NCBI GenBank assembly: GCA_016234365.1 | Contig: JACRER010000026.1 | Coordinates: 1-46,825, forward strand | Origin: Elusimicrobiota bacterium | Lineage (GTDB): Bacteria > Elusimicrobiota > Elusimicrobia > Elusimicrobiales > UBA9959 | Direction of reading: 5' to 3' | DNA: 46,825 nucleotides | Shown: one piece after another, positions 1 through 46,825 of the stretch | How positions within the stretch are numbered: position 1 is the stretch's first letter | Layout of the letters: each line of letters starts with the position of its first letter | Program-made: the position numbers and the translations under genes | The notes under the pieces: model-generated | The model's input: the letters and a program-made list of their open reading frames with translations, nothing else | What the model was told of the DNA's origin: nothing | Databases searched by the model: none

Positions 1-312
1 GCCACAAGGCTATGCCAGTGCCGTATCAGGCGCTATGCGCATCAGACGGCCGCAGCGCGGCCCCGCACTGCTCCTTGCCGCGAGAAGCGGGTTCGCAAGA
101 CTCGGCACTACGCGCCTTCGCTCTTGCTCCGCCGGTAGGCTGCATCTTATAACAACCTCCAATGCGCGGCCAGCCGGCCCAATAAACGTGGGCCTTGGCC
201 GGGCCGCTCCCGGCCTGCCGGGCAGGCCGTACAGCGCAGAATTTAATTTTTTTTATTTTTAAATTATGGCCACCGGAAAGAAAGAATTTAAACGGGGGCA
301 CCTTGGTTTATT
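1..312. other. No supportable gene
   Basis: No convincing coding sequence or RNA gene is visible. The open frames here on both strands are short, overlap one another and lack family features. An AT-rich patch at about 240-262 has arms AATTTAA and TTAAATT around a T-run. The stretch may be the 3' flank of a gene lying left of the window. Confidence 0.5.
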
Positions 313-357
313 AAAAACCCGCCCAGGCTCGCTGTTCGCTCGCCCTGGCGGGCTTTT
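313..357. terminator. Bidirectional rho-independent terminator
   Basis: Stem CCCGCC(C)AGG at 318-327 pairs with CCTGGCGGG at 344-352 with one bulged C. It is followed by TTTT on the plus strand and preceded by AAAAA, which gives a U-tract on the minus strand. It probably insulates the AbiE-like module from upstream genes. Confidence 0.75.
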
Positions 358-417
358 CTGTTAATGGTTATGTAGCCCCCGTAGGGAAAGGGGAAACAGC
401 GAACTGTTTGGCATTTA

Positions 418-445
418 CAAATTACTCAATCACTTGAGTAATTTG
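418..445. repeat. Perfect 12-bp inverted repeat
   Basis: Arms CAAATTACTCAA (418-429) and TTGAGTAATTTG (434-445) are exact reverse complements around a 4-nt spacer. No U-tract follows, so a protein-binding site is likelier than a terminator. It lies about 100 bp upstream of the promoter of the AbiE-like pair. Confidence 0.6.
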
Positions 446-497
446 CATGACTCTATGATTTAAGCAGGATTTTTTTCCTCAATTATCGGTGCCTTCT

Positions 498-527
498 ACA
501 AGTTAGTAGGCACACCTACTAATTTGT
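498..527. repeat. 13-bp inverted repeat, candidate operator
   Basis: Arms ACAAGTTAGTAGG (498-510) and CCTACTAATTTGT (515-527) pair with one G-T wobble around the spacer CACA. The element ends 20 bp before the -35 hexamer of the downstream promoter. Inverted repeats upstream of the promoter are bound by the antitoxin in characterised AbiE systems, so autoregulation is a reasonable inference. Confidence 0.6.
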
Positions 528-543
528 CACCATCCATATATTG

Positions 544-576
544 CATATTGCAATATGTAATACTTTCTGCTATACT
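544..576 (+). promoter_or_regulatory. Sigma-70 promoter overlapped by a palindrome
   Basis: The -35 is TTGCAA (548-553) and the -10 is TATACT (571-576), with an ideal 17-bp spacer. A perfect 14-bp palindrome, CATATTGCAATATG (544-557), covers the -35. Transcription would start at about 583, on the start codon of the following gene, so the mRNA would be leaderless. A repressor on the palindrome would block polymerase directly. Confidence 0.75.
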
Positions 577-582
577 ATACGC

Positions 583-1113
583 ATGAGACCCTTTAACGGC
601 ATTAAACCGCAGGATATAGCCATTCTCCTGAAACTGGTAGCACTGGGCGACAAGAAGTGGCGGCATGTGGACCTGGTAGCAGCGCTGTGCCTCTCCCAGA
701 CCGAAATCAGCTTCGCCCTGAACCGCTGCCGCACAGTCGGGTTCCTCGACTCAGCCAAAAAGAAAGTCATGAAGACGGCCTTACTGGAATTCTTGGTACA
801 TGGACTGAAGTATGTCTTCCCTGCCAGGCCGGGCCCCGTTTCACGGGGTATGCCCACGGCCCATTCCGCAGCCCCGCTGGCATCACGGATCGTATCCTCC
901 GATGCAGATATGTACGTGTGGCCCAGCGACAGAGGTCGGGCACGCGGTCAAGCCATTGAGCCTCTTTATCCTAAAGCCCCTCTGGCTGCGGAAAAAGACG
1001 CCGAGCTTTACGAGCTACTTGCCATCGTAGACGCCCTCAGGGCCGGCCGTGCCCGCGAACAGGCTTTGGCTGTCCGTGAACTTGAGACGCGCCTTGGGAA
1101 GGCGGACAAATGA
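583..1113 (+). CDS. Winged-helix partner of AbiEii-like nucleotidyltransferase
   Basis: A 176-residue protein. The N-terminal 55 residues look like a winged-helix DNA-binding domain (LAALCLSQTEISFALNR as recognition region). A middle block containing LKYVFPARPGP and GMPTAHSAAP is a pattern I associate with regulators that sit next to AbiEii-type nucleotidyltransferases. The C-terminus is a charged helix. The ATG at 583 is chosen because the promoter predicts transcription starting there; a TTG at 541 would lie upstream of the promoter. The gene overlaps the next by ATGA, implying coupled translation. A role as antitoxin and autorepressor is inferred from the pairing and the palindromes, not shown. 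It could instead be an unrelated regulator. Confidence 0.7.
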   Translation: MRPFNGIKPQDIAILLKLVALGDKKWRHVDLVAALCLSQTEISFALNRCRTVGFLDSAKKKVMKTALLEFLVHGLKYVFPARPGPVSRGMPTAHSAAPLASRIVSSDADMYVWPSDRGRARGQAIEPLYPKAPLAAEKDAELYELLAIVDALRAGRAREQALAVRELETRLGKADK

Positions 1114-1790
1114 ACAGTATTGAAATGCTGGCACATATAGCGAAAGGCCTTGGCCCACTCAAGGACAAGGTCGTATTTGTCGGCGGCAGCACGGTTTCAC
1201 TCTACCTCACCGACCCCGGCGCCGCCACTGTGCGCCCCACCGAAGACGTGGACTGCGTGATACAGGTGCTCTCGCGCGGGCAGTACTATAAACTAGAAAC
1301 CGAACTTGAGCAACTTGGCTTTCGCCACGTTACCGAGAAAGATGCGCCTATCTGCCGTTGGAGTTATAAAGGGCTTACCGCCGACATAATGCCCACCGAA
1401 GGCTCAGTTCTTAATTTCAAGAACAGCTGGTACCCTGACGGCTATGAACACGCTATAACTGTGAAGCTACCCGGTGGAGAGCAAGTGCGCATATTTTCGC
1501 TGCCCTACTTCCTGGCTTCCAAAATAGAGGCCTTCTCCGATAGGGGCCACGGGGATTTCCTGACCAGCCCGGACATGGAAGATATAATCACCGTGCTCGA
1601 CGGTTCGGAAACGGCGGCGGCGAAAATATCAAGTGCGCCAGCAAAAGTGAAGAAGCACCTGGCAGAGAAGTTTAGTGAGTTCCTGCGCGACGAGAGATTC
1701 CTTGAAAGTCTGGAAGGAAATCTGCGCTCGCCAGCCGGCACCGCCGGCCGTGTGGAACGCATCAAAAGCATGTTATCTTCCCTATCGTAG
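1110..1790 (+). CDS. AbiEii-like nucleotidyltransferase (putative toxin)
   Basis: A 226-residue protein with the DNA polymerase beta-type nucleotidyltransferase signature: GGS at 25-27, the metal-binding pair D46-x-D48 in RPTEDVD, and a third carboxylate D92 in LTADIMP. A second conserved block, KIEAFSDRGHGDF then DMEDI, is typical of AbiEii/AbiGii-like proteins. Family members act as toxins that modify RNA such as tRNA 3' ends with NTP; phage defence is the best-known role. All catalytic residues are present, so the enzyme looks intact. It overlaps the upstream winged-helix gene by 4 nt, the usual antitoxin-then-toxin order. The function in this organism is inferred. Confidence 0.75.
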   Translation: MNSIEMLAHIAKGLGPLKDKVVFVGGSTVSLYLTDPGAATVRPTEDVDCVIQVLSRGQYYKLETELEQLGFRHVTEKDAPICRWSYKGLTADIMPTEGSVLNFKNSWYPDGYEHAITVKLPGGEQVRIFSLPYFLASKIEAFSDRGHGDFLTSPDMEDIITVLDGSETAAAKISSAPAKVKKHLAEKFSEFLRDERFLESLEGNLRSPAGTAGRVERIKSMLSSLS

Positions 1791-1850
1791 CGACCGGGTA
1801 AATGTAAAGCGCAGGCACCACCGTAAATTGTTTGTTACCATATACGAAGA

Positions 1851-2552
1851 ATGACAGAGAATAAAGCGCACACTATAATGCTCACACCGGAGGAACGGAC
1901 TTTTCGGCAGCACCTGCTGGCTCTTTATAACAGCGGGAAGATGCGAGAAGCCTATGACCAGGCGAAAGAATTCTATGCGGCTCACCCAGGCACCATCCTG
2001 GCCAAGTATCTATACGCAGCAATGGCCGGTGACTTTTCCGACGACATTTCACTGCCGGAAGAAATGAGAACAGAACTTCGTGAAACTGCCAAAAGCCTGA
2101 TCAAAGAAGTTTACGAGCATAAAGATCTGCCGCAATTTGAGTTCAGCTCCCATGCTAAGAACGAGTATTTCTGGTTTCACAAACTCCACGGCCAGCAGTA
2201 CCAATTAGGAGAGGAGCGGGTAGCGGCTGGAGAACAGCGCGGCTATTACTCCATGTGCGTTGGGGCCTCGGCCATGGCAAAAAAATGCCTACTAGAACTT
2301 AATGACAAGAACAGCGCGGCGGCCTGGGCGGAAAAATCAATTAAAGCTTTCCACGAATTCGAGAAAATCGACCCGAATTGGCACAACATCAACTATTTCT
2401 ATGCCTATGCCCTGACTATACAGGGAAACAGGCCGGAAGCCATAGCAGCATATCGCGATATGTACCGCAAACAGAATAACTCTGTTAATGAAGCTGAATT
2501 GAGCAAATTTCTTGCGGAAGCAGAACAGATCCTTTCACGACTAAAAGAATGA
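1851..2552 (+). CDS. TPR-like protein of unknown function
   Basis: 233 residues with no signal peptide or membrane segment. Helical repeats resembling TPRs are visible at about residues 15-45 (ALYNSGKMREAYDQAKEFY) and 145-215 (AAAWAEKSIKAFHEF; YAYALTIQGNRPEAIAAY). The middle is rich in aromatic residues and I recognise no enzyme motif. It follows the nucleotidyltransferase after 60 nt and overlaps miaB by ATGA, so it is probably the first gene of the miaB run. A TATACG hexamer lies 4 nt before the ATG and there is no Shine-Dalgarno sequence. It may be a cytoplasmic scaffold; no specific role can be given. Confidence 0.65.
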   Translation: MTENKAHTIMLTPEERTFRQHLLALYNSGKMREAYDQAKEFYAAHPGTILAKYLYAAMAGDFSDDISLPEEMRTELRETAKSLIKEVYEHKDLPQFEFSSHAKNEYFWFHKLHGQQYQLGEERVAAGEQRGYYSMCVGASAMAKKCLLELNDKNSAAAWAEKSIKAFHEFEKIDPNWHNINYFYAYALTIQGNRPEAIAAYRDMYRKQNNSVNEAELSKFLAEAEQILSRLKE

Positions 2553-3853
2553 GCGATAAAATGCAGAAACCGGAAAAACCGCAGAACGGGGACCCACGGA
2601 GCCGCCCGAATAAGGCCGTATTCATTATTACTTTCGGATGCCAGATGAACGAGGCGGATTCGGAGGCGATCGCGGCGGCGTTCCGCCGGCGCGGGTATGC
2701 GCTTACCGACGAGATAAAGAAAGCGGACGCGGTGGTAGTTAATACGTGCACGGTGCGGCAGAAGGCGGAAGACAAGGCCATTTCGCAGATCGGTCGCCTG
2801 CGCGTGTGGAAGGAAAAGCGCCCGGAGGGAAATATCTTTGTGGTGGGCTGCGCGGCGCAGAAGCTGGGGGGGAAGTACCTGAAGAACCGCTTCCCCTTCG
2901 TGGACGAGGTGGTGGGTGCCAAAGCCATTGATCAGTTCGAAGACGCGCTGATAACCCAGCTCGGGCCCTCGCCGGAGGCCGAAACTTCCCACCAGAACAT
3001 CTACCGCTCGCCGCAGACCGCCTACGTCACCATTATGCGCGGCTGCTCGCTTAAGTGTTCCTACTGCATTGTGCCCGCCGTGCGCGGCCCGGCGGTGTTC
3101 CTGTCGCCGGAGGCCATTCTTAAGGACGCGGCCGGAAAACTTAAGGCCGGCGCCAAGGAAATAGTGCTGCTGGGCCAGACCGTGAACGCCTACCGCCACG
3201 GCAAGACCACGTTCGCTGAACTCTTAAAAAAAGTCCTCGCCCTGCCCGGGCTCGCGAGACTGCGCTTTATGAGCCCGCACCCTGTTTATTTCGACAAAGC
3301 TTTCACCGCCATCCTTAAGGCCGAACCCAAACTGGCCCGCCACATCCACCTGCCGGTGCAGAGCGGGTCGGACCGCATCCTTAAGGCCATGCGCCGCGGC
3401 TATACCGCAAAAGAATACCTGGCCCTTATAGCGGGCCTGCGCCAGGCCGCGCCGGGACTGGCGGTCAGTACGGATTTCATAGTGGGCTACCCCGGAGAGA
3501 CCGAGGAGGATTTTCAGGCCACGCTGGCCCTGGTGGCGGCGGGGCGCTTCTCCATGGCCTATTGTTTCAAGTACTCGCCGCGCACGGACCGGCCTGAAAT
3601 GAAGGCGGACATACCCGAAGCGGAACTGGAAAAACGGCTGGAGCGCCTGCTGGCCGCGGTCAAAACCAATTCCCTGCTTGTATTAAAGGAAAGAATTGGT
3701 AAAATAGAGGAAGTTCTTTTTGAAACTGAAACTTACGGCCGCGCCTCGGGTAATTTTGCGGTGAGGGTGAAGACAGCGGCGGCGCCGGGACGGCTTGAAA
3801 AAGTGCTTATAGCCTCGGCGGAAAAAAATACTTTGAACGGAAAACTACCATGA
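2549..3853 (+). CDS. miaB: MiaB, tRNA-2-methylthio-N6-dimethylallyladenosine synthase
   Basis: A radical-SAM methylthiotransferase that adds a 2-methylthio group to i6A37 of tRNAs reading UNN codons, using two iron-sulfur clusters. The 434 residues match the family length. The N-terminal domain has the three auxiliary-cluster cysteines (FGCQMNEADSE, NTCTVRQ, VGCAAQK), followed by the radical-SAM motif CSLKCSYC. The C-terminal region resembles a TRAM domain. GCQMN and the nearby miaA favour MiaB over RimO or MtaB. The segment after the SAM motif (AVRGPAVFLSP) departs from the usual VRGxExSRP form. The start at 2549 overlaps the preceding stop by ATGA; an in-frame ATG at 2561 is an alternative. 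Confidence 0.92.
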   Translation: MSDKMQKPEKPQNGDPRSRPNKAVFIITFGCQMNEADSEAIAAAFRRRGYALTDEIKKADAVVVNTCTVRQKAEDKAISQIGRLRVWKEKRPEGNIFVVGCAAQKLGGKYLKNRFPFVDEVVGAKAIDQFEDALITQLGPSPEAETSHQNIYRSPQTAYVTIMRGCSLKCSYCIVPAVRGPAVFLSPEAILKDAAGKLKAGAKEIVLLGQTVNAYRHGKTTFAELLKKVLALPGLARLRFMSPHPVYFDKAFTAILKAEPKLARHIHLPVQSGSDRILKAMRRGYTAKEYLALIAGLRQAAPGLAVSTDFIVGYPGETEEDFQATLALVAAGRFSMAYCFKYSPRTDRPEMKADIPEAELEKRLERLLAAVKTNSLLVLKERIGKIEEVLFETETYGRASGNFAVRVKTAAAPGRLEKVLIASAEKNTLNGKLP

Positions 3854-4332
3854 CCAAAAAAACCAGCAAGGTTCTTAAAGAAAGACGCCAGCACGTGCGC
3901 CTGCCCATCATGCACGGCATCCTGGAACCGGTGGAGATAGAGTTCTTTACCAAGGACTCCACGGGCAAGCCCGTGCCCCAGCCGGCCATCCTCGCGGACC
4001 TCAGCGCGGGCGGCATGCGCCTTATCACTTTCATGGCCCCGCCCCACACCAAGGAACTCAATATAATCCTTAAGCTGGCCGGCGTAAGGCAGATCCCCGT
4101 TACCGGCAAGATCTCCTGGGTGAAAGACCGCGGCGGCGTGTTCATGAACGGCATCTCGTTCTCCGGCATAAGCGCGGACGACCGCAAGCGCATCAACGAA
4201 ATGGCCGAAGATTACGCCGACTGCGACACGCGCTACGCGCTGAAGCTGCCGGAAGTCTGCGTGGAAACCTGCAGGGCCAACTGCCTGTGCAACAAGCCGC
4301 AGAAGGACGAACCGCTCTTCAAGAAGAAGTAA
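3850..4332 (+). CDS. PilZ domain protein with C-terminal cysteine cluster
   Basis: 160 residues. The PilZ c-di-GMP-binding motifs are visible: R13-x3-R17 (RRQHVRLP) and D50-LSAGG. PilZ proteins sense the second messenger c-di-GMP and control motility or surface functions. The C-terminus is unusual: C125 and then C137-x3-C141-x3-C145-x-C147 (PEVCVETCRANCLCNK), a spacing that could hold a metal or iron-sulfur cluster. It overlaps miaB by ATGA and lies between two tRNA-modification genes, an unexpected place for a c-di-GMP effector. The PilZ assignment is firm; the cluster function is unknown. Confidence 0.85.
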   Translation: MTKKTSKVLKERRQHVRLPIMHGILEPVEIEFFTKDSTGKPVPQPAILADLSAGGMRLITFMAPPHTKELNIILKLAGVRQIPVTGKISWVKDRGGVFMNGISFSGISADDRKRINEMAEDYADCDTRYALKLPEVCVETCRANCLCNKPQKDEPLFKKK

Positions 4333-4354
4333 TTAACGCCGCCTACGGCCGAAC

Positions 4355-4387
4355 GACCGGTAACCGGCTGCGCGCCTGTTACCGGTC
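4355..4387 (+). terminator. Strong hairpin between PilZ gene and miaA
   Basis: A 10-bp perfect stem, GACCGGTAAC (4355-4364) and GTTACCGGTC (4378-4387), with a 13-nt loop. It is followed by TTTAATTA, a weak U-tract, only 13 nt before the miaA start. It could be a partial terminator, an attenuator or a processing hairpin. Confidence 0.55.
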
Positions 4388-4399
4388 TTTAATTAGAGA

Positions 4400-5362
4400 A
4401 TGCCGCAAGAACCGCTTAAACCTATAACGCTGATGGGGGCCAACGCCTCCGGAAAGACCGAGATAGCCCTGGAACTGGCCCGGCGGCTGGGCGGGGAAAT
4501 AATTTCGGCCGATTCCAAGCAGGTCTACCAGCTCATGGAGGCCGGCACCGCCAAGCCGCGCGGCACCTGGACGGACGCTCCCGCCGGACGCGCGTACCTG
4601 GTGGAGGGTATCCCCTACCACCTGGTGGACACGCTGGACCCGCGCGCCACCTGGGACGCGGGCGCCTTTGTAAAAGAAGCCAAAAAACTGGTGCCGCAGA
4701 TCTGGGCCCGCGGCAAGGTGCCGCTTATGGCCGGCGGCACCGGCATGTACATACAGGCTTTCTGGAACGGCATGGACGAACTGCCCCCGGCGGACCCGGC
4801 CCTGCGCGAACAGCTTTCGGCGTTGGCCCTGGCGGCCGGCAAGGAAGCGCTGCACGCCGAGCTGGCCGCGCTGGACCCGCAGGCCGCGCTCAGCATACCG
4901 CCGGGCAACGTGCAGCGGGTGATCCGCGCCATAGAGATAAGCCGCCTGGCCGGGCGGCCCGTGTCCGAGCTGTGGAGCGGCAAGTTCTTTAACGCGCTGC
5001 CCGCCCACGAGGGCAAATTCGTTTTCCTTAAATGGGACAGGGCCCTGCTGGCCGAACGCGTGAAGCGCCGCACGGCCACGCGCTTTGACGACTGGGCGGG
5101 GGAAACGCGCGCCCTGCTGGAGAAAGGCTACGCCGAGGATTGCCCGGGCCTTAAGACGCTGGGCTACCCGCAGACGCTGGACTACCTGGCCGGCCGCGTT
5201 AACAAGCCGGAGGCCATACGCCTTATCACCGCCGCGTCCATGGCTTACGCCAAGCGGCAGAACACCTGGTTCGGGCGCTACCGCAACGCGCTGCGAATAG
5301 AGTTGAACAAATTCGAAGACTACGACCCCGGCGCCATCGCCGAACGGATATTGAACGCATGA
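4400..5362 (+). CDS. miaA: MiaA, tRNA dimethylallyltransferase
   Basis: Transfers a dimethylallyl group from DMAPP to the N6 of A37 in tRNAs reading UNN codons, making the substrate of MiaB. 320 residues, close to the family norm. The P-loop GANASGKT is at residues 13-20, the conserved DSKQVY at 38-43, and GGTGMYI and a late KRQNTWFGRY are also present; all are MiaA hallmarks. The start lacks a clear Shine-Dalgarno sequence and sits just after a hairpin. Its stop overlaps the hflX start by ATGA. The miaA-hflX order is also seen in E. coli. Confidence 0.95.
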   Translation: MPQEPLKPITLMGANASGKTEIALELARRLGGEIISADSKQVYQLMEAGTAKPRGTWTDAPAGRAYLVEGIPYHLVDTLDPRATWDAGAFVKEAKKLVPQIWARGKVPLMAGGTGMYIQAFWNGMDELPPADPALREQLSALALAAGKEALHAELAALDPQAALSIPPGNVQRVIRAIEISRLAGRPVSELWSGKFFNALPAHEGKFVFLKWDRALLAERVKRRTATRFDDWAGETRALLEKGYAEDCPGLKTLGYPQTLDYLAGRVNKPEAIRLITAASMAYAKRQNTWFGRYRNALRIELNKFEDYDPGAIAERILNA

Positions 5363-6606
5363 AAGCCCTCCTCATAGGCGCGGAACTTAAACGCAAGCGC
5401 GAGCACACCGGAGAAAGCTCGCTGGACGAGCTGTGGCGCCTGGCCGAGACGGCCGGCATGGAGCCGGTGGAAAAGATAATGGTGCGCGTGCAGGCCTGGA
5501 ACCCGGCCACCCTGGTGGGCTCCGGCAAAGTGGAAGAGCTGAAAGCCCGGGCGGCAGAACTGGGGGCCGGCGCCGTTATCTTCGACGAGGAACTAGGCCC
5601 GGCCCAGCAGCGCAACCTGGAAAAAGAACTGGGCGTGACCGTAATAGACCGGCCGCGGCTGATCATAGAAATTTTCGCCATGCGCGCCCGCACGCGGGAA
5701 GGCAAGCTGCAGGCGCAACTGGCCAGGTTTTCCTACCAGCTTTCGCGCGTGGCCGGCAAGGGCGGCAGCATGGACCAGCAGCATGGCGCCATAGGCGGCA
5801 AGGGCTCCGGAGAAAAGAAGATAGACTACGATCGCCGCACCCTGCGCGTCAAGATAACGGAGCTGGAGCGCGAGATAGAGGCCATAAAGTGCGAGCGCGA
5901 CACCCAGCGCGGGCGTCGCGACAGCGTGCCCATGCCGCAGGTGTCCATAGTGGGCTACACCAACGCCGGCAAAAGCACGCTGCTCAACTGCCTTACCGGC
6001 AACCGCCACGGCATCTACGCCGACGATAAACTTTTCGCCACGCTGGACCCCAGCACCAAGCGCGTGCGCCTGCCTTCTGGCGGCTGGGCGCTGTTCACGG
6101 ATACGGTAGGCTTCATTCAGAAGCTGCCGCACGCGCTCATTGCGGCCTTCCGCGCCACGCTGGAGGAGATCCGCTACAGCGACCTGATCCTGCACGTGCA
6201 CGACCTGAGCTCGCCCGAGGCGAAGTTACAGCATGAGGCCGTGAAGGCCACGCTGGACGAACTGGGCGCGCAGGGCGTGCCGGTGCTGAACGTTTTTAAC
6301 AAGGCCGACGCGGTGAGTGACCCGGCAGTGTCCGCCTGGGCGCCCGACCGCCTGCGCCCGGTGTTCATGTCCGCCCTCACCGGCAAGGGCGTGCCGGAAC
6401 TGCTTAAGATGTGCGAACGCGCGCTGGCGCGGCGCTGGGGGGACTACCAGCTTACCGTGCCGGCCGGGGCCAGGGGCCTTATAAAGGAAGTCTATTCCTG
6501 CTGCCTGGTAAAAGGCGCGGAATACGGCCAGGAGGGCGCGGTGCTCAGTTTCAAGGCCACACCGGAAAACTACGCGCGCCTCAAGAAAAAAGCCGCCGGC
6601 CTTTAA
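5359..6606 (+). CDS. hflX: HflX ribosome-associated GTPase
   Basis: HflX binds the large ribosomal subunit and can split or rescue stalled ribosomes under stress. 415 residues: an N-terminal HflX domain (about 1-190, with the glycine-rich GGKGSGEKKIDYDRR segment) and a GTPase domain with G1 GYTNAGKS (199-206), G3 DTVGF and G4 NKAD. No G motif is degraded. It is translationally coupled to miaA through ATGA. A TATAAT for the next gene begins 12 nt after its stop. Confidence 0.95.
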   Translation: MKALLIGAELKRKREHTGESSLDELWRLAETAGMEPVEKIMVRVQAWNPATLVGSGKVEELKARAAELGAGAVIFDEELGPAQQRNLEKELGVTVIDRPRLIIEIFAMRARTREGKLQAQLARFSYQLSRVAGKGGSMDQQHGAIGGKGSGEKKIDYDRRTLRVKITELEREIEAIKCERDTQRGRRDSVPMPQVSIVGYTNAGKSTLLNCLTGNRHGIYADDKLFATLDPSTKRVRLPSGGWALFTDTVGFIQKLPHALIAAFRATLEEIRYSDLILHVHDLSSPEAKLQHEAVKATLDELGAQGVPVLNVFNKADAVSDPAVSAWAPDRLRPVFMSALTGKGVPELLKMCERALARRWGDYQLTVPAGARGLIKEVYSCCLVKGAEYGQEGAVLSFKATPENYARLKKKAAGL

Positions 6607-6618
6607 GCGGGTTTTTTA

Positions 6619-6624
6619 TATAAT
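6619..6624 (+). promoter_or_regulatory. -10 element of plsY
   Basis: TATAAT ends 7 nt before the plsY ATG at 6632, which would place the transcription start on or next to the start codon. No good -35 and no Shine-Dalgarno sequence are visible. Confidence 0.5.
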
Positions 6625-6631
6625 CTAAAAG

Positions 6632-7285
6632 ATGACAAACACCAAGATTGGCCTTCTTTTTATCGCCAGCTACCTCCTGGGCGGCATTCCTACCGGCTAC
6701 ATCATCGGCCGCCTTAAAGGGATAGACATCCGCCAGCACGGCTCCGGCAACCCCGGAACCGCCAACGTCTACCGCACGCTGGGTAAAGGGCCGGGCATCC
6801 TCACTTTCCTGGTGGACTTCTTCAAGGGCTTTACGCCCGCCATGGTGGCCATGCATTACTTCTACATCCCCGGCTCCATGGACTTCAGCAAAGGTCATTG
6901 GTGGATCCCGGTCACGGCCGGCGCGCTGGCCATAGCCGGCCATATCTGGACGGTATTCCTGAGCTTTCACGGCGGCAAAGGCGTGGCCACCGCGGCCGGC
7001 GTCTTTATGGCGCTGCTGCCGGTGCCCACCGCCGCCGCCTTCGTGGTGTTCGGCATAGCGGTGGCGCTCACGCACCACATCTCGGTGGGCTCCATGTCCG
7101 CGGCCGTGGCGCTGCCCTTTCTCTGCTACTTCCTGGCCACCGGCGCGCAGCGGCCGTTCACGCTGCTGGCGCTTACGGTCTGCCTGCTCATCATCTACAC
7201 GCACATCGCCAACATCAGGCGCATACTCGCCGGCGCGGAACTTTCTTTTAAACACCGCGGCCCGGACGGAGGGGGAAAGCAATGA
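6632..7285 (+). CDS. plsY: PlsY, acyl-phosphate glycerol-3-phosphate acyltransferase
   Basis: An inner-membrane enzyme that transfers an acyl group from acyl-phosphate to glycerol-3-phosphate, the first step of phospholipid synthesis. 217 residues, strongly hydrophobic with about five membrane helices. The three PlsY loop motifs are recognisable: GSGNPGTANVYR, FHGGKGVATAAG (the phosphate-binding, glycine-rich loop) and a C-terminal THIANIRRIL. It overlaps the next gene by ATGA. A TATAAT close to the ATG suggests an internal promoter. Confidence 0.95.
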   Translation: MTNTKIGLLFIASYLLGGIPTGYIIGRLKGIDIRQHGSGNPGTANVYRTLGKGPGILTFLVDFFKGFTPAMVAMHYFYIPGSMDFSKGHWWIPVTAGALAIAGHIWTVFLSFHGGKGVATAAGVFMALLPVPTAAAFVVFGIAVALTHHISVGSMSAAVALPFLCYFLATGAQRPFTLLALTVCLLIIYTHIANIRRILAGAELSFKHRGPDGGGKQ

Positions 7286-7890
7286 CGCCCGAAACGCCCT
7301 CCGAGAACGACGTGGAAGTGCGCATCTATTCCATAGCCACCAGCATGACGGAGTCCATTATTTTCCTGGACGAAATGGAAGGCACGCGCATCCTGCCCAT
7401 CTGGATAGGCCCCATGGAAGCGCAGGCCATAGCCATCCGCCTTTCCGGCTACCCGTCGCCGCGCCCCATGACGCACGACCTGGTTTTTTCCGTCATCAAG
7501 ACCATGGGCCTCACGGTGAGCCGCGTCACCATAACGGATATAGTGGAGAACACCTATTACTCGCACCTGCACCTGGCCGAGCCGGGCGGCGGCAACGTGC
7601 GCCTGGTGGACGCCCGTCCCTCCGACGCGGTGGCCATGGCGGTGCGCTTTGGCTGCCCCATCTTTATAAACGAGCGCGTCTTTAACAAAACGCAGGTCCT
7701 CAGCAAACCCATCACCGAGGACGAGGTGGCCAAATTCAAGATAGACCTGAAGAATCTTAAGCCCAACGACATCATAGGGCAGATCACCAGCGGGGGGCTG
7801 TCCAGCAATTCCGGCCAGGACCCCAGGGAAGACTCCGACGGGGGGGAAGAGGACGCAGAAGAGGGGGAGGAAGACGATGAACAGGCTTGA
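7282..7890 (+). CDS. Bifunctional nuclease (BFN, DUF151) family protein
   Basis: 202 residues. Residues 8-125 carry the BFN domain: LPIWIGPMEAQAIAIRL, PRPMTHDL and VDARPSDAVAMAVRFGCPIFI are its core motifs. Plant and bacterial members have RNase and DNase activity, but most bacterial copies are uncharacterised. A Q/N/S-rich linker leads to a very acidic tail (EEDAEEGEEDDEQA). Its 3' end overlaps the HU-like gene by 14 nt. Family assignment is firm; cellular role unknown. Confidence 0.85.
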   Translation: MTPETPSENDVEVRIYSIATSMTESIIFLDEMEGTRILPIWIGPMEAQAIAIRLSGYPSPRPMTHDLVFSVIKTMGLTVSRVTITDIVENTYYSHLHLAEPGGGNVRLVDARPSDAVAMAVRFGCPIFINERVFNKTQVLSKPITEDEVAKFKIDLKNLKPNDIIGQITSGGLSSNSGQDPREDSDGGEEDAEEGEEDDEQA

Positions 7891-8143
7891 CCTTATAAGG
7901 GAACTCACCAAGCACCTGACCACGGAGAAAGACGCCAAACTGGCCGTCTGCAAAACTTTCGAGATCATGTGCGAGGCCCTGCGCGACAACCGCAAGGTGG
8001 TGATCTCCAACTTCGGCACGTTCAAAGTGAAGGAACGCATGCCGCGCCAGATGCGCAACCCCAAAACCAACGCCCGCGTAATGGTGGGGCCGCGCAAGAG
8101 TATCCGCTTTAAGCCGTCCAAAAAACTGACCATAGGGATGTAA
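7877..8143 (+). CDS. HU/IHF-family DNA-binding protein
   Basis: 88 residues, the standard HU/IHF length. VVISNFGTFKVKER and RNPKTNARVMV, containing the DNA-intercalating arm, are diagnostic. It bends and packages DNA as a dimer. The arm reads RNPKT rather than the RNPQT common in HU. Overlap with the upstream frame and a TAATG overlap with the MerR gene indicate one transcript; HU/IHF followed by a MerR gene is a recurrent bacterial pair. Confidence 0.93.
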   Translation: MNRLDLIRELTKHLTTEKDAKLAVCKTFEIMCEALRDNRKVVISNFGTFKVKERMPRQMRNPKTNARVMVGPRKSIRFKPSKKLTIGM

Positions 8144-8487
8144 TGCAGCAGAAGACCTACCTTACCATCCGCGAAGTTTCGCGGCGCACCCAGGTCCCCG
8201 AATACACCATCCGCTACTGGGAGCTCAAGTTCCGGTTGCTGCGGCCGCTGCGCCTGTCCAGCGGGCACCGCCGCTATACCCAGGCCGACGTGGACGCGCT
8301 GGCCGAGATCAAGGACCTGGTCTTTGTGAAAGGCTATTCGCTGGACGGGGCTCGCAAGGCGCTGGCCGCCAAACGCCGGCTTAAGAAAGCGGCTGCCGCC
8401 GCGCCGGCCGTGGCCACGCGCGCCGCCAAGGACGACCTGCTGGACGGCATAAAAAAAGAGCTTCGCCAGCTGCTGAAAGAGCTTTAA
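8143..8487 (+). CDS. MerR-family transcriptional regulator
   Basis: 114 residues. The N-terminal MerR winged-helix is clear: TIREVSRRTQVPEYTIRYWE, then GHRRYTQADVDALAEIKDLV. The C-terminal part is an Ala-rich, basic helix with no cysteine metal-binding loop, so it is not a metal-sensing MerR and its ligand is unknown. It is the last gene of the plus-strand run that begins at about 1.85 kb. Confidence 0.88.
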   Translation: MQQKTYLTIREVSRRTQVPEYTIRYWELKFRLLRPLRLSSGHRRYTQADVDALAEIKDLVFVKGYSLDGARKALAAKRRLKKAAAAAPAVATRAAKDDLLDGIKKELRQLLKEL

Positions 8488-8508
8488 AACCGGTCGCCTT
8501 TTATTTTT

Positions 8509-8518
8509 TTGCTATAAT
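8509..8518 (+). promoter_or_regulatory. Extended -10 promoter of tRNA-Pro(GGG)
   Basis: TGCTATAAT, an extended -10 (TGnTATAAT), follows a T-run. The predicted start is about 20 nt before the mature tRNA. Confidence 0.7.
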
Positions 8519-8544
8519 AGTTTCCGCGGTTCTGCCCTCGTCAC

Positions 8545-8616
8545 CGGGGCGTGGCTCAATGGTAGAGCGTTCGCTTGGGGTGCGAAAGACTCCGGGTTCA
8601 ATTCCCGGCGCCCCGA
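8545..8616 (+). tRNA. tRNA-Pro (anticodon GGG)
   Basis: A full cloverleaf: acceptor CGGGGCG/CGCCCCG, D-stem GCTC/GAGC, anticodon stem TTCGC/GCGAA around loop TTGGGGT, T-arm CCGGG-TTCAATT-CCCGG, discriminator A at 8616. The anticodon is GGG. No CCA is encoded. Confidence 0.96.
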
Positions 8617-8637
8617 TGAGGCGGGCTGAACCGCGGC

Positions 8638-8667
8638 AGCCGGCCAAGCAAGGCCGGCTTCTTTTTT
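8638..8667 (+). terminator. Rho-independent terminator after tRNA-Pro
   Basis: Stem AGCCGGCC (8638-8645) and GGCCGGCT (8652-8659), loop AAGCAA, followed by TC and TTTTTT. It ends 5 nt before the serpin Shine-Dalgarno sequence, so serpin expression probably depends on read-through or on an unseen promoter within this block. Confidence 0.85.
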
Positions 8668-8682
8668 AGCCAAGGAGAACAT

Positions 8683-9888
8683 ATGATGAAGAGACTTATT
8701 TTTACGGCGGCGCTGGCGGCCGCGCTGGCCGGCACCGCGGCGGCGCAGAAGAAACCAGACGCCACCCCCGCGGAGAAGGCCAACTCCGTAGCCTTCAGGT
8801 TCTACGCCAAAGAGGCCGCGCGGCCCGGCAACCTGTTCTTCTCGCCCTACGGCCTGCACAGCGCTTTCGCCATGGCTTACGAGGGGGCAAAAGGCAAGAC
8901 CGCGGCCGAGATGGCCGGCGTGTTCGGTTTTCCCAAAGAAACAAAAAAACTGCGCTCGGCCGTGGCCGAACTGCGCGACAAGCTGGCCGTCTCCGCCAAG
9001 GGCGCGGAGCTGGCGCAGGCCAACGCCTTCTGGGCCGAGGAGACCTACAGGTTCCTGCCGGCCTACACCGGCGTGCTCTCCATGTACTACGGCGCCGAGG
9101 CGCGCCCCGCCAACTTCAAGACCGCGGTAGAGGTATCGCGCCGGGCCATAAACGCCTGGACCGGAGACCACACCGGCGGCAAGATAAAGGAACTCTTCGC
9201 GGAAGGCGCCCTGACGCCGCTTACTCGACTGGTGCTGGTGAACGCGCTGTATTTCAAGGGCACCTGGGCCTCGCCTTTCGACAAGGCGCTCACCGGGCCC
9301 GCGGACTTTACCCGGGCGGACGGGCAGAAGATAAAAGTGAACATGATGACCTTCGGCGCCAACCGGGACCTGCCGTACGGCGAGACGGACGCGTTCCAGC
9401 TGGTGCGCCTGCCCTACGCCGGCGGCGGGCTTTCCATGCTGCTGGCGCTGCCCAGGGACGGCAAGAAACTTTCGGAAGCGGCGGCGGGCCTTTCCGCGGC
9501 CAGGCTGGCGGAAATGCGCTCGGCCCTCTCCGAGCAGAAAACCAAGGTCTTCCTGCCGCGGTTCTCCTTCGGGTCCTCGTTCGAGCTGAACGGCACCCTG
9601 GCCGCCCTGGGGATGCCGCTGGCCTTCACCGACGCCGCGGATTTTTCCGGGATGGACGGCAGCAGGCGCCTCTACGTGCAGAAGGCGGTGCAGAAAACTT
9701 TTGTGGAAGTTAACGAAGAGGGGACGGAAGCCGCCGCCGCTACCGGCGTGGCCATGGGGTTAAAATCCATCAACCTCGGCTTTGCGCTGTTCCGGGCCGA
9801 CAGGCCGTTCCTGTTCTTTATAGAAGACGCCGCCACCGGGCTGATCCTGTTCATGGGCAGGATGGAAGACCCGGCGCCGGGAGCCTAG
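8683..9888 (+). CDS. Secreted serpin (serine protease inhibitor)
   Basis: 401 residues with a signal peptide (about 1-21, ending TAAAQ). The serpin fold is clear along its length (SPYGLHSAFAMAYEGAKGKTA; LVNALYFKGTW; DRPFLFFIED; FMGRM). The reactive-loop hinge at 345-353, EEGTEAAAA, fits the inhibitory consensus (P17-P9), placing P1 near K361 and P1' at S362, so a trypsin-like protease is a plausible target. The loop is about 3 residues longer than in antitrypsin, so P1 could shift. AAGGAG at 8672-8677 serves the ATG at 8683 or 8686. It would act outside the cytoplasm. Serpins are patchily distributed in bacteria, so transfer is possible. Confidence 0.93.
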   Translation: MMKRLIFTAALAAALAGTAAAQKKPDATPAEKANSVAFRFYAKEAARPGNLFFSPYGLHSAFAMAYEGAKGKTAAEMAGVFGFPKETKKLRSAVAELRDKLAVSAKGAELAQANAFWAEETYRFLPAYTGVLSMYYGAEARPANFKTAVEVSRRAINAWTGDHTGGKIKELFAEGALTPLTRLVLVNALYFKGTWASPFDKALTGPADFTRADGQKIKVNMMTFGANRDLPYGETDAFQLVRLPYAGGGLSMLLALPRDGKKLSEAAAGLSAARLAEMRSALSEQKTKVFLPRFSFGSSFELNGTLAALGMPLAFTDAADFSGMDGSRRLYVQKAVQKTFVEVNEEGTEAAAATGVAMGLKSINLGFALFRADRPFLFFIEDAATGLILFMGRMEDPAPGA

Positions 9889-9899
9889 CCCCGCCCGGG

Positions 9900-10103
9900 T
9901 CAGCCTGCCTTAAAACCGGCGCTCTCCACGGCCGCCCTGATGTCGGAAAGGGCGGCCTTCTTTTCGTCGTACTCCACCGCCAGTTCCGCTTTTTCCAGGC
10001 TGGCCTGCGCGGCCAGCACGCCAGGCACACCCAGGGCCGCCTTCTCCACGGACGCTTTGCAGTGCCCGCAGGACATGCCTTTTATTTTAATGATGGTCTT
10101 CAT
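9900..10103 (-). CDS. Heavy-metal-associated (CopZ-like) metallochaperone
   Basis: 67 residues, a single HMA domain with the metal-binding motif GMSCGHC (C12, C15). Such proteins carry Cu(I), or sometimes Zn or Hg, to transporters or regulators. No transporter gene lies beside it. A strong Shine-Dalgarno sequence (AAGGAAGGAGG) precedes the ATG. It is divergent from perR and shares its promoter region, so a link between metal and peroxide responses is likely. It is the only minus-strand gene left of the terminus site. Confidence 0.9.
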   Translation of the reverse strand: MKTIIKIKGMSCGHCKASVEKAALGVPGVLAAQASLEKAELAVEYDEKKAALSDIRAAVESAGFKAG

Positions 10104-10120
10104 ACGGCCTCCTTCCTTAT

Positions 10121-10149
10121 ATTATACCTCCGGGGCGGGGACTTGACAA
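10121..10149 (-). promoter_or_regulatory. Promoter of the HMA gene
   Basis: On the minus strand TTGTCA (10149-10144) and TATAAT (10126-10121) are separated by 17 bp. Its -35 overlaps the perR -35 almost completely. Confidence 0.8.
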
Positions 10150-10196
10150 GAATTATTCTAATCTGGTATTATTTATTACATAGGAACCATTCTAAT
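10143..10196 (+). promoter_or_regulatory. perR promoter with PerR-box-like palindrome
   Basis: TTGACA (10143-10148), then an extended -10, TGGTATTAT (10164-10172), 18-bp spacer. Between them lies AGAATTATTCT (10149-10159), a perfect palindrome resembling a PerR/Fur box. The half-site ATTCTAAT occurs at 10155-10162 and again at 10189-10196, directly before the perR ATG, 34 bp apart. This fits autorepression and probable control of the divergent HMA gene. Confidence 0.75.
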
Positions 10197-10640
10197 ATGA
10201 AAAAAAAGACCAAGGGGCCGGAACACTTCAGGATGACGCCGCAGCGCGCCGGCATCCTGCGCCTGCTCGACGGCAACAAGACCCACCCTTCCGCCGAGGA
10301 CATCTACGCCCGCCTTAAAAGAAAATTCCCCGGCATGTCTTTTGCCACGGTCTATAACACCCTACAGTCCCTGCTTGAAAGGGGATCTTTGATCGAGGTG
10401 CGCATAGACTCCCAGCGCACCCGCTTCGACCCGGGCCTTAAGCCCCACGCCCACCTGCTGTGCACGGCCTGCGGCGCCATAGCGGACCTGCCCGCCCCGC
10501 CCCGCCTTAAACCCGCCGGCGCGCCGAGGGGCTACAAGATACACCGCTTTAACGTGGAGTTTTACGGAGTGTGCCCGGACTGCGGGCGCAGGAACGCCAA
10601 AAAGGAGAACGGATCATGTCAGAAGAAAAAACGCAGGTAA
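10197..10640 (+). CDS. perR: PerR-type peroxide-sensing Fur-family repressor
   Basis: 147 residues. The DNA-binding region MSFATVYNTLQSL is typical. Aligned by eye to Bacillus PerR, the regulatory-metal ligands are kept: H30, D79 (RFD), H84 and H86 (PHAHLLC) and D97 at the position where PerR has Asp104 and Fur usually has Glu. Structural zinc cysteines are C89/C92 and C126/C129. PerR senses H2O2 by metal-catalysed oxidation of the histidines and then derepresses peroxide defence. The following peroxiredoxin supports this. The ATG at 10197 is chosen over a longer frame that would run through the promoter. Its last 25 nt overlap the peroxiredoxin start. Confidence 0.9.
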   Translation: MKKKTKGPEHFRMTPQRAGILRLLDGNKTHPSAEDIYARLKRKFPGMSFATVYNTLQSLLERGSLIEVRIDSQRTRFDPGLKPHAHLLCTACGAIADLPAPPRLKPAGAPRGYKIHRFNVEFYGVCPDCGRRNAKKENGSCQKKKRR

Positions 10641-11227
10641 TAACCACCGGGGACAAGGTTCCCGCTTTCGAACTGGAAACTTTCGACCCGGCGGCCGTGA
10701 AGTTCGGCAAGTTCACCCTGGCCGACGCCCTGAAGCACAAGAAGTGGACCGTGCTGGTGTTCTACCCGGCCGACTTCACTTTTGTCTGCCCCACGGAACT
10801 GGCCGACCTGGCCGACCGGCACGCCGAGCTGGCAAAACTCGGCGCCGAGGTGCTGTCCGTAAGCACCGACACCAAGTTCACGCATATGGGCTGGCAGGCG
10901 CAGGAGCGGCTGCTGAAAGCCGTGAAGTACCGCATGGCCTGGGACGCGCGCGGCCGCCTGGCCCAGGCGCTGGGCGCCTACGATTACGCTTCCGGCCTGG
11001 CCTACCGGGGCACCTTCATTATAAATCCCGACGGCGTGCTGGCCGGCGCGGAAATAAGCCTCAACAACGTGGGCCGCAACATGGAGGAACTCGTGCGCAA
11101 GATGAAGGCCTTTGTGCACACCTACGCCAACCCGGCCGAGGTCTGCCCGGCCAAGTGGAAGCCCGGCGAGAAAACGCTCAAGCCCTCCGAGGCGCTGGTG
11201 GGCAAAGTGGGAGAGGCGTTGAAATAA
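10616..11227 (+). CDS. 2-Cys peroxiredoxin (AhpC/Prx1 type)
   Basis: 203 residues. Peroxidatic cysteine C58 in DFTFVCPTE, resolving cysteine C177 in EVCPAKWKPG, and the conserved Arg region KYRMAWDARG. It reduces H2O2, organic peroxides and peroxynitrite, and is recycled by a thioredoxin or AhpF-type partner not present here. AAGGAG lies 9 nt before the ATG. The start lies inside the perR 3' end, so the two are co-transcribed and probably under PerR control. Confidence 0.95.
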   Translation: MSEEKTQVITTGDKVPAFELETFDPAAVKFGKFTLADALKHKKWTVLVFYPADFTFVCPTELADLADRHAELAKLGAEVLSVSTDTKFTHMGWQAQERLLKAVKYRMAWDARGRLAQALGAYDYASGLAYRGTFIINPDGVLAGAEISLNNVGRNMEELVRKMKAFVHTYANPAEVCPAKWKPGEKTLKPSEALVGKVGEALK

Positions 11228-11228
11228 A

Positions 11229-11246
11229 TTTGCCCTTCGGGGCAAA
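11229..11246. terminator. UUCG-loop hairpin after peroxiredoxin gene
   Basis: TTTGCCC-TTCG-GGGCAAA begins 1 nt after the stop codon. It lacks a U-tract on the plus strand, so it may stabilise the mRNA end rather than terminate. Confidence 0.5.
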
Positions 11247-11266
11247 AACGGCAGTGATAGAGAGAT

Positions 11267-11301
11267 AGCGGGCCAGGCGTCTTCGGATCGCCTGGCCCGC
11301 T
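11267..11301 (+). terminator. Long hairpin, probable terminator of perR operon
   Basis: A perfect 13-bp stem, AGCGGGCCAGGCG (11267-11279) and CGCCTGGCCCGCT (11289-11301), followed by CGCTTTAG. The U-tract is weak. Confidence 0.6.
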
Positions 11302-11309
11302 CGCTTTAG

Positions 11310-11315
11310 TATAAT
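11310..11315 (+). promoter_or_regulatory. -10 element of glycosyltransferase gene
   Basis: A consensus TATAAT ends 6 nt before the ATG at 11322, with no Shine-Dalgarno sequence between them. A leaderless transcript is predicted. No clear -35. Confidence 0.55.
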
Positions 11316-11321
11316 CACCTT

Positions 11322-12455
11322 ATGGAGAACGCCGGGCAGGGATACCCGCTTAAAGTGGCGCTGATCTACGGCTCGCGGCCTTCGGGCCACTACGCCGCAG
11401 CGCGCGCCATAGCCGAGTTCCTGCCGCCCCGCATTATAGAGCCCGTCTTCGTGGACCTCTCCGAGGTGTACCCGGACTTAGGCCCGTTCGTGGCGCGCAC
11501 CTACCTGCAGGTCCTCAGCAAAACCCCGGCCGTCTGGGACTACGTCTACGACAACGACTTCGTGGCCTTCGCCGCCAGCGCCCTGCGCGAGACCATCCTG
11601 CCGTTCTCGTCGCAGAAACTGGCCACGCTGCTGCTGAAGAAAGGCGTCAGGGCCGCCGTGTCCACGCAGGCCTTCTCTTCGCTGCTGCTCACCAAGAACC
11701 GGCGCCTGGCCAGGCTGCCGCTGTTCTCCGTGCTTACGGATTTCTGCGCGCACGCCTACTGGCCCGTCTCCGGGGTGACGGCGTACTTCTGCCCGGAGCG
11801 CGCCGCCGCGGCCGCGCTGCGCGACAAAGGGGCCCCCGCGGAAAAGATCTTCCAGACCGGCATACCGGTACGCAAGGAATTCACCGTAGCGCCTCCGGAC
11901 AAGGCCGCCGCGCGCCGCGCGCTGGGCCTGGCGCCAAATCTATTCACCGTGCTGCTTACCGGCGGCAGCCGCGGCCTGGGCGACCTGTTGCCGGCGGCGG
12001 CGGCGCTGAAGCCGCTGATGGGAAAACTGCAGGCCATAGTGCTTTGCGGCAACAACCGCAAACTGTGCCGCCAGGCCGAAAAAACGCTGGCCTCCCGCTT
12101 TACGCGTTTTGTGGATTTCACGGATTCGCCGGCCGCCTATTACGCGGCCGCGGACCTGGTGGTGGGCAAGCCCGGCGGCGTTACCATAGCCGAGACCATG
12201 GCCATGGCCAAACCTTTCATCATCTACTCGCCGCTGCCCGGGCAGGAAGAACGCAACACCGCCTTCCTGCGCCGCCACAAGCTGGCCGAAACGGCGTCGG
12301 GCCCGGAAGAACTGGCGGCCATGGTAAAGAGCTGCGCCGCCGCCCCGGGCGCGCTGGTGCAGGCCGGCCGCGCAATGGCCCAGCAAGCCCGCCCGCACGC
12401 CGCGCGCGATATAGCCGCGAGCATTATAGAGTCCCTGACCGGCGGCCCCGCATAG
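11322..12455 (+). CDS. GT28-type glycosyltransferase, MGDG synthase/UgtP-like
   Basis: 377 residues. The N-terminal half has the MGDG-synthase-like pattern IYGSRPSGHYAAARAIAEFL and TDFCAHAYWPV; the C-terminal nucleotide-sugar domain has LTGGSRGLGD, DLVVGKPGGVTIAE and PGQEERN. Members transfer glucose or galactose from UDP-sugar to diacylglycerol, making membrane glycolipids, and act on the inner face of the cytoplasmic membrane. Relatedness to MurG explains the KPGG motif, but the GHYAAA start favours the glycolipid branch. Sugar and acceptor cannot be fixed from the sequence. Confidence 0.8.
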   Translation: MENAGQGYPLKVALIYGSRPSGHYAAARAIAEFLPPRIIEPVFVDLSEVYPDLGPFVARTYLQVLSKTPAVWDYVYDNDFVAFAASALRETILPFSSQKLATLLLKKGVRAAVSTQAFSSLLLTKNRRLARLPLFSVLTDFCAHAYWPVSGVTAYFCPERAAAAALRDKGAPAEKIFQTGIPVRKEFTVAPPDKAAARRALGLAPNLFTVLLTGGSRGLGDLLPAAAALKPLMGKLQAIVLCGNNRKLCRQAEKTLASRFTRFVDFTDSPAAYYAAADLVVGKPGGVTIAETMAMAKPFIIYSPLPGQEERNTAFLRRHKLAETASGPEELAAMVKSCAAAPGALVQAGRAMAQQARPHAARDIAASIIESLTGGPA

Positions 12456-12473
12456 ACTTTAAAAACGATTTTT

Positions 12474-12482
12474 TGCTAACAT
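12474..12482 (+). promoter_or_regulatory. Extended -10 promoter of tRNA-Pro(CGG)
   Basis: TGCTAACAT follows a T-run, closely like the TGCTATAAT promoter of the other proline tRNA. The mature tRNA begins 37 nt later. Confidence 0.5.
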
Positions 12483-12518
12483 AGCGGTGTAGTCTAAATC
12501 CCGGAGCATTGGTTTTAT

Positions 12519-12592
12519 CGGGGCGTGGCTCAGCTGGCTAGAGCGCTCGCTTCGGGTGCGAGAGACCGTGAGTTCAAATCTCACCGCCCCGA
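12519..12592 (+). tRNA. tRNA-Pro (anticodon CGG)
   Basis: Acceptor CGGGGCG/CGCCCCG, anticodon stem CTCGC/GCGAG around loop TTCGGGT (anticodon CGG at 12553-12555), T-arm GTGAG-TTCAAAT-CTCAC, discriminator A. No encoded CCA. The acceptor stem is identical to that of the tRNA-Pro(GGG) 4 kb away. Confidence 0.96.
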
Positions 12593-12613
12593 TCCCAATT
12601 TTCCGCACGTTGC

Positions 12614-12641
12614 GAACCCGCCTTCCGGCGGGTTCTTTTTT
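12614..12641 (+). terminator. Rho-independent terminator after tRNA-Pro(CGG)
   Basis: A perfect 9-bp stem, GAACCCGCC (12614-12622) and GGCGGGTTC (12627-12635), loop TTCC, then TTTTTT. Confidence 0.92.
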
Positions 12642-12710
12642 ACGGCGGTGTTGCCTTGTCAATACCTGTTGCCACCCTATATGGTTTTTAGTATTATTTA
12701 AGCCGGTTAC

Positions 12711-12716
12711 TATAAT
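12711..12716 (+). promoter_or_regulatory. -10 element of acylphosphatase gene
   Basis: TATAAT ends 5 nt before the ATG at 12722, with no Shine-Dalgarno sequence. A weak -35 (TTAGTA, 12688-12693) lies 17 bp upstream. Confidence 0.55.
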
Positions 12717-12721
12717 TACTT

Positions 12722-13000
12722 ATGCGTTTAAACTTCAGGATCTCGGGCAGGGTGCAGGGCGTGGGTTACCGCTGGTTCGTTAAAGAGACCGCGGAGCGTC
12801 ACAAGGTCACCGGCTGGGTGCGCAACCTGGCGGACGGCGCCGTGGAGGGGGAGGCGCAGGGCGGTATTCCCTCCATAGACGGCTTTCTTAAAGACCTGAA
12901 GACCGGCCACCCCTGGGCCGCGGTAGAGAACGCCGAAACGCAGGAAATGCTGGACCAGGACGCCGCGGAAAAAGATTTTCATATTAAACCAACCGCGTAA
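12722..13000 (+). CDS. acyP: Acylphosphatase
   Basis: 92 residues, the standard length. GRVQGVGYRWFV contains the phosphate-binding loop and the catalytic Arg (R17); GWVRNLADG contains the catalytic Asn (N35). It hydrolyses acyl-phosphates such as acetyl- or carbamoyl-phosphate. It has its own close -10 and is followed within 9 nt by the sigma-factor gene, so the two are probably co-transcribed. Confidence 0.95.
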   Translation: MRLNFRISGRVQGVGYRWFVKETAERHKVTGWVRNLADGAVEGEAQGGIPSIDGFLKDLKTGHPWAAVENAETQEMLDQDAAEKDFHIKPTA

Positions 13001-13009
13001 GAAGGAACA

Positions 13010-14071
13010 ATGGCCGACGAAACCGAAGATCAGGAAAAAGAAGAAGGAGCCCCCAAAGAGGAGGCCGCCGCCGCTGAGAAGAAGCCCAAAGAAAAGCTCA
13101 GCGATATCAACATCGATTCCACCAACCAGTACATCCGCAAGATCAGCCAGATAGACCACAAGATCTCGCGCGAGGAATCGCACGACCTGTGGAAGCGCGT
13201 AAAGCGCGGCGACCGCCGCGCCAAAGAGCGCATCATGGAGCTCAACCTCAAGCTGGTGATCCCCATAGCCAAGCGCTTCCTGTACCAGGGCGCCGACCTG
13301 ATGGACCTGGTGGAAGAAGGCAACCTGGGCCTGCTGCACGCCATAGACAAGTTCGAACCCAGCAAGGGTTACCGCTTCTCCACATACGCTTCCTACTGGG
13401 TGGAGCAGTACGTGCGCCGCTCGGTGGAAGAGAATTCCAAGACCATCCGCATCCCGCCGCACGCGTGGACCGCGCTGCGCAAGTGGCTTAAGCAGTGGGA
13501 CGCCATGCACGGCAAGCTGGGCCGCGATCCGACGATGGCCGAGATGGCCAAGCACATGCACTGGAACGCCAACCAGGTGCGCACCGCGCTGAACGCCAGC
13601 GAGATCGTGACCGGCCTCTCCTCCATAGAAACTCCCATGTCCAGCAGCGGAGATTCCGACGACACCATGGGCGACACCCTTAAGGACGCCGATTCCTCCA
13701 CGCCGGACAACCTTATCTCCATCCTGCGCCTGCACGACGAGCTCAAGGACGCGCTGGTGGAGATAGGCGAGCGCGAGCGCATGATAGTGGAATACCGCTA
13801 CGGCCTCACCGGCCAGACGCCCATGACCCTGAACGACATAGGCAAGAAGCTGGACCTCAGCCGCGAACGCGTGCGCCAGATAGAAGAGCGTGCGCTGCTG
13901 CGCCTGCGCCGCACGGCCGCCAAGATGGGGTTGATAGAGCTGGGCCGCAGACCGGACCACACCAACCTGCAGCCCGGCTGGCACCAGCCCAAGGTAAAGA
14001 CGGACATTCTGGGCGACACCATCCCCACTAAACCGTACGAACCGCGCAAGCCTCAGAAAGGCAAGAAATAA
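13010..14071 (+). CDS. RNA polymerase sigma-70 family factor (RpoD/RpoS-like)
   Basis: 353 residues. A charged, Lys/Glu-rich N-terminus (1-35) replaces region 1.1. Region 1.2 is at about 38-60, region 2 at about 75-150 (LIVxIAKRFLYQGADLMDLVEEGNLGLLHAIDKFE; FSTYASYWVEQYVRRS), region 3 at about 160-210, and region 4 ends with DIGKKLDLSRERVRQIEERA. Size and domains match group 2 (RpoS/SigB-like) or a short primary sigma. Region 2.4 reads ASYWVEQYVRR where primary factors have ATWWIRQAI, so its -10 preference may differ. AAGGAA precedes the start. Which regulon it serves is unknown. Confidence 0.88.
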   Translation: MADETEDQEKEEGAPKEEAAAAEKKPKEKLSDINIDSTNQYIRKISQIDHKISREESHDLWKRVKRGDRRAKERIMELNLKLVIPIAKRFLYQGADLMDLVEEGNLGLLHAIDKFEPSKGYRFSTYASYWVEQYVRRSVEENSKTIRIPPHAWTALRKWLKQWDAMHGKLGRDPTMAEMAKHMHWNANQVRTALNASEIVTGLSSIETPMSSSGDSDDTMGDTLKDADSSTPDNLISILRLHDELKDALVEIGERERMIVEYRYGLTGQTPMTLNDIGKKLDLSRERVRQIEERALLRLRRTAAKMGLIELGRRPDHTNLQPGWHQPKVKTDILGDTIPTKPYEPRKPQKGKK

Positions 14072-14080
14072 GAAGGTATT

Positions 14081-14620
14081 ATGACGCAAACAGCCGAGGC
14101 CCTGGCCTCAAAACTGAAGAGCATCATCCGCGACGTGCCGGATTTTCCCAAGAAGGGGATAATCTTCAAGGACATCACGCCGCTGCTGGCCGACCACGCG
14201 GCCTTCACCGAACTGGTGAAGGCGTTCGCCGACCATTACCGCAAGGCCGGCGTTACCAAGGTGCTGGGCATAGAAGCCCGCGGCTTCCTGCTGGCGGCCC
14301 CGCTGGCGCTGGAACTTAAGGCCGGCCTGGTGCCGGTGCGCAAGAAGGGCAAGCTGCCTTACAAACGCGTCAGTGCCACCTACGCCCTGGAGTACGGCAC
14401 GGACACGCTGGAAATGCACGAGGACGCCGTAAAGCCCGGAGAGAAGGTGCTGGTGGTGGACGACGTGCTGGCCACCGGCGGCACGGCCGCCGCGGTGTGC
14501 GAGATGGTAGACAAGCTGGGGGCCAAAGTGGCCGGAGTGGCCATGCTCATAGAGCTGGAGTTCCTCAAAGGCCGCGCCAAACTGGGCGCCCACGAAGTGC
14601 ATTCTTTGATAAAATATTAG
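14081..14620 (+). CDS. apt: Adenine phosphoribosyltransferase
   Basis: Salvages adenine with PRPP to AMP. 179 residues. The family motifs are complete: FPKKGIIFKDITPLL near the N-terminus, GIEARGFLLAAPLAL, the flexible loop LPYKRVSATYALEYG, and the PRPP-binding VLVVDDVLATGGTA. It lies 9 nt after the sigma-factor gene and 10 nt before tRNA-Arg. Confidence 0.96.
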   Translation: MTQTAEALASKLKSIIRDVPDFPKKGIIFKDITPLLADHAAFTELVKAFADHYRKAGVTKVLGIEARGFLLAAPLALELKAGLVPVRKKGKLPYKRVSATYALEYGTDTLEMHEDAVKPGEKVLVVDDVLATGGTAAAVCEMVDKLGAKVAGVAMLIELEFLKGRAKLGAHEVHSLIKY

Positions 14621-14630
14621 TTCGCAGCGC

Positions 14631-14705
14631 GCCCCCGTCGTTCAACGGATAGGACGAGAGTTTCCTAAACTCCAAATAGAGGTTCGATTCCTCTCGGGGG
14701 CACCA
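14631..14705 (+). tRNA. tRNA-Arg (anticodon CCT)
   Basis: Acceptor GCCCCCG/CGGGGGC, discriminator A and an encoded CCA (14703-14705). Anticodon loop TTCCTAA gives CCT; the T-arm is AGAGG-TTCGATT-CCTCT. The top pair of the anticodon stem is an A-C mismatch. It is the only one of the four tRNAs here with an encoded CCA. No separate promoter is clear; it may be read through from apt. Confidence 0.95.
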
Positions 14706-14724
14706 GATCTAGCCAAGGAGAATT

Positions 14725-15402
14725 ATGCCCGATACAACGTGGATAGCAGGCGGCAAGGTGGAAAATACAGGCCCGTCCAAACCGGAACTGGCCCTCGCCT
14801 GGATAAAGAACAACCGCGAGACCTTCATAGGCTCGGTGGTGATACTGCTGGGCGCCGCGCTCTTCGCGGTCTACTTCTTCATCCACTACCGCGACCTGCG
14901 CGACGCCGCGTGGAAGAACCTCTTCATAGCTCAGCAGGTGGGCTACCAGGGCAACGTGCCGCAGGCCCAGCAGCAGCTGGCGGCCATAGAGACTTCCTAC
15001 GCCAACACCAGCGCCGCCCCGTACGCCGTGATGACGCAGGGCGACATCCTCTTCGCGCAGGGTAAGTTCAAGGAAGCCGGCGACCAGTACGCCAAGATCC
15101 TTAACGACAAAGAAATAGGCCCCTTCGCGGTCTACAACCTGGGCAAGAGCAAGGAAGCCGCCGGCGACCTGGCCGGCGCCCAGGCGCAGTACGCCGACTT
15201 CCTGGCCAAGTACCCGGAACACTTCATAGCCCCGGAAGTGCACGGCTCGCTGGCCCGCACGCAGGAACTGGCCGGCGCCAAAGACCTGGCCAGGACCACT
15301 TACGAAAAGATAGTGCTGCTTTACCCGGACACTTCCTGGGCCATGCAGGCCAAGGCCCGGCTTACCGGCCCCGCGCCTGCCCCGCAGCCGGCCAAAAAGT
15401 AA
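14725..15402 (+). CDS. Membrane-anchored TPR protein (YfgM-like)
   Basis: 225 residues. A short cytoplasmic N-terminus, one membrane helix at about 33-53 (FIGSVVILLGAALFAVYFF), then TPR repeats to the C-terminus (GDILFAQGKFKEAGDQYAKIL; NLGKSKEAAGDLAGAQAQYADFL; ELAGAKDLARTTYEKIVLLYP). This layout is like YfgM, which assists folding at the Sec translocon, but similarity is at the architectural level only. A good Shine-Dalgarno sequence (AAGGAG) lies 6 nt before the ATG. A strong terminator follows. Confidence 0.75.
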   Translation: MPDTTWIAGGKVENTGPSKPELALAWIKNNRETFIGSVVILLGAALFAVYFFIHYRDLRDAAWKNLFIAQQVGYQGNVPQAQQQLAAIETSYANTSAAPYAVMTQGDILFAQGKFKEAGDQYAKILNDKEIGPFAVYNLGKSKEAAGDLAGAQAQYADFLAKYPEHFIAPEVHGSLARTQELAGAKDLARTTYEKIVLLYPDTSWAMQAKARLTGPAPAPQPAKK

Positions 15403-15424
15403 GCGCCGGCATAGCCGCGCAAAG

Positions 15425-15453
15425 AACCCGGCCCGACGTGGGCCGGGTTTTTT
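15425..15453 (+). terminator. Rho-independent terminator
   Basis: A perfect 10-bp stem, AACCCGGCCC (15425-15434) and GGGCCGGGTT (15440-15449), loop GACGT, followed by a T-run. Confidence 0.93.
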
Positions 15454-15472
15454 ATTGCCCGCGCCGGCCTGA

Positions 15473-15507
15473 TATATGTCAAGTTATTTGCCATGCCGTG
15501 ACATATA
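15473..15507. promoter_or_regulatory. Inverted TGACATAT sites upstream of porin promoter
   Basis: TATATGTCA (15473-15481) and TGACATATA (15499-15507) form a 9-bp inverted repeat with a 17-bp spacer. A related TGCCATGC begins at 15489, exactly 10 bp before the second arm. The same TG(A/C)CATAT word is arrayed at 18,814-18,936, suggesting a shared regulator. Confidence 0.55.
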
Positions 15508-15530
15508 GGACTCTATATATAAATATATAG

Positions 15531-15559
15531 TTGACAGGCCGTAACGTTTTTGTAATAAT
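15531..15559 (+). promoter_or_regulatory. Porin promoter
   Basis: TTGACA (15531-15536), 17-bp spacer, AATAAT (15554-15559), or TAATAA one base earlier. Transcription would begin near 15,566. Confidence 0.75.
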
Positions 15560-15565
15560 TCTTTT

Positions 15566-15822
15566 GCTCTGTAGGGAGGCCTTCAAAGTCAAAAAAAGAA
15601 GGTCCGCCAACCCCGGGGTTAAAGGGGGGAAGCGGAGCGCCAATTTAAGGCGCTTCTCCTAAGGGACCCGCAAGGGAACCAGCAAGGCCGTAGGCCCCGT
15701 AAGGGGCAGGCCCTGACTGCAAAGCCGGAAGGCCGCGCAGGAAGAGTGTAGTACCGGACCCGAAAGGACACCGGAACTAAGCCCCGGAAACGGGCTTACG
15801 ACAAAGCAAGGAGGAGTACTGA
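15566..15822 (+). ncRNA. Long structured 5' leader RNA of the porin gene
   Basis: About 255 nt of non-coding leader before the porin. Many hairpins can be drawn by eye: AGCGCC-AATTTAA-GGCGCT (about 15,639-15,657), CCC-GCAA-GGG, CCCC-GTAA-GGGG, GCC-GGAA-GGC, CCGG...CCGG around CCCGAAAGG, and CCCG-GAAA-CGGG just before the Shine-Dalgarno sequence. Several are capped by GNRA-type tetraloops, typical of RNAs with tertiary docking. A segment CTGACTGCAAAGCCGG faintly recalls a c-di-GMP-I riboswitch, but the whole does not match a class I can name. It is probably a cis-regulatory RNA or the source of a stable sRNA. Confidence 0.6.
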
Positions 15823-17076
15823 ATGAAAAAAGTAATAGGTATACTTGCGCTGCTCGCGTTCACTGGCAACTTCGCCAGCGCCGAGCTGCTCAAGAACTTC
15901 AAAGCGAACGGGCAGGTTGAAGTGAACGCGTACAACACCAACAACGCGGACTTCAACAAGAAAGTGAACGACAAAAGCGGCAAGACCGATACCCGCGTTA
16001 TGATCAACGCCGGTTTCGACCTGAACGACGATGTTAGCGCCGTCGTATCGGCCGTGAAGTGCGACAGGCAGTACGGTACGGCGTCCCAGACGCCCGCCGG
16101 CGCCACCATCGACATCTTCACCTTCGAGCAGGCCTACCTGAACCTGAAGGGTGTCATTGGCCTCGATCATAAGCTCGGCCGCCAGTATTACGGCGAAGCC
16201 GGCGACATGGTCGTGTATTACGGCCCCGCGATGTGGCCCTACCCCAGCAAGATCGCGCTGCTCAACCCGGCGATTGACGGCTGGACCTCCACCTACAAGT
16301 ACGGCAACTGGGACTTCGGCGCCATAATCGCCAAGCAGAAACAGTCCGCCACCGTGGGCCAGGAAGGTAAGCAGGACATCAACCTGTCCGGCTTCAACGC
16401 CATGACCAAAGTGGCCGACGTCAACCTGAAGGGTTACGTCTACCAGAAGGTCGACAACAACACCAGCGCCGGCAATGCCGACTACCTGGACGTCGCCGGC
16501 ATAAAGGCCAAGTACGCCATCCCCATGGTGAAGAACCTGAACGTGGCCGGTGAGTACGCCATGAACATGGGCAAGATGACCAACGGCGGCCTGAAGCACA
16601 AAGGCTTCGCCTACAAAGCCAATGCCGACTACGGCATGGACCTGATGGGCAAGCTCGGCTTCGACGCGGAGTACTACTTCGCCACCGGTGACAACAACGC
16701 CACCGACAAGAGCGACAAGGCCTTCAAGTCCATCAACGGGGACTATCGCCCCGGCATCATGATGGGCGGCGGCTTCGTCACCGGCATCAACGGCACCAGC
16801 ACCGGCAACACCACCCTGAACGTGGGCGCCAACTGGACCTACGAGAAGCTGGAGAAGCTCAACATCGCCGCGAAGTACTACGACTTCTCGGCCGACAAGA
16901 AGGGCAATCTCGTGAAGACCCACATCGGCACCGAGACCGACGTGGTGGCGACCTGGACGCATTCCGACAACGTGAATGTGAAGGGTTACTACGCCATGTT
17001 CCAGAACGAGAAGAAGAACAAAGCGACCGACGACGCCGAGACCATGATGGGCGCGGCCGTCAACGTGAAGTTCTAA
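15823..17076 (+). CDS. Outer-membrane beta-barrel porin-like protein
   Basis: 417 residues with a signal peptide (about 1-20, ending FASA). The body alternates polar and hydrophobic residues and is rich in Gly, Asn, Lys and Tyr, as in a barrel of many short strands. It ends in phenylalanine (AAVNVKF), the usual barrel-insertion signal. A very strong Shine-Dalgarno sequence (AAGGAGGAG, 15808-15816), a structured leader and a strong terminator suggest high expression. Codon use is more uniform than in neighbours, also fitting an abundant protein. Substrate unknown; general diffusion porin is the simplest guess. Confidence 0.8.
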   Translation: MKKVIGILALLAFTGNFASAELLKNFKANGQVEVNAYNTNNADFNKKVNDKSGKTDTRVMINAGFDLNDDVSAVVSAVKCDRQYGTASQTPAGATIDIFTFEQAYLNLKGVIGLDHKLGRQYYGEAGDMVVYYGPAMWPYPSKIALLNPAIDGWTSTYKYGNWDFGAIIAKQKQSATVGQEGKQDINLSGFNAMTKVADVNLKGYVYQKVDNNTSAGNADYLDVAGIKAKYAIPMVKNLNVAGEYAMNMGKMTNGGLKHKGFAYKANADYGMDLMGKLGFDAEYYFATGDNNATDKSDKAFKSINGDYRPGIMMGGGFVTGINGTSTGNTTLNVGANWTYEKLEKLNIAAKYYDFSADKKGNLVKTHIGTETDVVATWTHSDNVNVKGYYAMFQNEKKNKATDDAETMMGAAVNVKF

Positions 17077-17103
17077 TAACCTAACGGTTAATAGAGATAA
17101 GAG

Positions 17104-17132
17104 CCCCGGGGCCTCAAAACCCCGGGGTTTTT
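17104..17132 (+). terminator. Rho-independent terminator of porin gene
   Basis: CCCCGGGG (17104-17111) and CCCCGGGG (17120-17127) pair around a CCTCAAAA loop, followed by TTTTT. Confidence 0.92.
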
Positions 17133-17139
17133 ATTTGCC

Positions 17140-17171
17140 AAAAGGTAGCAGCTACCTTTTTTTGTTATAAT
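17140..17171 (+). promoter_or_regulatory. Inverted repeat and extended -10 of second barrel gene
   Basis: AAAAGGTAGC (17140-17149) and GCTACCTTTT (17151-17160) are perfect arms around one A. It could be a second small terminator, since a T-run follows, or an operator. Directly after comes TGTTATAAT (17163-17171), an extended -10, 8 nt before the ATG at 17180. Confidence 0.6.
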
Positions 17172-17179
17172 GAAATGCG

Positions 17180-18487
17180 ATGAAACGACGGGTTTACCTC
17201 CCTGCGCTCTGCCTGCTGCTGGCCGCCGCCCCCGCGGGCGCCACCAAGCTGGACCTTTTTTCCGACGTGGAAGTGTCCGCCGTCAACTACCAGCACCTGC
17301 CCTACGGCAACACCCTGCGCTCCCAGGCCCTCTATACCGAGAACGCCCAGTTGGGCTTCGTCATCAAGAACATAAAACTGGAAAAAGTGCCGGAAGCCAC
17401 CATGGACGTGGGCATAGTGCTGCAGAGCATCGGCACAGGGGCCTCTTCCAACACCGTCTCGGGCAACCCGCAGTTCGCCGACGCGTCCGCCCGCCTGCCC
17501 CATAGCGACGGCACGCCCTACGTGCGCAACGCCTATGTAAAGATCTACAAGTTCATGCGGCCCAACATCACCGCCACCTTCGGCCGGCAGGATTTCACGC
17601 TGGGCCAGGGCATAACCCTTTCCGGCAGCGACCTGGGACTGCCCGGCGGCCGCCTGGAAATGGCGGAGCTCTACCACAACATCAAGGGCGACCTCTTCTT
17701 CTTCAGGCCTTTCAGCGGGGACCGCTACATAAAGGTCTACGGCGGCACGGCCTACTACCCGGCCAGCGAAGGCCTCTGGCAGGCCTACCACTTCTGGGAA
17801 GCCGACGACACCGCCGGCGGCCAGGACATTCTTTTCAATACAGCTTCCAAGACCAAGAAGTTCACCGGCCTGCGCTACGTGCTGACGCAGAGCCAGTTGT
17901 CCTTCGACGGCGAGGCCGTGGTGCAGCGCGGCTCGGCAAAGCTGGCGGCGGGGGGGACCGGCAAGTACGAGGCCCACGCCTTCATGCTCAAGGGCGCCTG
18001 GACCCAGGACATTTCCTTCTTCGGCAAGTCCAAAGTGCGGCTGGGCTACGGCCGCTCTTCCGGCAACCCGGGCACCGGCTCATCCACCGACAAGGCCTTC
18101 TTCCCCGCTTTCGGCAGCAAGTACAATGGCCTGGAGCGCAAGGGCTACGGCGCCATAGCTGGCGCGTCCCTGTACGACATGGTCAAGACGTCCTCCACGC
18201 TCAACGGCCTGCCCTACGGCATGTCCGGGCTCAACATCATCAACATAGGCGCCGACCTGCCCTACAAGAAAATGATCGTCTCCGCGGACCTGTACAAGTT
18301 CCGCGCCTCCAAGAATTCCAGCGGCGGCACCCTGCAGATAGCCAGCGAGTTCGACCTGAAAGCCACTTACGCCTTTGGCGACAACCTCAGCGTAAACGCC
18401 GTTTACGCCATTTTCACCCCGCTTGGGGCGTACCCCTCGTCCAAGCAGGCCAAACTCATCAGCGGGGCTGTCGCGGCCCGTTTCTAG
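17180..18487 (+). CDS. Outer-membrane beta-barrel protein
   Basis: 435 residues. Signal peptide about 1-21 (ends AGAT). The rest looks like a large barrel: alternating strands, aromatic girdles, a motif RPNITATFGRQDFTLGQGITL typical of porins of the alginate-export type, and a terminal ISGAVAARF. It differs in sequence from the adjacent porin, so it is not a simple duplicate. The promoter suggests a short or absent leader: TATAAT ends 8 nt before the ATG and no Shine-Dalgarno sequence is present. Transport substrate unknown. Confidence 0.75.
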   Translation: MKRRVYLPALCLLLAAAPAGATKLDLFSDVEVSAVNYQHLPYGNTLRSQALYTENAQLGFVIKNIKLEKVPEATMDVGIVLQSIGTGASSNTVSGNPQFADASARLPHSDGTPYVRNAYVKIYKFMRPNITATFGRQDFTLGQGITLSGSDLGLPGGRLEMAELYHNIKGDLFFFRPFSGDRYIKVYGGTAYYPASEGLWQAYHFWEADDTAGGQDILFNTASKTKKFTGLRYVLTQSQLSFDGEAVVQRGSAKLAAGGTGKYEAHAFMLKGAWTQDISFFGKSKVRLGYGRSSGNPGTGSSTDKAFFPAFGSKYNGLERKGYGAIAGASLYDMVKTSSTLNGLPYGMSGLNIINIGADLPYKKMIVSADLYKFRASKNSSGGTLQIASEFDLKATYAFGDNLSVNAVYAIFTPLGAYPSSKQAKLISGAVAARF

Positions 18488-18572
18488 GCCTACTAGCCTG
18501 TCCCACGTTATTTTTTACCGCTTAACCCGGCCCTAAACCGGGAAACACTACCTTTCCACCCGCCAAAAAAGT

Positions 18573-18596
18573 CTATCGAGGCCGGGCCTCAATAGG
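18573..18596. repeat. Palindromic 24-bp repeat, copy 1
   Basis: Arms CTATCGAGGCC and GGCCTCAATAG pair around one base with one mismatch, then G. An almost identical copy, differing by one base at the centre, starts 131 bp downstream at 18,704. Confidence 0.75.
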
Positions 18597-18703
18597 TCGA
18601 CCAGCCAAAACGGACCCAATACAGGGCTCTGAAAGCTGGTTTTGGAGCCGGGGGGGGTGGGGGGAGAATCCGCCCCAGGCCCATAGTTCCACGCCCTCTC
18701 CCC

Positions 18704-18727
18704 CTATCGAGGCCCGGCCTCAATAGG
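18704..18727. repeat. Palindromic 24-bp repeat, copy 2
   Basis: The same arms as copy 1 and the same flanking G, with central C instead of G. The pair could be protein-binding sites, recombination sites or small REP-like elements. Neither is followed by a U-tract. Confidence 0.75.
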
Positions 18728-18841
18728 CCCGGGGGGCTTGCTTTGGGCGGGGGGATATCCCCCTCCTGGCAGCTAAAAAAACGCCAGAACACCTGCCGCA
18801 CGCCTCAAAAAGTTGCCATATCCCGCCACGGGGCCCCGACG

Positions 18842-18850
18842 TTATCCACA
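18842..18850 (+). promoter_or_regulatory. Perfect DnaA-box-like nonamer
   Basis: TTATCCACA, the consensus DnaA box, followed two bases later by the weaker TTATTAACA. Only one consensus box is seen, so it is not evidence of oriC by itself. Confidence 0.5.
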
Positions 18851-18897
18851 GGTTATTAACACATGTTGACATATGCCTGCCATATGATTGCCATATA

Positions 18898-18926
18898 TTG
18901 ACATATAAGCAGTTATACGCTACAAT
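18898..18926 (+). promoter_or_regulatory. Promoter of the HTH gene
   Basis: TTGACA (18898-18903), 17-bp spacer, TACAAT (18921-18926). The -35 is part of a TGACATAT repeat, so occupancy of the array should repress it. Confidence 0.8.
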
Positions 18927-18957
18927 AGCGACATATCAGGACTCAAAGACAACAACT

Positions 18958-19440
18958 ATGAACTTCAAATTACGCATTAAGCACCCGTCAGGCGCAGAAT
19001 TCGAGGCCGAAGGCCCGGCGGAGTTCATCCAGGCCGAAAAGAACGGCTTTCTGCGCGGGCTAAGCGCCGCCGGACAGGCCGGAGAGGCCGCAAAACATCA
19101 TGAAGAACAGGCAGGAGAACCGGCCTGGGACACCCTGGCCGAGGCCAAAGGCGGCCTGCTAATACTGCGCAACAAGCACCAAAGCCTTAAAGCCGGGGAC
19201 GCGGCCCTGATGATCCTGGCGGCGGAAAAACTGCTAAACAAGACCAGTTCGGTGGGCGCCATAGCCCTATCCAAGGCCATAAAAGCCTCCGGCTATGCCC
19301 CGGAACGCATAGACAGACTGCTCGCCAAGGCCAACAGGGAAGGCCTGCTAAAGGCCTCCGGCACCAAGCGCAACAGGGCCTACCAGATAACCGACAGGGG
19401 TCTGGAAAGGGCCTGGCTGGAAGCGAGAAAGCTGATCTAG
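18958..19440 (+). CDS. Winged-helix DNA-binding protein near the terminus
   Basis: 160 residues from the ATG at 18958; an upstream in-frame start would precede the promoter and is rejected. The N-terminus (FKLRIKHPSGAEFEAEGPAEFI) looks like a small beta-rich domain. A linker (about 45-80) follows. The C-terminal 75 residues resemble a winged helix: two helices (AALMILAAEKLLN; GAIALSKAIKASG), a recognition-like helix (PERIDRLLAKANREGLL) and a wing (RNRAYQITDRGLERAW). It is the only gene between the barrel genes and the dif-like site. Its own promoter carries the repeat array, so it is the best candidate to bind it. Transcription regulator is preferred; a small replication- or terminus-related factor is possible. 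Confidence 0.7.
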   Translation: MNFKLRIKHPSGAEFEAEGPAEFIQAEKNGFLRGLSAAGQAGEAAKHHEEQAGEPAWDTLAEAKGGLLILRNKHQSLKAGDAALMILAAEKLLNKTSSVGAIALSKAIKASGYAPERIDRLLAKANREGLLKASGTKRNRAYQITDRGLERAWLEARKLI

Positions 19441-20328
19441 AGGAAGAACGAGCCGACCCCAATAATGCAAAGCCGCGGCCGCCAGGCCGCAAACGGAGCA
19501 GAAGCCAGGGCGCAGCCCAAAATACCACAGAACCGCAGCATCACAAGGCGCCTTACGGCGCTGGAATATAACTTACGATAAGATATATTATGTTAACCAA
19601 GTAATCCCCTTTGATTTATAGCCCTATGCGATAAACATTATCAATGTTTTATAAATAATGCTTATTTTTCAATCATTATTTACAAATACCAAACACCATT
19701 TATAGGTTTTTTTAATTGGCAGGACAGTTCGTTCCCGGAATCAGGCTCCCGCCGGTTTTTTTGGATCCGCAAAGTCAAAAACTTGCCAACTTTTTTGCGA
19801 TCCAAAGACCGTCAGACCTGGATTTCAGCTAAAACCACCCCTTCCTGAAAATACCATCAGGCAGCCAAAAACGCTAGGCCGCGCAGATCCGAAAAATTGC
19901 CAACTTTCAAAAAACCGTTAACCGGGGGTAAGGGCAACCGCCCTGAAACGGCCCCCTGGAGGCCAAAATACCCCCAAAACCACCCCCCCCCGCCCCAAAT
20001 ACCATTAAGACCAGGGCCGGCAGCTGCCGGAAAACAGGCTGAAAATCAGCCAACTTTTAAGGAATTTAAGAATACCATGAAGGACCAAAGAGGGCAAAAA
20101 GCTGAAAAACGCCAGGGATTTGGCGTTCCTGAAAATACCATGAAGAGCCCTGGAACGGCCAAAAGGGACCGGCGAAGGGTGAAAAGAGGCGGATCAGTAT
20201 TTTACGAGGAGGCAAAAAAACACCACGAAGAGCATAGAAACACATACCGGCCCGTGAAGGTTCCTCTTGGTGGTGGGAGAAACCCAGGGAAAGCGGCAAA
20301 AACGCGCCCGGAAAAGCCCAGGAGAGGC
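19441..20328. other. Non-coding region around the dif-like site
   Basis: An AT-rich core (about 19,560-19,730) contains the dif-like sequence and an inverted repeat, AAACATT (19633-19639) and AATGTTT (19643-19649). To its right are short dispersed repeats. TTCCTGAAAATACCAT occurs at 19842 and 20126; AATACCAT also at 19998 and 20071. TTGCCAACTTT occurs at 19783 and 19897, and GCCAACTTT at 20049. GGATC(C)GCAAA (from 19763) and TTTGCGATCC (ending 19803) are inverted. No convincing gene; a 151-codon frame from 19,897 is discussed among the rejected items. Confidence 0.6.
19571..19598 (+). other. Putative chromosomal dif site (XerCD target)
   Basis: A 28-bp sequence built like dif: XerC-side arm ACTTACGATAA (19571-19581), 6-bp centre GATATA, XerD-side arm TTATGTTAACC (19588-19598). 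The right arm matches E. coli dif (TTATGTTAAAT) at 9 of 11 bases, and the left arm begins ACTT as in Bacillus subtilis dif and ends ATAA as in E. coli. The surrounding genes converge on this point from both sides. Together these indicate the site where chromosome dimers are resolved. Confidence 0.8.
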
Positions 20329-20350
20329 AAAAAGAAGCCGGCCGCGGCTT
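20329..20350 (-). terminator. Terminator of the 12-gene minus-strand cluster
   Basis: On the minus strand AAGCCG-CGGC-CGGCTT is followed by CTTTTT. It lies 46 bp beyond the stop of the last gene. Confidence 0.65.
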
Positions 20351-20395
20351 AAAACAGCGCGTGGCCGGTTAAAAATAAACCAGGAAGAGGCTTTA

Positions 20396-20695
20396 TCAGC
20401 CTTTTCCCCGGTATGAAACGATGATGGCGGGGATTATGAGCAGATAACCGGCCAAAAGACAGGCCGGAGCGGCCACGGACCAGGCATTACTACCCCCCGG
20501 ATCCGCTTTCTTAAGGAAAAGATAACCGGAAACTATCAGGATAACCGCCGCCGCCCAGAAAAAAGGCGCCAGGGCGCTCTTCTCCCCCTCCCCGGCCGGA
20601 TCCTCCGCCGGGAAAGACGCCTGCGCCCGGGGCGCGGGACTTTCCGGGGGGCGCTTTAGCGGCTTGCCGCCGTCGCCCTTGCGCTTTCTGGCCAT
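20396..20695 (-). CDS. Small two-helix membrane protein
   Basis: 99 residues, no family recognised. A basic, Pro-rich N-terminus (KRKGDGGKPLKRPPESPAP), then two hydrophobic segments at about 44-60 (FFWAAAVILIVSGYLFL) and 73-93 (AAPACLLAGYLLIIPAIIV), ending in RGKG. It is the last gene of the minus-strand cluster, 10 nt after the HEAT-repeat gene. Hydrophobic layout and gene position support reality; function unknown. Confidence 0.6.
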   Translation of the reverse strand: MARKRKGDGGKPLKRPPESPAPRAQASFPAEDPAGEGEKSALAPFFWAAAVILIVSGYLFLKKADPGGSNAWSVAAPACLLAGYLLIIPAIIVSYRGKG

Positions 20696-20705
20696 GGCCC
20701 GCCCC

Positions 20706-21767
20706 TCAGGGCTTTGCCTGGCCCTTGAGCCGGGCGGAGAGGCGCTGGCGCGTGAATTCCAGCATGCTTTTATTCACCGGGTTCTGCTCCCCGGCGCTGA
20801 GCTCTTCCACGAACTGCAGGCTGCGCTTGTCCCCGACGGCGCCTATAACTTCCAGCGCCTGGTTCTTAAGGCTCAGGTCGGGCGACTTCACGAATTCATA
20901 AGCCGTCACCAGCCCGTCGTCCTGGCCCATCTTGGCCAGCGCCAGGGCGGCTTCTACCCGCACGGCGGGGTCTTCCGCGCGGTCCAGGCGCTTCTGTAGT
21001 TCTTTAACGGCGGTCTTATCGCCTATGGTGCCAAGGGCGCGCACGGCTTCCAGGCGGGTGTACCTGTCCGGGTCCGCCAGGTGGGCGAATATTTTAGCGG
21101 CGGCCTTTTTAGACTGCAGCTGGCCCAGGGACGAGATAGCCACGCGGCGCATGGCGGCGTCGTCCAGCAGGTCTATCAGTTTGTCTTCGGCAGGCGCGTA
21201 CTTCATGGCGCCCAGTGTATTGGCGGCGGCGTAGCGCACGGCCGCAACGGCGTCTCCCAGCGCTTTTACCAGCGCGGGGCCGGCCGTCATGTCGGCCATG
21301 TAGGAAAGCGAACTGGCGGCCTGCTGGCGCACCAGGGGGTCTTTATCCTGAACCAGCATGTCGGCTATCTTCGGCACCGCCGGCCGGTAGACCAGCTGAC
21401 ACAGCCCGTCAAGGGCAGAAGCGCGCACGGCGGCGGCTTCGTCTGAGAGGGCGGCGGTCAGGTACGGCACGGCTTTCTGGTCGCGGCTAGCCCCGAGAAA
21501 GTCCGCGCCCTGCCTGCGCACGGACGGGTCTTTGGACTTGAGTTTCGCGGCTGCCTCGTCGAAGACGGACAGCACGGGGGTGCCGGCCGGCTTTGCGGCG
21601 GCAGCGGCGGGCCTGGCGGGCTGGGCCGCGGGCTTGGCCGCGGGGGCGGCGGCAGCCTTCTTTACCGCCGGTTTCGCGGCCTTGGGCGCGGTTGTCTGCG
21701 CGCCCGCGGGCGCCAGGAGCGCCAGCGCCATAGCCGCGGTTAAAAGCGTGGTTTTAGTGGTTTTCAT
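20706..21767 (-). CDS. Secreted HEAT-repeat protein
   Basis: 353 residues from MKTTKTTLL. This start gives a clean signal peptide (MALALLAPAGAQ); a longer frame adds 12 residues before it. An Ala/Pro/Lys-rich spacer (about 25-65) leads to roughly eight HEAT repeats of about 31 residues, such as DPSVRRQGADFLGASRDQKA and DKDPLVRQQAASSLSYMADM. HEAT solenoids bind other proteins; a periplasmic scaffold role is likely. It follows the peptidase-barrel gene after 42 nt. Confidence 0.8.
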   Translation of the reverse strand: MKTTKTTLLTAAMALALLAPAGAQTTAPKAAKPAVKKAAAAPAAKPAAQPARPAAAAAKPAGTPVLSVFDEAAAKLKSKDPSVRRQGADFLGASRDQKAVPYLTAALSDEAAAVRASALDGLCQLVYRPAVPKIADMLVQDKDPLVRQQAASSLSYMADMTAGPALVKALGDAVAAVRYAAANTLGAMKYAPAEDKLIDLLDDAAMRRVAISSLGQLQSKKAAAKIFAHLADPDRYTRLEAVRALGTIGDKTAVKELQKRLDRAEDPAVRVEAALALAKMGQDDGLVTAYEFVKSPDLSLKNQALEVIGAVGDKRSLQFVEELSAGEQNPVNKSMLEFTRQRLSARLKGQAKP

Positions 21768-21809
21768 AATCTGAATTCTAGTATATTCCTCCATATCCGT
21801 CAAAACCGG

Positions 21810-24644
21810 TCAGAACAGCGGGCCCAGGTAGAAATAGAAGATCTTCCCGCCGTCGGACGTGCGCACCGCGTAGTCGAAGCTGAGCACCAGCTGGAAAGCC
21901 TGCAGCACGAACGTGTGCACGTTTACGCCCACGCCCACGGAACTGTCCACGGAATCTATCCCGAAACGCTTGAGGTCGGCCGACTTGTCCCAGCCGTAGG
22001 CGCAGTCCGCGAAGACTTTAGCGTAGACGGATTTGAAATAAAAATCCGGGAACATATACCACATGTAGTAGTTCAGGTCCTTGAACAGGGGCACGCGCAG
22101 TTCCGCGTTGTCCACGGCGAAACCCGGTTTTTCCATGAGGGGTGAGGCCCCGGAAAAGCCCCTGACGCCGCCAAGCCCGCCGAACCCGTAGACGCGCCTG
22201 TCGCGGCCGGTGCTGCGTCCGGCGGTGAAATTATTTACGAAAGCCGCCCGCTTGGAGAGCGGGAAATATTTAAGGTATTGCCCCACGTAGGCGTCATACT
22301 TCAGGTTGCCGCCGGAAACCTGCGCCGCCTTGGTCCAGGAAACCTCCGTCCGCGAGCCGCGCACCGCGGTCAGGTAAAGCCCGTCCACGGTGTCGCGCAC
22401 ATACGAGGTCTGCAGGGCGCGGGTCCGCATGCGGTCGGTAAAATCTATGTCGGTATACTTGCGGGTCTCGTTCTTGGAAATGACGTAGGCCTGCACGCGG
22501 TTGTAGCGGTCGAAGGGCCAGGCCGTGCCGGCCGCGTAGCGCGCATAGCGCTCGTTATACTCCAGGCGGTCCGCGTTCATGGCCCCGTCGTAAGTGACCG
22601 CGGTGGCCTGCAGGAACAGCGGCATGCGGTAGCGGGCGTAGGAATAGTTGGTCTGCAGCGTAAGGAAGTTGGAGCCGGAGTTGTAGTTGAGGTACGCGCT
22701 GAGGTTGTGGTTGCCCAGCATGTCGGAAGCCTGCCAGTAGTTCATCCAGAACAGCCCGCCCGGCGAAGAGAACATGAACGCCGGGAAGAACAGGTCCGTG
22801 GAAGCCTTGAACTTGTAGGGGTTAACCGTGCCGGTGGCCGGGGTTACCGAGAACTGCCCGTCGGGAGGCGGGACGGGCCTGGCGGCCTCGTACAGAAAAT
22901 TCTCGGGCCGGGCCTCGTGCAGGTGCATATCGCCGCGGCGGAAGGCGGAAAAATATACCGTGCCCCCGGGCGCCGGCGCCGGCGTGAAGACCCCGCCGAA
23001 AGTGCGCGTAAGGCGCCGGGAAAGCCCGGACGCCAGGTCCAGCGAGTAAAGGTCGAAGTCGTAACCCGCGTCGGAAACGTAGTAGACCGAAGTCCCGTCC
23101 GCCGAGAAGACCGGGTCGTAAACGTTGCCTTCGGGAACCGCCGCTACGCGTGGTTTGCCGCCGCGCGGCAGCAGGCAGAGCCCCCGCACCGGCCCGCTGA
23201 AGGAATCCTGCTCGCAGGAATAAGCCAGCGTCGCCCCGTCAGGGGAATACGCGGGAGAGGCTTCGTCTTCTGGCCCGGAGGTAAGCGGCAGCGCTTGCGC
23301 GACGGGCAGTTCCCCTCCTTCGGCCAGCCGGTCCACCGACGCCTCGTAAATATCGTTAAACCCCCCGCGCATGCCCACGAACGCAAGTTTTTTTCCGTCC
23401 GGGGAAAAAGCCGGCTGCCGCAGTTCGGTAAACCCTTCCACCGAAGCGCGCTTCGTTTTGCCGGAGGCCGGGTCGTAGAGGCACAGGTACTCGCGGTGGT
23501 TCTTCTGAGCGCTGAAGGCCAGCCAGCGGCCGTCGGGAGACCAGCCCAGGCTGCGCAGGGGCTTGGTAAAGCGCCCGTAAGGCACGTTCTCCGCGCCGGC
23601 GGCCAGGGCGGTGAGGCGGCGTTCCCGGCCGGTGGCAAGGTTGCGCACGCGTATCTCCGGCGGGTGGCCATGGCGGGTGGAAAGGTAGGCCAGCGCCTTC
23701 CCGTCGGGGGACGGGGCCGGGCTCATATTGAACTCCGGTATCTTCTCGGAGCCCCGCGTCAGCGCCGGGCCGTAGAGGTCCGGCTCCTGCAGTTTCCGCT
23801 CCCGCGCCTCGGCAAGGTACTTCAACTCCGTGTATTCCGCGAATTTTTTCTCAAAAGAAGGCAGGTCGGTGCCTATCAGCGGGTTCAGCACGGAGGTGGC
23901 CTCGTAGCGGGTGCGGAAAAGCTCCAGCATTTTACGGGGCTTGTCCGTGCCGTACTGCTCCGCCAGGAACCGTATGGCCTGGGCGCCGGTCTTGTAAGCC
24001 AGCGTGGTCTGGTGCGGCTTGAGGTGGCCGAACTGGTTAAGGCGCGACAGCGCGATCATGCCGCCGGAGAGGGCGGCGTCGCGCACGTACATCTTTTCCA
24101 CGGCGTAGTCCTGCAGCCCGGTCTCGTACTCGGCCATGCCCTCCATCATCCACAGCGGGTAGATGAAGGTCTTAAGGATGCGCGCGCTTTTCCAGAAGCC
24201 GTCCAGCAGCACGCTGAACTCCGCCTCGTGGGCGAACTCGTGGTCTATAACGTTCTTCAGCCAGCCTTTGGAACCGTCGGACCAGGCCATGAACCTGTCC
24301 TTAAAAGGCTCGGTCAGCCCGCCGATGCCGTCGGAGACGTCGGCGACGCTGGTCTGTTCCATGTCGTTGATAGAACCGTAGAGGAAGAAAGGGATGCGCT
24401 TGGTCATCGCCGGGGCCAGGTCGGCCCCCTCGCGCTTATAGGCCGCCTCCAGCACGCCGGAGGCGTACTGCAGCCACGGCTCCGAGCCCGGGTAATAATA
24501 GATGTCGAAGCGGGGGGTAGCGTAGACCTTCCACTCGAAATCCTTCACTACGACCTTGTTCTCTTCCAGGGCGGACAAAGGGCCGGCGGCGGCCAGTAAG
24601 GCCGCCGTCAGAGCGAGTGTCCTGATAGGTAAAGGGATCCGCAT
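21810..24644 (-). CDS. Metallopeptidase-TolB propeller-outer membrane barrel fusion
   Basis: 944 residues in three parts. Signal peptide 1-25. First, a gluzincin-like peptidase (about 30-290): HEFAH at 135-139 and the third ligand E168 in WMMEGMAEYETG, as in peptidase MA family proteins. Second, a TolB-like beta-propeller (about 310-590) with repeated SPDGKxLAYxS units. Third, a C-terminal outer-membrane barrel resembling the Omp85/surface-antigen type, with VRGF at 827-830 and a final YFYLGPLF. The peptidase and propeller would face the periplasm or surface, tethered by the barrel. All catalytic residues are present. Its start has no Shine-Dalgarno sequence and lies 24 nt after the upstream TPR gene, so coupling is likely. 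Confidence 0.82.
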   Translation of the reverse strand: MRIPLPIRTLALTAALLAAAGPLSALEENKVVVKDFEWKVYATPRFDIYYYPGSEPWLQYASGVLEAAYKREGADLAPAMTKRIPFFLYGSINDMEQTSVADVSDGIGGLTEPFKDRFMAWSDGSKGWLKNVIDHEFAHEAEFSVLLDGFWKSARILKTFIYPLWMMEGMAEYETGLQDYAVEKMYVRDAALSGGMIALSRLNQFGHLKPHQTTLAYKTGAQAIRFLAEQYGTDKPRKMLELFRTRYEATSVLNPLIGTDLPSFEKKFAEYTELKYLAEARERKLQEPDLYGPALTRGSEKIPEFNMSPAPSPDGKALAYLSTRHGHPPEIRVRNLATGRERRLTALAAGAENVPYGRFTKPLRSLGWSPDGRWLAFSAQKNHREYLCLYDPASGKTKRASVEGFTELRQPAFSPDGKKLAFVGMRGGFNDIYEASVDRLAEGGELPVAQALPLTSGPEDEASPAYSPDGATLAYSCEQDSFSGPVRGLCLLPRGGKPRVAAVPEGNVYDPVFSADGTSVYYVSDAGYDFDLYSLDLASGLSRRLTRTFGGVFTPAPAPGGTVYFSAFRRGDMHLHEARPENFLYEAARPVPPPDGQFSVTPATGTVNPYKFKASTDLFFPAFMFSSPGGLFWMNYWQASDMLGNHNLSAYLNYNSGSNFLTLQTNYSYARYRMPLFLQATAVTYDGAMNADRLEYNERYARYAAGTAWPFDRYNRVQAYVISKNETRKYTDIDFTDRMRTRALQTSYVRDTVDGLYLTAVRGSRTEVSWTKAAQVSGGNLKYDAYVGQYLKYFPLSKRAAFVNNFTAGRSTGRDRRVYGFGGLGGVRGFSGASPLMEKPGFAVDNAELRVPLFKDLNYYMWYMFPDFYFKSVYAKVFADCAYGWDKSADLKRFGIDSVDSSVGVGVNVHTFVLQAFQLVLSFDYAVRTSDGGKIFYFYLGPLF

Positions 24645-24668
24645 TTAGGCTGACCGCGCCCCCGCGCG

Positions 24669-25700
24669 TTACTTCTTTTTCTGCTGCGATGCCGCCTTGG
24701 CCGCGGCCTTCTCGGCGGCGATACGGGCCTTTTCCGCCGTGGCCGCCCGCGCTTTCTCCGCGGCAACGCGGACTTTCTCGGCCGCGGCGCGCGCCTTTTC
24801 GAGCTTGGCGAAGAGGCTGCGCCCCTCGACGTGGTCCGGGTTAACGGTCATGAGCCGCTGCAACAGCGCGTAGGCCCCGTCCGTATCCTTGGTCTTGTTG
24901 GCCGCGTCCGCCGCCATCCACAACAATTCAGGCAGGTCCACAAAACCGCCGGAAGCCTCCGCGGCACCAGCGGCGTTCTTCAGCGGCCAGGCCGCTTTGG
25001 CGAAATCCTTGAGCTCGTAATTTATGCGCCCCTCGGCGCAATCGGCCAGGAAGGCTCCCGCTCCGCCCTGGGCCCTGAGCCCTGCCAGCGCCGGGGCGTA
25101 ATCCTGTTTGTTCTTCCAGCGGGCCAGCACCAGGTTCTCCAGCAGCACCGGGTCCTGCCCGGCTTTCAGCAGCGCCTCGTATTCGCGGATGGCGCCGGGA
25201 AAGTCACCCGCCGTGTAGGAAAGCTTGGCCAGCAGCATGCGGGCTTCGCGGTCATCGGGGAAATTATTGAGGAAGCGCCGGTATTCCTGCGCGGAGAACT
25301 CGTAAAGGCCTACGGCCTGGTACATGACGCCCAGATAGTAGAAGGTGCGCGCGTCGGCCAGGCCCAGCGCGCGGGCGCGCTCCAGGTCCGCTATGGCCTC
25401 CACGTAGCGTGGCTGCCCCAACTGGAACTTCAGGCGGCCGGCCTCGGCCAGGGCGCGCATGTCGTCGGGACTTGCGGCCAGCGCCGGCTGCAATTCGGCC
25501 AGCCGCCGCTCGGCCTTGGCCGCCTGCATGAACTCGGGCGCCGTCCTGGGAAAGTCTTTCTGGATACCGCCGGTGCGCCCGGTAAAAACGTAGAGCGCCG
25601 CCAGCGCGAAGAACAACAGCATGCCGAGCGACGCTCCGTACGAGTGCAGGATCCTGCTGGCCGCGCCCTTTACCGCATGGGCGCGGTGTTCATAACTCAC
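24669..25700 (-). CDS. Membrane-anchored TPR protein with charged repeat tail
   Basis: 343 residues. One membrane helix at about 23-42 (YGASLGMLLFFALAALYVF), then at least five TPR units (EAIADLERARALG; FYYLGVMYQAVGLYEFSAQEYRRFL; AKLSYTAGDFPGAIREYEALL; YALLQRLMTVNPDH). The last 50 residues are a repeat of AEKARxAAEKA ending QQKKK, helical and highly charged. It overlaps the S1 gene by 11 nt. Probably a periplasmic or membrane-side assembly factor; specific partner unknown. Confidence 0.75.
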   Translation of the reverse strand: MSYEHRAHAVKGAASRILHSYGASLGMLLFFALAALYVFTGRTGGIQKDFPRTAPEFMQAAKAERRLAELQPALAASPDDMRALAEAGRLKFQLGQPRYVEAIADLERARALGLADARTFYYLGVMYQAVGLYEFSAQEYRRFLNNFPDDREARMLLAKLSYTAGDFPGAIREYEALLKAGQDPVLLENLVLARWKNKQDYAPALAGLRAQGGAGAFLADCAEGRINYELKDFAKAAWPLKNAAGAAEASGGFVDLPELLWMAADAANKTKDTDGAYALLQRLMTVNPDHVEGRSLFAKLEKARAAAEKVRVAAEKARAATAEKARIAAEKAAAKAASQQKKK

Positions 25701-26889
25701 CTTCGTCCTCCGAGTTCTCCATAAGTATCTGACCCAGCGTCAGAGACGGGGAACCCTTGAGGTACTGCGCCATGCGCTTGCGGTCTTCCTGCTCCTCGGC
25801 CTTGCGGACGGAGAGGACCAGCCGGAAATTGTCGTGGTTAATGGCCACCACTACGCCGTTGAGCTCCTGCCCTTCCTTGGGCGCGCCCTCGGCGCCATAG
25901 TCCTCGGCGGAGACCCAGCCTTCGGTGTGCTCGCCGATCTTCACTACGGCGCCCTCGGCGGCCACGGAAACCACCTTCGCCTTCACGCGTGCGAACCGGG
26001 CGAACTTGCGCTTGAGCATGTCCACGGGGTTAGGCATCAGCTGCTTCATGCCGAAAGCTATGCGCTCTTTTTCTTTATCCACGGCCAGGACCTTGCACTT
26101 CACGCGCTGGCCGCGCTTGTAGCTCTTCAGGGCCTCGGCCGCGTCCCTCCACGCGAGGTCCTCCAGCTTGACCTGGCCCTCTATGCCCTGGAAACGCACC
26201 AGCAGTCCTTCCTCGGTCACCTTGGAGACCACGCCGCGCACCACGCGGCCGGGGGCCACCTCGGTCAGCACCTCGCCGCGGCGCTGCGTCTCGTCCTCCT
26301 CCAGCACCTGCCGGCGGGAGACCACCACCTTGCGGTCCTTTTCGTTGAGGTCGGTTATGTAGAACTTGATCTTGGCGTTGAGCGGCAGGTAGTGGCGGTG
26401 CGCCCCGCCCAGCTCGGACAGGGACAGGGGCATAAAGCCGCGCATTCCGGAAATGTCCACTATGTAGCCGCCCTTCACTATTTCGGTGACGCGGCCCTTC
26501 ACGCGCTCCTTGGCCGCGAAGAGCTGCTTGGCGGCGGCCCAGGCGGCGCGTTCGCGGGCGCGGCGGTGGGACAGGATGGTGTAGCGGCCCTCGCCGCCTT
26601 TCTTCTCGAGCACGGCCTGTACCTCGTCGCCGGCCACGGGGGGCTTCTCGTCCTGGAATTCGGCCAGCGGGATGGCGCCTTCTTTTTTCTCGCCGATGTC
26701 CACCAGCACCAGTTCCGGAGTGACCTGGACCACTTTAACGGTCACCACGTCGCGGGAGTAGATCTTTTCCGAGACCGCGGCTTCCGCCTTCAGCAAGTCG
26801 GCCATGGACATCTCATCCGCGGTTCCTTCTGCGGCCGGCTTCGGCGCCTCGTCCTGCTCTTCAATGTGAGGGGTCTCGTTAATTTCCAT
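25690..26889 (-). CDS. rpsA: S1 RNA-binding domain protein (ribosomal protein S1-like)
   Basis: 399 residues with four S1 domains, starting at about 45, 125, 210 and 295 (for example GRVTEIVKGGYIVDISGMRGFMPLSL; GVVSKVTEEGLLVRFQGIEGQVKLEDL). E. coli S1 has six; four-domain forms are common outside Proteobacteria. S1 brings mRNAs to the 30S subunit. An acidic C-terminus (MENSEDEGEL) ends the protein. The order cmk-plsC-rpsA is a known conserved neighbourhood. It overlaps genes on both sides by 11 nt. Confidence 0.88.
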   Translation of the reverse strand: MEINETPHIEEQDEAPKPAAEGTADEMSMADLLKAEAAVSEKIYSRDVVTVKVVQVTPELVLVDIGEKKEGAIPLAEFQDEKPPVAGDEVQAVLEKKGGEGRYTILSHRRARERAAWAAAKQLFAAKERVKGRVTEIVKGGYIVDISGMRGFMPLSLSELGGAHRHYLPLNAKIKFYITDLNEKDRKVVVSRRQVLEEDETQRRGEVLTEVAPGRVVRGVVSKVTEEGLLVRFQGIEGQVKLEDLAWRDAAEALKSYKRGQRVKCKVLAVDKEKERIAFGMKQLMPNPVDMLKRKFARFARVKAKVVSVAAEGAVVKIGEHTEGWVSAEDYGAEGAPKEGQELNGVVVAINHDNFRLVLSVRKAEEQEDRKRMAQYLKGSPSLTLGQILMENSEDEGEL

Positions 26890-27517
26890 GGGGCTGCTGC
26901 TCCTCTGTTATTGAAAAAATGTCGGTCATCACGTCTTCCGAGAATTTGGCGTACGCGGCTTTCATGTCCCCGTCGGCGGGCGGTTCGAAATACCTGAGGC
27001 TACCGTACTTAACAGTTATTTTACCTAATTTTAAGAACTTATCGGTATTGAATAATCGCACCGGCAGCACCGGAGCGCCGGACTTATGGGCCATCAGGGC
27101 CACGCCCAGCTTGGGTTTGAGGTCGCGCCCTTTTGCCCGGGTACCTTCGGGGAAGATGGCCAGGCAGCCGCCGTCCTTCAGCGCGGAAACGGCTCCACGC
27201 AGCGCCCCCAGGTCCCCGCCTTCGCGTTTACGGTCCACCGGGATCCCCCCCCACCTCAGGAAGAACCAGCCGAAGGGCCAGCGGAAAAGTTCCTTCTTGG
27301 TCATGATGTAGGGCAGGCGGACCAGGCCTATGGACGACAGCAGGGCGGGAGGATCAACATTGGAGATATGGTTGGCGGCGATTATAACCGAGCCAGTCCT
27401 GGGGATGCGGTCCAGGCCGATCACGCGGATGGAACTGATCAGGCGCAGCGCGGTCCTGAAAAAAAGATAGACCAGCCTCAGCAGCAACGGCCTCGTTTTT
27501 TCCGGGGATACAGGCAT
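26879..27517 (-). CDS. plsC: PlsC, 1-acyl-glycerol-3-phosphate acyltransferase
   Basis: 212 residues. The catalytic HX4D motif is H50-ISNV-D55, and the glycerophosphate-binding FPEGTR is at 122-127. A hydrophobic segment lies near the N-terminus. It adds the second acyl chain in phosphatidic-acid synthesis, complementing PlsY encoded at 6.6 kb. It overlaps the S1 gene and lies 4 nt after cmk. Confidence 0.93.
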   Translation of the reverse strand: MPVSPEKTRPLLLRLVYLFFRTALRLISSIRVIGLDRIPRTGSVIIAANHISNVDPPALLSSIGLVRLPYIMTKKELFRWPFGWFFLRWGGIPVDRKREGGDLGALRGAVSALKDGGCLAIFPEGTRAKGRDLKPKLGVALMAHKSGAPVLPVRLFNTDKFLKLGKITVKYGSLRYFEPPADGDMKAAYAKFSEDVMTDIFSITEEQQPHGN

Positions 27518-27521
27518 CTGG

Positions 27522-28202
27522 TTATTTTGCGGCCGCCGCGAAGAGCCCTACGATGGTCTCCACCACCTCTTCCCTGGAGATCGCGGTGGAATCCAGATAG
27601 TGGGCGTCGTCGGCCTTCTTCAGCGGGTTATTCTTACGGCCCGAATCCTGCGCGTCGCGCTTTACTATAAAATCCAGGATCTCGGCGTAATCGGCCGGGA
27701 GCCCCTGTTCTTTGAGCTGGCCTACGCGGCGCCGCGCGCGGGCCTCGGGGGAAGCATCGAGGTAGATCTTCAGCTCGGCGTCGGGAAAAACGTTGGAGCC
27801 GATGTCGCGCCCTTCCATTACCACCCCGCCGTCGAGGCCGGCCTGGCGCTGCATCTCCTTCATGAAAAGCCTCACGCCGGCCAGCTTGGCGATGGCGGAA
27901 GAGGCCCGGCTTACGCGCTCCTCGGAAAGTTCCAGCGCCAGCACGCGCCCGTCCAGCGACACGTCAGCCTCGGGGCCGGCGCCTTTCGGGAAATCCCACC
28001 TGAGGGCGCGGGCCAGCTCCACCAGGCGCCCGTCGTCTTCCAGGGAAAGCCCGGCTTCCAGCGCCTTCCAGGCGAGGGCGCGGTACATTTTGCCGGTGCT
28101 GACAAAGCGGTAGCCCACCCGGGACGCGACGAGCTTGCCCACGGTGGATTTCCCCACCCCGGCTGGCCCGTCGATAGCTATGACTATGCCTTTCTGGCGC
28201 AT
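27522..28202 (-). CDS. cmk: Cytidylate kinase
   Basis: 226 residues. P-loop GPAGVGKST at 12-20; GYRFVSTGKMYRALAWKAL, MEGRDIGSNVFPDAELKIYLDA and DSTAISREEVVE are family signatures. It phosphorylates CMP and dCMP. The ATG at 28202 overlaps the stop of the upstream kinase gene (TAATG); an in-frame start 75 nt earlier would lie within that gene and is rejected. The usual STGAMYRA reads STGKMYRA. Confidence 0.94.
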   Translation of the reverse strand: MRQKGIVIAIDGPAGVGKSTVGKLVASRVGYRFVSTGKMYRALAWKALEAGLSLEDDGRLVELARALRWDFPKGAGPEADVSLDGRVLALELSEERVSRASSAIAKLAGVRLFMKEMQRQAGLDGGVVMEGRDIGSNVFPDAELKIYLDASPEARARRRVGQLKEQGLPADYAEILDFIVKRDAQDSGRKNNPLKKADDAHYLDSTAISREEVVETIVGLFAAAAK

Positions 28203-28921
28203 TATTTCACGAGCGCCGGCTTGTTGGGGAGGTTGTCCTTGTTGTCCATACCCATCTTGCGCAGCGGCCTTACCCACTTGGTGAAATTGGACGGCTTCAG
28301 GGAATACTCGTGCACCAGCCTCACGACCTCGCTGATGGGCTGGTAGGTTTCCCAGTTGAGGCGGAGGATACGCACGCCGGCATCTTCCATCTCCTCGATG
28401 AATTCGTAATAGTTCTCCTGCAGGCTCTTCAGGTACGAAGGGTCGATGGCCTTCTCCATGTTGCGGCCGCGCGACTTGATGCGGGCGATGGAGGTCTCGA
28501 CGCGGCAGTCCAGGAAGATCATCAGCTGCGGGAACACCATCTCGCGCAGGACCATGTTGTCGAACAGGTCCAGGTAGGTGTTGTAGTCCATGTCCGAGAT
28601 GATCTTGTCGGGATGGCGGTTGAGCATGCGGGCGAAAATGGTGTCTTCCCAGATGGTGCGGTCCTGCACCACGCCGCGGATCTTGCCGAGGCTGATGCGG
28701 GAAACGAACTCGCGGTGCTGGCGGAAGCGGTGGTTCAAGAGCCAGATCTGCATGATCGTGCCGAACTGCTTCATGTCGCCGTAGAAACTTTCCAGGTACG
28801 GGTTGCCGCCCACTTCCTCGAGCACGGGCTCGAAGTTAAGCGCCTTGGCCAGTTCCATGGTGAGCGTGGACTTGCCGACGCCGATTATTCCCGCGATGCC
28901 GATATAGCCTTCAGCGAACAT
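28202..28921 (-). CDS. Deoxynucleoside kinase family protein
   Basis: 239 residues. P-loop GIIGVGKST at 11-19, the substrate-site EEVGGNPYLESFY, the DRxIWED-like QDRTIWEDTIFA motif and a lid region RIKSRGRNMEKAI match the dGK/dAK/dCK family. It salvages deoxynucleosides to monophosphates; exact substrate unclear. The last 35 residues (KWVRPLRKMGMDNKDNL) are longer than in many homologues. It has a good Shine-Dalgarno sequence (AAGGAAGG). Confidence 0.9.
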   Translation of the reverse strand: MFAEGYIGIAGIIGVGKSTLTMELAKALNFEPVLEEVGGNPYLESFYGDMKQFGTIMQIWLLNHRFRQHREFVSRISLGKIRGVVQDRTIWEDTIFARMLNRHPDKIISDMDYNTYLDLFDNMVLREMVFPQLMIFLDCRVETSIARIKSRGRNMEKAIDPSYLKSLQENYYEFIEEMEDAGVRILRLNWETYQPISEVVRLVHEYSLKPSNFTKWVRPLRKMGMDNKDNLPNKPALVK

Positions 28922-28970
28922 AAATACCTTCCTTAAAAAATCTTCCCTCTCCCCGAAATCTGCGGCCCGG

Positions 28971-30065
28971 TCACTTGGCGCGGCCGGGTTCTATCTCCTG
29001 TTCTATGCCTTTGATGGCCAGCAGCACGTCGTCCGGATTGGAGGCCGCCTGCAGGATATCCTCCAGCTTGGCCTGCCCTTCCTTGTGCATCTTCACCAGC
29101 GACTGGTTGAAGGTCTGCATGCCGTAAAAGCCGCCCTTCGCGATAGCCTGATTAATGGCGTCTATCGTATTCTCGGAGATCATCTTCTTGACGTGCGGCG
29201 TGGCGGTCATGATCTCCACCGCCGGCAGGCGGCCGCCCTTGGTGCAGGGGAGCAGCCGCTGCGAGATGATGCCGCGCAGGCTTTCCGACAGCTGCAGGCG
29301 CACCTGGGACTGCTGGTGCGGCGGGAACAGGTCTATTATGCGCGACAGGGTCTGCACGGCGTTCATGGTATGCAGCGTGCCGAAGACCAGGTGGCCGGTT
29401 TCGGCGGCCGTGATGGCCGCCTGCGTGGTCTCCAGGTCGCGCATTTCGCCCACCATTATCACGTCGGGGTCCTGGCGCATGGCCGCGCGCAGCGCGTCCA
29501 CAAAAGAGGTGGTGTCGGAACCGATCTCGCGCTGGCTGATAATGCTCTTCTTCTCGGTAAAAGCGAACTCGATAGGGTCTTCCACGGTGATGATATGAGC
29601 GTCCCAGGTCTGGTTCAGGTGTTCTATCATCGCGGCCAGCGTGGAGGTCTTGCCGGAGCCGGTGATGCCGGTCACCAGTATCAGCCCGCGCTCGTTCTGC
29701 AGGAGTTTCTTTATCGAATCGGCGGGCAGTTTCAGTTCGTCGAAGGTAGGGATCTTGGCTGGGATGTGGCGGATGGCCACGCCGGTCTTGCCCTTGTGAG
29801 TGAAGACGTTGAAGCGGAAGCGCCCCAGTTCCCCGCCGTCGAAGGAAAAGTCCACCTCGTGCTTCTCCTCGAAGATACGCTTGAGGCGCCCGTTCAGCAG
29901 CGGCGTTACCATGTCCTCCACTTCCTTCTGGGTCATGTTGGAGGAATTTATCGGGGTGATGTTGCCGTTGATGCGCAGGAAAACGGGCGAGTCGCCGCGG
30001 ATATGCGTATCCGAGGCTTTATTCTGCACCATCACTTTCAGCAGCAGGTTCAGGTTTATGGCCAT
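28971..30065 (-). CDS. pilT: PilT, type IV pilus retraction ATPase
   Basis: 364 residues. Walker A GITGSGKT (133-140), Asp box and Walker B region (DPDVIMVGEMRDLETTQAAITAAETGHLV shortened), His box FGTLHT, and an N-terminal PAS-like domain. PilT depolymerises the pilus for twitching. It lies between ftsZ and nucleotide kinases rather than with pil genes, but a pilin is 3.5 kb away. It is 15 nt downstream of ftsZ. Confidence 0.95.
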   Translation of the reverse strand: MAINLNLLLKVMVQNKASDTHIRGDSPVFLRINGNITPINSSNMTQKEVEDMVTPLLNGRLKRIFEEKHEVDFSFDGGELGRFRFNVFTHKGKTGVAIRHIPAKIPTFDELKLPADSIKKLLQNERGLILVTGITGSGKTSTLAAMIEHLNQTWDAHIITVEDPIEFAFTEKKSIISQREIGSDTTSFVDALRAAMRQDPDVIMVGEMRDLETTQAAITAAETGHLVFGTLHTMNAVQTLSRIIDLFPPHQQSQVRLQLSESLRGIISQRLLPCTKGGRLPAVEIMTATPHVKKMISENTIDAINQAIAKGGFYGMQTFNQSLVKMHKEGQAKLEDILQAASNPDDVLLAIKGIEQEIEPGRAK

Positions 30066-30080
30066 ATGTGCGGTCCCCGG

Positions 30081-31232
30081 TTACTTCAGGCGGCGCAGGC
30101 CGCTCTGGCGGCGCAGGTAGGCCGGCTTTTCAAGGTCTTCGTTGCGTTCCCCGGAGGAAGCCGGGCCCTCCGAAGGAAAATCGTCTTCCAGGCGGCGCGG
30201 CCTGTTGCGGCCCATGCCGCGCAGCCGGGCCAGGTCGCCCGCCAGTTCGCCGCGGCGGGAAGGGAAGCCTGTGGCGATCACGGTTATCTTGATCTCGTCG
30301 CCGAGCGTCTCGTCGAAAGCCTGGCCGAACTTCACGAAGACCTCGGGGTTGGCGTGCTTCTTTATATACTCCATCGCCTCGTCGAGCTCTACGATGCGGA
30401 TGTCGCGGGAACTGGTGAAATTGACCAGGATACCTTTGGCGCCGTCTATCACCGCGCTCTCGAGCATCGGCGAATGCACGGCTTCCTTGGCGGCCTCTAT
30501 GTGGCGGTCGGGGCCGGAGGCGCGGCCTATGCCTATCAGAGCCTCCCCGGACTTGGTCATGATCTTGCGCACGTCGGCGAAGTCCACGTTGATGGAGCCG
30601 CTGCGGGTGATCACGTCGGAAATGCCCTGAATGGCCTGGCGCAGCACGTCGTCGGCCTTGCGGTAGGCGTCGCTGCTGGAGGTGTCGCGGTCCACCACGG
30701 AAAGGATGCGGTCGTTGGGGATGACCAGGAGGCAGTCGGTGCTGTTGCGAAGCTCGTGGATGCCGGCCTGCGCCTGGTCGGCGCGGGCTTTCCCCTCGAA
30801 GCCGAACGGGCGCGTAACCACGCCTATCACCAGCGCGTTGGGGTTGGTCTCCTTGGCGGTATGGGCCACTACTGGCGCCGCGCCGGTGCCGGTGCCGCCG
30901 CCCATGCCCGCCGTCACAAAAATGAGGTCCGCGTCGGCCACGGATTCCTTGATGAGCTCGTAGGACTCCAGCGCGGCGTCCTTGCCCTTGGAGGGATCCC
31001 CGCCCACGCCGAGCCCCTTGGTGAGGTTCTCTCCTATCTGGATGCGGTTGGGGGCCTTGCTGCGGCGCAGGTCCTGCGCGTCGGTGTTCACCGCCACAAA
31101 ATCCACCAGGCGGATATCCGCCTCGACCATGCGGTTGACGGCGTTGCCGCCGCCGCCGCCGACGCCTATCACCTTGATGACGGCTTCGCGGTCCTGGAAA
31201 TCGTTGCTGTAGCGGATCCTGTTTTCAGACAT
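30081..31232 (-). CDS. ftsZ: FtsZ, tubulin-like cell division GTPase
   Basis: 383 residues from MSENRIRYSN; the frame is open for 54 codons upstream but that stretch overlaps ftsA in another frame. Tubulin signature GGGTGTG is at 111-117, with the T3 and T7 regions intact. The C-terminal peptide LEKPAYLRRQ matches the conserved FtsA-binding tail. The linker between core and tail is short (about 45 residues). It lies 8 nt after ftsA. Confidence 0.97.
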   Translation of the reverse strand: MSENRIRYSNDFQDREAVIKVIGVGGGGGNAVNRMVEADIRLVDFVAVNTDAQDLRRSKAPNRIQIGENLTKGLGVGGDPSKGKDAALESYELIKESVADADLIFVTAGMGGGTGTGAAPVVAHTAKETNPNALVIGVVTRPFGFEGKARADQAQAGIHELRNSTDCLLVIPNDRILSVVDRDTSSSDAYRKADDVLRQAIQGISDVITRSGSINVDFADVRKIMTKSGEALIGIGRASGPDRHIEAAKEAVHSPMLESAVIDGAKGILVNFTSSRDIRIVELDEAMEYIKKHANPEVFVKFGQAFDETLGDEIKITVIATGFPSRRGELAGDLARLRGMGRNRPRRLEDDFPSEGPASSGERNEDLEKPAYLRRQSGLRRLK

Positions 31233-31240
31233 GGTCGGGC

Positions 31241-32473
31241 TCAGAAGAGGTCCTTCAGCCAGCGCCAGAGTTTTTTCTCCACGGAACCGCCGCGGGCCGG
31301 GCCCTGCACATCGGTGTTCCACGCCTTGAGGTGAGGGTAGCAGACCAGCGCCACGGCGCCCAGGAAAGGCTGCGTCATGTACTCTTCGGGGCACTGCAGC
31401 AGTTCCTGCGCCGGCAGCCCCAGGCGGGCCTGGCTGAGGTCCAGCAATTGTTCCGCCGCCTCGGGCATGCCGCGCAGCAGTGCGGCGCCGCCCGTCAGGA
31501 TGGCCCCGCCGGGCAGTTCGGCGTAGTTGGAGCCCTGCACGGCCTGGTTGATCTTCTCGAAGGTCTCCTCGGCGCGGGGCTGGATGAAGTCCAGCAGTTC
31601 CCGCGGCTTCACTTCCTTCTTGGTCCTGGCGTCGAGCTTGGTGATATTGATGACCTTATCGTCCTCGAGCATGTTGGAGAAGACCGCTCCGTACTTCTCC
31701 TTTATCTCCTGGGCGGCCGTCATGGTGGTGCCCAGTCCGTAGGCGATGTCGCGGGTGATATGGTCGCCGCCGACGGCTATCTCGCGGGAGAAGTGGATGC
31801 TGCCCTCGGAGTAGATGCCTATGGACGTGGTCTGGCCCCCCGCGTCTATCAGGAGGCAGCCCAGGTCTTTCTCCTCTTCGGAAACCACCAGCTCGCCCAC
31901 GGCGAGCAGCGTGTAAATGGTGTCCACCACGCGGAAGCCGCCCTTGGAAACGGACTTCATGAGGTTATTGATGATGGGGCTGGAGGCGGTGACTATGTGC
32001 ACGCCCACTTCGAGCAGCGCGCCTTCCATGCCTATGGGGTTGGGCACGCCGCGCTGGCGGTCCAGCGAGAAGCCCTGCGGGATCACGTGCAGGATCTCGC
32101 GGTCGGAGGAGAGCGGCACGGTCTTGGCGTTCTCGATCACGCTGGCCACGTCCTCGCCGGTGATCTCCTTGTCGGTGCGGGCGATATTGTAGCCGCCCTT
32201 GTTGTCGAAAGCCTGTATGTGGGACCCGCGCACGCCCAGGTAGACCTCTCCCACTACCTCGTTGGCCTTGCTCTCGGCGGCGTCCATCACGTGCTCTATC
32301 GCGCGGGCGGTCTCCTCTATATTGACCACCACGCCGCCCTTGAGGCCTTTGCACGGCGCGGAAGCGCCGGCCAGCACGCGGATCTTGTTGTGTTCGTCGT
32401 CGCGCTCGGCGATAACGCAGGTCACGCGGCCGGACCCCATGTCCAGCCCGGCTATTATCTCAGATTTTCCCAT
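31241..32473 (-). CDS. ftsA: FtsA, actin-like division protein
   Basis: 410 residues with actin-fold motifs: IAGLDMGSGRVTCVIAE (phosphate 1), LLIDAGGQTTSIGIY (phosphate 2) and GGAILTGGAALLRGM (adenosine). The C-terminal amphipathic helix VEKKLWRWLKDLF is the membrane-targeting sequence that tethers FtsZ. A modest Shine-Dalgarno sequence (GGAG) precedes the start. It lies 44 nt after ftsQ. Confidence 0.95.
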   Translation of the reverse strand: MGKSEIIAGLDMGSGRVTCVIAERDDEHNKIRVLAGASAPCKGLKGGVVVNIEETARAIEHVMDAAESKANEVVGEVYLGVRGSHIQAFDNKGGYNIARTDKEITGEDVASVIENAKTVPLSSDREILHVIPQGFSLDRQRGVPNPIGMEGALLEVGVHIVTASSPIINNLMKSVSKGGFRVVDTIYTLLAVGELVVSEEEKDLGCLLIDAGGQTTSIGIYSEGSIHFSREIAVGGDHITRDIAYGLGTTMTAAQEIKEKYGAVFSNMLEDDKVINITKLDARTKKEVKPRELLDFIQPRAEETFEKINQAVQGSNYAELPGGAILTGGAALLRGMPEAAEQLLDLSQARLGLPAQELLQCPEEYMTQPFLGAVALVCYPHLKAWNTDVQGPARGGSVEKKLWRWLKDLF

Positions 32474-32517
32474 ATGAAGCTCCAGAAATTAAGCGAAATC
32501 CGCGTGAAAAGCCCGCG

Positions 32518-33321
32518 TCAGCCGCCTTTGGCGGCCGGCGAAACGAAGATCTTCCCTTCCTTGAAATACCGCATGTCCACGCGCAGCGCGGCGCCGTTCC
32601 TGGCGGCCGCGTCGCGCACGACTTCGTTCAATCTTAATATTTTTAAGCGGGTGAATTCAAACCCGCCCCAAAGCACTACCGTGCCGTCGGCGAGCGTAAG
32701 GCGGCAGGCCCAGTCCCGCCCGGGGCAGTCCAGCCCGGCCGGCACGGAATAGAACAACGAGGAGAACTGATTGAGCTCTTTAAGAAAACCGGCCAGTTCA
32801 GGCGCCTTCTCCGCCCGCCAGCCGACCGAAGCCGGCACGCGCGGCCCCTGGATCTCAGCAAGGGCCTCAGGCAGGAAGCGGCCTGTAACTCCCAGGTAGG
32901 CGGTAGTACCAGCCAGCAGCACCGGGGAAACCAGTTCCTCGGGCACCGCCTTCAGGCTGAGTTTCCCGGTGATGAAATTGCGCGCTACGTCCACGGACAG
33001 CAGCCCGGGGTGGCGGTCGCGCAGGTCCTGGGCGAGTTCCGCGCAGCGGGCCGCGGTAAGCGGGAGGTTCAGCGTCCCGGCGGCCAGGCCGCGCGCGTAT
33101 TCAGCCGCGGCGGGGGCGGGGCAGTCCACTTCGAAAGAGGCGGGCTTGAACGAGAACAGGCGGGACGCGGTGAAATTTTTCGACGCCTTAAAGGCCGCGC
33201 CAAAGAACCAGGACGCCGCCAGCAGCCCAAGGGTCGCGCCGGCTACGGCGGCTCCGCGCCGCAGCAGCTGGTTGCGCACCTTGCCGCGGACCCGGACCCT
33301 GTAGGTTTTTTTCTGCGCCAT
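32518..33321 (-). CDS. ftsQ: FtsQ/DivIB-like division protein
   Basis: 267 residues from MAQKKTYRVR. A basic N-terminus, one membrane helix at about 27-45 (AVAGATLGLLAASWFFGAAF), a POTRA-like segment (SFEVDCPAP to VPEELVSPVLL) and a beta domain (AYLGVTGRFLP). Sequence is divergent, but position before ftsA-ftsZ and topology support FtsQ. The longer frame adds 17 residues before MAQKK and lacks support. It links the divisome to FtsB/FtsL in the periplasm. Confidence 0.83.
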   Translation of the reverse strand: MAQKKTYRVRVRGKVRNQLLRRGAAVAGATLGLLAASWFFGAAFKASKNFTASRLFSFKPASFEVDCPAPAAAEYARGLAAGTLNLPLTAARCAELAQDLRDRHPGLLSVDVARNFITGKLSLKAVPEELVSPVLLAGTTAYLGVTGRFLPEALAEIQGPRVPASVGWRAEKAPELAGFLKELNQFSSLFYSVPAGLDCPGRDWACRLTLADGTVVLWGGFEFTRLKILRLNEVVRDAAARNGAALRVDMRYFKEGKIFVSPAAKGG

Positions 33322-33376
33322 TCCGCTTATATTACTAAATTTTAAAGCGGCGGCGGGCGCCGGCACCGCCACCGAG

Positions 33377-33404
33377 TTGCGCCGCCGCGCATATTTTGTA
33401 TAAT
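33377..33404 (+). promoter_or_regulatory. Promoter of tRNA-Lys and possibly the pilin gene
   Basis: TTGCGC (33377-33382), 16-bp spacer, TATAAT (33399-33404). The mature tRNA starts 17 nt later. The pilin gene, 35 nt after the tRNA, has no separate obvious promoter, so a joint tRNA-pilin transcript is likely. Confidence 0.65.
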
Positions 33405-33421
33405 AGACGACAGTTAAGTGA

Positions 33422-33493
33422 GCGCCCGTAGCTCAGTGGTAGAGCATCCGCCTTTTAAGCGGGTGGCCGCGCGTTCGAATCGCGCCGGGCGCA
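33422..33493 (+). tRNA. tRNA-Lys (anticodon TTT)
   Basis: Acceptor GCGCCCG/CGGGCGC, anticodon stem TCCGC/GCGGG around loop CTTTTAA (anticodon TTT), T-arm GCGCG-TTCGAAT-CGCGC, discriminator A at 33493. No encoded CCA. Confidence 0.96.
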
Positions 33494-33528
33494 ATAATAT
33501 TCGGTCCCAGAAAGGGGGAAGTAACATA

Positions 33529-33987
33529 ATGAACAAGAACAGAAAAGGCTTCACGCTGATAGAGCTGCTCGTCGTCGTGCTCATCATCGGCATCCTGGCC
33601 TCCATCGCCATCCCGCAGTACTTCAAGGTCGTGGAAAAGGCCCGCGTCTCCGAGGCCATGTCCATCATTTCCAGCGTCAAGTCGGCCGAGGAACGCTTCC
33701 TCGCGCGCGGCGGCAGCTATACGCAGGACTTCACCCAGCTCGACATTTCCTACGCCGGGATGACGGCCACCAACCTGTCCTCCAAGTTCTACAGCGCGTC
33801 CGCATCGGCCGGCACCTGCACCAGCGGCCCCTGCTACGTGCTGACGCTTACGCGCCACACCAACGCTTCCACCGTGGCGGCCCGTTACGGCAACTATTCG
33901 CTTAACGTCAACGTTCCGGAAAAGCCCCAGGTCACCATCGCGGCCTGCCCCGGCGGCGGCGCGAACTGCAACGAGCTGATAGACTAA
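33529..33987 (+). CDS. Type IV pilin / pseudopilin-like protein
   Basis: 152 residues. Leader MNKNRKG then FTLIELLVVVLIIGILAS: prepilin peptidase would cut after G7, leaving methylated F8, and E12 is the conserved Glu5. The helix continues through AIPQYFKVVEKARVSEAM. The globular domain has two Cys pairs (CTSGPC; CPGGGANC), possibly disulfides. Good Shine-Dalgarno-like AAGGGGGAAG. This pilin style is common in Elusimicrobiota. It is one of very few plus-strand genes right of the terminus. Confidence 0.92.
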   Translation: MNKNRKGFTLIELLVVVLIIGILASIAIPQYFKVVEKARVSEAMSIISSVKSAEERFLARGGSYTQDFTQLDISYAGMTATNLSSKFYSASASAGTCTSGPCYVLTLTRHTNASTVAARYGNYSLNVNVPEKPQVTIAACPGGGANCNELID

Positions 33988-34010
33988 CCGGCTCCCTCCT
34001 TAACGGAGAA

Positions 34011-34046
34011 AAAAGAGCGACCCCGCCAAGGCGGGGCCGCTCTTTT
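34011..34046. terminator. Bidirectional terminator between convergent genes
   Basis: AAAAGAGCG, a mismatch, CCCCGCC (34011-34027) pairs with GGCGGGG, C, CGCTCTTTT (34030-34046). U-tracts on both strands let it serve both the pilin gene and the receiver-propeller gene. Confidence 0.92.
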
Positions 34047-34062
34047 ATATTTCAGGGCGACT

Positions 34063-35271
34063 TCAGTCCTGCCTGATCAGTTCTCCGCTGCCGGCCTCCG
34101 TAAGCACGGCCAGCCCGTCCCGGGCCAGCCAGAGCCGGCCATCCTTCCAGGCGAAAGCGGACAACGGATACCCGGCCCGGAGCGTGCGCAGCGAATAAAC
34201 CCCGTCGGGAGTAAGGGAATCGTCCAGTTTATGCCGGTAGAGCATGCCGGTCGAGGAAACGGCCGTCCAGAGATATTTATCGTCGCGGAAGATCTGGTCC
34301 GGCTTCTCCGGCAGGCGGAAAGCCACCGTGGGGGTCAGTTCAGAATCGGCCCGGCGCAGGATGGCGTTGCCGTCCGCGTCGCAGGTCCACAGGTATTCCC
34401 CGTCATAGAACATAGCGGAGACCTTGCCCGGCATAGGGAAGGTCTTGAGCAGCGGCAGGCCTTCCTTTATAGCGCGGGCCTCTATGACCTTGCGCCACGA
34501 GTCGGCCACGTAAAGCGTATCGCCGGCCACGGCCAGGCCGCTGATGTGCGTCTTCTCCAGGGGGAAAGATGTTTCCGCCTTCAGACCTTCCGGGGTAACG
34601 GCGTAGATATATACGGCGCGGGCCAGCCAGTCCCCGGCCACCAGTTTATCCCCCCGCCAGAGCATGGAGGAAACGTTCGCCGCTACGCCGGGATACTCGC
34701 GGTAATAGGAAGCCTTCCCGGCCCTCAGGTACGCGTACCCCAGCGCTCCGGCCAGCAGCGCGGCCAGGGCCAGGGCGGGCGCCCAGGCCAGGCTGAACCG
34801 ACGCGCCCTCGCCGGCTCGGCGGCGGAGCGCCGCTGCTGCGCGGGGAAGCGCACGGGCTCCGGGCGCGGAGTCTCGCGCAGCGGCACCTCGTACGAACGC
34901 TTCTGCGGCATTTCCGCGTGCGCGAACTTTTTTACGGTCTCTACCAGTTGCGAATTCTCGAAAGGCTTCTGCAGGTACTCGCTGGCCCCGAGTTTCATCA
35001 CGTCCACCGCGGACTGGATGTGGCCGTACCCGGTTATCATCACCACCGGCACGCTCTCGTCCATCTTCTTGAGCGCCTCGAGCACCTCTATCCCGTCCAT
35101 GCCGGGCAGGCGCATATCCAGCAACACCAGGTCCGGCCTGTCGGCGCGGGCAAGTTCCAGCGCGGCGGGGCCGTCCCCGGCTTCCTGGATCTCGTAGCCG
35201 CGGAGCTTGAGGACATTGCGCACCGCCAGGCGCATATCCGGTTCGTCGTCAACTATAAGGATGCGTGACAT
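34063..35271 (-). CDS. Receiver domain fused to membrane helix and external propeller-like domain
   Basis: 402 residues. Residues 1-115 are a complete NtrC-type receiver: acidic pair D8/D9, phospho-acceptor D52, T80, K102. A Pro/Arg-rich linker (120-158) leads to one membrane helix (about 160-182). Residues 190-402 contain repeated short strands (GDKLVAGDWLARAVYIY; GDTLYVADSWRKVIEA; GEYLWTCDADGNAILR; DKYLWTAVSSTGMLYR), as in a small beta-propeller, outside the cytoplasm. There is no DNA-binding output. It lies 5 nt after the histidine kinase gene, so the kinase probably phosphorylates D52. A receiver controlling an extracytoplasmic domain across the membrane is unusual. Confidence 0.82.
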   Translation of the reverse strand: MSRILIVDDEPDMRLAVRNVLKLRGYEIQEAGDGPAALELARADRPDLVLLDMRLPGMDGIEVLEALKKMDESVPVVMITGYGHIQSAVDVMKLGASEYLQKPFENSQLVETVKKFAHAEMPQKRSYEVPLRETPRPEPVRFPAQQRRSAAEPARARRFSLAWAPALALAALLAGALGYAYLRAGKASYYREYPGVAANVSSMLWRGDKLVAGDWLARAVYIYAVTPEGLKAETSFPLEKTHISGLAVAGDTLYVADSWRKVIEARAIKEGLPLLKTFPMPGKVSAMFYDGEYLWTCDADGNAILRRADSELTPTVAFRLPEKPDQIFRDDKYLWTAVSSTGMLYRHKLDDSLTPDGVYSLRTLRAGYPLSAFAWKDGRLWLARDGLAVLTEAGSGELIRQD

Positions 35272-35276
35272 AGGAT

Positions 35277-37982
35277 TCAGACCTCTGGCAGCGTCAGCAC
35301 GGCCCGCGCTCCCGCGCCGGGTTCTCCGTAAAGTTCAAGGTTGCCGCCGTGCGCCCTGGCGATGTTGCGGGCCAGAGTGAGCCCCAGGCCCATCTTGCCG
35401 GGGCGCGTGGTGAAGAACGGGTGAAAAACGGCCGTGAGATTTTTCTTCTCTATGCCCTCGCCCGTATCCCGGATCTCCAGGCGCTGCCTGCCCGAGGCGG
35501 AGGAGATCCTGGCTACAAGGTCCCCGCCGTGCGGCATGGCTTCCGAGGCGTTGAGCAGCAGTTGTTCTATGGCCGCCGCCAGGCGCACCCTGTCCACGCC
35601 GATGGCCGGCACTTCGCCCTCGGTCTCCACCCTGGCGGACATCTTCCCGATCCGGCCGGAAACCCTCAGGGCCTCCAAGGTTTCGGAAACTATGGCGGCC
35701 AGCCGCTCGGGCGAGCGCTGCGGAATTACCGGGCGCGAGAAATTCATGATGGTATCTATCTTCTTCTGCAGCGCCACGATATTACGCACTATCACGCGCA
35801 GGGAATCGCCTACGCCTTCGGCCTCCGGAGAATCGGAACAGAATTCCGCGTGGCTGCGTATGATGCTTATGGAATTGGCTATCTGGTGGGCCACGCCGGC
35901 CACAAGCTCCTCGAACTCGGGCATGTAGCCCGGGCTGCCCGCGGCGGGGCCGCGCTTCTTGAGTTCCTCAAAATCGTCGTCCAGGCGCTTCATCCTGGAG
36001 TTCAGCTCGGCGAGCATCTTCTCCTTGATCAGCAGCTTCTCCTCGGACTCGCGCAGCATCGCGCGGTAGGGTTTGCCGCGAAGTTCCTCGCGCAGCTTGC
36101 CTTCGCTCTCTTCCAGCTCGGATCTTTCGGCCTTTACTTTGGCCAGTTCCTGGGCGAGGTCCTGCAGGCGTTTTTCTTTTTCGGCCAGCTGCTTATCGGC
36201 GTCGGAGGCCTTCTGGCCGGAGTCTTTGGCGGTCTTCCTGCGGACGAGGTCCAGGAAGCCGTTCTTTTCATTCTTAATGGCTTCGGTCTCCTCTTTAAGC
36301 GCCATCTCCTCGGAGAGCAGGCTGGAGATCAGGGAATCCTGCTCCACTATACGCGCCTGCGCCTGACCGATCATCTCGTCCTCGGCCGCTATCTCCGCCG
36401 CGTATTTTTTGCCCAGCGTGACGCGGCTCTTGCGCAGCAGCTCGCATTCCTTCTCTATGGAGCCCAGGGAACCACGGGCCTCTTCCAGTTCGAATTCCTT
36501 TTTCTTGAGCAGCGCGTCCGCGTTGTGCATCCGCTCGGAAAGTTTTGCGTAGCGCTCGCGCTCCGTGGCCGCGGCGCCCGCGGCCTCGTTCTCCATGGCG
36601 TGCAGGCGCGTGGCCAGGGCCTCCGCCTCCGCCTTCAGGGAAGCCTTGTCCATGGCCCCGGATTCGGCCGAGAGCAGCAGTTCGTCGTATTTTTTCAGGA
36701 GCTCGGTGTATTTCGCCCCCTGTTCCTCGAGGGCGGCTATCAGGCTGGCCGACTCGCCATCCCTGGCCCGCGATTCCTGCGAGGCCAGCGAAGCGGCGGT
36801 GGACTCCGCCTTGCGGGTGGCGGCGCGCAGCCTCTCGCACTCCGCCTCGAGCGTCTTTATCCTGCCTTCCGAAATATCCTTTTCATTGTCCGCCTCGCGG
36901 ATCTTGGCGGCGGCGTTGTGCAGCTGCGCGGAGGCCAGTTTCCACTTTTCCTCCGCTTCCTGCACTTCCCTGCGCAGCGAATCTTCACGGCCTTTCAGCG
37001 AGGCGTTCTCCTCGTCCTTTTTGCGCAGCGCGGCCTTGGCGTCGCCCAGTTCCGCCTGCAGCTTGCGGAAACGGTCCAGGCTCTCGGCTGAATTCTGCGC
37101 GAGAGAGTCTTCCAGTTCCTGCACGCGCGCGGCGAGGGAAGCGGCTATCTCCTTGCCCAGCTCCTCGCTGCCGCGGCCGCGCCCGGAGCGCAGGGTCTCG
37201 GCCTCAGCCACCAGCTCCCGGATCTTGGCGCCCGCGGATTTGAGGAGCGCCTCTTTTTCTTCCAGCAAATTCCTGGTCTCGGAGAGGACGCGCTCCTTGT
37301 GCGCGACTTCCTCCAGGGCCTCGTCTATCCTGGCGCTGGCGGCGGCCAGAGAACGTTCCAGCCCCCCCGCCTTCTCGGCCTGTTCGCGCAGCTCCTTCTT
37401 TAGCAGCTCTATCTTGAGCAGGAACCCTTCTTCCGCGCGCGCCGCGTCGCGGACGGCCTGGCCGGAGCGCATTTCCAGGGATTCATGCTCCTTCTGGAAC
37501 TTGCGCAACTGGTCTTCTTTTTCCCGGAGGGCGGCGCGCTCGGAGGCGAGCTCGGCCTTGAGCTCCTCCATGGCGCGCCAGATCTTCTCGGACTCGGCCT
37601 CCTTGTCCTTTACGGCCGACCTGGAACTCTTTATGAAAAGGTCTTTTTCCGAAGAGCGCGCCTTTTCCTCGTCGAGCAGGCGCGACACCGACTCCAACTT
37701 GGCCCCCAGCGCGTCGCGCTCGGACAGCAGGTCGGCGGACTTGGAGATCTCGGAGATAAGCGCGGATTTAGACGCCTTCAGCGCGGCGGTAAGCGTGGCC
37801 TCCTGCGTGGAGAGCCTGGCGGAGGCCGCCTCGGCCTGCGCGCGGGCCGCGTCCAGCTGGGACTGCAGGTCGCCTATACGGACGGAATAGCCCTCCTCGC
37901 GGCCTTTCAGGTCCGCGAGGAAGCCGTCGAGCTCCGAGTTGAGCCCTTCCAGCTCGCTGAGGTGGCTTACGTGTTCTTCCAT
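35277..37982 (-). CDS. Soluble histidine kinase with very long coiled coil
   Basis: 901 residues. About 1-665 is almost continuous coiled coil, rich in Glu, Lys, Leu and Ala, with no signal peptide or membrane helix. The kinase core follows: H-box FEELVAGVAHQIANSISII with H699, N-box LLNASEAMPHGG, G1 DTGEGI, F-box FFTTR and G2 MGLGLTLA, like NtrB-class kinases. All catalytic boxes are intact. The coil may act as a filament or long ruler that places the kinase in the cell. It overlaps the upstream coiled-coil gene by 16 nt and is followed by its likely receiver. Confidence 0.88.
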   Translation of the reverse strand: MEEHVSHLSELEGLNSELDGFLADLKGREEGYSVRIGDLQSQLDAARAQAEAASARLSTQEATLTAALKASKSALISEISKSADLLSERDALGAKLESVSRLLDEEKARSSEKDLFIKSSRSAVKDKEAESEKIWRAMEELKAELASERAALREKEDQLRKFQKEHESLEMRSGQAVRDAARAEEGFLLKIELLKKELREQAEKAGGLERSLAAASARIDEALEEVAHKERVLSETRNLLEEKEALLKSAGAKIRELVAEAETLRSGRGRGSEELGKEIAASLAARVQELEDSLAQNSAESLDRFRKLQAELGDAKAALRKKDEENASLKGREDSLRREVQEAEEKWKLASAQLHNAAAKIREADNEKDISEGRIKTLEAECERLRAATRKAESTAASLASQESRARDGESASLIAALEEQGAKYTELLKKYDELLLSAESGAMDKASLKAEAEALATRLHAMENEAAGAAATERERYAKLSERMHNADALLKKKEFELEEARGSLGSIEKECELLRKSRVTLGKKYAAEIAAEDEMIGQAQARIVEQDSLISSLLSEEMALKEETEAIKNEKNGFLDLVRRKTAKDSGQKASDADKQLAEKEKRLQDLAQELAKVKAERSELEESEGKLREELRGKPYRAMLRESEEKLLIKEKMLAELNSRMKRLDDDFEELKKRGPAAGSPGYMPEFEELVAGVAHQIANSISIIRSHAEFCSDSPEAEGVGDSLRVIVRNIVALQKKIDTIMNFSRPVIPQRSPERLAAIVSETLEALRVSGRIGKMSARVETEGEVPAIGVDRVRLAAAIEQLLLNASEAMPHGGDLVARISSASGRQRLEIRDTGEGIEKKNLTAVFHPFFTTRPGKMGLGLTLARNIARAHGGNLELYGEPGAGARAVLTLPEV

Positions 37983-40660
37983 AACTTCATTTTTTCTTTA
38001 AGCTGGTCCACGAGCTGCCGGGTCTTCTCGAACTCTTCGGTCTTGCGGGCGGCTTCGGCCACGGCCTCCTCGGCCCTCACCTCGGCCAGCGCGCGCTGGT
38101 TCTTCTCTTCCTCTATATAGCCGCGCAGGCGTTCCTCGCTGCGGGCCAGCGTGTCGCTCTTCGAGCGCAGCTGGGACAGAGAAACTTCCTTGGTGTTCAG
38201 CTCGTCCTTGAGTTCGGCTATCTGCTTGGCGCGCTCGTTCTCCAGCGCGGTCTTTTCCTCTTCCTTGCGGGAGATCTCTATGCGCCAGAACTCGCACTCG
38301 CGCTTCATCTGCTCGAGCTGCTTGTCCTTGGCCGCGCGCTGCTCCTCGGAGAGGCGCAGTTTCTGCATGGCGTCCGTATATTTCCGGTCGCCCTCCTGCA
38401 GTTCGGACTCGAAGGTGCTCTTGTAGTCGGCGTGTTCGGAGCGGACGTCGCGCAGTTCCTTCTCCTTGGAAGCGATCCTGGCGGACAGCCCGGCGGTCTC
38501 CGTCTGCAGCGAGGCTATCATAGCCTGGCGGTCCTCGGAGATCTTCTGGATATGTTCGAAGCGGGCCACGGTGTCGGACACCTTGCCGCGCAGGTCCTCG
38601 AGGGTCTTGCGGTAGGTCTCCTCCTGGTCCTGGCGCATCTTGACCGCGGACTCGCGCTCGGCGGCGGCGCGGGCGAGCAGTTCCTTGGTGCGCAGCAGTT
38701 CGGCCTCGCGGGCGGCGAATTCCTCGTCCATCGAGCGTTCTTTCTCGGCGTAGAGGCGCTGCAGGCGCTCGCGCTCGTGCAGGATGAACTCCTCGCGCTC
38801 TATCCGGGAGGATTCAACGGCGCGGGTGAGTTCCTGCACCTTGATCTCGCGGGCCTTCAGGGCTTCTTCGTAGGCGGAGCCCTTGTCCTGGAACACGGAG
38901 GTGAGGCGGGCGCGCTCTTCGGCCACGGCGGCCTTCAGGTCCTCGCCGGCCTTCTGGCGGGCCATCTTAAGTTCCTCGCCGGCCTTCTGCAGCAGCAGGC
39001 GCAGTTCGCCCAGCTCCTCGTCCTTGCGGTTGAGTTCGGTATTGAACTCCAGGGCGCGGCCCTCCAGTTCGGAGGCGGAGCGCTGTTTCTCGGAGGAGAC
39101 GCGTTTCTCCCACTGCATGGCTTCCTCTGAAAGTTTGCGGTCAGCCTCGGCCTTCAGGCGCTCGCGCAGCGCGGCCTGCTCGGCCAGCGCGCGGTCTTCG
39201 GCCACTTCCAGCTCGCGGCGCAGCGCGGCGAGCTGCTCCTTTACCACGCCCTTGTCCTTGGCCAGTTCTTCGGACTCGCGGCGCAGGTGGGAGATCTCCT
39301 CCAACTTCAGGCGCAGGCTGTCCTCGTAGATCCGCCCGGCGGTCTCTATCTCGGTGCGCAGCGTGGCGGTCTGCTTCTCCATCTCCACTTTAAGGCGCAC
39401 GTCGTATTCGGAACGGAGCTGCTTTTCGCGGAAAGAGAATTCCTCCAGTTTGACGTTGTACTGGTTCTGGGTCTGCTCCACCTTGTGGGAGAACATGTCG
39501 CGCTCGGCCTGGAGCGTTTTTATGGTCTCCTCGAAAGTGCGCAGGTTGCGCTGCAGGTAATCTATCTCGTCCTGGCGCTTGCCCATGTCCTCGCGGTAAT
39601 TGCGCTCGGCTTCCTGCAGTTTCTCGGCAAAGCGGTTGCGTTCGTGCTCCACGGCGATCTTGAGCCGTTTGGGGATCTCTACTTCCATCTCCTTGTAGCG
39701 GTTCTTCTCCGTCTCCAGGGCCTCGCCCAGTTTCAGCAGGCGCGTCTCGTAATCCGAGCCCTGGTTCTTCTTCTCGCTCTCCAGCGTGCGGATCACGCCT
39801 TCGAGGCTGCCGATGGCGTCCTTATAGCGGTTCAGGTCCTCGTCGCGGCGGCGCACGGCCTCGGGCAGGTCGGTCAGCTGCTTTTCCAGCAGGGAGACCT
39901 TCACCTTGTAATCGTCTATCTCCTGGTTCTTGTCCAGGACCTTCTTGTCTATCTCCAGCTCCTTCTGCTTGAGGGCGCGCTCGCGGTCGTCGGTCTCTTT
40001 CTGCCAGCTGTCCTTGGCCCACTTCAGCACGGCCTCCTGCTTGCGCAGCTCCTCCATGGTTACGCGCTCGCGCTTCTCCAGTTCGTCCACCTTGTTCTGG
40101 TAGGTCTGCTCCACGGAGGCCTTATGGGAGGCCAGCTCGTCGGTCAGACGCTTCTTTTCCGCCTCCAGGCGGCCTCCGTAGACCTTTTCAAATTCCTGCT
40201 GCTTGGCCATCTGTTCCTGGCGCAGCTGCCACAGTTCCCCCTCCACCTGCGCCCAGCGGCCGCGCAGTTCCTCGGACTTTTTCTGGTAGTCCTCCTGCTG
40301 CTTCAGTTCCTTCTGCTTGAGCAGCTCCTCGCTTTTGGAGATCTTATCCTCCAGTTCCTTCTCGCGCTCGGTAAGGCGCTCCAGCCGCGCGCGGAACTGG
40401 TACTCCAGGGAATCCTGGCGGGACTTCATCTCCTCTTCGTGCACGCGGGTGCCGCGCTCCAGTTCGGCGTTCTTGGCCTTGAGCTGGTTCTCTAGGAAAG
40501 TGACCTGGCTGGATTTCTCCTGCAGGTTCTGCCTGGTCTTAAGGTCCTCTTCGTGGTAGGAGCGGAGTTTGTCGAGCGCCCAGCGCAGGGCCAGGCGGGC
40601 GGTCTCAACGTCGTTGATCGCCTGCTCGTTAAGTGAGGATTCGTCGAATTTCTCGTTCAT
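37967..40660 (-). CDS. Giant coiled-coil protein
   Basis: 897 residues, nearly all predicted coiled coil by heptad composition from about residue 15 to the end; no membrane segment, signal peptide or catalytic motif seen. Short blocks recur, for example REKELEDKI, RREKQLRSEYDVRL-type and EEFILHERERLQRLY. It resembles bacterial filament-forming proteins (crescentin-like in composition only). Being coupled to another 665-residue coil fused to a kinase suggests the two co-assemble. Function unknown. Confidence 0.8.
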   Translation of the reverse strand: MNEKFDESSLNEQAINDVETARLALRWALDKLRSYHEEDLKTRQNLQEKSSQVTFLENQLKAKNAELERGTRVHEEEMKSRQDSLEYQFRARLERLTEREKELEDKISKSEELLKQKELKQQEDYQKKSEELRGRWAQVEGELWQLRQEQMAKQQEFEKVYGGRLEAEKKRLTDELASHKASVEQTYQNKVDELEKRERVTMEELRKQEAVLKWAKDSWQKETDDRERALKQKELEIDKKVLDKNQEIDDYKVKVSLLEKQLTDLPEAVRRRDEDLNRYKDAIGSLEGVIRTLESEKKNQGSDYETRLLKLGEALETEKNRYKEMEVEIPKRLKIAVEHERNRFAEKLQEAERNYREDMGKRQDEIDYLQRNLRTFEETIKTLQAERDMFSHKVEQTQNQYNVKLEEFSFREKQLRSEYDVRLKVEMEKQTATLRTEIETAGRIYEDSLRLKLEEISHLRRESEELAKDKGVVKEQLAALRRELEVAEDRALAEQAALRERLKAEADRKLSEEAMQWEKRVSSEKQRSASELEGRALEFNTELNRKDEELGELRLLLQKAGEELKMARQKAGEDLKAAVAEERARLTSVFQDKGSAYEEALKAREIKVQELTRAVESSRIEREEFILHERERLQRLYAEKERSMDEEFAAREAELLRTKELLARAAAERESAVKMRQDQEETYRKTLEDLRGKVSDTVARFEHIQKISEDRQAMIASLQTETAGLSARIASKEKELRDVRSEHADYKSTFESELQEGDRKYTDAMQKLRLSEEQRAAKDKQLEQMKRECEFWRIEISRKEEEKTALENERAKQIAELKDELNTKEVSLSQLRSKSDTLARSEERLRGYIEEEKNQRALAEVRAEEAVAEAARKTEEFEKTRQLVDQLKEKMKLWKNT

Positions 40661-40698
40661 AATCTTTATCGCGGCCTCGCCGCGCCTCTATGGCCGCC

Positions 40699-42039
40699 TC
40701 AGGGCAGCACCAGCACCTGGCCGGCCTTCACCTCGCCGCCGCGTCCCACCGCGCCGGTATTGGCCCTGTAGATCTCGGGCCAGCGCTCGGGGTCGCCGTA
40801 AACGGACGCCGCGATGCTTTCCAGCGTGTCGCCGTCCTTCACCACGTAGGTCCGGCGGGCGCCCGGCTGCGGGGCCTTGGGCTGCGCCGGTTTCGCGGCG
40901 GGCTTGGCCTTGAGCGTCTCCATCTCGGAGCGCGACTTCTCCAGTTCGGTCTTCAGGTTTTCCAGCTGTTTGGCGATATCCGGCTGCGCGGCGGGAGCGG
41001 CGGAGCCGTGCCCGGACTCGTCTAGTTTCTGCTGCAGCGCTTTTATCTGCTCTTCCTGCAGGGAGGCTTTCTCCTGGACCTTGCGCATCTCTATGGCGTC
41101 CAGGTCGGCCTCCGCGCCGAAGCGGAAGGAAAAAGCGAGGCGGTGCGAGCCCATGGTGCCGGAAATGCCGCCCAGCGGCAGGCTGAAAGAGTAATCGAAC
41201 TGCGCCAGGCCGAAGCGGCCCCCGACGCCCAGGTTCAGGTTGCGGCGGGAATCGTTGCCGGCGGACAGCCCCATGCGCAGCGCGTAGCGGCGCTGGAAAG
41301 AGTACTCCGCTCCGGCGGAAACGGTATAGTCGGAGCCGGCGAAAGAGGCGTCCAGCCCCAGCAGGCTGGTGCGCAGCGCGTACGAGGCGCCGGCGCGGAT
41401 CTCCACCGGCAGTTTATCCGGGGAAGCCAGGCCCATATCCGGCTTGTTGATATTTTTTACGGCCAGGCCCAAAGCATAGGCCGGGCGGGGGCGGTAGAAA
41501 AAACCCAGGTCCGCGCCGAAGCCGGACTTGGTGTAGCCGCCGCTGAAAACGGGGTCCACGGCGGTGTAGCTGTCGGACACATAGCCGCGGCGCAGGTATT
41601 TAAGCGTGACGCCGGTGCCGAGGCCGCGGTACACGGAGGTGGCGTAGCTGACGGCGAAAGTGGTTTCGGAATAGGCTTCGCTCAGGCGGGTGTCGTTCCA
41701 CGCGAACCCGGCGGAACCCTGCAGGTAGCGCTTTACGGGCCCGGCGAAACCAAAATATCCCTGTCCGATCTTGGACTCGTCGGTAAGGCCGGAATAGAGC
41801 CGCCCGTAAGCCGCCGTCAGCTCGGGCGACTGCGTCTCCACCAGCGAAGCGGGATTGGAGCAAACGGCCTCGGCGCCGCCGGGTACGGCCGTAAAAGCGC
41901 CGCCCATGGCGGTGGCCCTGGCCCCGCACGCCGAATCATTGAACAAAGCGTAGCTCCTCATAGCCATAAATGACATAACGGAAAGCAGCACCGCGAGCGC
42001 TTTTGCCACAGTTACAATTCTACCTTCCGCCTGTTTCAT
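40699..42039 (-). CDS. PorV/PorQ-like outer-membrane barrel fused to LysM
   Basis: 446 residues. Signal peptide about 1-31. The start of the mature protein, SACGARATAMGGAFTAVPGG then CSNPASL, is the hallmark of the PorV/PorQ branch of FadL-like barrels, known from type IX secretion. A barrel continues to about 310. Then a short coiled coil (about 315-385), a Pro/Ala linker and a LysM domain (about 396-446, TYVVKDGDTLESIAASVYGD) that would bind peptidoglycan. This pins an outer-membrane barrel to the cell wall. It sits between the FN3 surface-protein gene and the coiled-coil gene, with gaps of 37-38 nt. Confidence 0.82.
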   Translation of the reverse strand: MKQAEGRIVTVAKALAVLLSVMSFMAMRSYALFNDSACGARATAMGGAFTAVPGGAEAVCSNPASLVETQSPELTAAYGRLYSGLTDESKIGQGYFGFAGPVKRYLQGSAGFAWNDTRLSEAYSETTFAVSYATSVYRGLGTGVTLKYLRRGYVSDSYTAVDPVFSGGYTKSGFGADLGFFYRPRPAYALGLAVKNINKPDMGLASPDKLPVEIRAGASYALRTSLLGLDASFAGSDYTVSAGAEYSFQRRYALRMGLSAGNDSRRNLNLGVGGRFGLAQFDYSFSLPLGGISGTMGSHRLAFSFRFGAEADLDAIEMRKVQEKASLQEEQIKALQQKLDESGHGSAAPAAQPDIAKQLENLKTELEKSRSEMETLKAKPAAKPAQPKAPQPGARRTYVVKDGDTLESIAASVYGDPERWPEIYRANTGAVGRGGEVKAGQVLVLP

Positions 42040-42076
42040 AAATATTACCTAATAGTTATGCCGTTGGGCACAAAAA

Positions 42077-44251
42077 TCACTTCGCCAGGACCATGGTGCC
42101 GTTATAGTACTTGTCGCCGGCCTTGAACTGGTAGATATAGATGCCGGCCGGCGCCGTCTGGCCGGAACGCCTGCCGTCCCATTCCAGCGAAGCCTCGGAG
42201 TTGTAGCTGCCGGGCCTCAGGGAGGCTATCTCCGCGCCGGACATGTCGTACACCTTGGCGCCGGAGATCTCCAGCCCTTCGGGGTTCTCATAGAGAATAT
42301 TGAATTCATCCCAGATCCCGTCGCCGTTAGGCGTAAAGATCTTGCGCGGGACGGTCTGGGTTATGCGGAAACCCTGCGGCCGCACCACGCGCTTTACCTT
42401 GAAGACGCCGGTCTTGCGCGTAAGCACGGTCACGGTGCCGGTAACCGGGTCCACCGAGCCGCCTATGCGCACGTCCTCGACGCCGTTGAAGTAGTAAACG
42501 GCGTAGTCGTAGGCCGAGTAGGAGGCTTCGGGCCGCGCGCCGCTTATGGTGACGGCTCCGGAGCGGGACAACGGCATGGTCAGCGTCACGTCGGCCGGGA
42601 AGTCCCTGCCCACCTTTTCGTCGCCGGCGGAGGTAAGGTAATAGAGCTTATAGGCGGTCATGGTGAGGCCGCTCTCGTACTGGGCCTGGTGCGCCAGCCT
42701 GGGTGACAGGCCTTCCGCCCCGAGCTGCGCGCCTATCTCCTGGCTGATGTCCGCGGCGGCGCGGCCGTCGTCGGCGGGCACGCGGGCCTGGTCCCCGGAG
42801 TTCTTTAGCCAGACCGACGGGTCGCTCTTGAGGTTGTAGCGGTCCACGGCTTTCACGAAATACCACAGGTCCCCGGAGGTGACCTCGGTATAACTGAAGG
42901 TAGCGCTGGACGGCGAAGCCACCAGGGACGGCGTGCCGGACAGCGAAGTGCTGCGGTACACCTCGTAGCGCTTTATGCTGGTGGTGCCGCCGTACACGTC
43001 GTAAAGGATCCTGTTCCACGAGATGGTGAACGAAGTTCCGGAGATGGTGGCGGTGGCTATGGGCGTGGCCGGGCGGGCCACGTTGAGCGTGAGCGCCAGC
43101 TCGCCGAGGTCGGAGAAGCTGGTCAACACCGGAGTGGCGTTGCGCGCCCTGCCGCGGGCGTAATAGGTCATGTTCGTGTCCAGCCCGGAAAAAGCCGCGG
43201 AAGACGTCGTTATCCAACCGGAATCATGCAGATAAGAGAAATCAGGGTAGCTCGAGATCTGAATATCGTATTCCGTGCCGGCCGCGTTGTTGCCGGTATA
43301 GTCCACGGTAAACCCGTCGCTGCTCATGTCCGAGAAGCCGGCCGGTGTGGGCGGGTAAGCCATGGTGACAATGGTGGCAAGGTTGCCGAGGCCGCTGTAC
43401 ACCGTCACGTCGTCGCCCAGGTAGACGCGGGCGTAGTACGCCACGTTGCCCGGCAGGCCGGACAGGCCGTAGTATTCGGCCAGGCCGGCGGCGGAGGTGG
43501 TGGTGATCTGCGCCATGTAGGTGGCGCTGGAGAAGGCATGGGCCGGGTTGGTGGAATAATCTATGCGGATCACGCCGGGGCTGAAAGCGCCGGAAGAGCC
43601 ATCGTCGCCGGTCATGTTCCACTGCATGGTAATGGCCCCGCCGGTAGAGGTTTGCAGCGTAAGGGAAAGCACAGGGTCCGGGGCCGTGGCCTGCGTATAA
43701 AAAGAAGCCGTGGAGGAAATACGGCCATAAATTCCGGCGGAATCGCGTACGCGCAGCGCGGTGTAGTACTGCGGGCCGGGCACCAGGTGCGAATAAGTGC
43801 TTATGTGCACCGTGCCGGTGCTGAGCGCGGCCACGGTAAGCGAGGAGAGTATGCTTTCGTAATTGGCGTAGGTCACCGGGAAAGTGGCTATCTTCACCAC
43901 CACGTTGGCGGCCTGGCCGCGCAGGCCGTCACGCCCCACGGCGGTCCAGCCTACGCGGACCTGGCCTTCGCCCACGGGCTGCGTGGTGGCCACAAGGTCG
44001 TAGGGCACGCCGGGGCTGTGGCTGTTGGATGCGTGGCCGGACAACATCTTGTTGGATCCGGCCGTCATCTGAACGCCGGAGGTTTCCCCCACCACCGACT
44101 CAAGTATCTTGGCCGTGGAACTGGATATCCCCAGGCCGCCGGTGACCGCGCTGGTCTCCGGCCGCCCGATGAGCGCGAAAGCGGGCGCCGCGCCGTACAA
44201 CACGGCGGCCGCGACCGCTATCAACGATATCCCTCTCCTTATATAGGCCAT
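42077..44251 (-). CDS. Surface FN3 protein with gliding/T9SS-like C-terminal domain
   Basis: 724 residues. Signal peptide about 1-26 (ends PAFA). Four or more fibronectin-type III-like repeats from about 85 to 490. The C-terminal 100 residues start KIFTPNGDGIWDEF and end in GIYIYQFKAGDKYYNGTMVLAK, with WDGR between; this is the FlgD-Ig/gliding-motility C-terminal type used as a sorting signal in type IX secretion. A PorV-like gene directly downstream fits that idea. The start has no Shine-Dalgarno sequence and lies 5 nt after the upstream stop, so translation is coupled. Confidence 0.8.
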   Translation of the reverse strand: MAYIRRGISLIAVAAAVLYGAAPAFALIGRPETSAVTGGLGISSSTAKILESVVGETSGVQMTAGSNKMLSGHASNSHSPGVPYDLVATTQPVGEGQVRVGWTAVGRDGLRGQAANVVVKIATFPVTYANYESILSSLTVAALSTGTVHISTYSHLVPGPQYYTALRVRDSAGIYGRISSTASFYTQATAPDPVLSLTLQTSTGGAITMQWNMTGDDGSSGAFSPGVIRIDYSTNPAHAFSSATYMAQITTTSAAGLAEYYGLSGLPGNVAYYARVYLGDDVTVYSGLGNLATIVTMAYPPTPAGFSDMSSDGFTVDYTGNNAAGTEYDIQISSYPDFSYLHDSGWITTSSAAFSGLDTNMTYYARGRARNATPVLTSFSDLGELALTLNVARPATPIATATISGTSFTISWNRILYDVYGGTTSIKRYEVYRSTSLSGTPSLVASPSSATFSYTEVTSGDLWYFVKAVDRYNLKSDPSVWLKNSGDQARVPADDGRAAADISQEIGAQLGAEGLSPRLAHQAQYESGLTMTAYKLYYLTSAGDEKVGRDFPADVTLTMPLSRSGAVTISGARPEASYSAYDYAVYYFNGVEDVRIGGSVDPVTGTVTVLTRKTGVFKVKRVVRPQGFRITQTVPRKIFTPNGDGIWDEFNILYENPEGLEISGAKVYDMSGAEIASLRPGSYNSEASLEWDGRRSGQTAPAGIYIYQFKAGDKYYNGTMVLAK

Positions 44252-44256
44252 AAGAA

Positions 44257-46825
44257 CTACCAGGTAGTCAGCACATCCATGGCTATAGCCGCGTAGCCGC
44301 CGATAGTGGTGCTAGTGGAGACGCTCAGCATATGGGCCGTAGTGTCATAACAGAACTGGCCCTCGGCCGCGGGGGTAAGCGAGTCGCAGTTGGCGTTGGA
44401 GAATAGCGAGACCGTTTCGGGAATGGTGCCGGTCAGTTTGGAAGCCGCCATGCCGTTGATCTTGGCGTCGGTCACGGCGCCGTCCGCCACAGCGTTGGTA
44501 TAAACCCCGCCCACGGCGATGGAGGAAGCCACCACCTGCGCGCCCAGCCAGCCCACGCCCACGTTCGTGGCGGGGACGGAGGAGGCCACAACGGAGGCGC
44601 CCAGCGTGCCGGCGGCTATCCGGTCGGCCACTATGCTGCCCACTCCGGTTATCTTGGAGCCGGCCACGTCGTTAACCTTGGCGTCAGTAATGGCGGCGTC
44701 GGCTATAGCGTTAGAGTAGACGCCGTTCACCGCTATCGAAGAAGCCACAACCTGCGCGCCCAGTTTGCCCACACCAATGTTGGCCGCGGGCACGGAGGAG
44801 GCTACAACGGTGGCGCCCAGGACGCCCTGCCCGACGTTGACCGCGGGCACGGAAGAAGCTACTACCAGCGCGCCCAGCGTACCAGCCGAGATATTGGCAG
44901 CCGTAAGGCTGGTCAGCGAGGCGCCGCTTACCGCGGGCAGCGCGCCGGAAAGTTTGGAAGAAGACATGCCGACTATAGAATTATCCTGCACGGAGTTGAC
45001 GGCTATGGAGGAGGCCACCACTCCGGCGCCCAGCTTGCCGGGGCCCACATTGCCGGCCGGGGCGGAGGAAACCACCACCAGCGAACTCAACACGCCCACG
45101 CCTATGTTGCCGGCGGGTACAGAAGAGGCCACCACGGTGGCGCCCAGAATGCCCTGCCCGACGTTAGCCGCGGGGACGGAAGACGCCACGACAAGAGCTC
45201 CCAGCGTGCCGGCGGAGACGTTCCCGGCCGCGACCGCGGAGGCGGTCACACCTGTAAGGGACGCGCCGCTGATAGCCGGCAGCGCGCCGCTAAGCTTGGA
45301 GGATGACATTCCAACTATGGCCCCGTCATTTACAGAGTTGACAGCCACTGAAGACGCCAGCACCAGCGCTCCCAGTGTTCCGGCAGAGACGTTAGCGGCC
45401 GCGATCGCTGAGGCGGTCACGCCGGTGAGGGAAGCGCCGCTGATAGCCGGCAACGCGCCGCTAAGCTTTGAGGATGACATTCCCACTATAGAATTGTCCG
45501 TCACGGCGTTCACGGCGATGGAGGACGCCACAACCTGCGCGCCCAGCCAGCCCACGCCCACGTTCGTGGCGGGCATGGAGGAAGCAACGACCGCCGCGCC
45601 CAGCGTGCCGGCGGAGATGTTGGCCGCCGTCAGGCCGGTCAGCGAGGCGCCGCTCACGGCCGGCAGCGCGCCCGAGAGTTTGGAGGACGACATGCCGACG
45701 ATAGCGTTGTCCTGCACCGAGTTCACCGCTATGGAGGAAGCCACAACCTGCGCGCCCAGCCAGCCCACGCCCACGTTGGCGGCGGGCACGGAAGAAGCCA
45801 CAACGGTAGCGCCCAGCGTACCGGCACCTATGCTGGTGGCGGTGATGGCGCCGGCGGCTATGGCGCCGGAATACACGCTGTTAACGGCCAGGGAGGAGGC
45901 CACAACCTGCGCGCCCAGCTTGCCCACGCCGATATTTGCGGCGGGCACGGAGGATGCAACTACAGAGGTGCCCAGCGTGCCGGCGGAGATATTGGCCGCG
46001 GTCAGGCTAGTCAGGCTGGCGCCGCTCAGGTTGGCGATGTAAGTGGCGCTCAGGGCGGGGATCTTGCCGGTGGTGTCCACTATGTCCACGTTACCGGAGC
46101 CGGCCGTGATGCCCCCCGATACTTTGAGCGCGTCAGCCGCCGTGCTGGTCATGCTGACCTTATCGGTGGGCGCCACCAGGGAAACAGTACCGGTACCGCC
46201 GCCGCTCCAAGGGCTGGCTCCGCCGGCCGCCAGAGCCGTCCAGCCGGCCCCGTTGGAATAATGGAGCAGGCCATCGCCGCTGTCGTAATAAACCGCGCCC
46301 ATGCCAAAGTTAGTGGGCGGGTTGCCGGCAAAGACGCCGAGTTTTAGCTGCGAGGCAGCGACCACCACGTTGGTGGAGAAGGTTATGGGGCCGTTGCCGG
46401 CGGAACCGAAGTTGATGGCGTTGGCGATGGCCGAGGTAACCGTGCTCAGGTCTATCTTGGCGGTAGCCAGGCTGGCTATCCAGGACGGATTGGTATAGGA
46501 ACCATTATTATATACCGCCGTGGACAGCGCCGCGTTAACCGGCGACAGGCCGGCGTTGATAGCGGCGGTCACCGTGCTCAGGCTTATCTTGGAGGTAGCC
46601 AGGCTGGCTATCCATGAAGGGTCGGTATAGGAACCATTATTATATACCGCCGTGGACAGCGCCGCGTTAACAGGCGACAGGCCCGCGTTTATAGCCGCGG
46701 TCACCGTGCTCAGGCTTATCTTGGAGGTGGCCAGGCTGGCTATCCACGAGGGGTCGGTATAGGAACCATTATTATATACCGCCGTGGACAGCGCCGCGTT
46801 AACCGGCGACAGGCCGGCGTTTATA
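44257..46825 (-). CDS. Tandem-repeat fibre-like surface protein (5' end missing)
   Basis: At least 856 codons; the frame is open through the right edge, so the true start lies outside and the Met at 46704 is internal. Three near-identical 44-residue repeats (LSTVTAAINAGLSPVNAAL...; 132-bp period) lie at the edge. Then a unique segment with GAVYYDSGDGLLHYSNGAGW, a tail-fibre-like motif. Then about 550 residues built from VGxGxLGAxVVASSxPA and SSKLSGALPAxSGASLTG units. The C-terminus has EGQFCYDTTAHMLSVST. Ser, Ala, Val and Gly dominate, as in beta-solenoid fibres. It lies 5 nt upstream of the FN3 gene. Adhesin or fibre is likely. Confidence 0.75.
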   Translation of the reverse strand, partial: INAGLSPVNAALSTAVYNNGSYTDPSWIASLATSKISLSTVTAAINAGLSPVNAALSTAVYNNGSYTDPSWIASLATSKISLSTVTAAINAGLSPVNAALSTAVYNNGSYTNPSWIASLATAKIDLSTVTSAIANAINFGSAGNGPITFSTNVVVAASQLKLGVFAGNPPTNFGMGAVYYDSGDGLLHYSNGAGWTALAAGGASPWSGGGTGTVSLVAPTDKVSMTSTAADALKVSGGITAGSGNVDIVDTTGKIPALSATYIANLSGASLTSLTAANISAGTLGTSVVASSVPAANIGVGKLGAQVVASSLAVNSVYSGAIAAGAITATSIGAGTLGATVVASSVPAANVGVGWLGAQVVASSIAVNSVQDNAIVGMSSSKLSGALPAVSGASLTGLTAANISAGTLGAAVVASSMPATNVGVGWLGAQVVASSIAVNAVTDNSIVGMSSSKLSGALPAISGASLTGVTASAIAAANVSAGTLGALVLASSVAVNSVNDGAIVGMSSSKLSGALPAISGASLTGVTASAVAAGNVSAGTLGALVVASSVPAANVGQGILGATVVASSVPAGNIGVGVLSSLVVVSSAPAGNVGPGKLGAGVVASSIAVNSVQDNSIVGMSSSKLSGALPAVSGASLTSLTAANISAGTLGALVVASSVPAVNVGQGVLGATVVASSVPAANIGVGKLGAQVVASSIAVNGVYSNAIADAAITDAKVNDVAGSKITGVGSIVADRIAAGTLGASVVASSVPATNVGVGWLGAQVVASSIAVGGVYTNAVADGAVTDAKINGMAASKLTGTIPETVSLFSNANCDSLTPAAEGQFCYDTTAHMLSVSTSTTIGGYAAIAMDVLTTW
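46430..46825 (-). repeat. 132-bp coding tandem repeats
   Basis: The word ACCATTATTA recurs at 46501, 46633 and 46765, exactly 132 bp apart, and the flanking sequence differs at only a few positions. Each unit encodes 44 residues. The array runs off the right edge. Confidence 0.9.

Follow-up and report, generated by a model that had tools for sequence, protein, structure and literature searches.

The 5' untranslated region (UTR) of Escherichia coli ompA has a structured 5' end, and protection of the ompA type depends on structure rather than on sequence. This UTR is the precedent for a leader that stabilizes its mRNA (PMC7509114), and it shares with the leader RNA described here, from an uncultured Elusimicrobiota bacterium, a structured leader and a strong Shine-Dalgarno (SD) sequence before the gene for a major outer-membrane beta-barrel (PMC7509114). 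The Elusimicrobiota leader resembles translational riboswitches in having an anti-SD element with an alternative partner and no terminator, Hfq-dependent small RNA control by MicF and MicA in locating post-transcriptional control within the 5' region of a porin mRNA (PMC9111926), and CsrA-controlled leaders in its many GGA motifs and its hairpin-rich sequence overlapping the SD. Unlike the ompA 5' UTR, however, it is larger and composed of many helices, contains long-range pairings and invariant sequence blocks, and has no Rfam similarity; compared with an ompA-type 5'-terminal helix, its helix P1 starts at the predicted first base but competes with a second helix, P3x. Unlike translational riboswitches, it has no known aptamer or ligand, and its targets share a location in the cell rather than a metabolic pathway. 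Regulation of ompA goes through Hfq and MicA; the present element, by contrast with such small RNA control, is structured and lies in cis, and neither Hfq nor CsrA was found in ten genomes of its family. By analogy, the leader would work most like a translational cis-regulatory leader or an ompA stabilizer. We class it as a new family within a kind of RNA already known, the structured mRNA leaders; what is unusual is its proposed layout, in which the 5' end is coupled to the SD.

The window is the whole stretch of DNA analyzed, the 46,825-nt contig JACRER010000026.1 (assembly GCA_016234365.1); the promoter, the leader and the porin gene lie on its + strand. The leader occupies positions 15566–15822, 257 nt of non-coding sequence between a promoter and the porin ATG at 15823, exactly where a sequence-only reading had placed it. 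That reading had also described the promoter as good and the SD as very strong, and both descriptions hold. The promoter (15531–15559) comprises TTGACA (15531–15536), a 17-nt spacer and AATAAT (15554–15559) with TG before the -10 element, matching the consensus at 11 of 12 positions, and a TTGACA ... TTTTTGTAATAAT pattern is also found upstream of most homologous leaders. The SD is AGGAGGAG (15809–15816, extended by a U to 15817) and takes the form GGAGGAG in 43 of 49 leaders, a figure that counts leaders only, as the background gene set for comparison itself included leader-bearing genes. The conserved unit spans the entire 15566–15822 interval, beginning with GCUCUGU at 15566, the transcription start predicted from the promoter, and stopping at the SD. 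Farther upstream, TGATATATGTCAAG and TGACATATAGG motifs at 15470–15506 are likewise present before most homologous promoters, homologues carry TTGACATATGTCA palindromes and TGACATATAAGGCATATAATATAGATAT immediately upstream of -35, and TGACATAT occurs additionally at 18867 and 18899; judged by their sequence, the motifs upstream of -35 resemble either an UP element or an operator of the FNR/CRP type.

The gene that follows (15823–17076) encodes a 417-residue outer-membrane beta-barrel. Its AlphaFold model (mean pLDDT 84) retrieved AlgE and Campylobacter MOMP as best Foldseek matches (E about 1e-14). The porin is probably highly expressed, since its codon adaptation, scored against S12, S7 and EF-G only and ranked over the window's ORFs, is second among about 42 and exceeds that of ribosomal proteins S12 and S7. 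Past a terminator-like site at 17140–17160, the porin is followed by another barrel gene (Alginate_exp, PF13372; 17180–18487), and in many relatives a weak second barrel match adjoins the porin.

The proposal of a large structured leader is borne out by folding, by homologues in 46 of 340 genomes and by strong covariation. The predicted folding energy is -107 kcal/mol, against -90.5 ± 5.1 kcal/mol in dinucleotide shuffles (z = -3.26; none of 200 shuffles as good). Six or more hairpins, several of them GNRA-capped, had been suggested; we find seven or eight local hairpins in the window leader, with GNRA loops on at least five (GCAA, GUAA, GGAA, GAAA and GAAA, as read from the sequence). Covariation among homologues, put forward in the sequence-only reading as a check, is extensive: in an alignment of 49 copies, 90.6% of cells are paired in the open structure defined below, and 31 of 52 pairs change on both sides, contributing 178 two-sided cells compared with 61.6 ± 7.6 after shuffling (reached in 0 of 500 shuffles), a margin that is large even though the alignment was fitted to the open structure and thereby favors it. 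When the partners were slid against each other, only 24–44 two-sided cells remained.

Covariation is strongest in P2, P2b, P6 and P7. The nearly invariant GCUCUGU (15566–15572), with few changes, all of them one-sided, is the 5' strand of P1, and GCGGAGC (15632–15638) is its 3' strand. Between them lie hairpins P2 (15578–15605), in which the five inner pairs all covary, and P2b (15611–15629; CCCC/GGGG), in which all four do. The GGAG at 15634–15637 doubles as the 5' strand of P3x (GGAG/CUUCUCC), an extension of hairpin P3 (GCGCC/GGCGC); P3 and P3x together span 15634–15659, with 99–100% of cells paired, and one homologue, L073, shows a G-C to A-U double change in P3x. The anti-SD element CUUCUCCU (15653–15660) has the SD or, via P3x, the GGAG as its partner. 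In the alignment, hairpin P4 (15663–15680) is optional and missing from many homologues. P5 (15686–15712) covaries around a conserved internal GUAG, with AGGG/CCCU replacing the outer GGCC/GGCC in L073 and L085. P6 (15713–15746), which has inner purine mismatches, displays many compensatory changes of the CG, UA and GC types, and P7 (15750–15778), variable or lost in some homologues, displays double changes in seven of nine pairs. P8 (15779–15797) ends in a GNRA loop, GAAA in the window and GCAA, GUAA or GGAA elsewhere. Finally, a predicted long-range helix, P9, joins CGUAGGCCC (15689–15697) to GGGCUUACG (15792–15800).

The description of this RNA as one of unknown class stands as well. The window leader has no match at the gathering threshold in Rfam 15, including the c-di-GMP-I riboswitch, and its weak matches fall far below thresholds; a scan of nine homologous loci, eight of them with leader homologues, likewise produced no match at threshold. 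At relaxed thresholds the leader itself gave no convincing match, and most of what appeared were sequences resembling terminators in the flanking DNA. Our literature search found no paper describing structured RNAs from Elusimicrobia; two large surveys of GC-rich intergenic regions mention neither the phylum nor porins in their main text.

Of 61 genomes searched by DNA similarity, 27 gave a match to the leader, among them that of the window. A first covariance model, built from 17 copies and run against 340 genomes, all Elusimicrobiota, identified 49 copies in 46 of them; because a second model, built from 30 diverse copies, returned the same 46 genomes and no additional ones, the family looks saturated within the phylum. 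All covariance-model matches fall within the window's own family, in 46 of its 59 searched genomes, and represent nine genera as counted by the tool; the members with names are Elusimicrobia bacteria GWC2_64_44 and GWA2_61_42. The copies are 158–349 nt long and share 49–98% pairwise identity (median 74%). Most genomes contain one and three (G003, G154 and G155) contain two; no second copy was found in the window's own genome. Given the covariation, the confinement of copies to one family, the barrel genes downstream and the lack of an Rfam match, the leader is a real, new, lineage-restricted family of cis-leader RNAs.

Several copies depart from the common architecture. Two short versions of 158 nt (L070 in G011 and L071 in G002) lack most of P5–P7, have the altered 5' end ACUUUGC and precede a small barrel gene; their sequences suggest a natural minimal or degenerate form. 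In L027 and L074 a small palindrome, GTCCGCCGGCGCA.TAGTGGCGGA, is inserted twice per leader, inside the P3 loop and before P8, and L028 has a related palindrome inside P8, a pattern that would fit a REP-like element sparing the conserved core. Another leader (L080 in G150) is lengthened by well over 100 nt inserted after the anti-SD element and before P5, with the flanking conserved elements intact. Two species (L005 and L009) have in common a P6 extension of about 45 nt, which might be an additional module.

Which genes follow the leader? A readable gene lies directly downstream of 48 of the 49 copies and in every case encodes an outer-membrane beta-barrel; in the remaining copy (L078), a similar gene start is visible whose frame is soon broken. 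These genes encode either the porin of about 420 residues or a smaller barrel of 183–234 residues in several divergent types, all of which, where scanned, match OMP_b-brl (PF13505), so that at least two unrelated barrel families are represented. In four genomes (G006, G019, G022 and G027) the leader is on a small barrel and a strong porin match is absent. Leader-free porins, in turn, occur in G012, G140 and G141 and as the second porin copy of G003, and a model scan of the DNA upstream of these porins with filters off gave nothing above 4 bits. The leader is thus dispensable for making the porin as such and tracks outer-membrane barrels as a class. The sequence-only reading had left a riboswitch, a protein-binding leader and a processed stable RNA side by side; the comparison of homologues narrows the function to a cis-acting leader of barrel genes that has an anti-SD element but lacks a terminator, and disfavors the processed RNA.

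A stable small RNA released from the transcript and acting in trans might be expected to be compact and structured and to have its own strong promoter, as is the case here. However, no intrinsic-terminator-like site was found on the + strand inside 15566–15822, conservation runs into the SD, and the leader never occurs without the start of a barrel gene immediately downstream; we consider such an RNA very improbable. The missing terminator was also the ground on which transcription attenuation was rejected. Control by a leader peptide or upstream ORF was rejected on the depletion of AUG in the leaders (40 against 140 expected; 0 of 300 shuffles) and on the finding of no conserved short ORF in the homologue set.

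A riboswitch for a metabolite or ion that acts through a translational expression platform would be expected to show what is seen here: a large fold of many helices, bases that are invariant although unpaired or at junctions, GNRA loops, an anti-SD element and alternative pairings. Yet the genes downstream encode general outer-membrane barrels from unrelated families that share no pathway, no regulon of enzymes or specific transporters accompanies them, a genome usually has a single copy, Rfam offers no similarity and the leader is confined to one family, and we regard this explanation as unlikely. The spread of the leader over several barrel families, rather than one substrate, would accord with the leader being bound by a protein, or by an RNA acting in trans, that regulates the synthesis of barrels, as in envelope-stress feedback for instance, and GGA motifs are enriched (9.6 per leader against 7.2 in mononucleotide shuffles). 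But Pfam models for CsrA (PF02599) and Hfq (PF17209) found neither protein in any of ten draft genomes of the window's family (94–100% estimated completeness), while positive controls were found; the two most familiar routes are thereby eliminated, no partner emerged as a candidate, and regulation of this kind appears quite unlikely.

The most invariant segments of the leader, GCUCUGU, GCGGAGCGCC, GGCGCUUCUCC, CGUAGGCC and UUACGAC, lie outside the covarying hairpins, and they can form two incompatible sets of helices: GGAG (15634–15637) can pair with the 5' end of the RNA in P1 or with CUUCUCC in P3x, and CUUCUCC with GGAG or with the SD. We propose the following model for a putative switch in translation and mRNA stability. 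In the open state, GGAG would be engaged by CUUCUCC in P3x, leaving both the SD and the 5' end accessible. The closed state would instead join GCUCUGU at the 5' end to GCGGAGC (P1), CUUCUCC to the SD (AGGAGGAG) and CGUAG(GCCC) to (GGGC)UUACG (P9), blocking translation and protecting the 5' end. The nascent RNA is predicted to adopt the open fold first, and the completed leader could then convert to the closed one; candidates for the signal that shifts the balance are the occupancy of the mRNA by ribosomes, a protein binding the RNA, a metabolite, or nothing more than the kinetics of folding. With somewhat less than an even chance in our estimate, and hence tentatively, we favor the reading that this lineage-restricted, cis-acting leader family controls the expression of major outer-membrane barrels as a two-state leader.

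Pairing in the 49 homologues is consistent with the closed helices, with 99.0% of cells paired in P1, 93.6% in the anti-SD helix and 98.4% in P9. In the aligned cells, P1, P9 and the anti-SD helix show one-sided changes only; because both strands are nearly invariant, covariation cannot prove the switching helices. Among the variants of P9, whose pairing was tabulated per sequence for 41 rows and read by eye from the sequences for the remainder, a G-U pair becomes G-C in L012 and A-U in L026, L089 and L081, and L072 has CGUCGGCC opposite GGCCGGCG, replacing A-U with C-G. P9 may amount to no more than a 4–5 bp pseudoknot in which UUAC pairs with the bulged GUAG of P5, an arrangement that would not have to exclude P8. 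L073 keeps P3x and has one P1 pair broken.

Partition functions gave, for the first ~100 nt of nascent RNA, about 0.01 for P1 and about 0.42 for P3x; for the full leader, means of 0.40 for P1 and 0.58 for the anti-SD helix; and for the full window leader, 0.94 and 0.95, respectively. For some homologues the model leaves P1 or the anti-SD helix almost unpopulated. The energy needed to open the SD is about 2 kcal/mol, with values of about 1–3 kcal/mol in 22 of the 23 leaders computed, and burial of a shortened SD in these 23 of 49 leaders showed no excess over shuffled upstream sequence; by the energy model, sequestration of the SD is not above chance. The case for a switch would lie in the conservation of rival partners, not in energy.

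It is conceivable that no switching occurs, and that the leader is a constitutive stabilizer of the mRNA and support for translation of a very highly expressed protein, its structured 5' end and strong SD protecting the message as in the ompA 5' UTR. The near-consensus promoter, the GGAGGAG of 43 of 49 leaders, the location of the predicted extreme 5' base inside P1, the high codon adaptation rank of the porin, the usual presence of one leader per genome on a major-looking barrel gene, and the peripheral hairpins that come and go among homologues would all be compatible with this explanation. A stabilizer, however, has no need for GCUCUGU, GCGGAGCGCC, GGCGCUUCUCC, CGUAGGCC and UUACGAC to be invariant across nine genera, and an invariant CUUCUCC complementary to the SD would be unexpected. 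By analogy to ompA, we regard a constitutive stabilizer as possible but rather doubtful.

Returning to the two-state leader, its most specific form is also a speculative one, which we would sooner expect to fail than to hold. It would constitute a new class in which a short GGAG is swapped between the 5' end of the transcript and the anti-SD element, so that a single event would expose or hide both the 5' end, governing mRNA stability, and the ribosome-binding site, governing translation, of a major outer-membrane protein in bacteria apparently without Hfq and CsrA.

For the bacterium itself, the leader is probably a built-in control element for making its main pore protein. Because it sits on unrelated barrel families across genomes, what it controls is probably outer-membrane load or the level of expression and not a substrate. 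A phylum that is largely uncultured thereby gains an RNA family with good support, and the leader suggests RNA-based control of a major outer-membrane protein where Hfq-dependent small RNAs and CsrA appear to be absent.

What the first reader, a model, noticed from the sequence alone, without database searches (positions are those of the whole stretch)
18487..20396. Replication terminus with a dif-like site at the convergence of two gene arms
The sequence at 19,571-19,598 has the 11-6-11 layout of dif, with an XerD-side arm matching E. coli dif at 9 of 11 bases. Left of it all protein genes but one are on the plus strand; right of it all but one are on the minus strand. Genes usually run with replication, so forks would meet here. 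A dif site in this lineage would fix the terminus without a skew plot.
Basis: partly seen in the sequence, partly recalled or inferred. Interest (0 to 1): 0.8.

Follow-up and report, generated by a model that had tools for sequence, protein, structure and literature searches.

The report
Chromosome dif site with phased array
The 28 bases are the single site (dif) at which this bacterium separates accidentally joined chromosomes, and in this bacterial class the site has two unreported companions: a DNA-binding-protein gene on one side and, on the other, a row of short repeats spaced by whole turns of the DNA helix.

Summary
Window 19571-19598 is an 11-6-11 dif, one copy in the 2.72-Mb genome, conserved across the class Elusimicrobia and lying where the two gene arms converge. 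A relative carries a microvirus provirus inserted at exactly this site. Dif in Elusimicrobia was predicted in 2011, so dif itself is not new.

Three things around it appear undescribed. (1) Runs of six or more G point towards dif and flip there: in a closed relative the best change point is 915,833-917,597 and dif is at 917,174. GC skew there flips about 97 kb away, so dif marks the segregation (FtsK-type) junction, not necessarily where forks meet. (2) A 160-aa winged-helix protein gene lies just upstream of dif on the same strand (61/61 genomes with both on one contig), and stays in family f2, which lost nearly all other neighbours. Its promoter overlaps phased TGNCATAT repeats next to a DnaA box. 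(3) To the right, one-way AAAATACCATGAAG repeats lie whole helical turns apart (~10.5 bp), in several families.

Repeats and gene can each occur without the other, so the gene product is probably not the only repeat binder. Best guess, inferred: a wrapped protein-DNA complex built at dif.

The parts
19571..19598 (+). dif: XerC arm ACTTACGATAA, centre GATATA, XerD arm TTATGTTAACC
   Evidence: single copy in the genome; conserved in relatives
18958..19440 (+). 160-aa protein gene: N-terminal beta-beta-alpha segment (residues 1-37), low-confidence linker, C-terminal winged helix (about 79-159); linked to dif
   Evidence: 61/61 genomes with both on one contig have dif downstream on the same strand; model pLDDT 82; no family match
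18867..18906 (+). four helically phased TG[AC]CATAT repeats (spacing 11, 11, 10 bp); the last overlaps the -35 box
   Evidence: the paired form occurs nowhere else in the genome
18930..18936 (+). further GACATAT 30 bp on, just after the -10 box
18842..18850 (+). DnaA box TTATCCACA upstream of the repeats
   Evidence: DnaA-box-like site upstream of the gene in 39 of 72 loci, upstream of other ORFs in 21 of 841
18898..18926 (+). sigma-70-like promoter TTGACA-17-TACAAT of the 160-aa gene
   Evidence: 11 of 12 consensus matches
19599..19740 (.). conserved AT-rich non-coding element on the XerD side of dif, including the imperfect inverted repeat 19648-19686
   Evidence: mean information 0.65-0.75 bits per column over 38 ungapped loci against 0.13-0.18 further left
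19849..20231 (+). array of AAATACCATGAAG-type repeats (starts 19849, 19997, 20070, 20133, 20218), all one strand, helically phased
19785..20057 (+). GCCAACTTT copies at 19785, 19899 and 20049 interspersed with the array
19093..19105 (+). array-type repeat inside the linker of the 160-aa gene (AAACATCATGAAG)
18650..18754 (+). G-runs (18650, 18659, 18731, 18749), part of the polar G-runs pointing at dif; C-runs begin at 19983 on the right
   Evidence: 10 G / 0 C runs left of dif, 3 G / 8 C right; Fisher p = 0.001

Best explanation
19571-19598 is the chromosome's only dif, the site where XerC/XerD resolve chromosome dimers, and it marks the junction towards which an FtsK-type pump would be steered. 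Shown by comparison: one copy, conserved in the class, at the junction of polar G-runs and (in the genus) of gene orientation, and used for integration by a microvirus in a relative. It sits in a class-specific locus. On the XerC side is a gene for a winged-helix protein whose promoter overlaps phased repeats next to a DnaA box, so it is probably self-regulated and DnaA-responsive (inferred). On the XerD side is a conserved AT-rich element and a one-way repeat array with copies whole helical turns apart. Most likely (inferred, about 0.5) the array is bound by proteins on one face of the DNA, forming a wrapped complex that controls synapsis or positioning of dif. The confidence below is for the dif and segregation-junction part.
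For: Uniqueness; conservation across families and orders; XerC/XerD-type recombinases and an FtsK with a sub-threshold gamma domain. G-run change point 915,833-917,597 with dif at 917,174; 21 G and 0 C runs between the skew switch and dif. Gene linkage 61/61, retained in f2 where other neighbours are lost. Phasing: adjacent spacings R = 0.80 (n = 83), unique spacings R = 0.72, pooled representatives R = 0.84 (n = 25, 0 of 5000 jittered sets); replicated in other orders and families. Provirus integration at dif.
Against: No experiment. The own assembly is in 100 contigs, so origin-terminus geometry is untested. Family f2 lacks the array and three genomes without a detected dif-linked gene have it, so gene and array are not one obligate unit. 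The array's binder is unknown. Loci are related, so the Rayleigh values overstate independence, although the length classes differ by whole turns. Part of the gene-dif linkage in f1 and other orders reflects general synteny.
Confidence: 0.9

Rival explanations
1. Terminus organiser or centromere-like site: the array and/or the winged-helix protein anchor or hold together the sister termini at mid-cell (works like MatP/matS or a plasmid centromere), with no direct role in Xer recombination.
For: Phased binding-site arrays and winged-helix centromere binders (TubR, AspA) appear among the weak structural neighbours; the array is local to dif and on one side.
Against: No distributed sites: the operator pair is unique in the genome and array copies lie within about 1 kb of dif; no partner ATPase gene recognised beside it.
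Confidence: 0.25
2. Replication fork trap: the winged-helix protein works like B. subtilis RTP, blocking forks at the phased sites in its own promoter and near dif.
For: Winged-helix fold, gene at the terminus, sites overlapping its promoter. Tus and RTP are likewise autoregulated from a ter site in their promoters (PMC10331603).
Against: No sequence relation found; no second, opposed cluster of sites; array copies all face one way; in two f2 relatives skew switches about 90-100 kb away.
Confidence: 0.1
3. Only dif is functional. The gene is a bystander kept by synteny and the repeats are intrinsically curved or remnant DNA.
For: General synteny around dif is kept in f1 and some other orders; AAA tracts right of dif show a period of 10.4 bp; f2 does without the array.
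Against: The gene stays with dif in f2 after the neighbours are lost. The repeats have a specific core (AATACCAT) enriched about 1500-fold beside dif and spacing classes that differ by whole turns in several families.
Confidence: 0.2
4. One reading: replication forks normally meet at or within a few kb of this dif.
For: Gene orientation flips at dif in the window and in G019.
Against: GC skew flips opposite dnaA, about 97 kb from dif, in the closed relative G033, and about 88-108 kb away in G026; G019 shows no skew switch at dif.
Confidence: 0.2

Closest known systems
XerCD/dif chromosome dimer resolution (E. coli, B. subtilis; predicted in Elusimicrobia by Kono et al. 2011, PMC3025954)
   Same: 11-6-11 site, single copy, XerC/XerD and FtsK encoded, junction of polar motifs
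   Different: chromosomal dif is not described (in what I searched) with a phased repeat array or a linked winged-helix gene
cer/psi plasmid Xer sites with accessory sequences (ArgR/ArcA and PepA; PMC5357621)
   Same: a core Xer site with adjacent accessory DNA organised in a nucleoprotein complex
   Different: this one is chromosomal, the array is on the XerD side, reaches to about +700 bp and is of another sequence; its binders are unknown
KOPS / AIMS polar motifs (GGGNAGGG in E. coli)
   Same: strand-biased motif that flips at dif and becomes denser towards it
   Different: here a plain run of six or more G; GGGNAGGG itself shows little or no polarity in f1 loci
B. subtilis RTP / Ter
   Same: winged-helix protein gene at the terminus with sites overlapping its own promoter
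   Different: no sequence relation found, no opposed site clusters, no evidence of fork arrest
Microvirus proviruses inserted at dif (gokushoviruses, PMC7062461)
   Same: capsid and Rep genes between a hybrid and a complete dif
   Different: host is an Elusimicrobia genome (L132)

Membership tests
dif (XerCD) | two 11-bp arms around a 6-bp centre, matching known dif | tested here: met
dif (XerCD) | single copy per chromosome | tested here: met
   (draft genome, 96.5% complete)
dif (XerCD) | two Xer recombinases encoded | tested here: met
   best hits XerD (292 bits) and XerC (304 bits), both under the equivalog cut-offs
dif (XerCD) | lies at the replichore or polar-motif junction | tested here: met
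   in relatives; window G-runs
dif (XerCD) | GC-skew switch close to dif (usual, not strictly defining) | tested here: inconclusive
   about 90-100 kb away in two relatives; not testable in the own genome; Kono 2011 also find no strict coincidence
dif (XerCD) | recombination by XerCD | not testable with these tools
   indirect: provirus integrated at dif in relative L132
KOPS | polarity that flips at dif | tested here: met
KOPS | bound by FtsK gamma and steers translocation | not testable with these tools
   gamma-like domain only below the cut-off
RTP fork-trap protein | sequence relation to RTP | tested here: not met
RTP fork-trap protein | two opposed clusters of Ter sites | tested here: not met
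cer/psi accessory sequences | accessory DNA beside an Xer core | tested here: inconclusive
   conserved phased DNA beside dif, but no functional test
cer/psi accessory sequences | ArgR/PepA dependence | not tested
   binder of the array unknown
MatP/matS | many sites spread over the terminus macrodomain | tested here: not met
   array core confined to about 1 kb beside dif; operator unique

The most novel reading that the evidence does not exclude
A chromosomal dif that works with a dedicated accessory system: a one-way array phased to the DNA helix wraps the XerD side of dif into a nucleoprotein complex, and a linked winged-helix protein under DnaA control acts in cis at the terminus. This would be a new mode of controlling chromosome dimer resolution or terminus handling, specific to the class Elusimicrobia.
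Probability: 0.4. Interest if true: 0.8.

Novelty: new variant of a known kind. Interest (0 to 1): 0.62.

Why it matters
Chromosomal dif is regarded as needing only XerCD and FtsK, while plasmid Xer sites use accessory DNA and proteins. A chromosomal dif with a conserved phased array and a co-inherited DNA-binding gene would blur that divide and gives a ready test: deletions and 5-bp insertions. The split between skew switch and dif, with G-run polarity following dif, separates replication ending from segregation ending inside one closed genome. G-run polarity also locates dif in draft genomes without a skew plot.

Tried and rejected
The hypothesis that the 160-aa protein binds the array: weakened, because f2 has the gene without the array and three genomes (f9, f5, f3) have the array without a detected dif-linked gene. 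Plasmid or phage origin of the gene: no relatives in viral contigs, plasmids or phages. Known family: none in Pfam, NCBIfam, PHROGs or PDB sequences; structure matches only generic winged helices. The array as coding sequence (ORF 19897-20352): rejected, because spacing classes such as 73, 74 and 136 bp are not multiples of three but are whole helical turns. E. coli and B. subtilis KOPS/SRS motifs: little or no polarity in f1 loci. The first G033 hit of the loose pattern (698,833) was rejected as a chance match: its XerC arm does not fit, and G-run polarity and the better site point to 917,174.

Full report
Observation. The sequence at 19571-19598 is ACTTACGATAA-GATATA-TTATGTTAACC. It is the only site in the 2,720,323-base, 100-contig genome with up to three mismatches. 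A degenerate form is found in 34 of 41 relatives, nearly always once, with a few control hits in three genomes. Left of it the genes run on the plus strand; right of it on the minus strand, except the pilin-like gene at 33418-33987. The genome encodes two Xer recombinases, one best matched by XerD and one by XerC, and an FtsK whose gamma domain scores below the curated cut-off.

Prior knowledge. Kono et al. (PMC3025954) predicted dif in Elusimicrobia in 2011, so the presence of dif is not new. The named relatives fetched are nearly all labelled Elusimicrobia or Elusimicrobiales. The closed relative G033 (1,643,562 bases, dnaA at 889) has the size I remember for Elusimicrobium minutum; that identification is from memory.

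Is it the replication terminus? In G033, GC skew changes sign at about 820 kb, opposite dnaA, while dif is at 917,174. In G026 dif is at 352,003 and skew changes at about 440-460 kb. The offset is about 90-100 kb, on the gene side of dif in both. In G019, of the window's own genus, skew is weak but gene orientation flips at dif: plus fraction 0.79 in the 20 kb that ends at dif, 0.17 in the next. So the predicted skew switch within a few kb is not met where it could be tested. Kono et al. [quoted passage not shown]

Polar G-runs. A search for words whose polarity flips at dif found GGGGGG among the top words in all five data sets. In G033 the best single change point for runs of six or more G versus C is between 915,833 and 917,597, which brackets dif; agreement is 110 of 129 runs at dif and 89 at the skew switch. 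In the 97 kb between, there are 21 G-runs and no C-run although the skew there is slightly negative. G026 and G019 behave alike. In f1 loci G-runs become denser within 2 kb of dif. The window shows 10 G and 0 C runs left of dif and 3 G and 8 C right (p = 0.001). This is the behaviour of FtsK-orienting sequences; binding by FtsK is inferred.

A linked gene. ORF 18958-19440 (160 aa) has homologues in 118 of 248 genomes sampled from the phylum, essentially single copy and only within the class. Where gene and dif are on one contig, dif is downstream on the same strand in 61 of 61 genomes, at a median of 320 bp. In the named collection a dif lies downstream in most of the 80 loci; most exceptions are contig ends. 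Synteny alone does not explain this: in family f2 nearly all other window neighbours are gone (0 or 1 of 31 loci for most genes, 13 for a TPR gene, 2 for a porin) while the gene remains in all 31 (loci were chosen by the gene, but dif is beside it in them). The predicted structure is an N-terminal beta-beta-alpha segment and a C-terminal winged helix (mean pLDDT 82). It matches no family, only generic winged helices, and has no detected viral or plasmid relatives. Its promoter (TTGACA-17-TACAAT, 11 of 12) overlaps four TG[AC]CATAT repeats spaced 11, 11 and 10 bp, with another 30 bp on; the pair is unique in the genome. A DnaA-box-like site lies upstream in 39 of 72 loci against 21 of 841 other ORF upstreams. 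Autoregulation and DnaA control are inferred.

The array. To the right of dif, about 150 bp of non-coding sequence is conserved without gaps in 38 loci. Beyond it lie repeats of consensus AAAATACCATGAAG, all on one strand; across f1 loci 138 of 142 matches lie between -2000 and +1500 of dif. AATACCAT occurs 75 times there and never in reverse or in the distant control DNA of the same loci. In the own genome, 4 of the 15 near-matches lie beside dif, including both exact ones; the rest are scattered single-mismatch hits (3 reversed-pattern control hits). Spacings fall at about 52, 63, 73, 84, 94, 104, 136 and 147 bp, whole turns of a 10.5-bp helix: R = 0.80 for adjacent spacings, 0.72 for unique values, and 0.84 for representatives from several families, not reached in 5000 jittered sets. 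Other orders show the same design (AAAGACCATGAAAG), and so do genomes G083 and G224, with a single copy in G144, where no dif-linked gene was detected. Family f2 lacks it. Gene and array are therefore separable, which argues against the simple idea that the gene product is the array's only binder.

Independent sign that dif is used. In L132 a 4.55-kb microvirus provirus (Phage_F capsid, E = 9.5e-133; Rep; pilot protein) lies between a hybrid site with the XerC arm and centre and a complete dif. Gokushovirus prophages at dif are known in other bacteria (PMC7062461, found).

Interpretation. That the 28-mer is dif is close to certain (about 0.97, my estimate). That it marks the segregation junction is well supported. 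That forks meet there is unproven. Helical phasing, single orientation and restriction to one side of dif fit best with a wrapped protein-DNA complex at dif, comparable in principle to accessory DNA at cer/psi (PMC5357621) but not shown to be a member of that family. A centromere-like or anchoring role is the main rival; a fork trap is less likely. None of these functions was tested.

Noticed in passing
L132:3986-8540: A 4.55-kb microvirus provirus (capsid, Rep, pilot genes) is inserted at dif of an Elusimicrobia genome, with a hybrid dif on one side and a complete dif on the other.
   Followed up: yes
L100:6199-6264: A scaffold gap of N lies inside dif with dif sequence on both sides, and several other contigs end within a few hundred bases of dif; strain variation or mobile insertions at dif could explain this.
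   Followed up: no
L252 (G222:C2), about 2617 and 3120: Two further dif-like sites in opposite orientation about 500 bp apart in one f2 genome, on a contig other than the one with its dif.
   Followed up: partly
G033:C1 820-917 kb: The GC-skew switch and the dif/G-run junction are about 97 kb apart in a closed genome; a similar offset on the same side is seen in G026.
   Followed up: partly
window 18573-18727: A 24-base palindromic repeat (CTATCGAGGCCGGGCCTCAATAGG) occurs twice 131 bp apart, between the porin-like gene and the promoter region of the 160-aa gene.
   Followed up: no
G000:C9:27340-27816: A second protein with a DnaA-type domain (589-aa open frame) besides DnaA; similar second copies occur in the relatives searched.
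   Followed up: no
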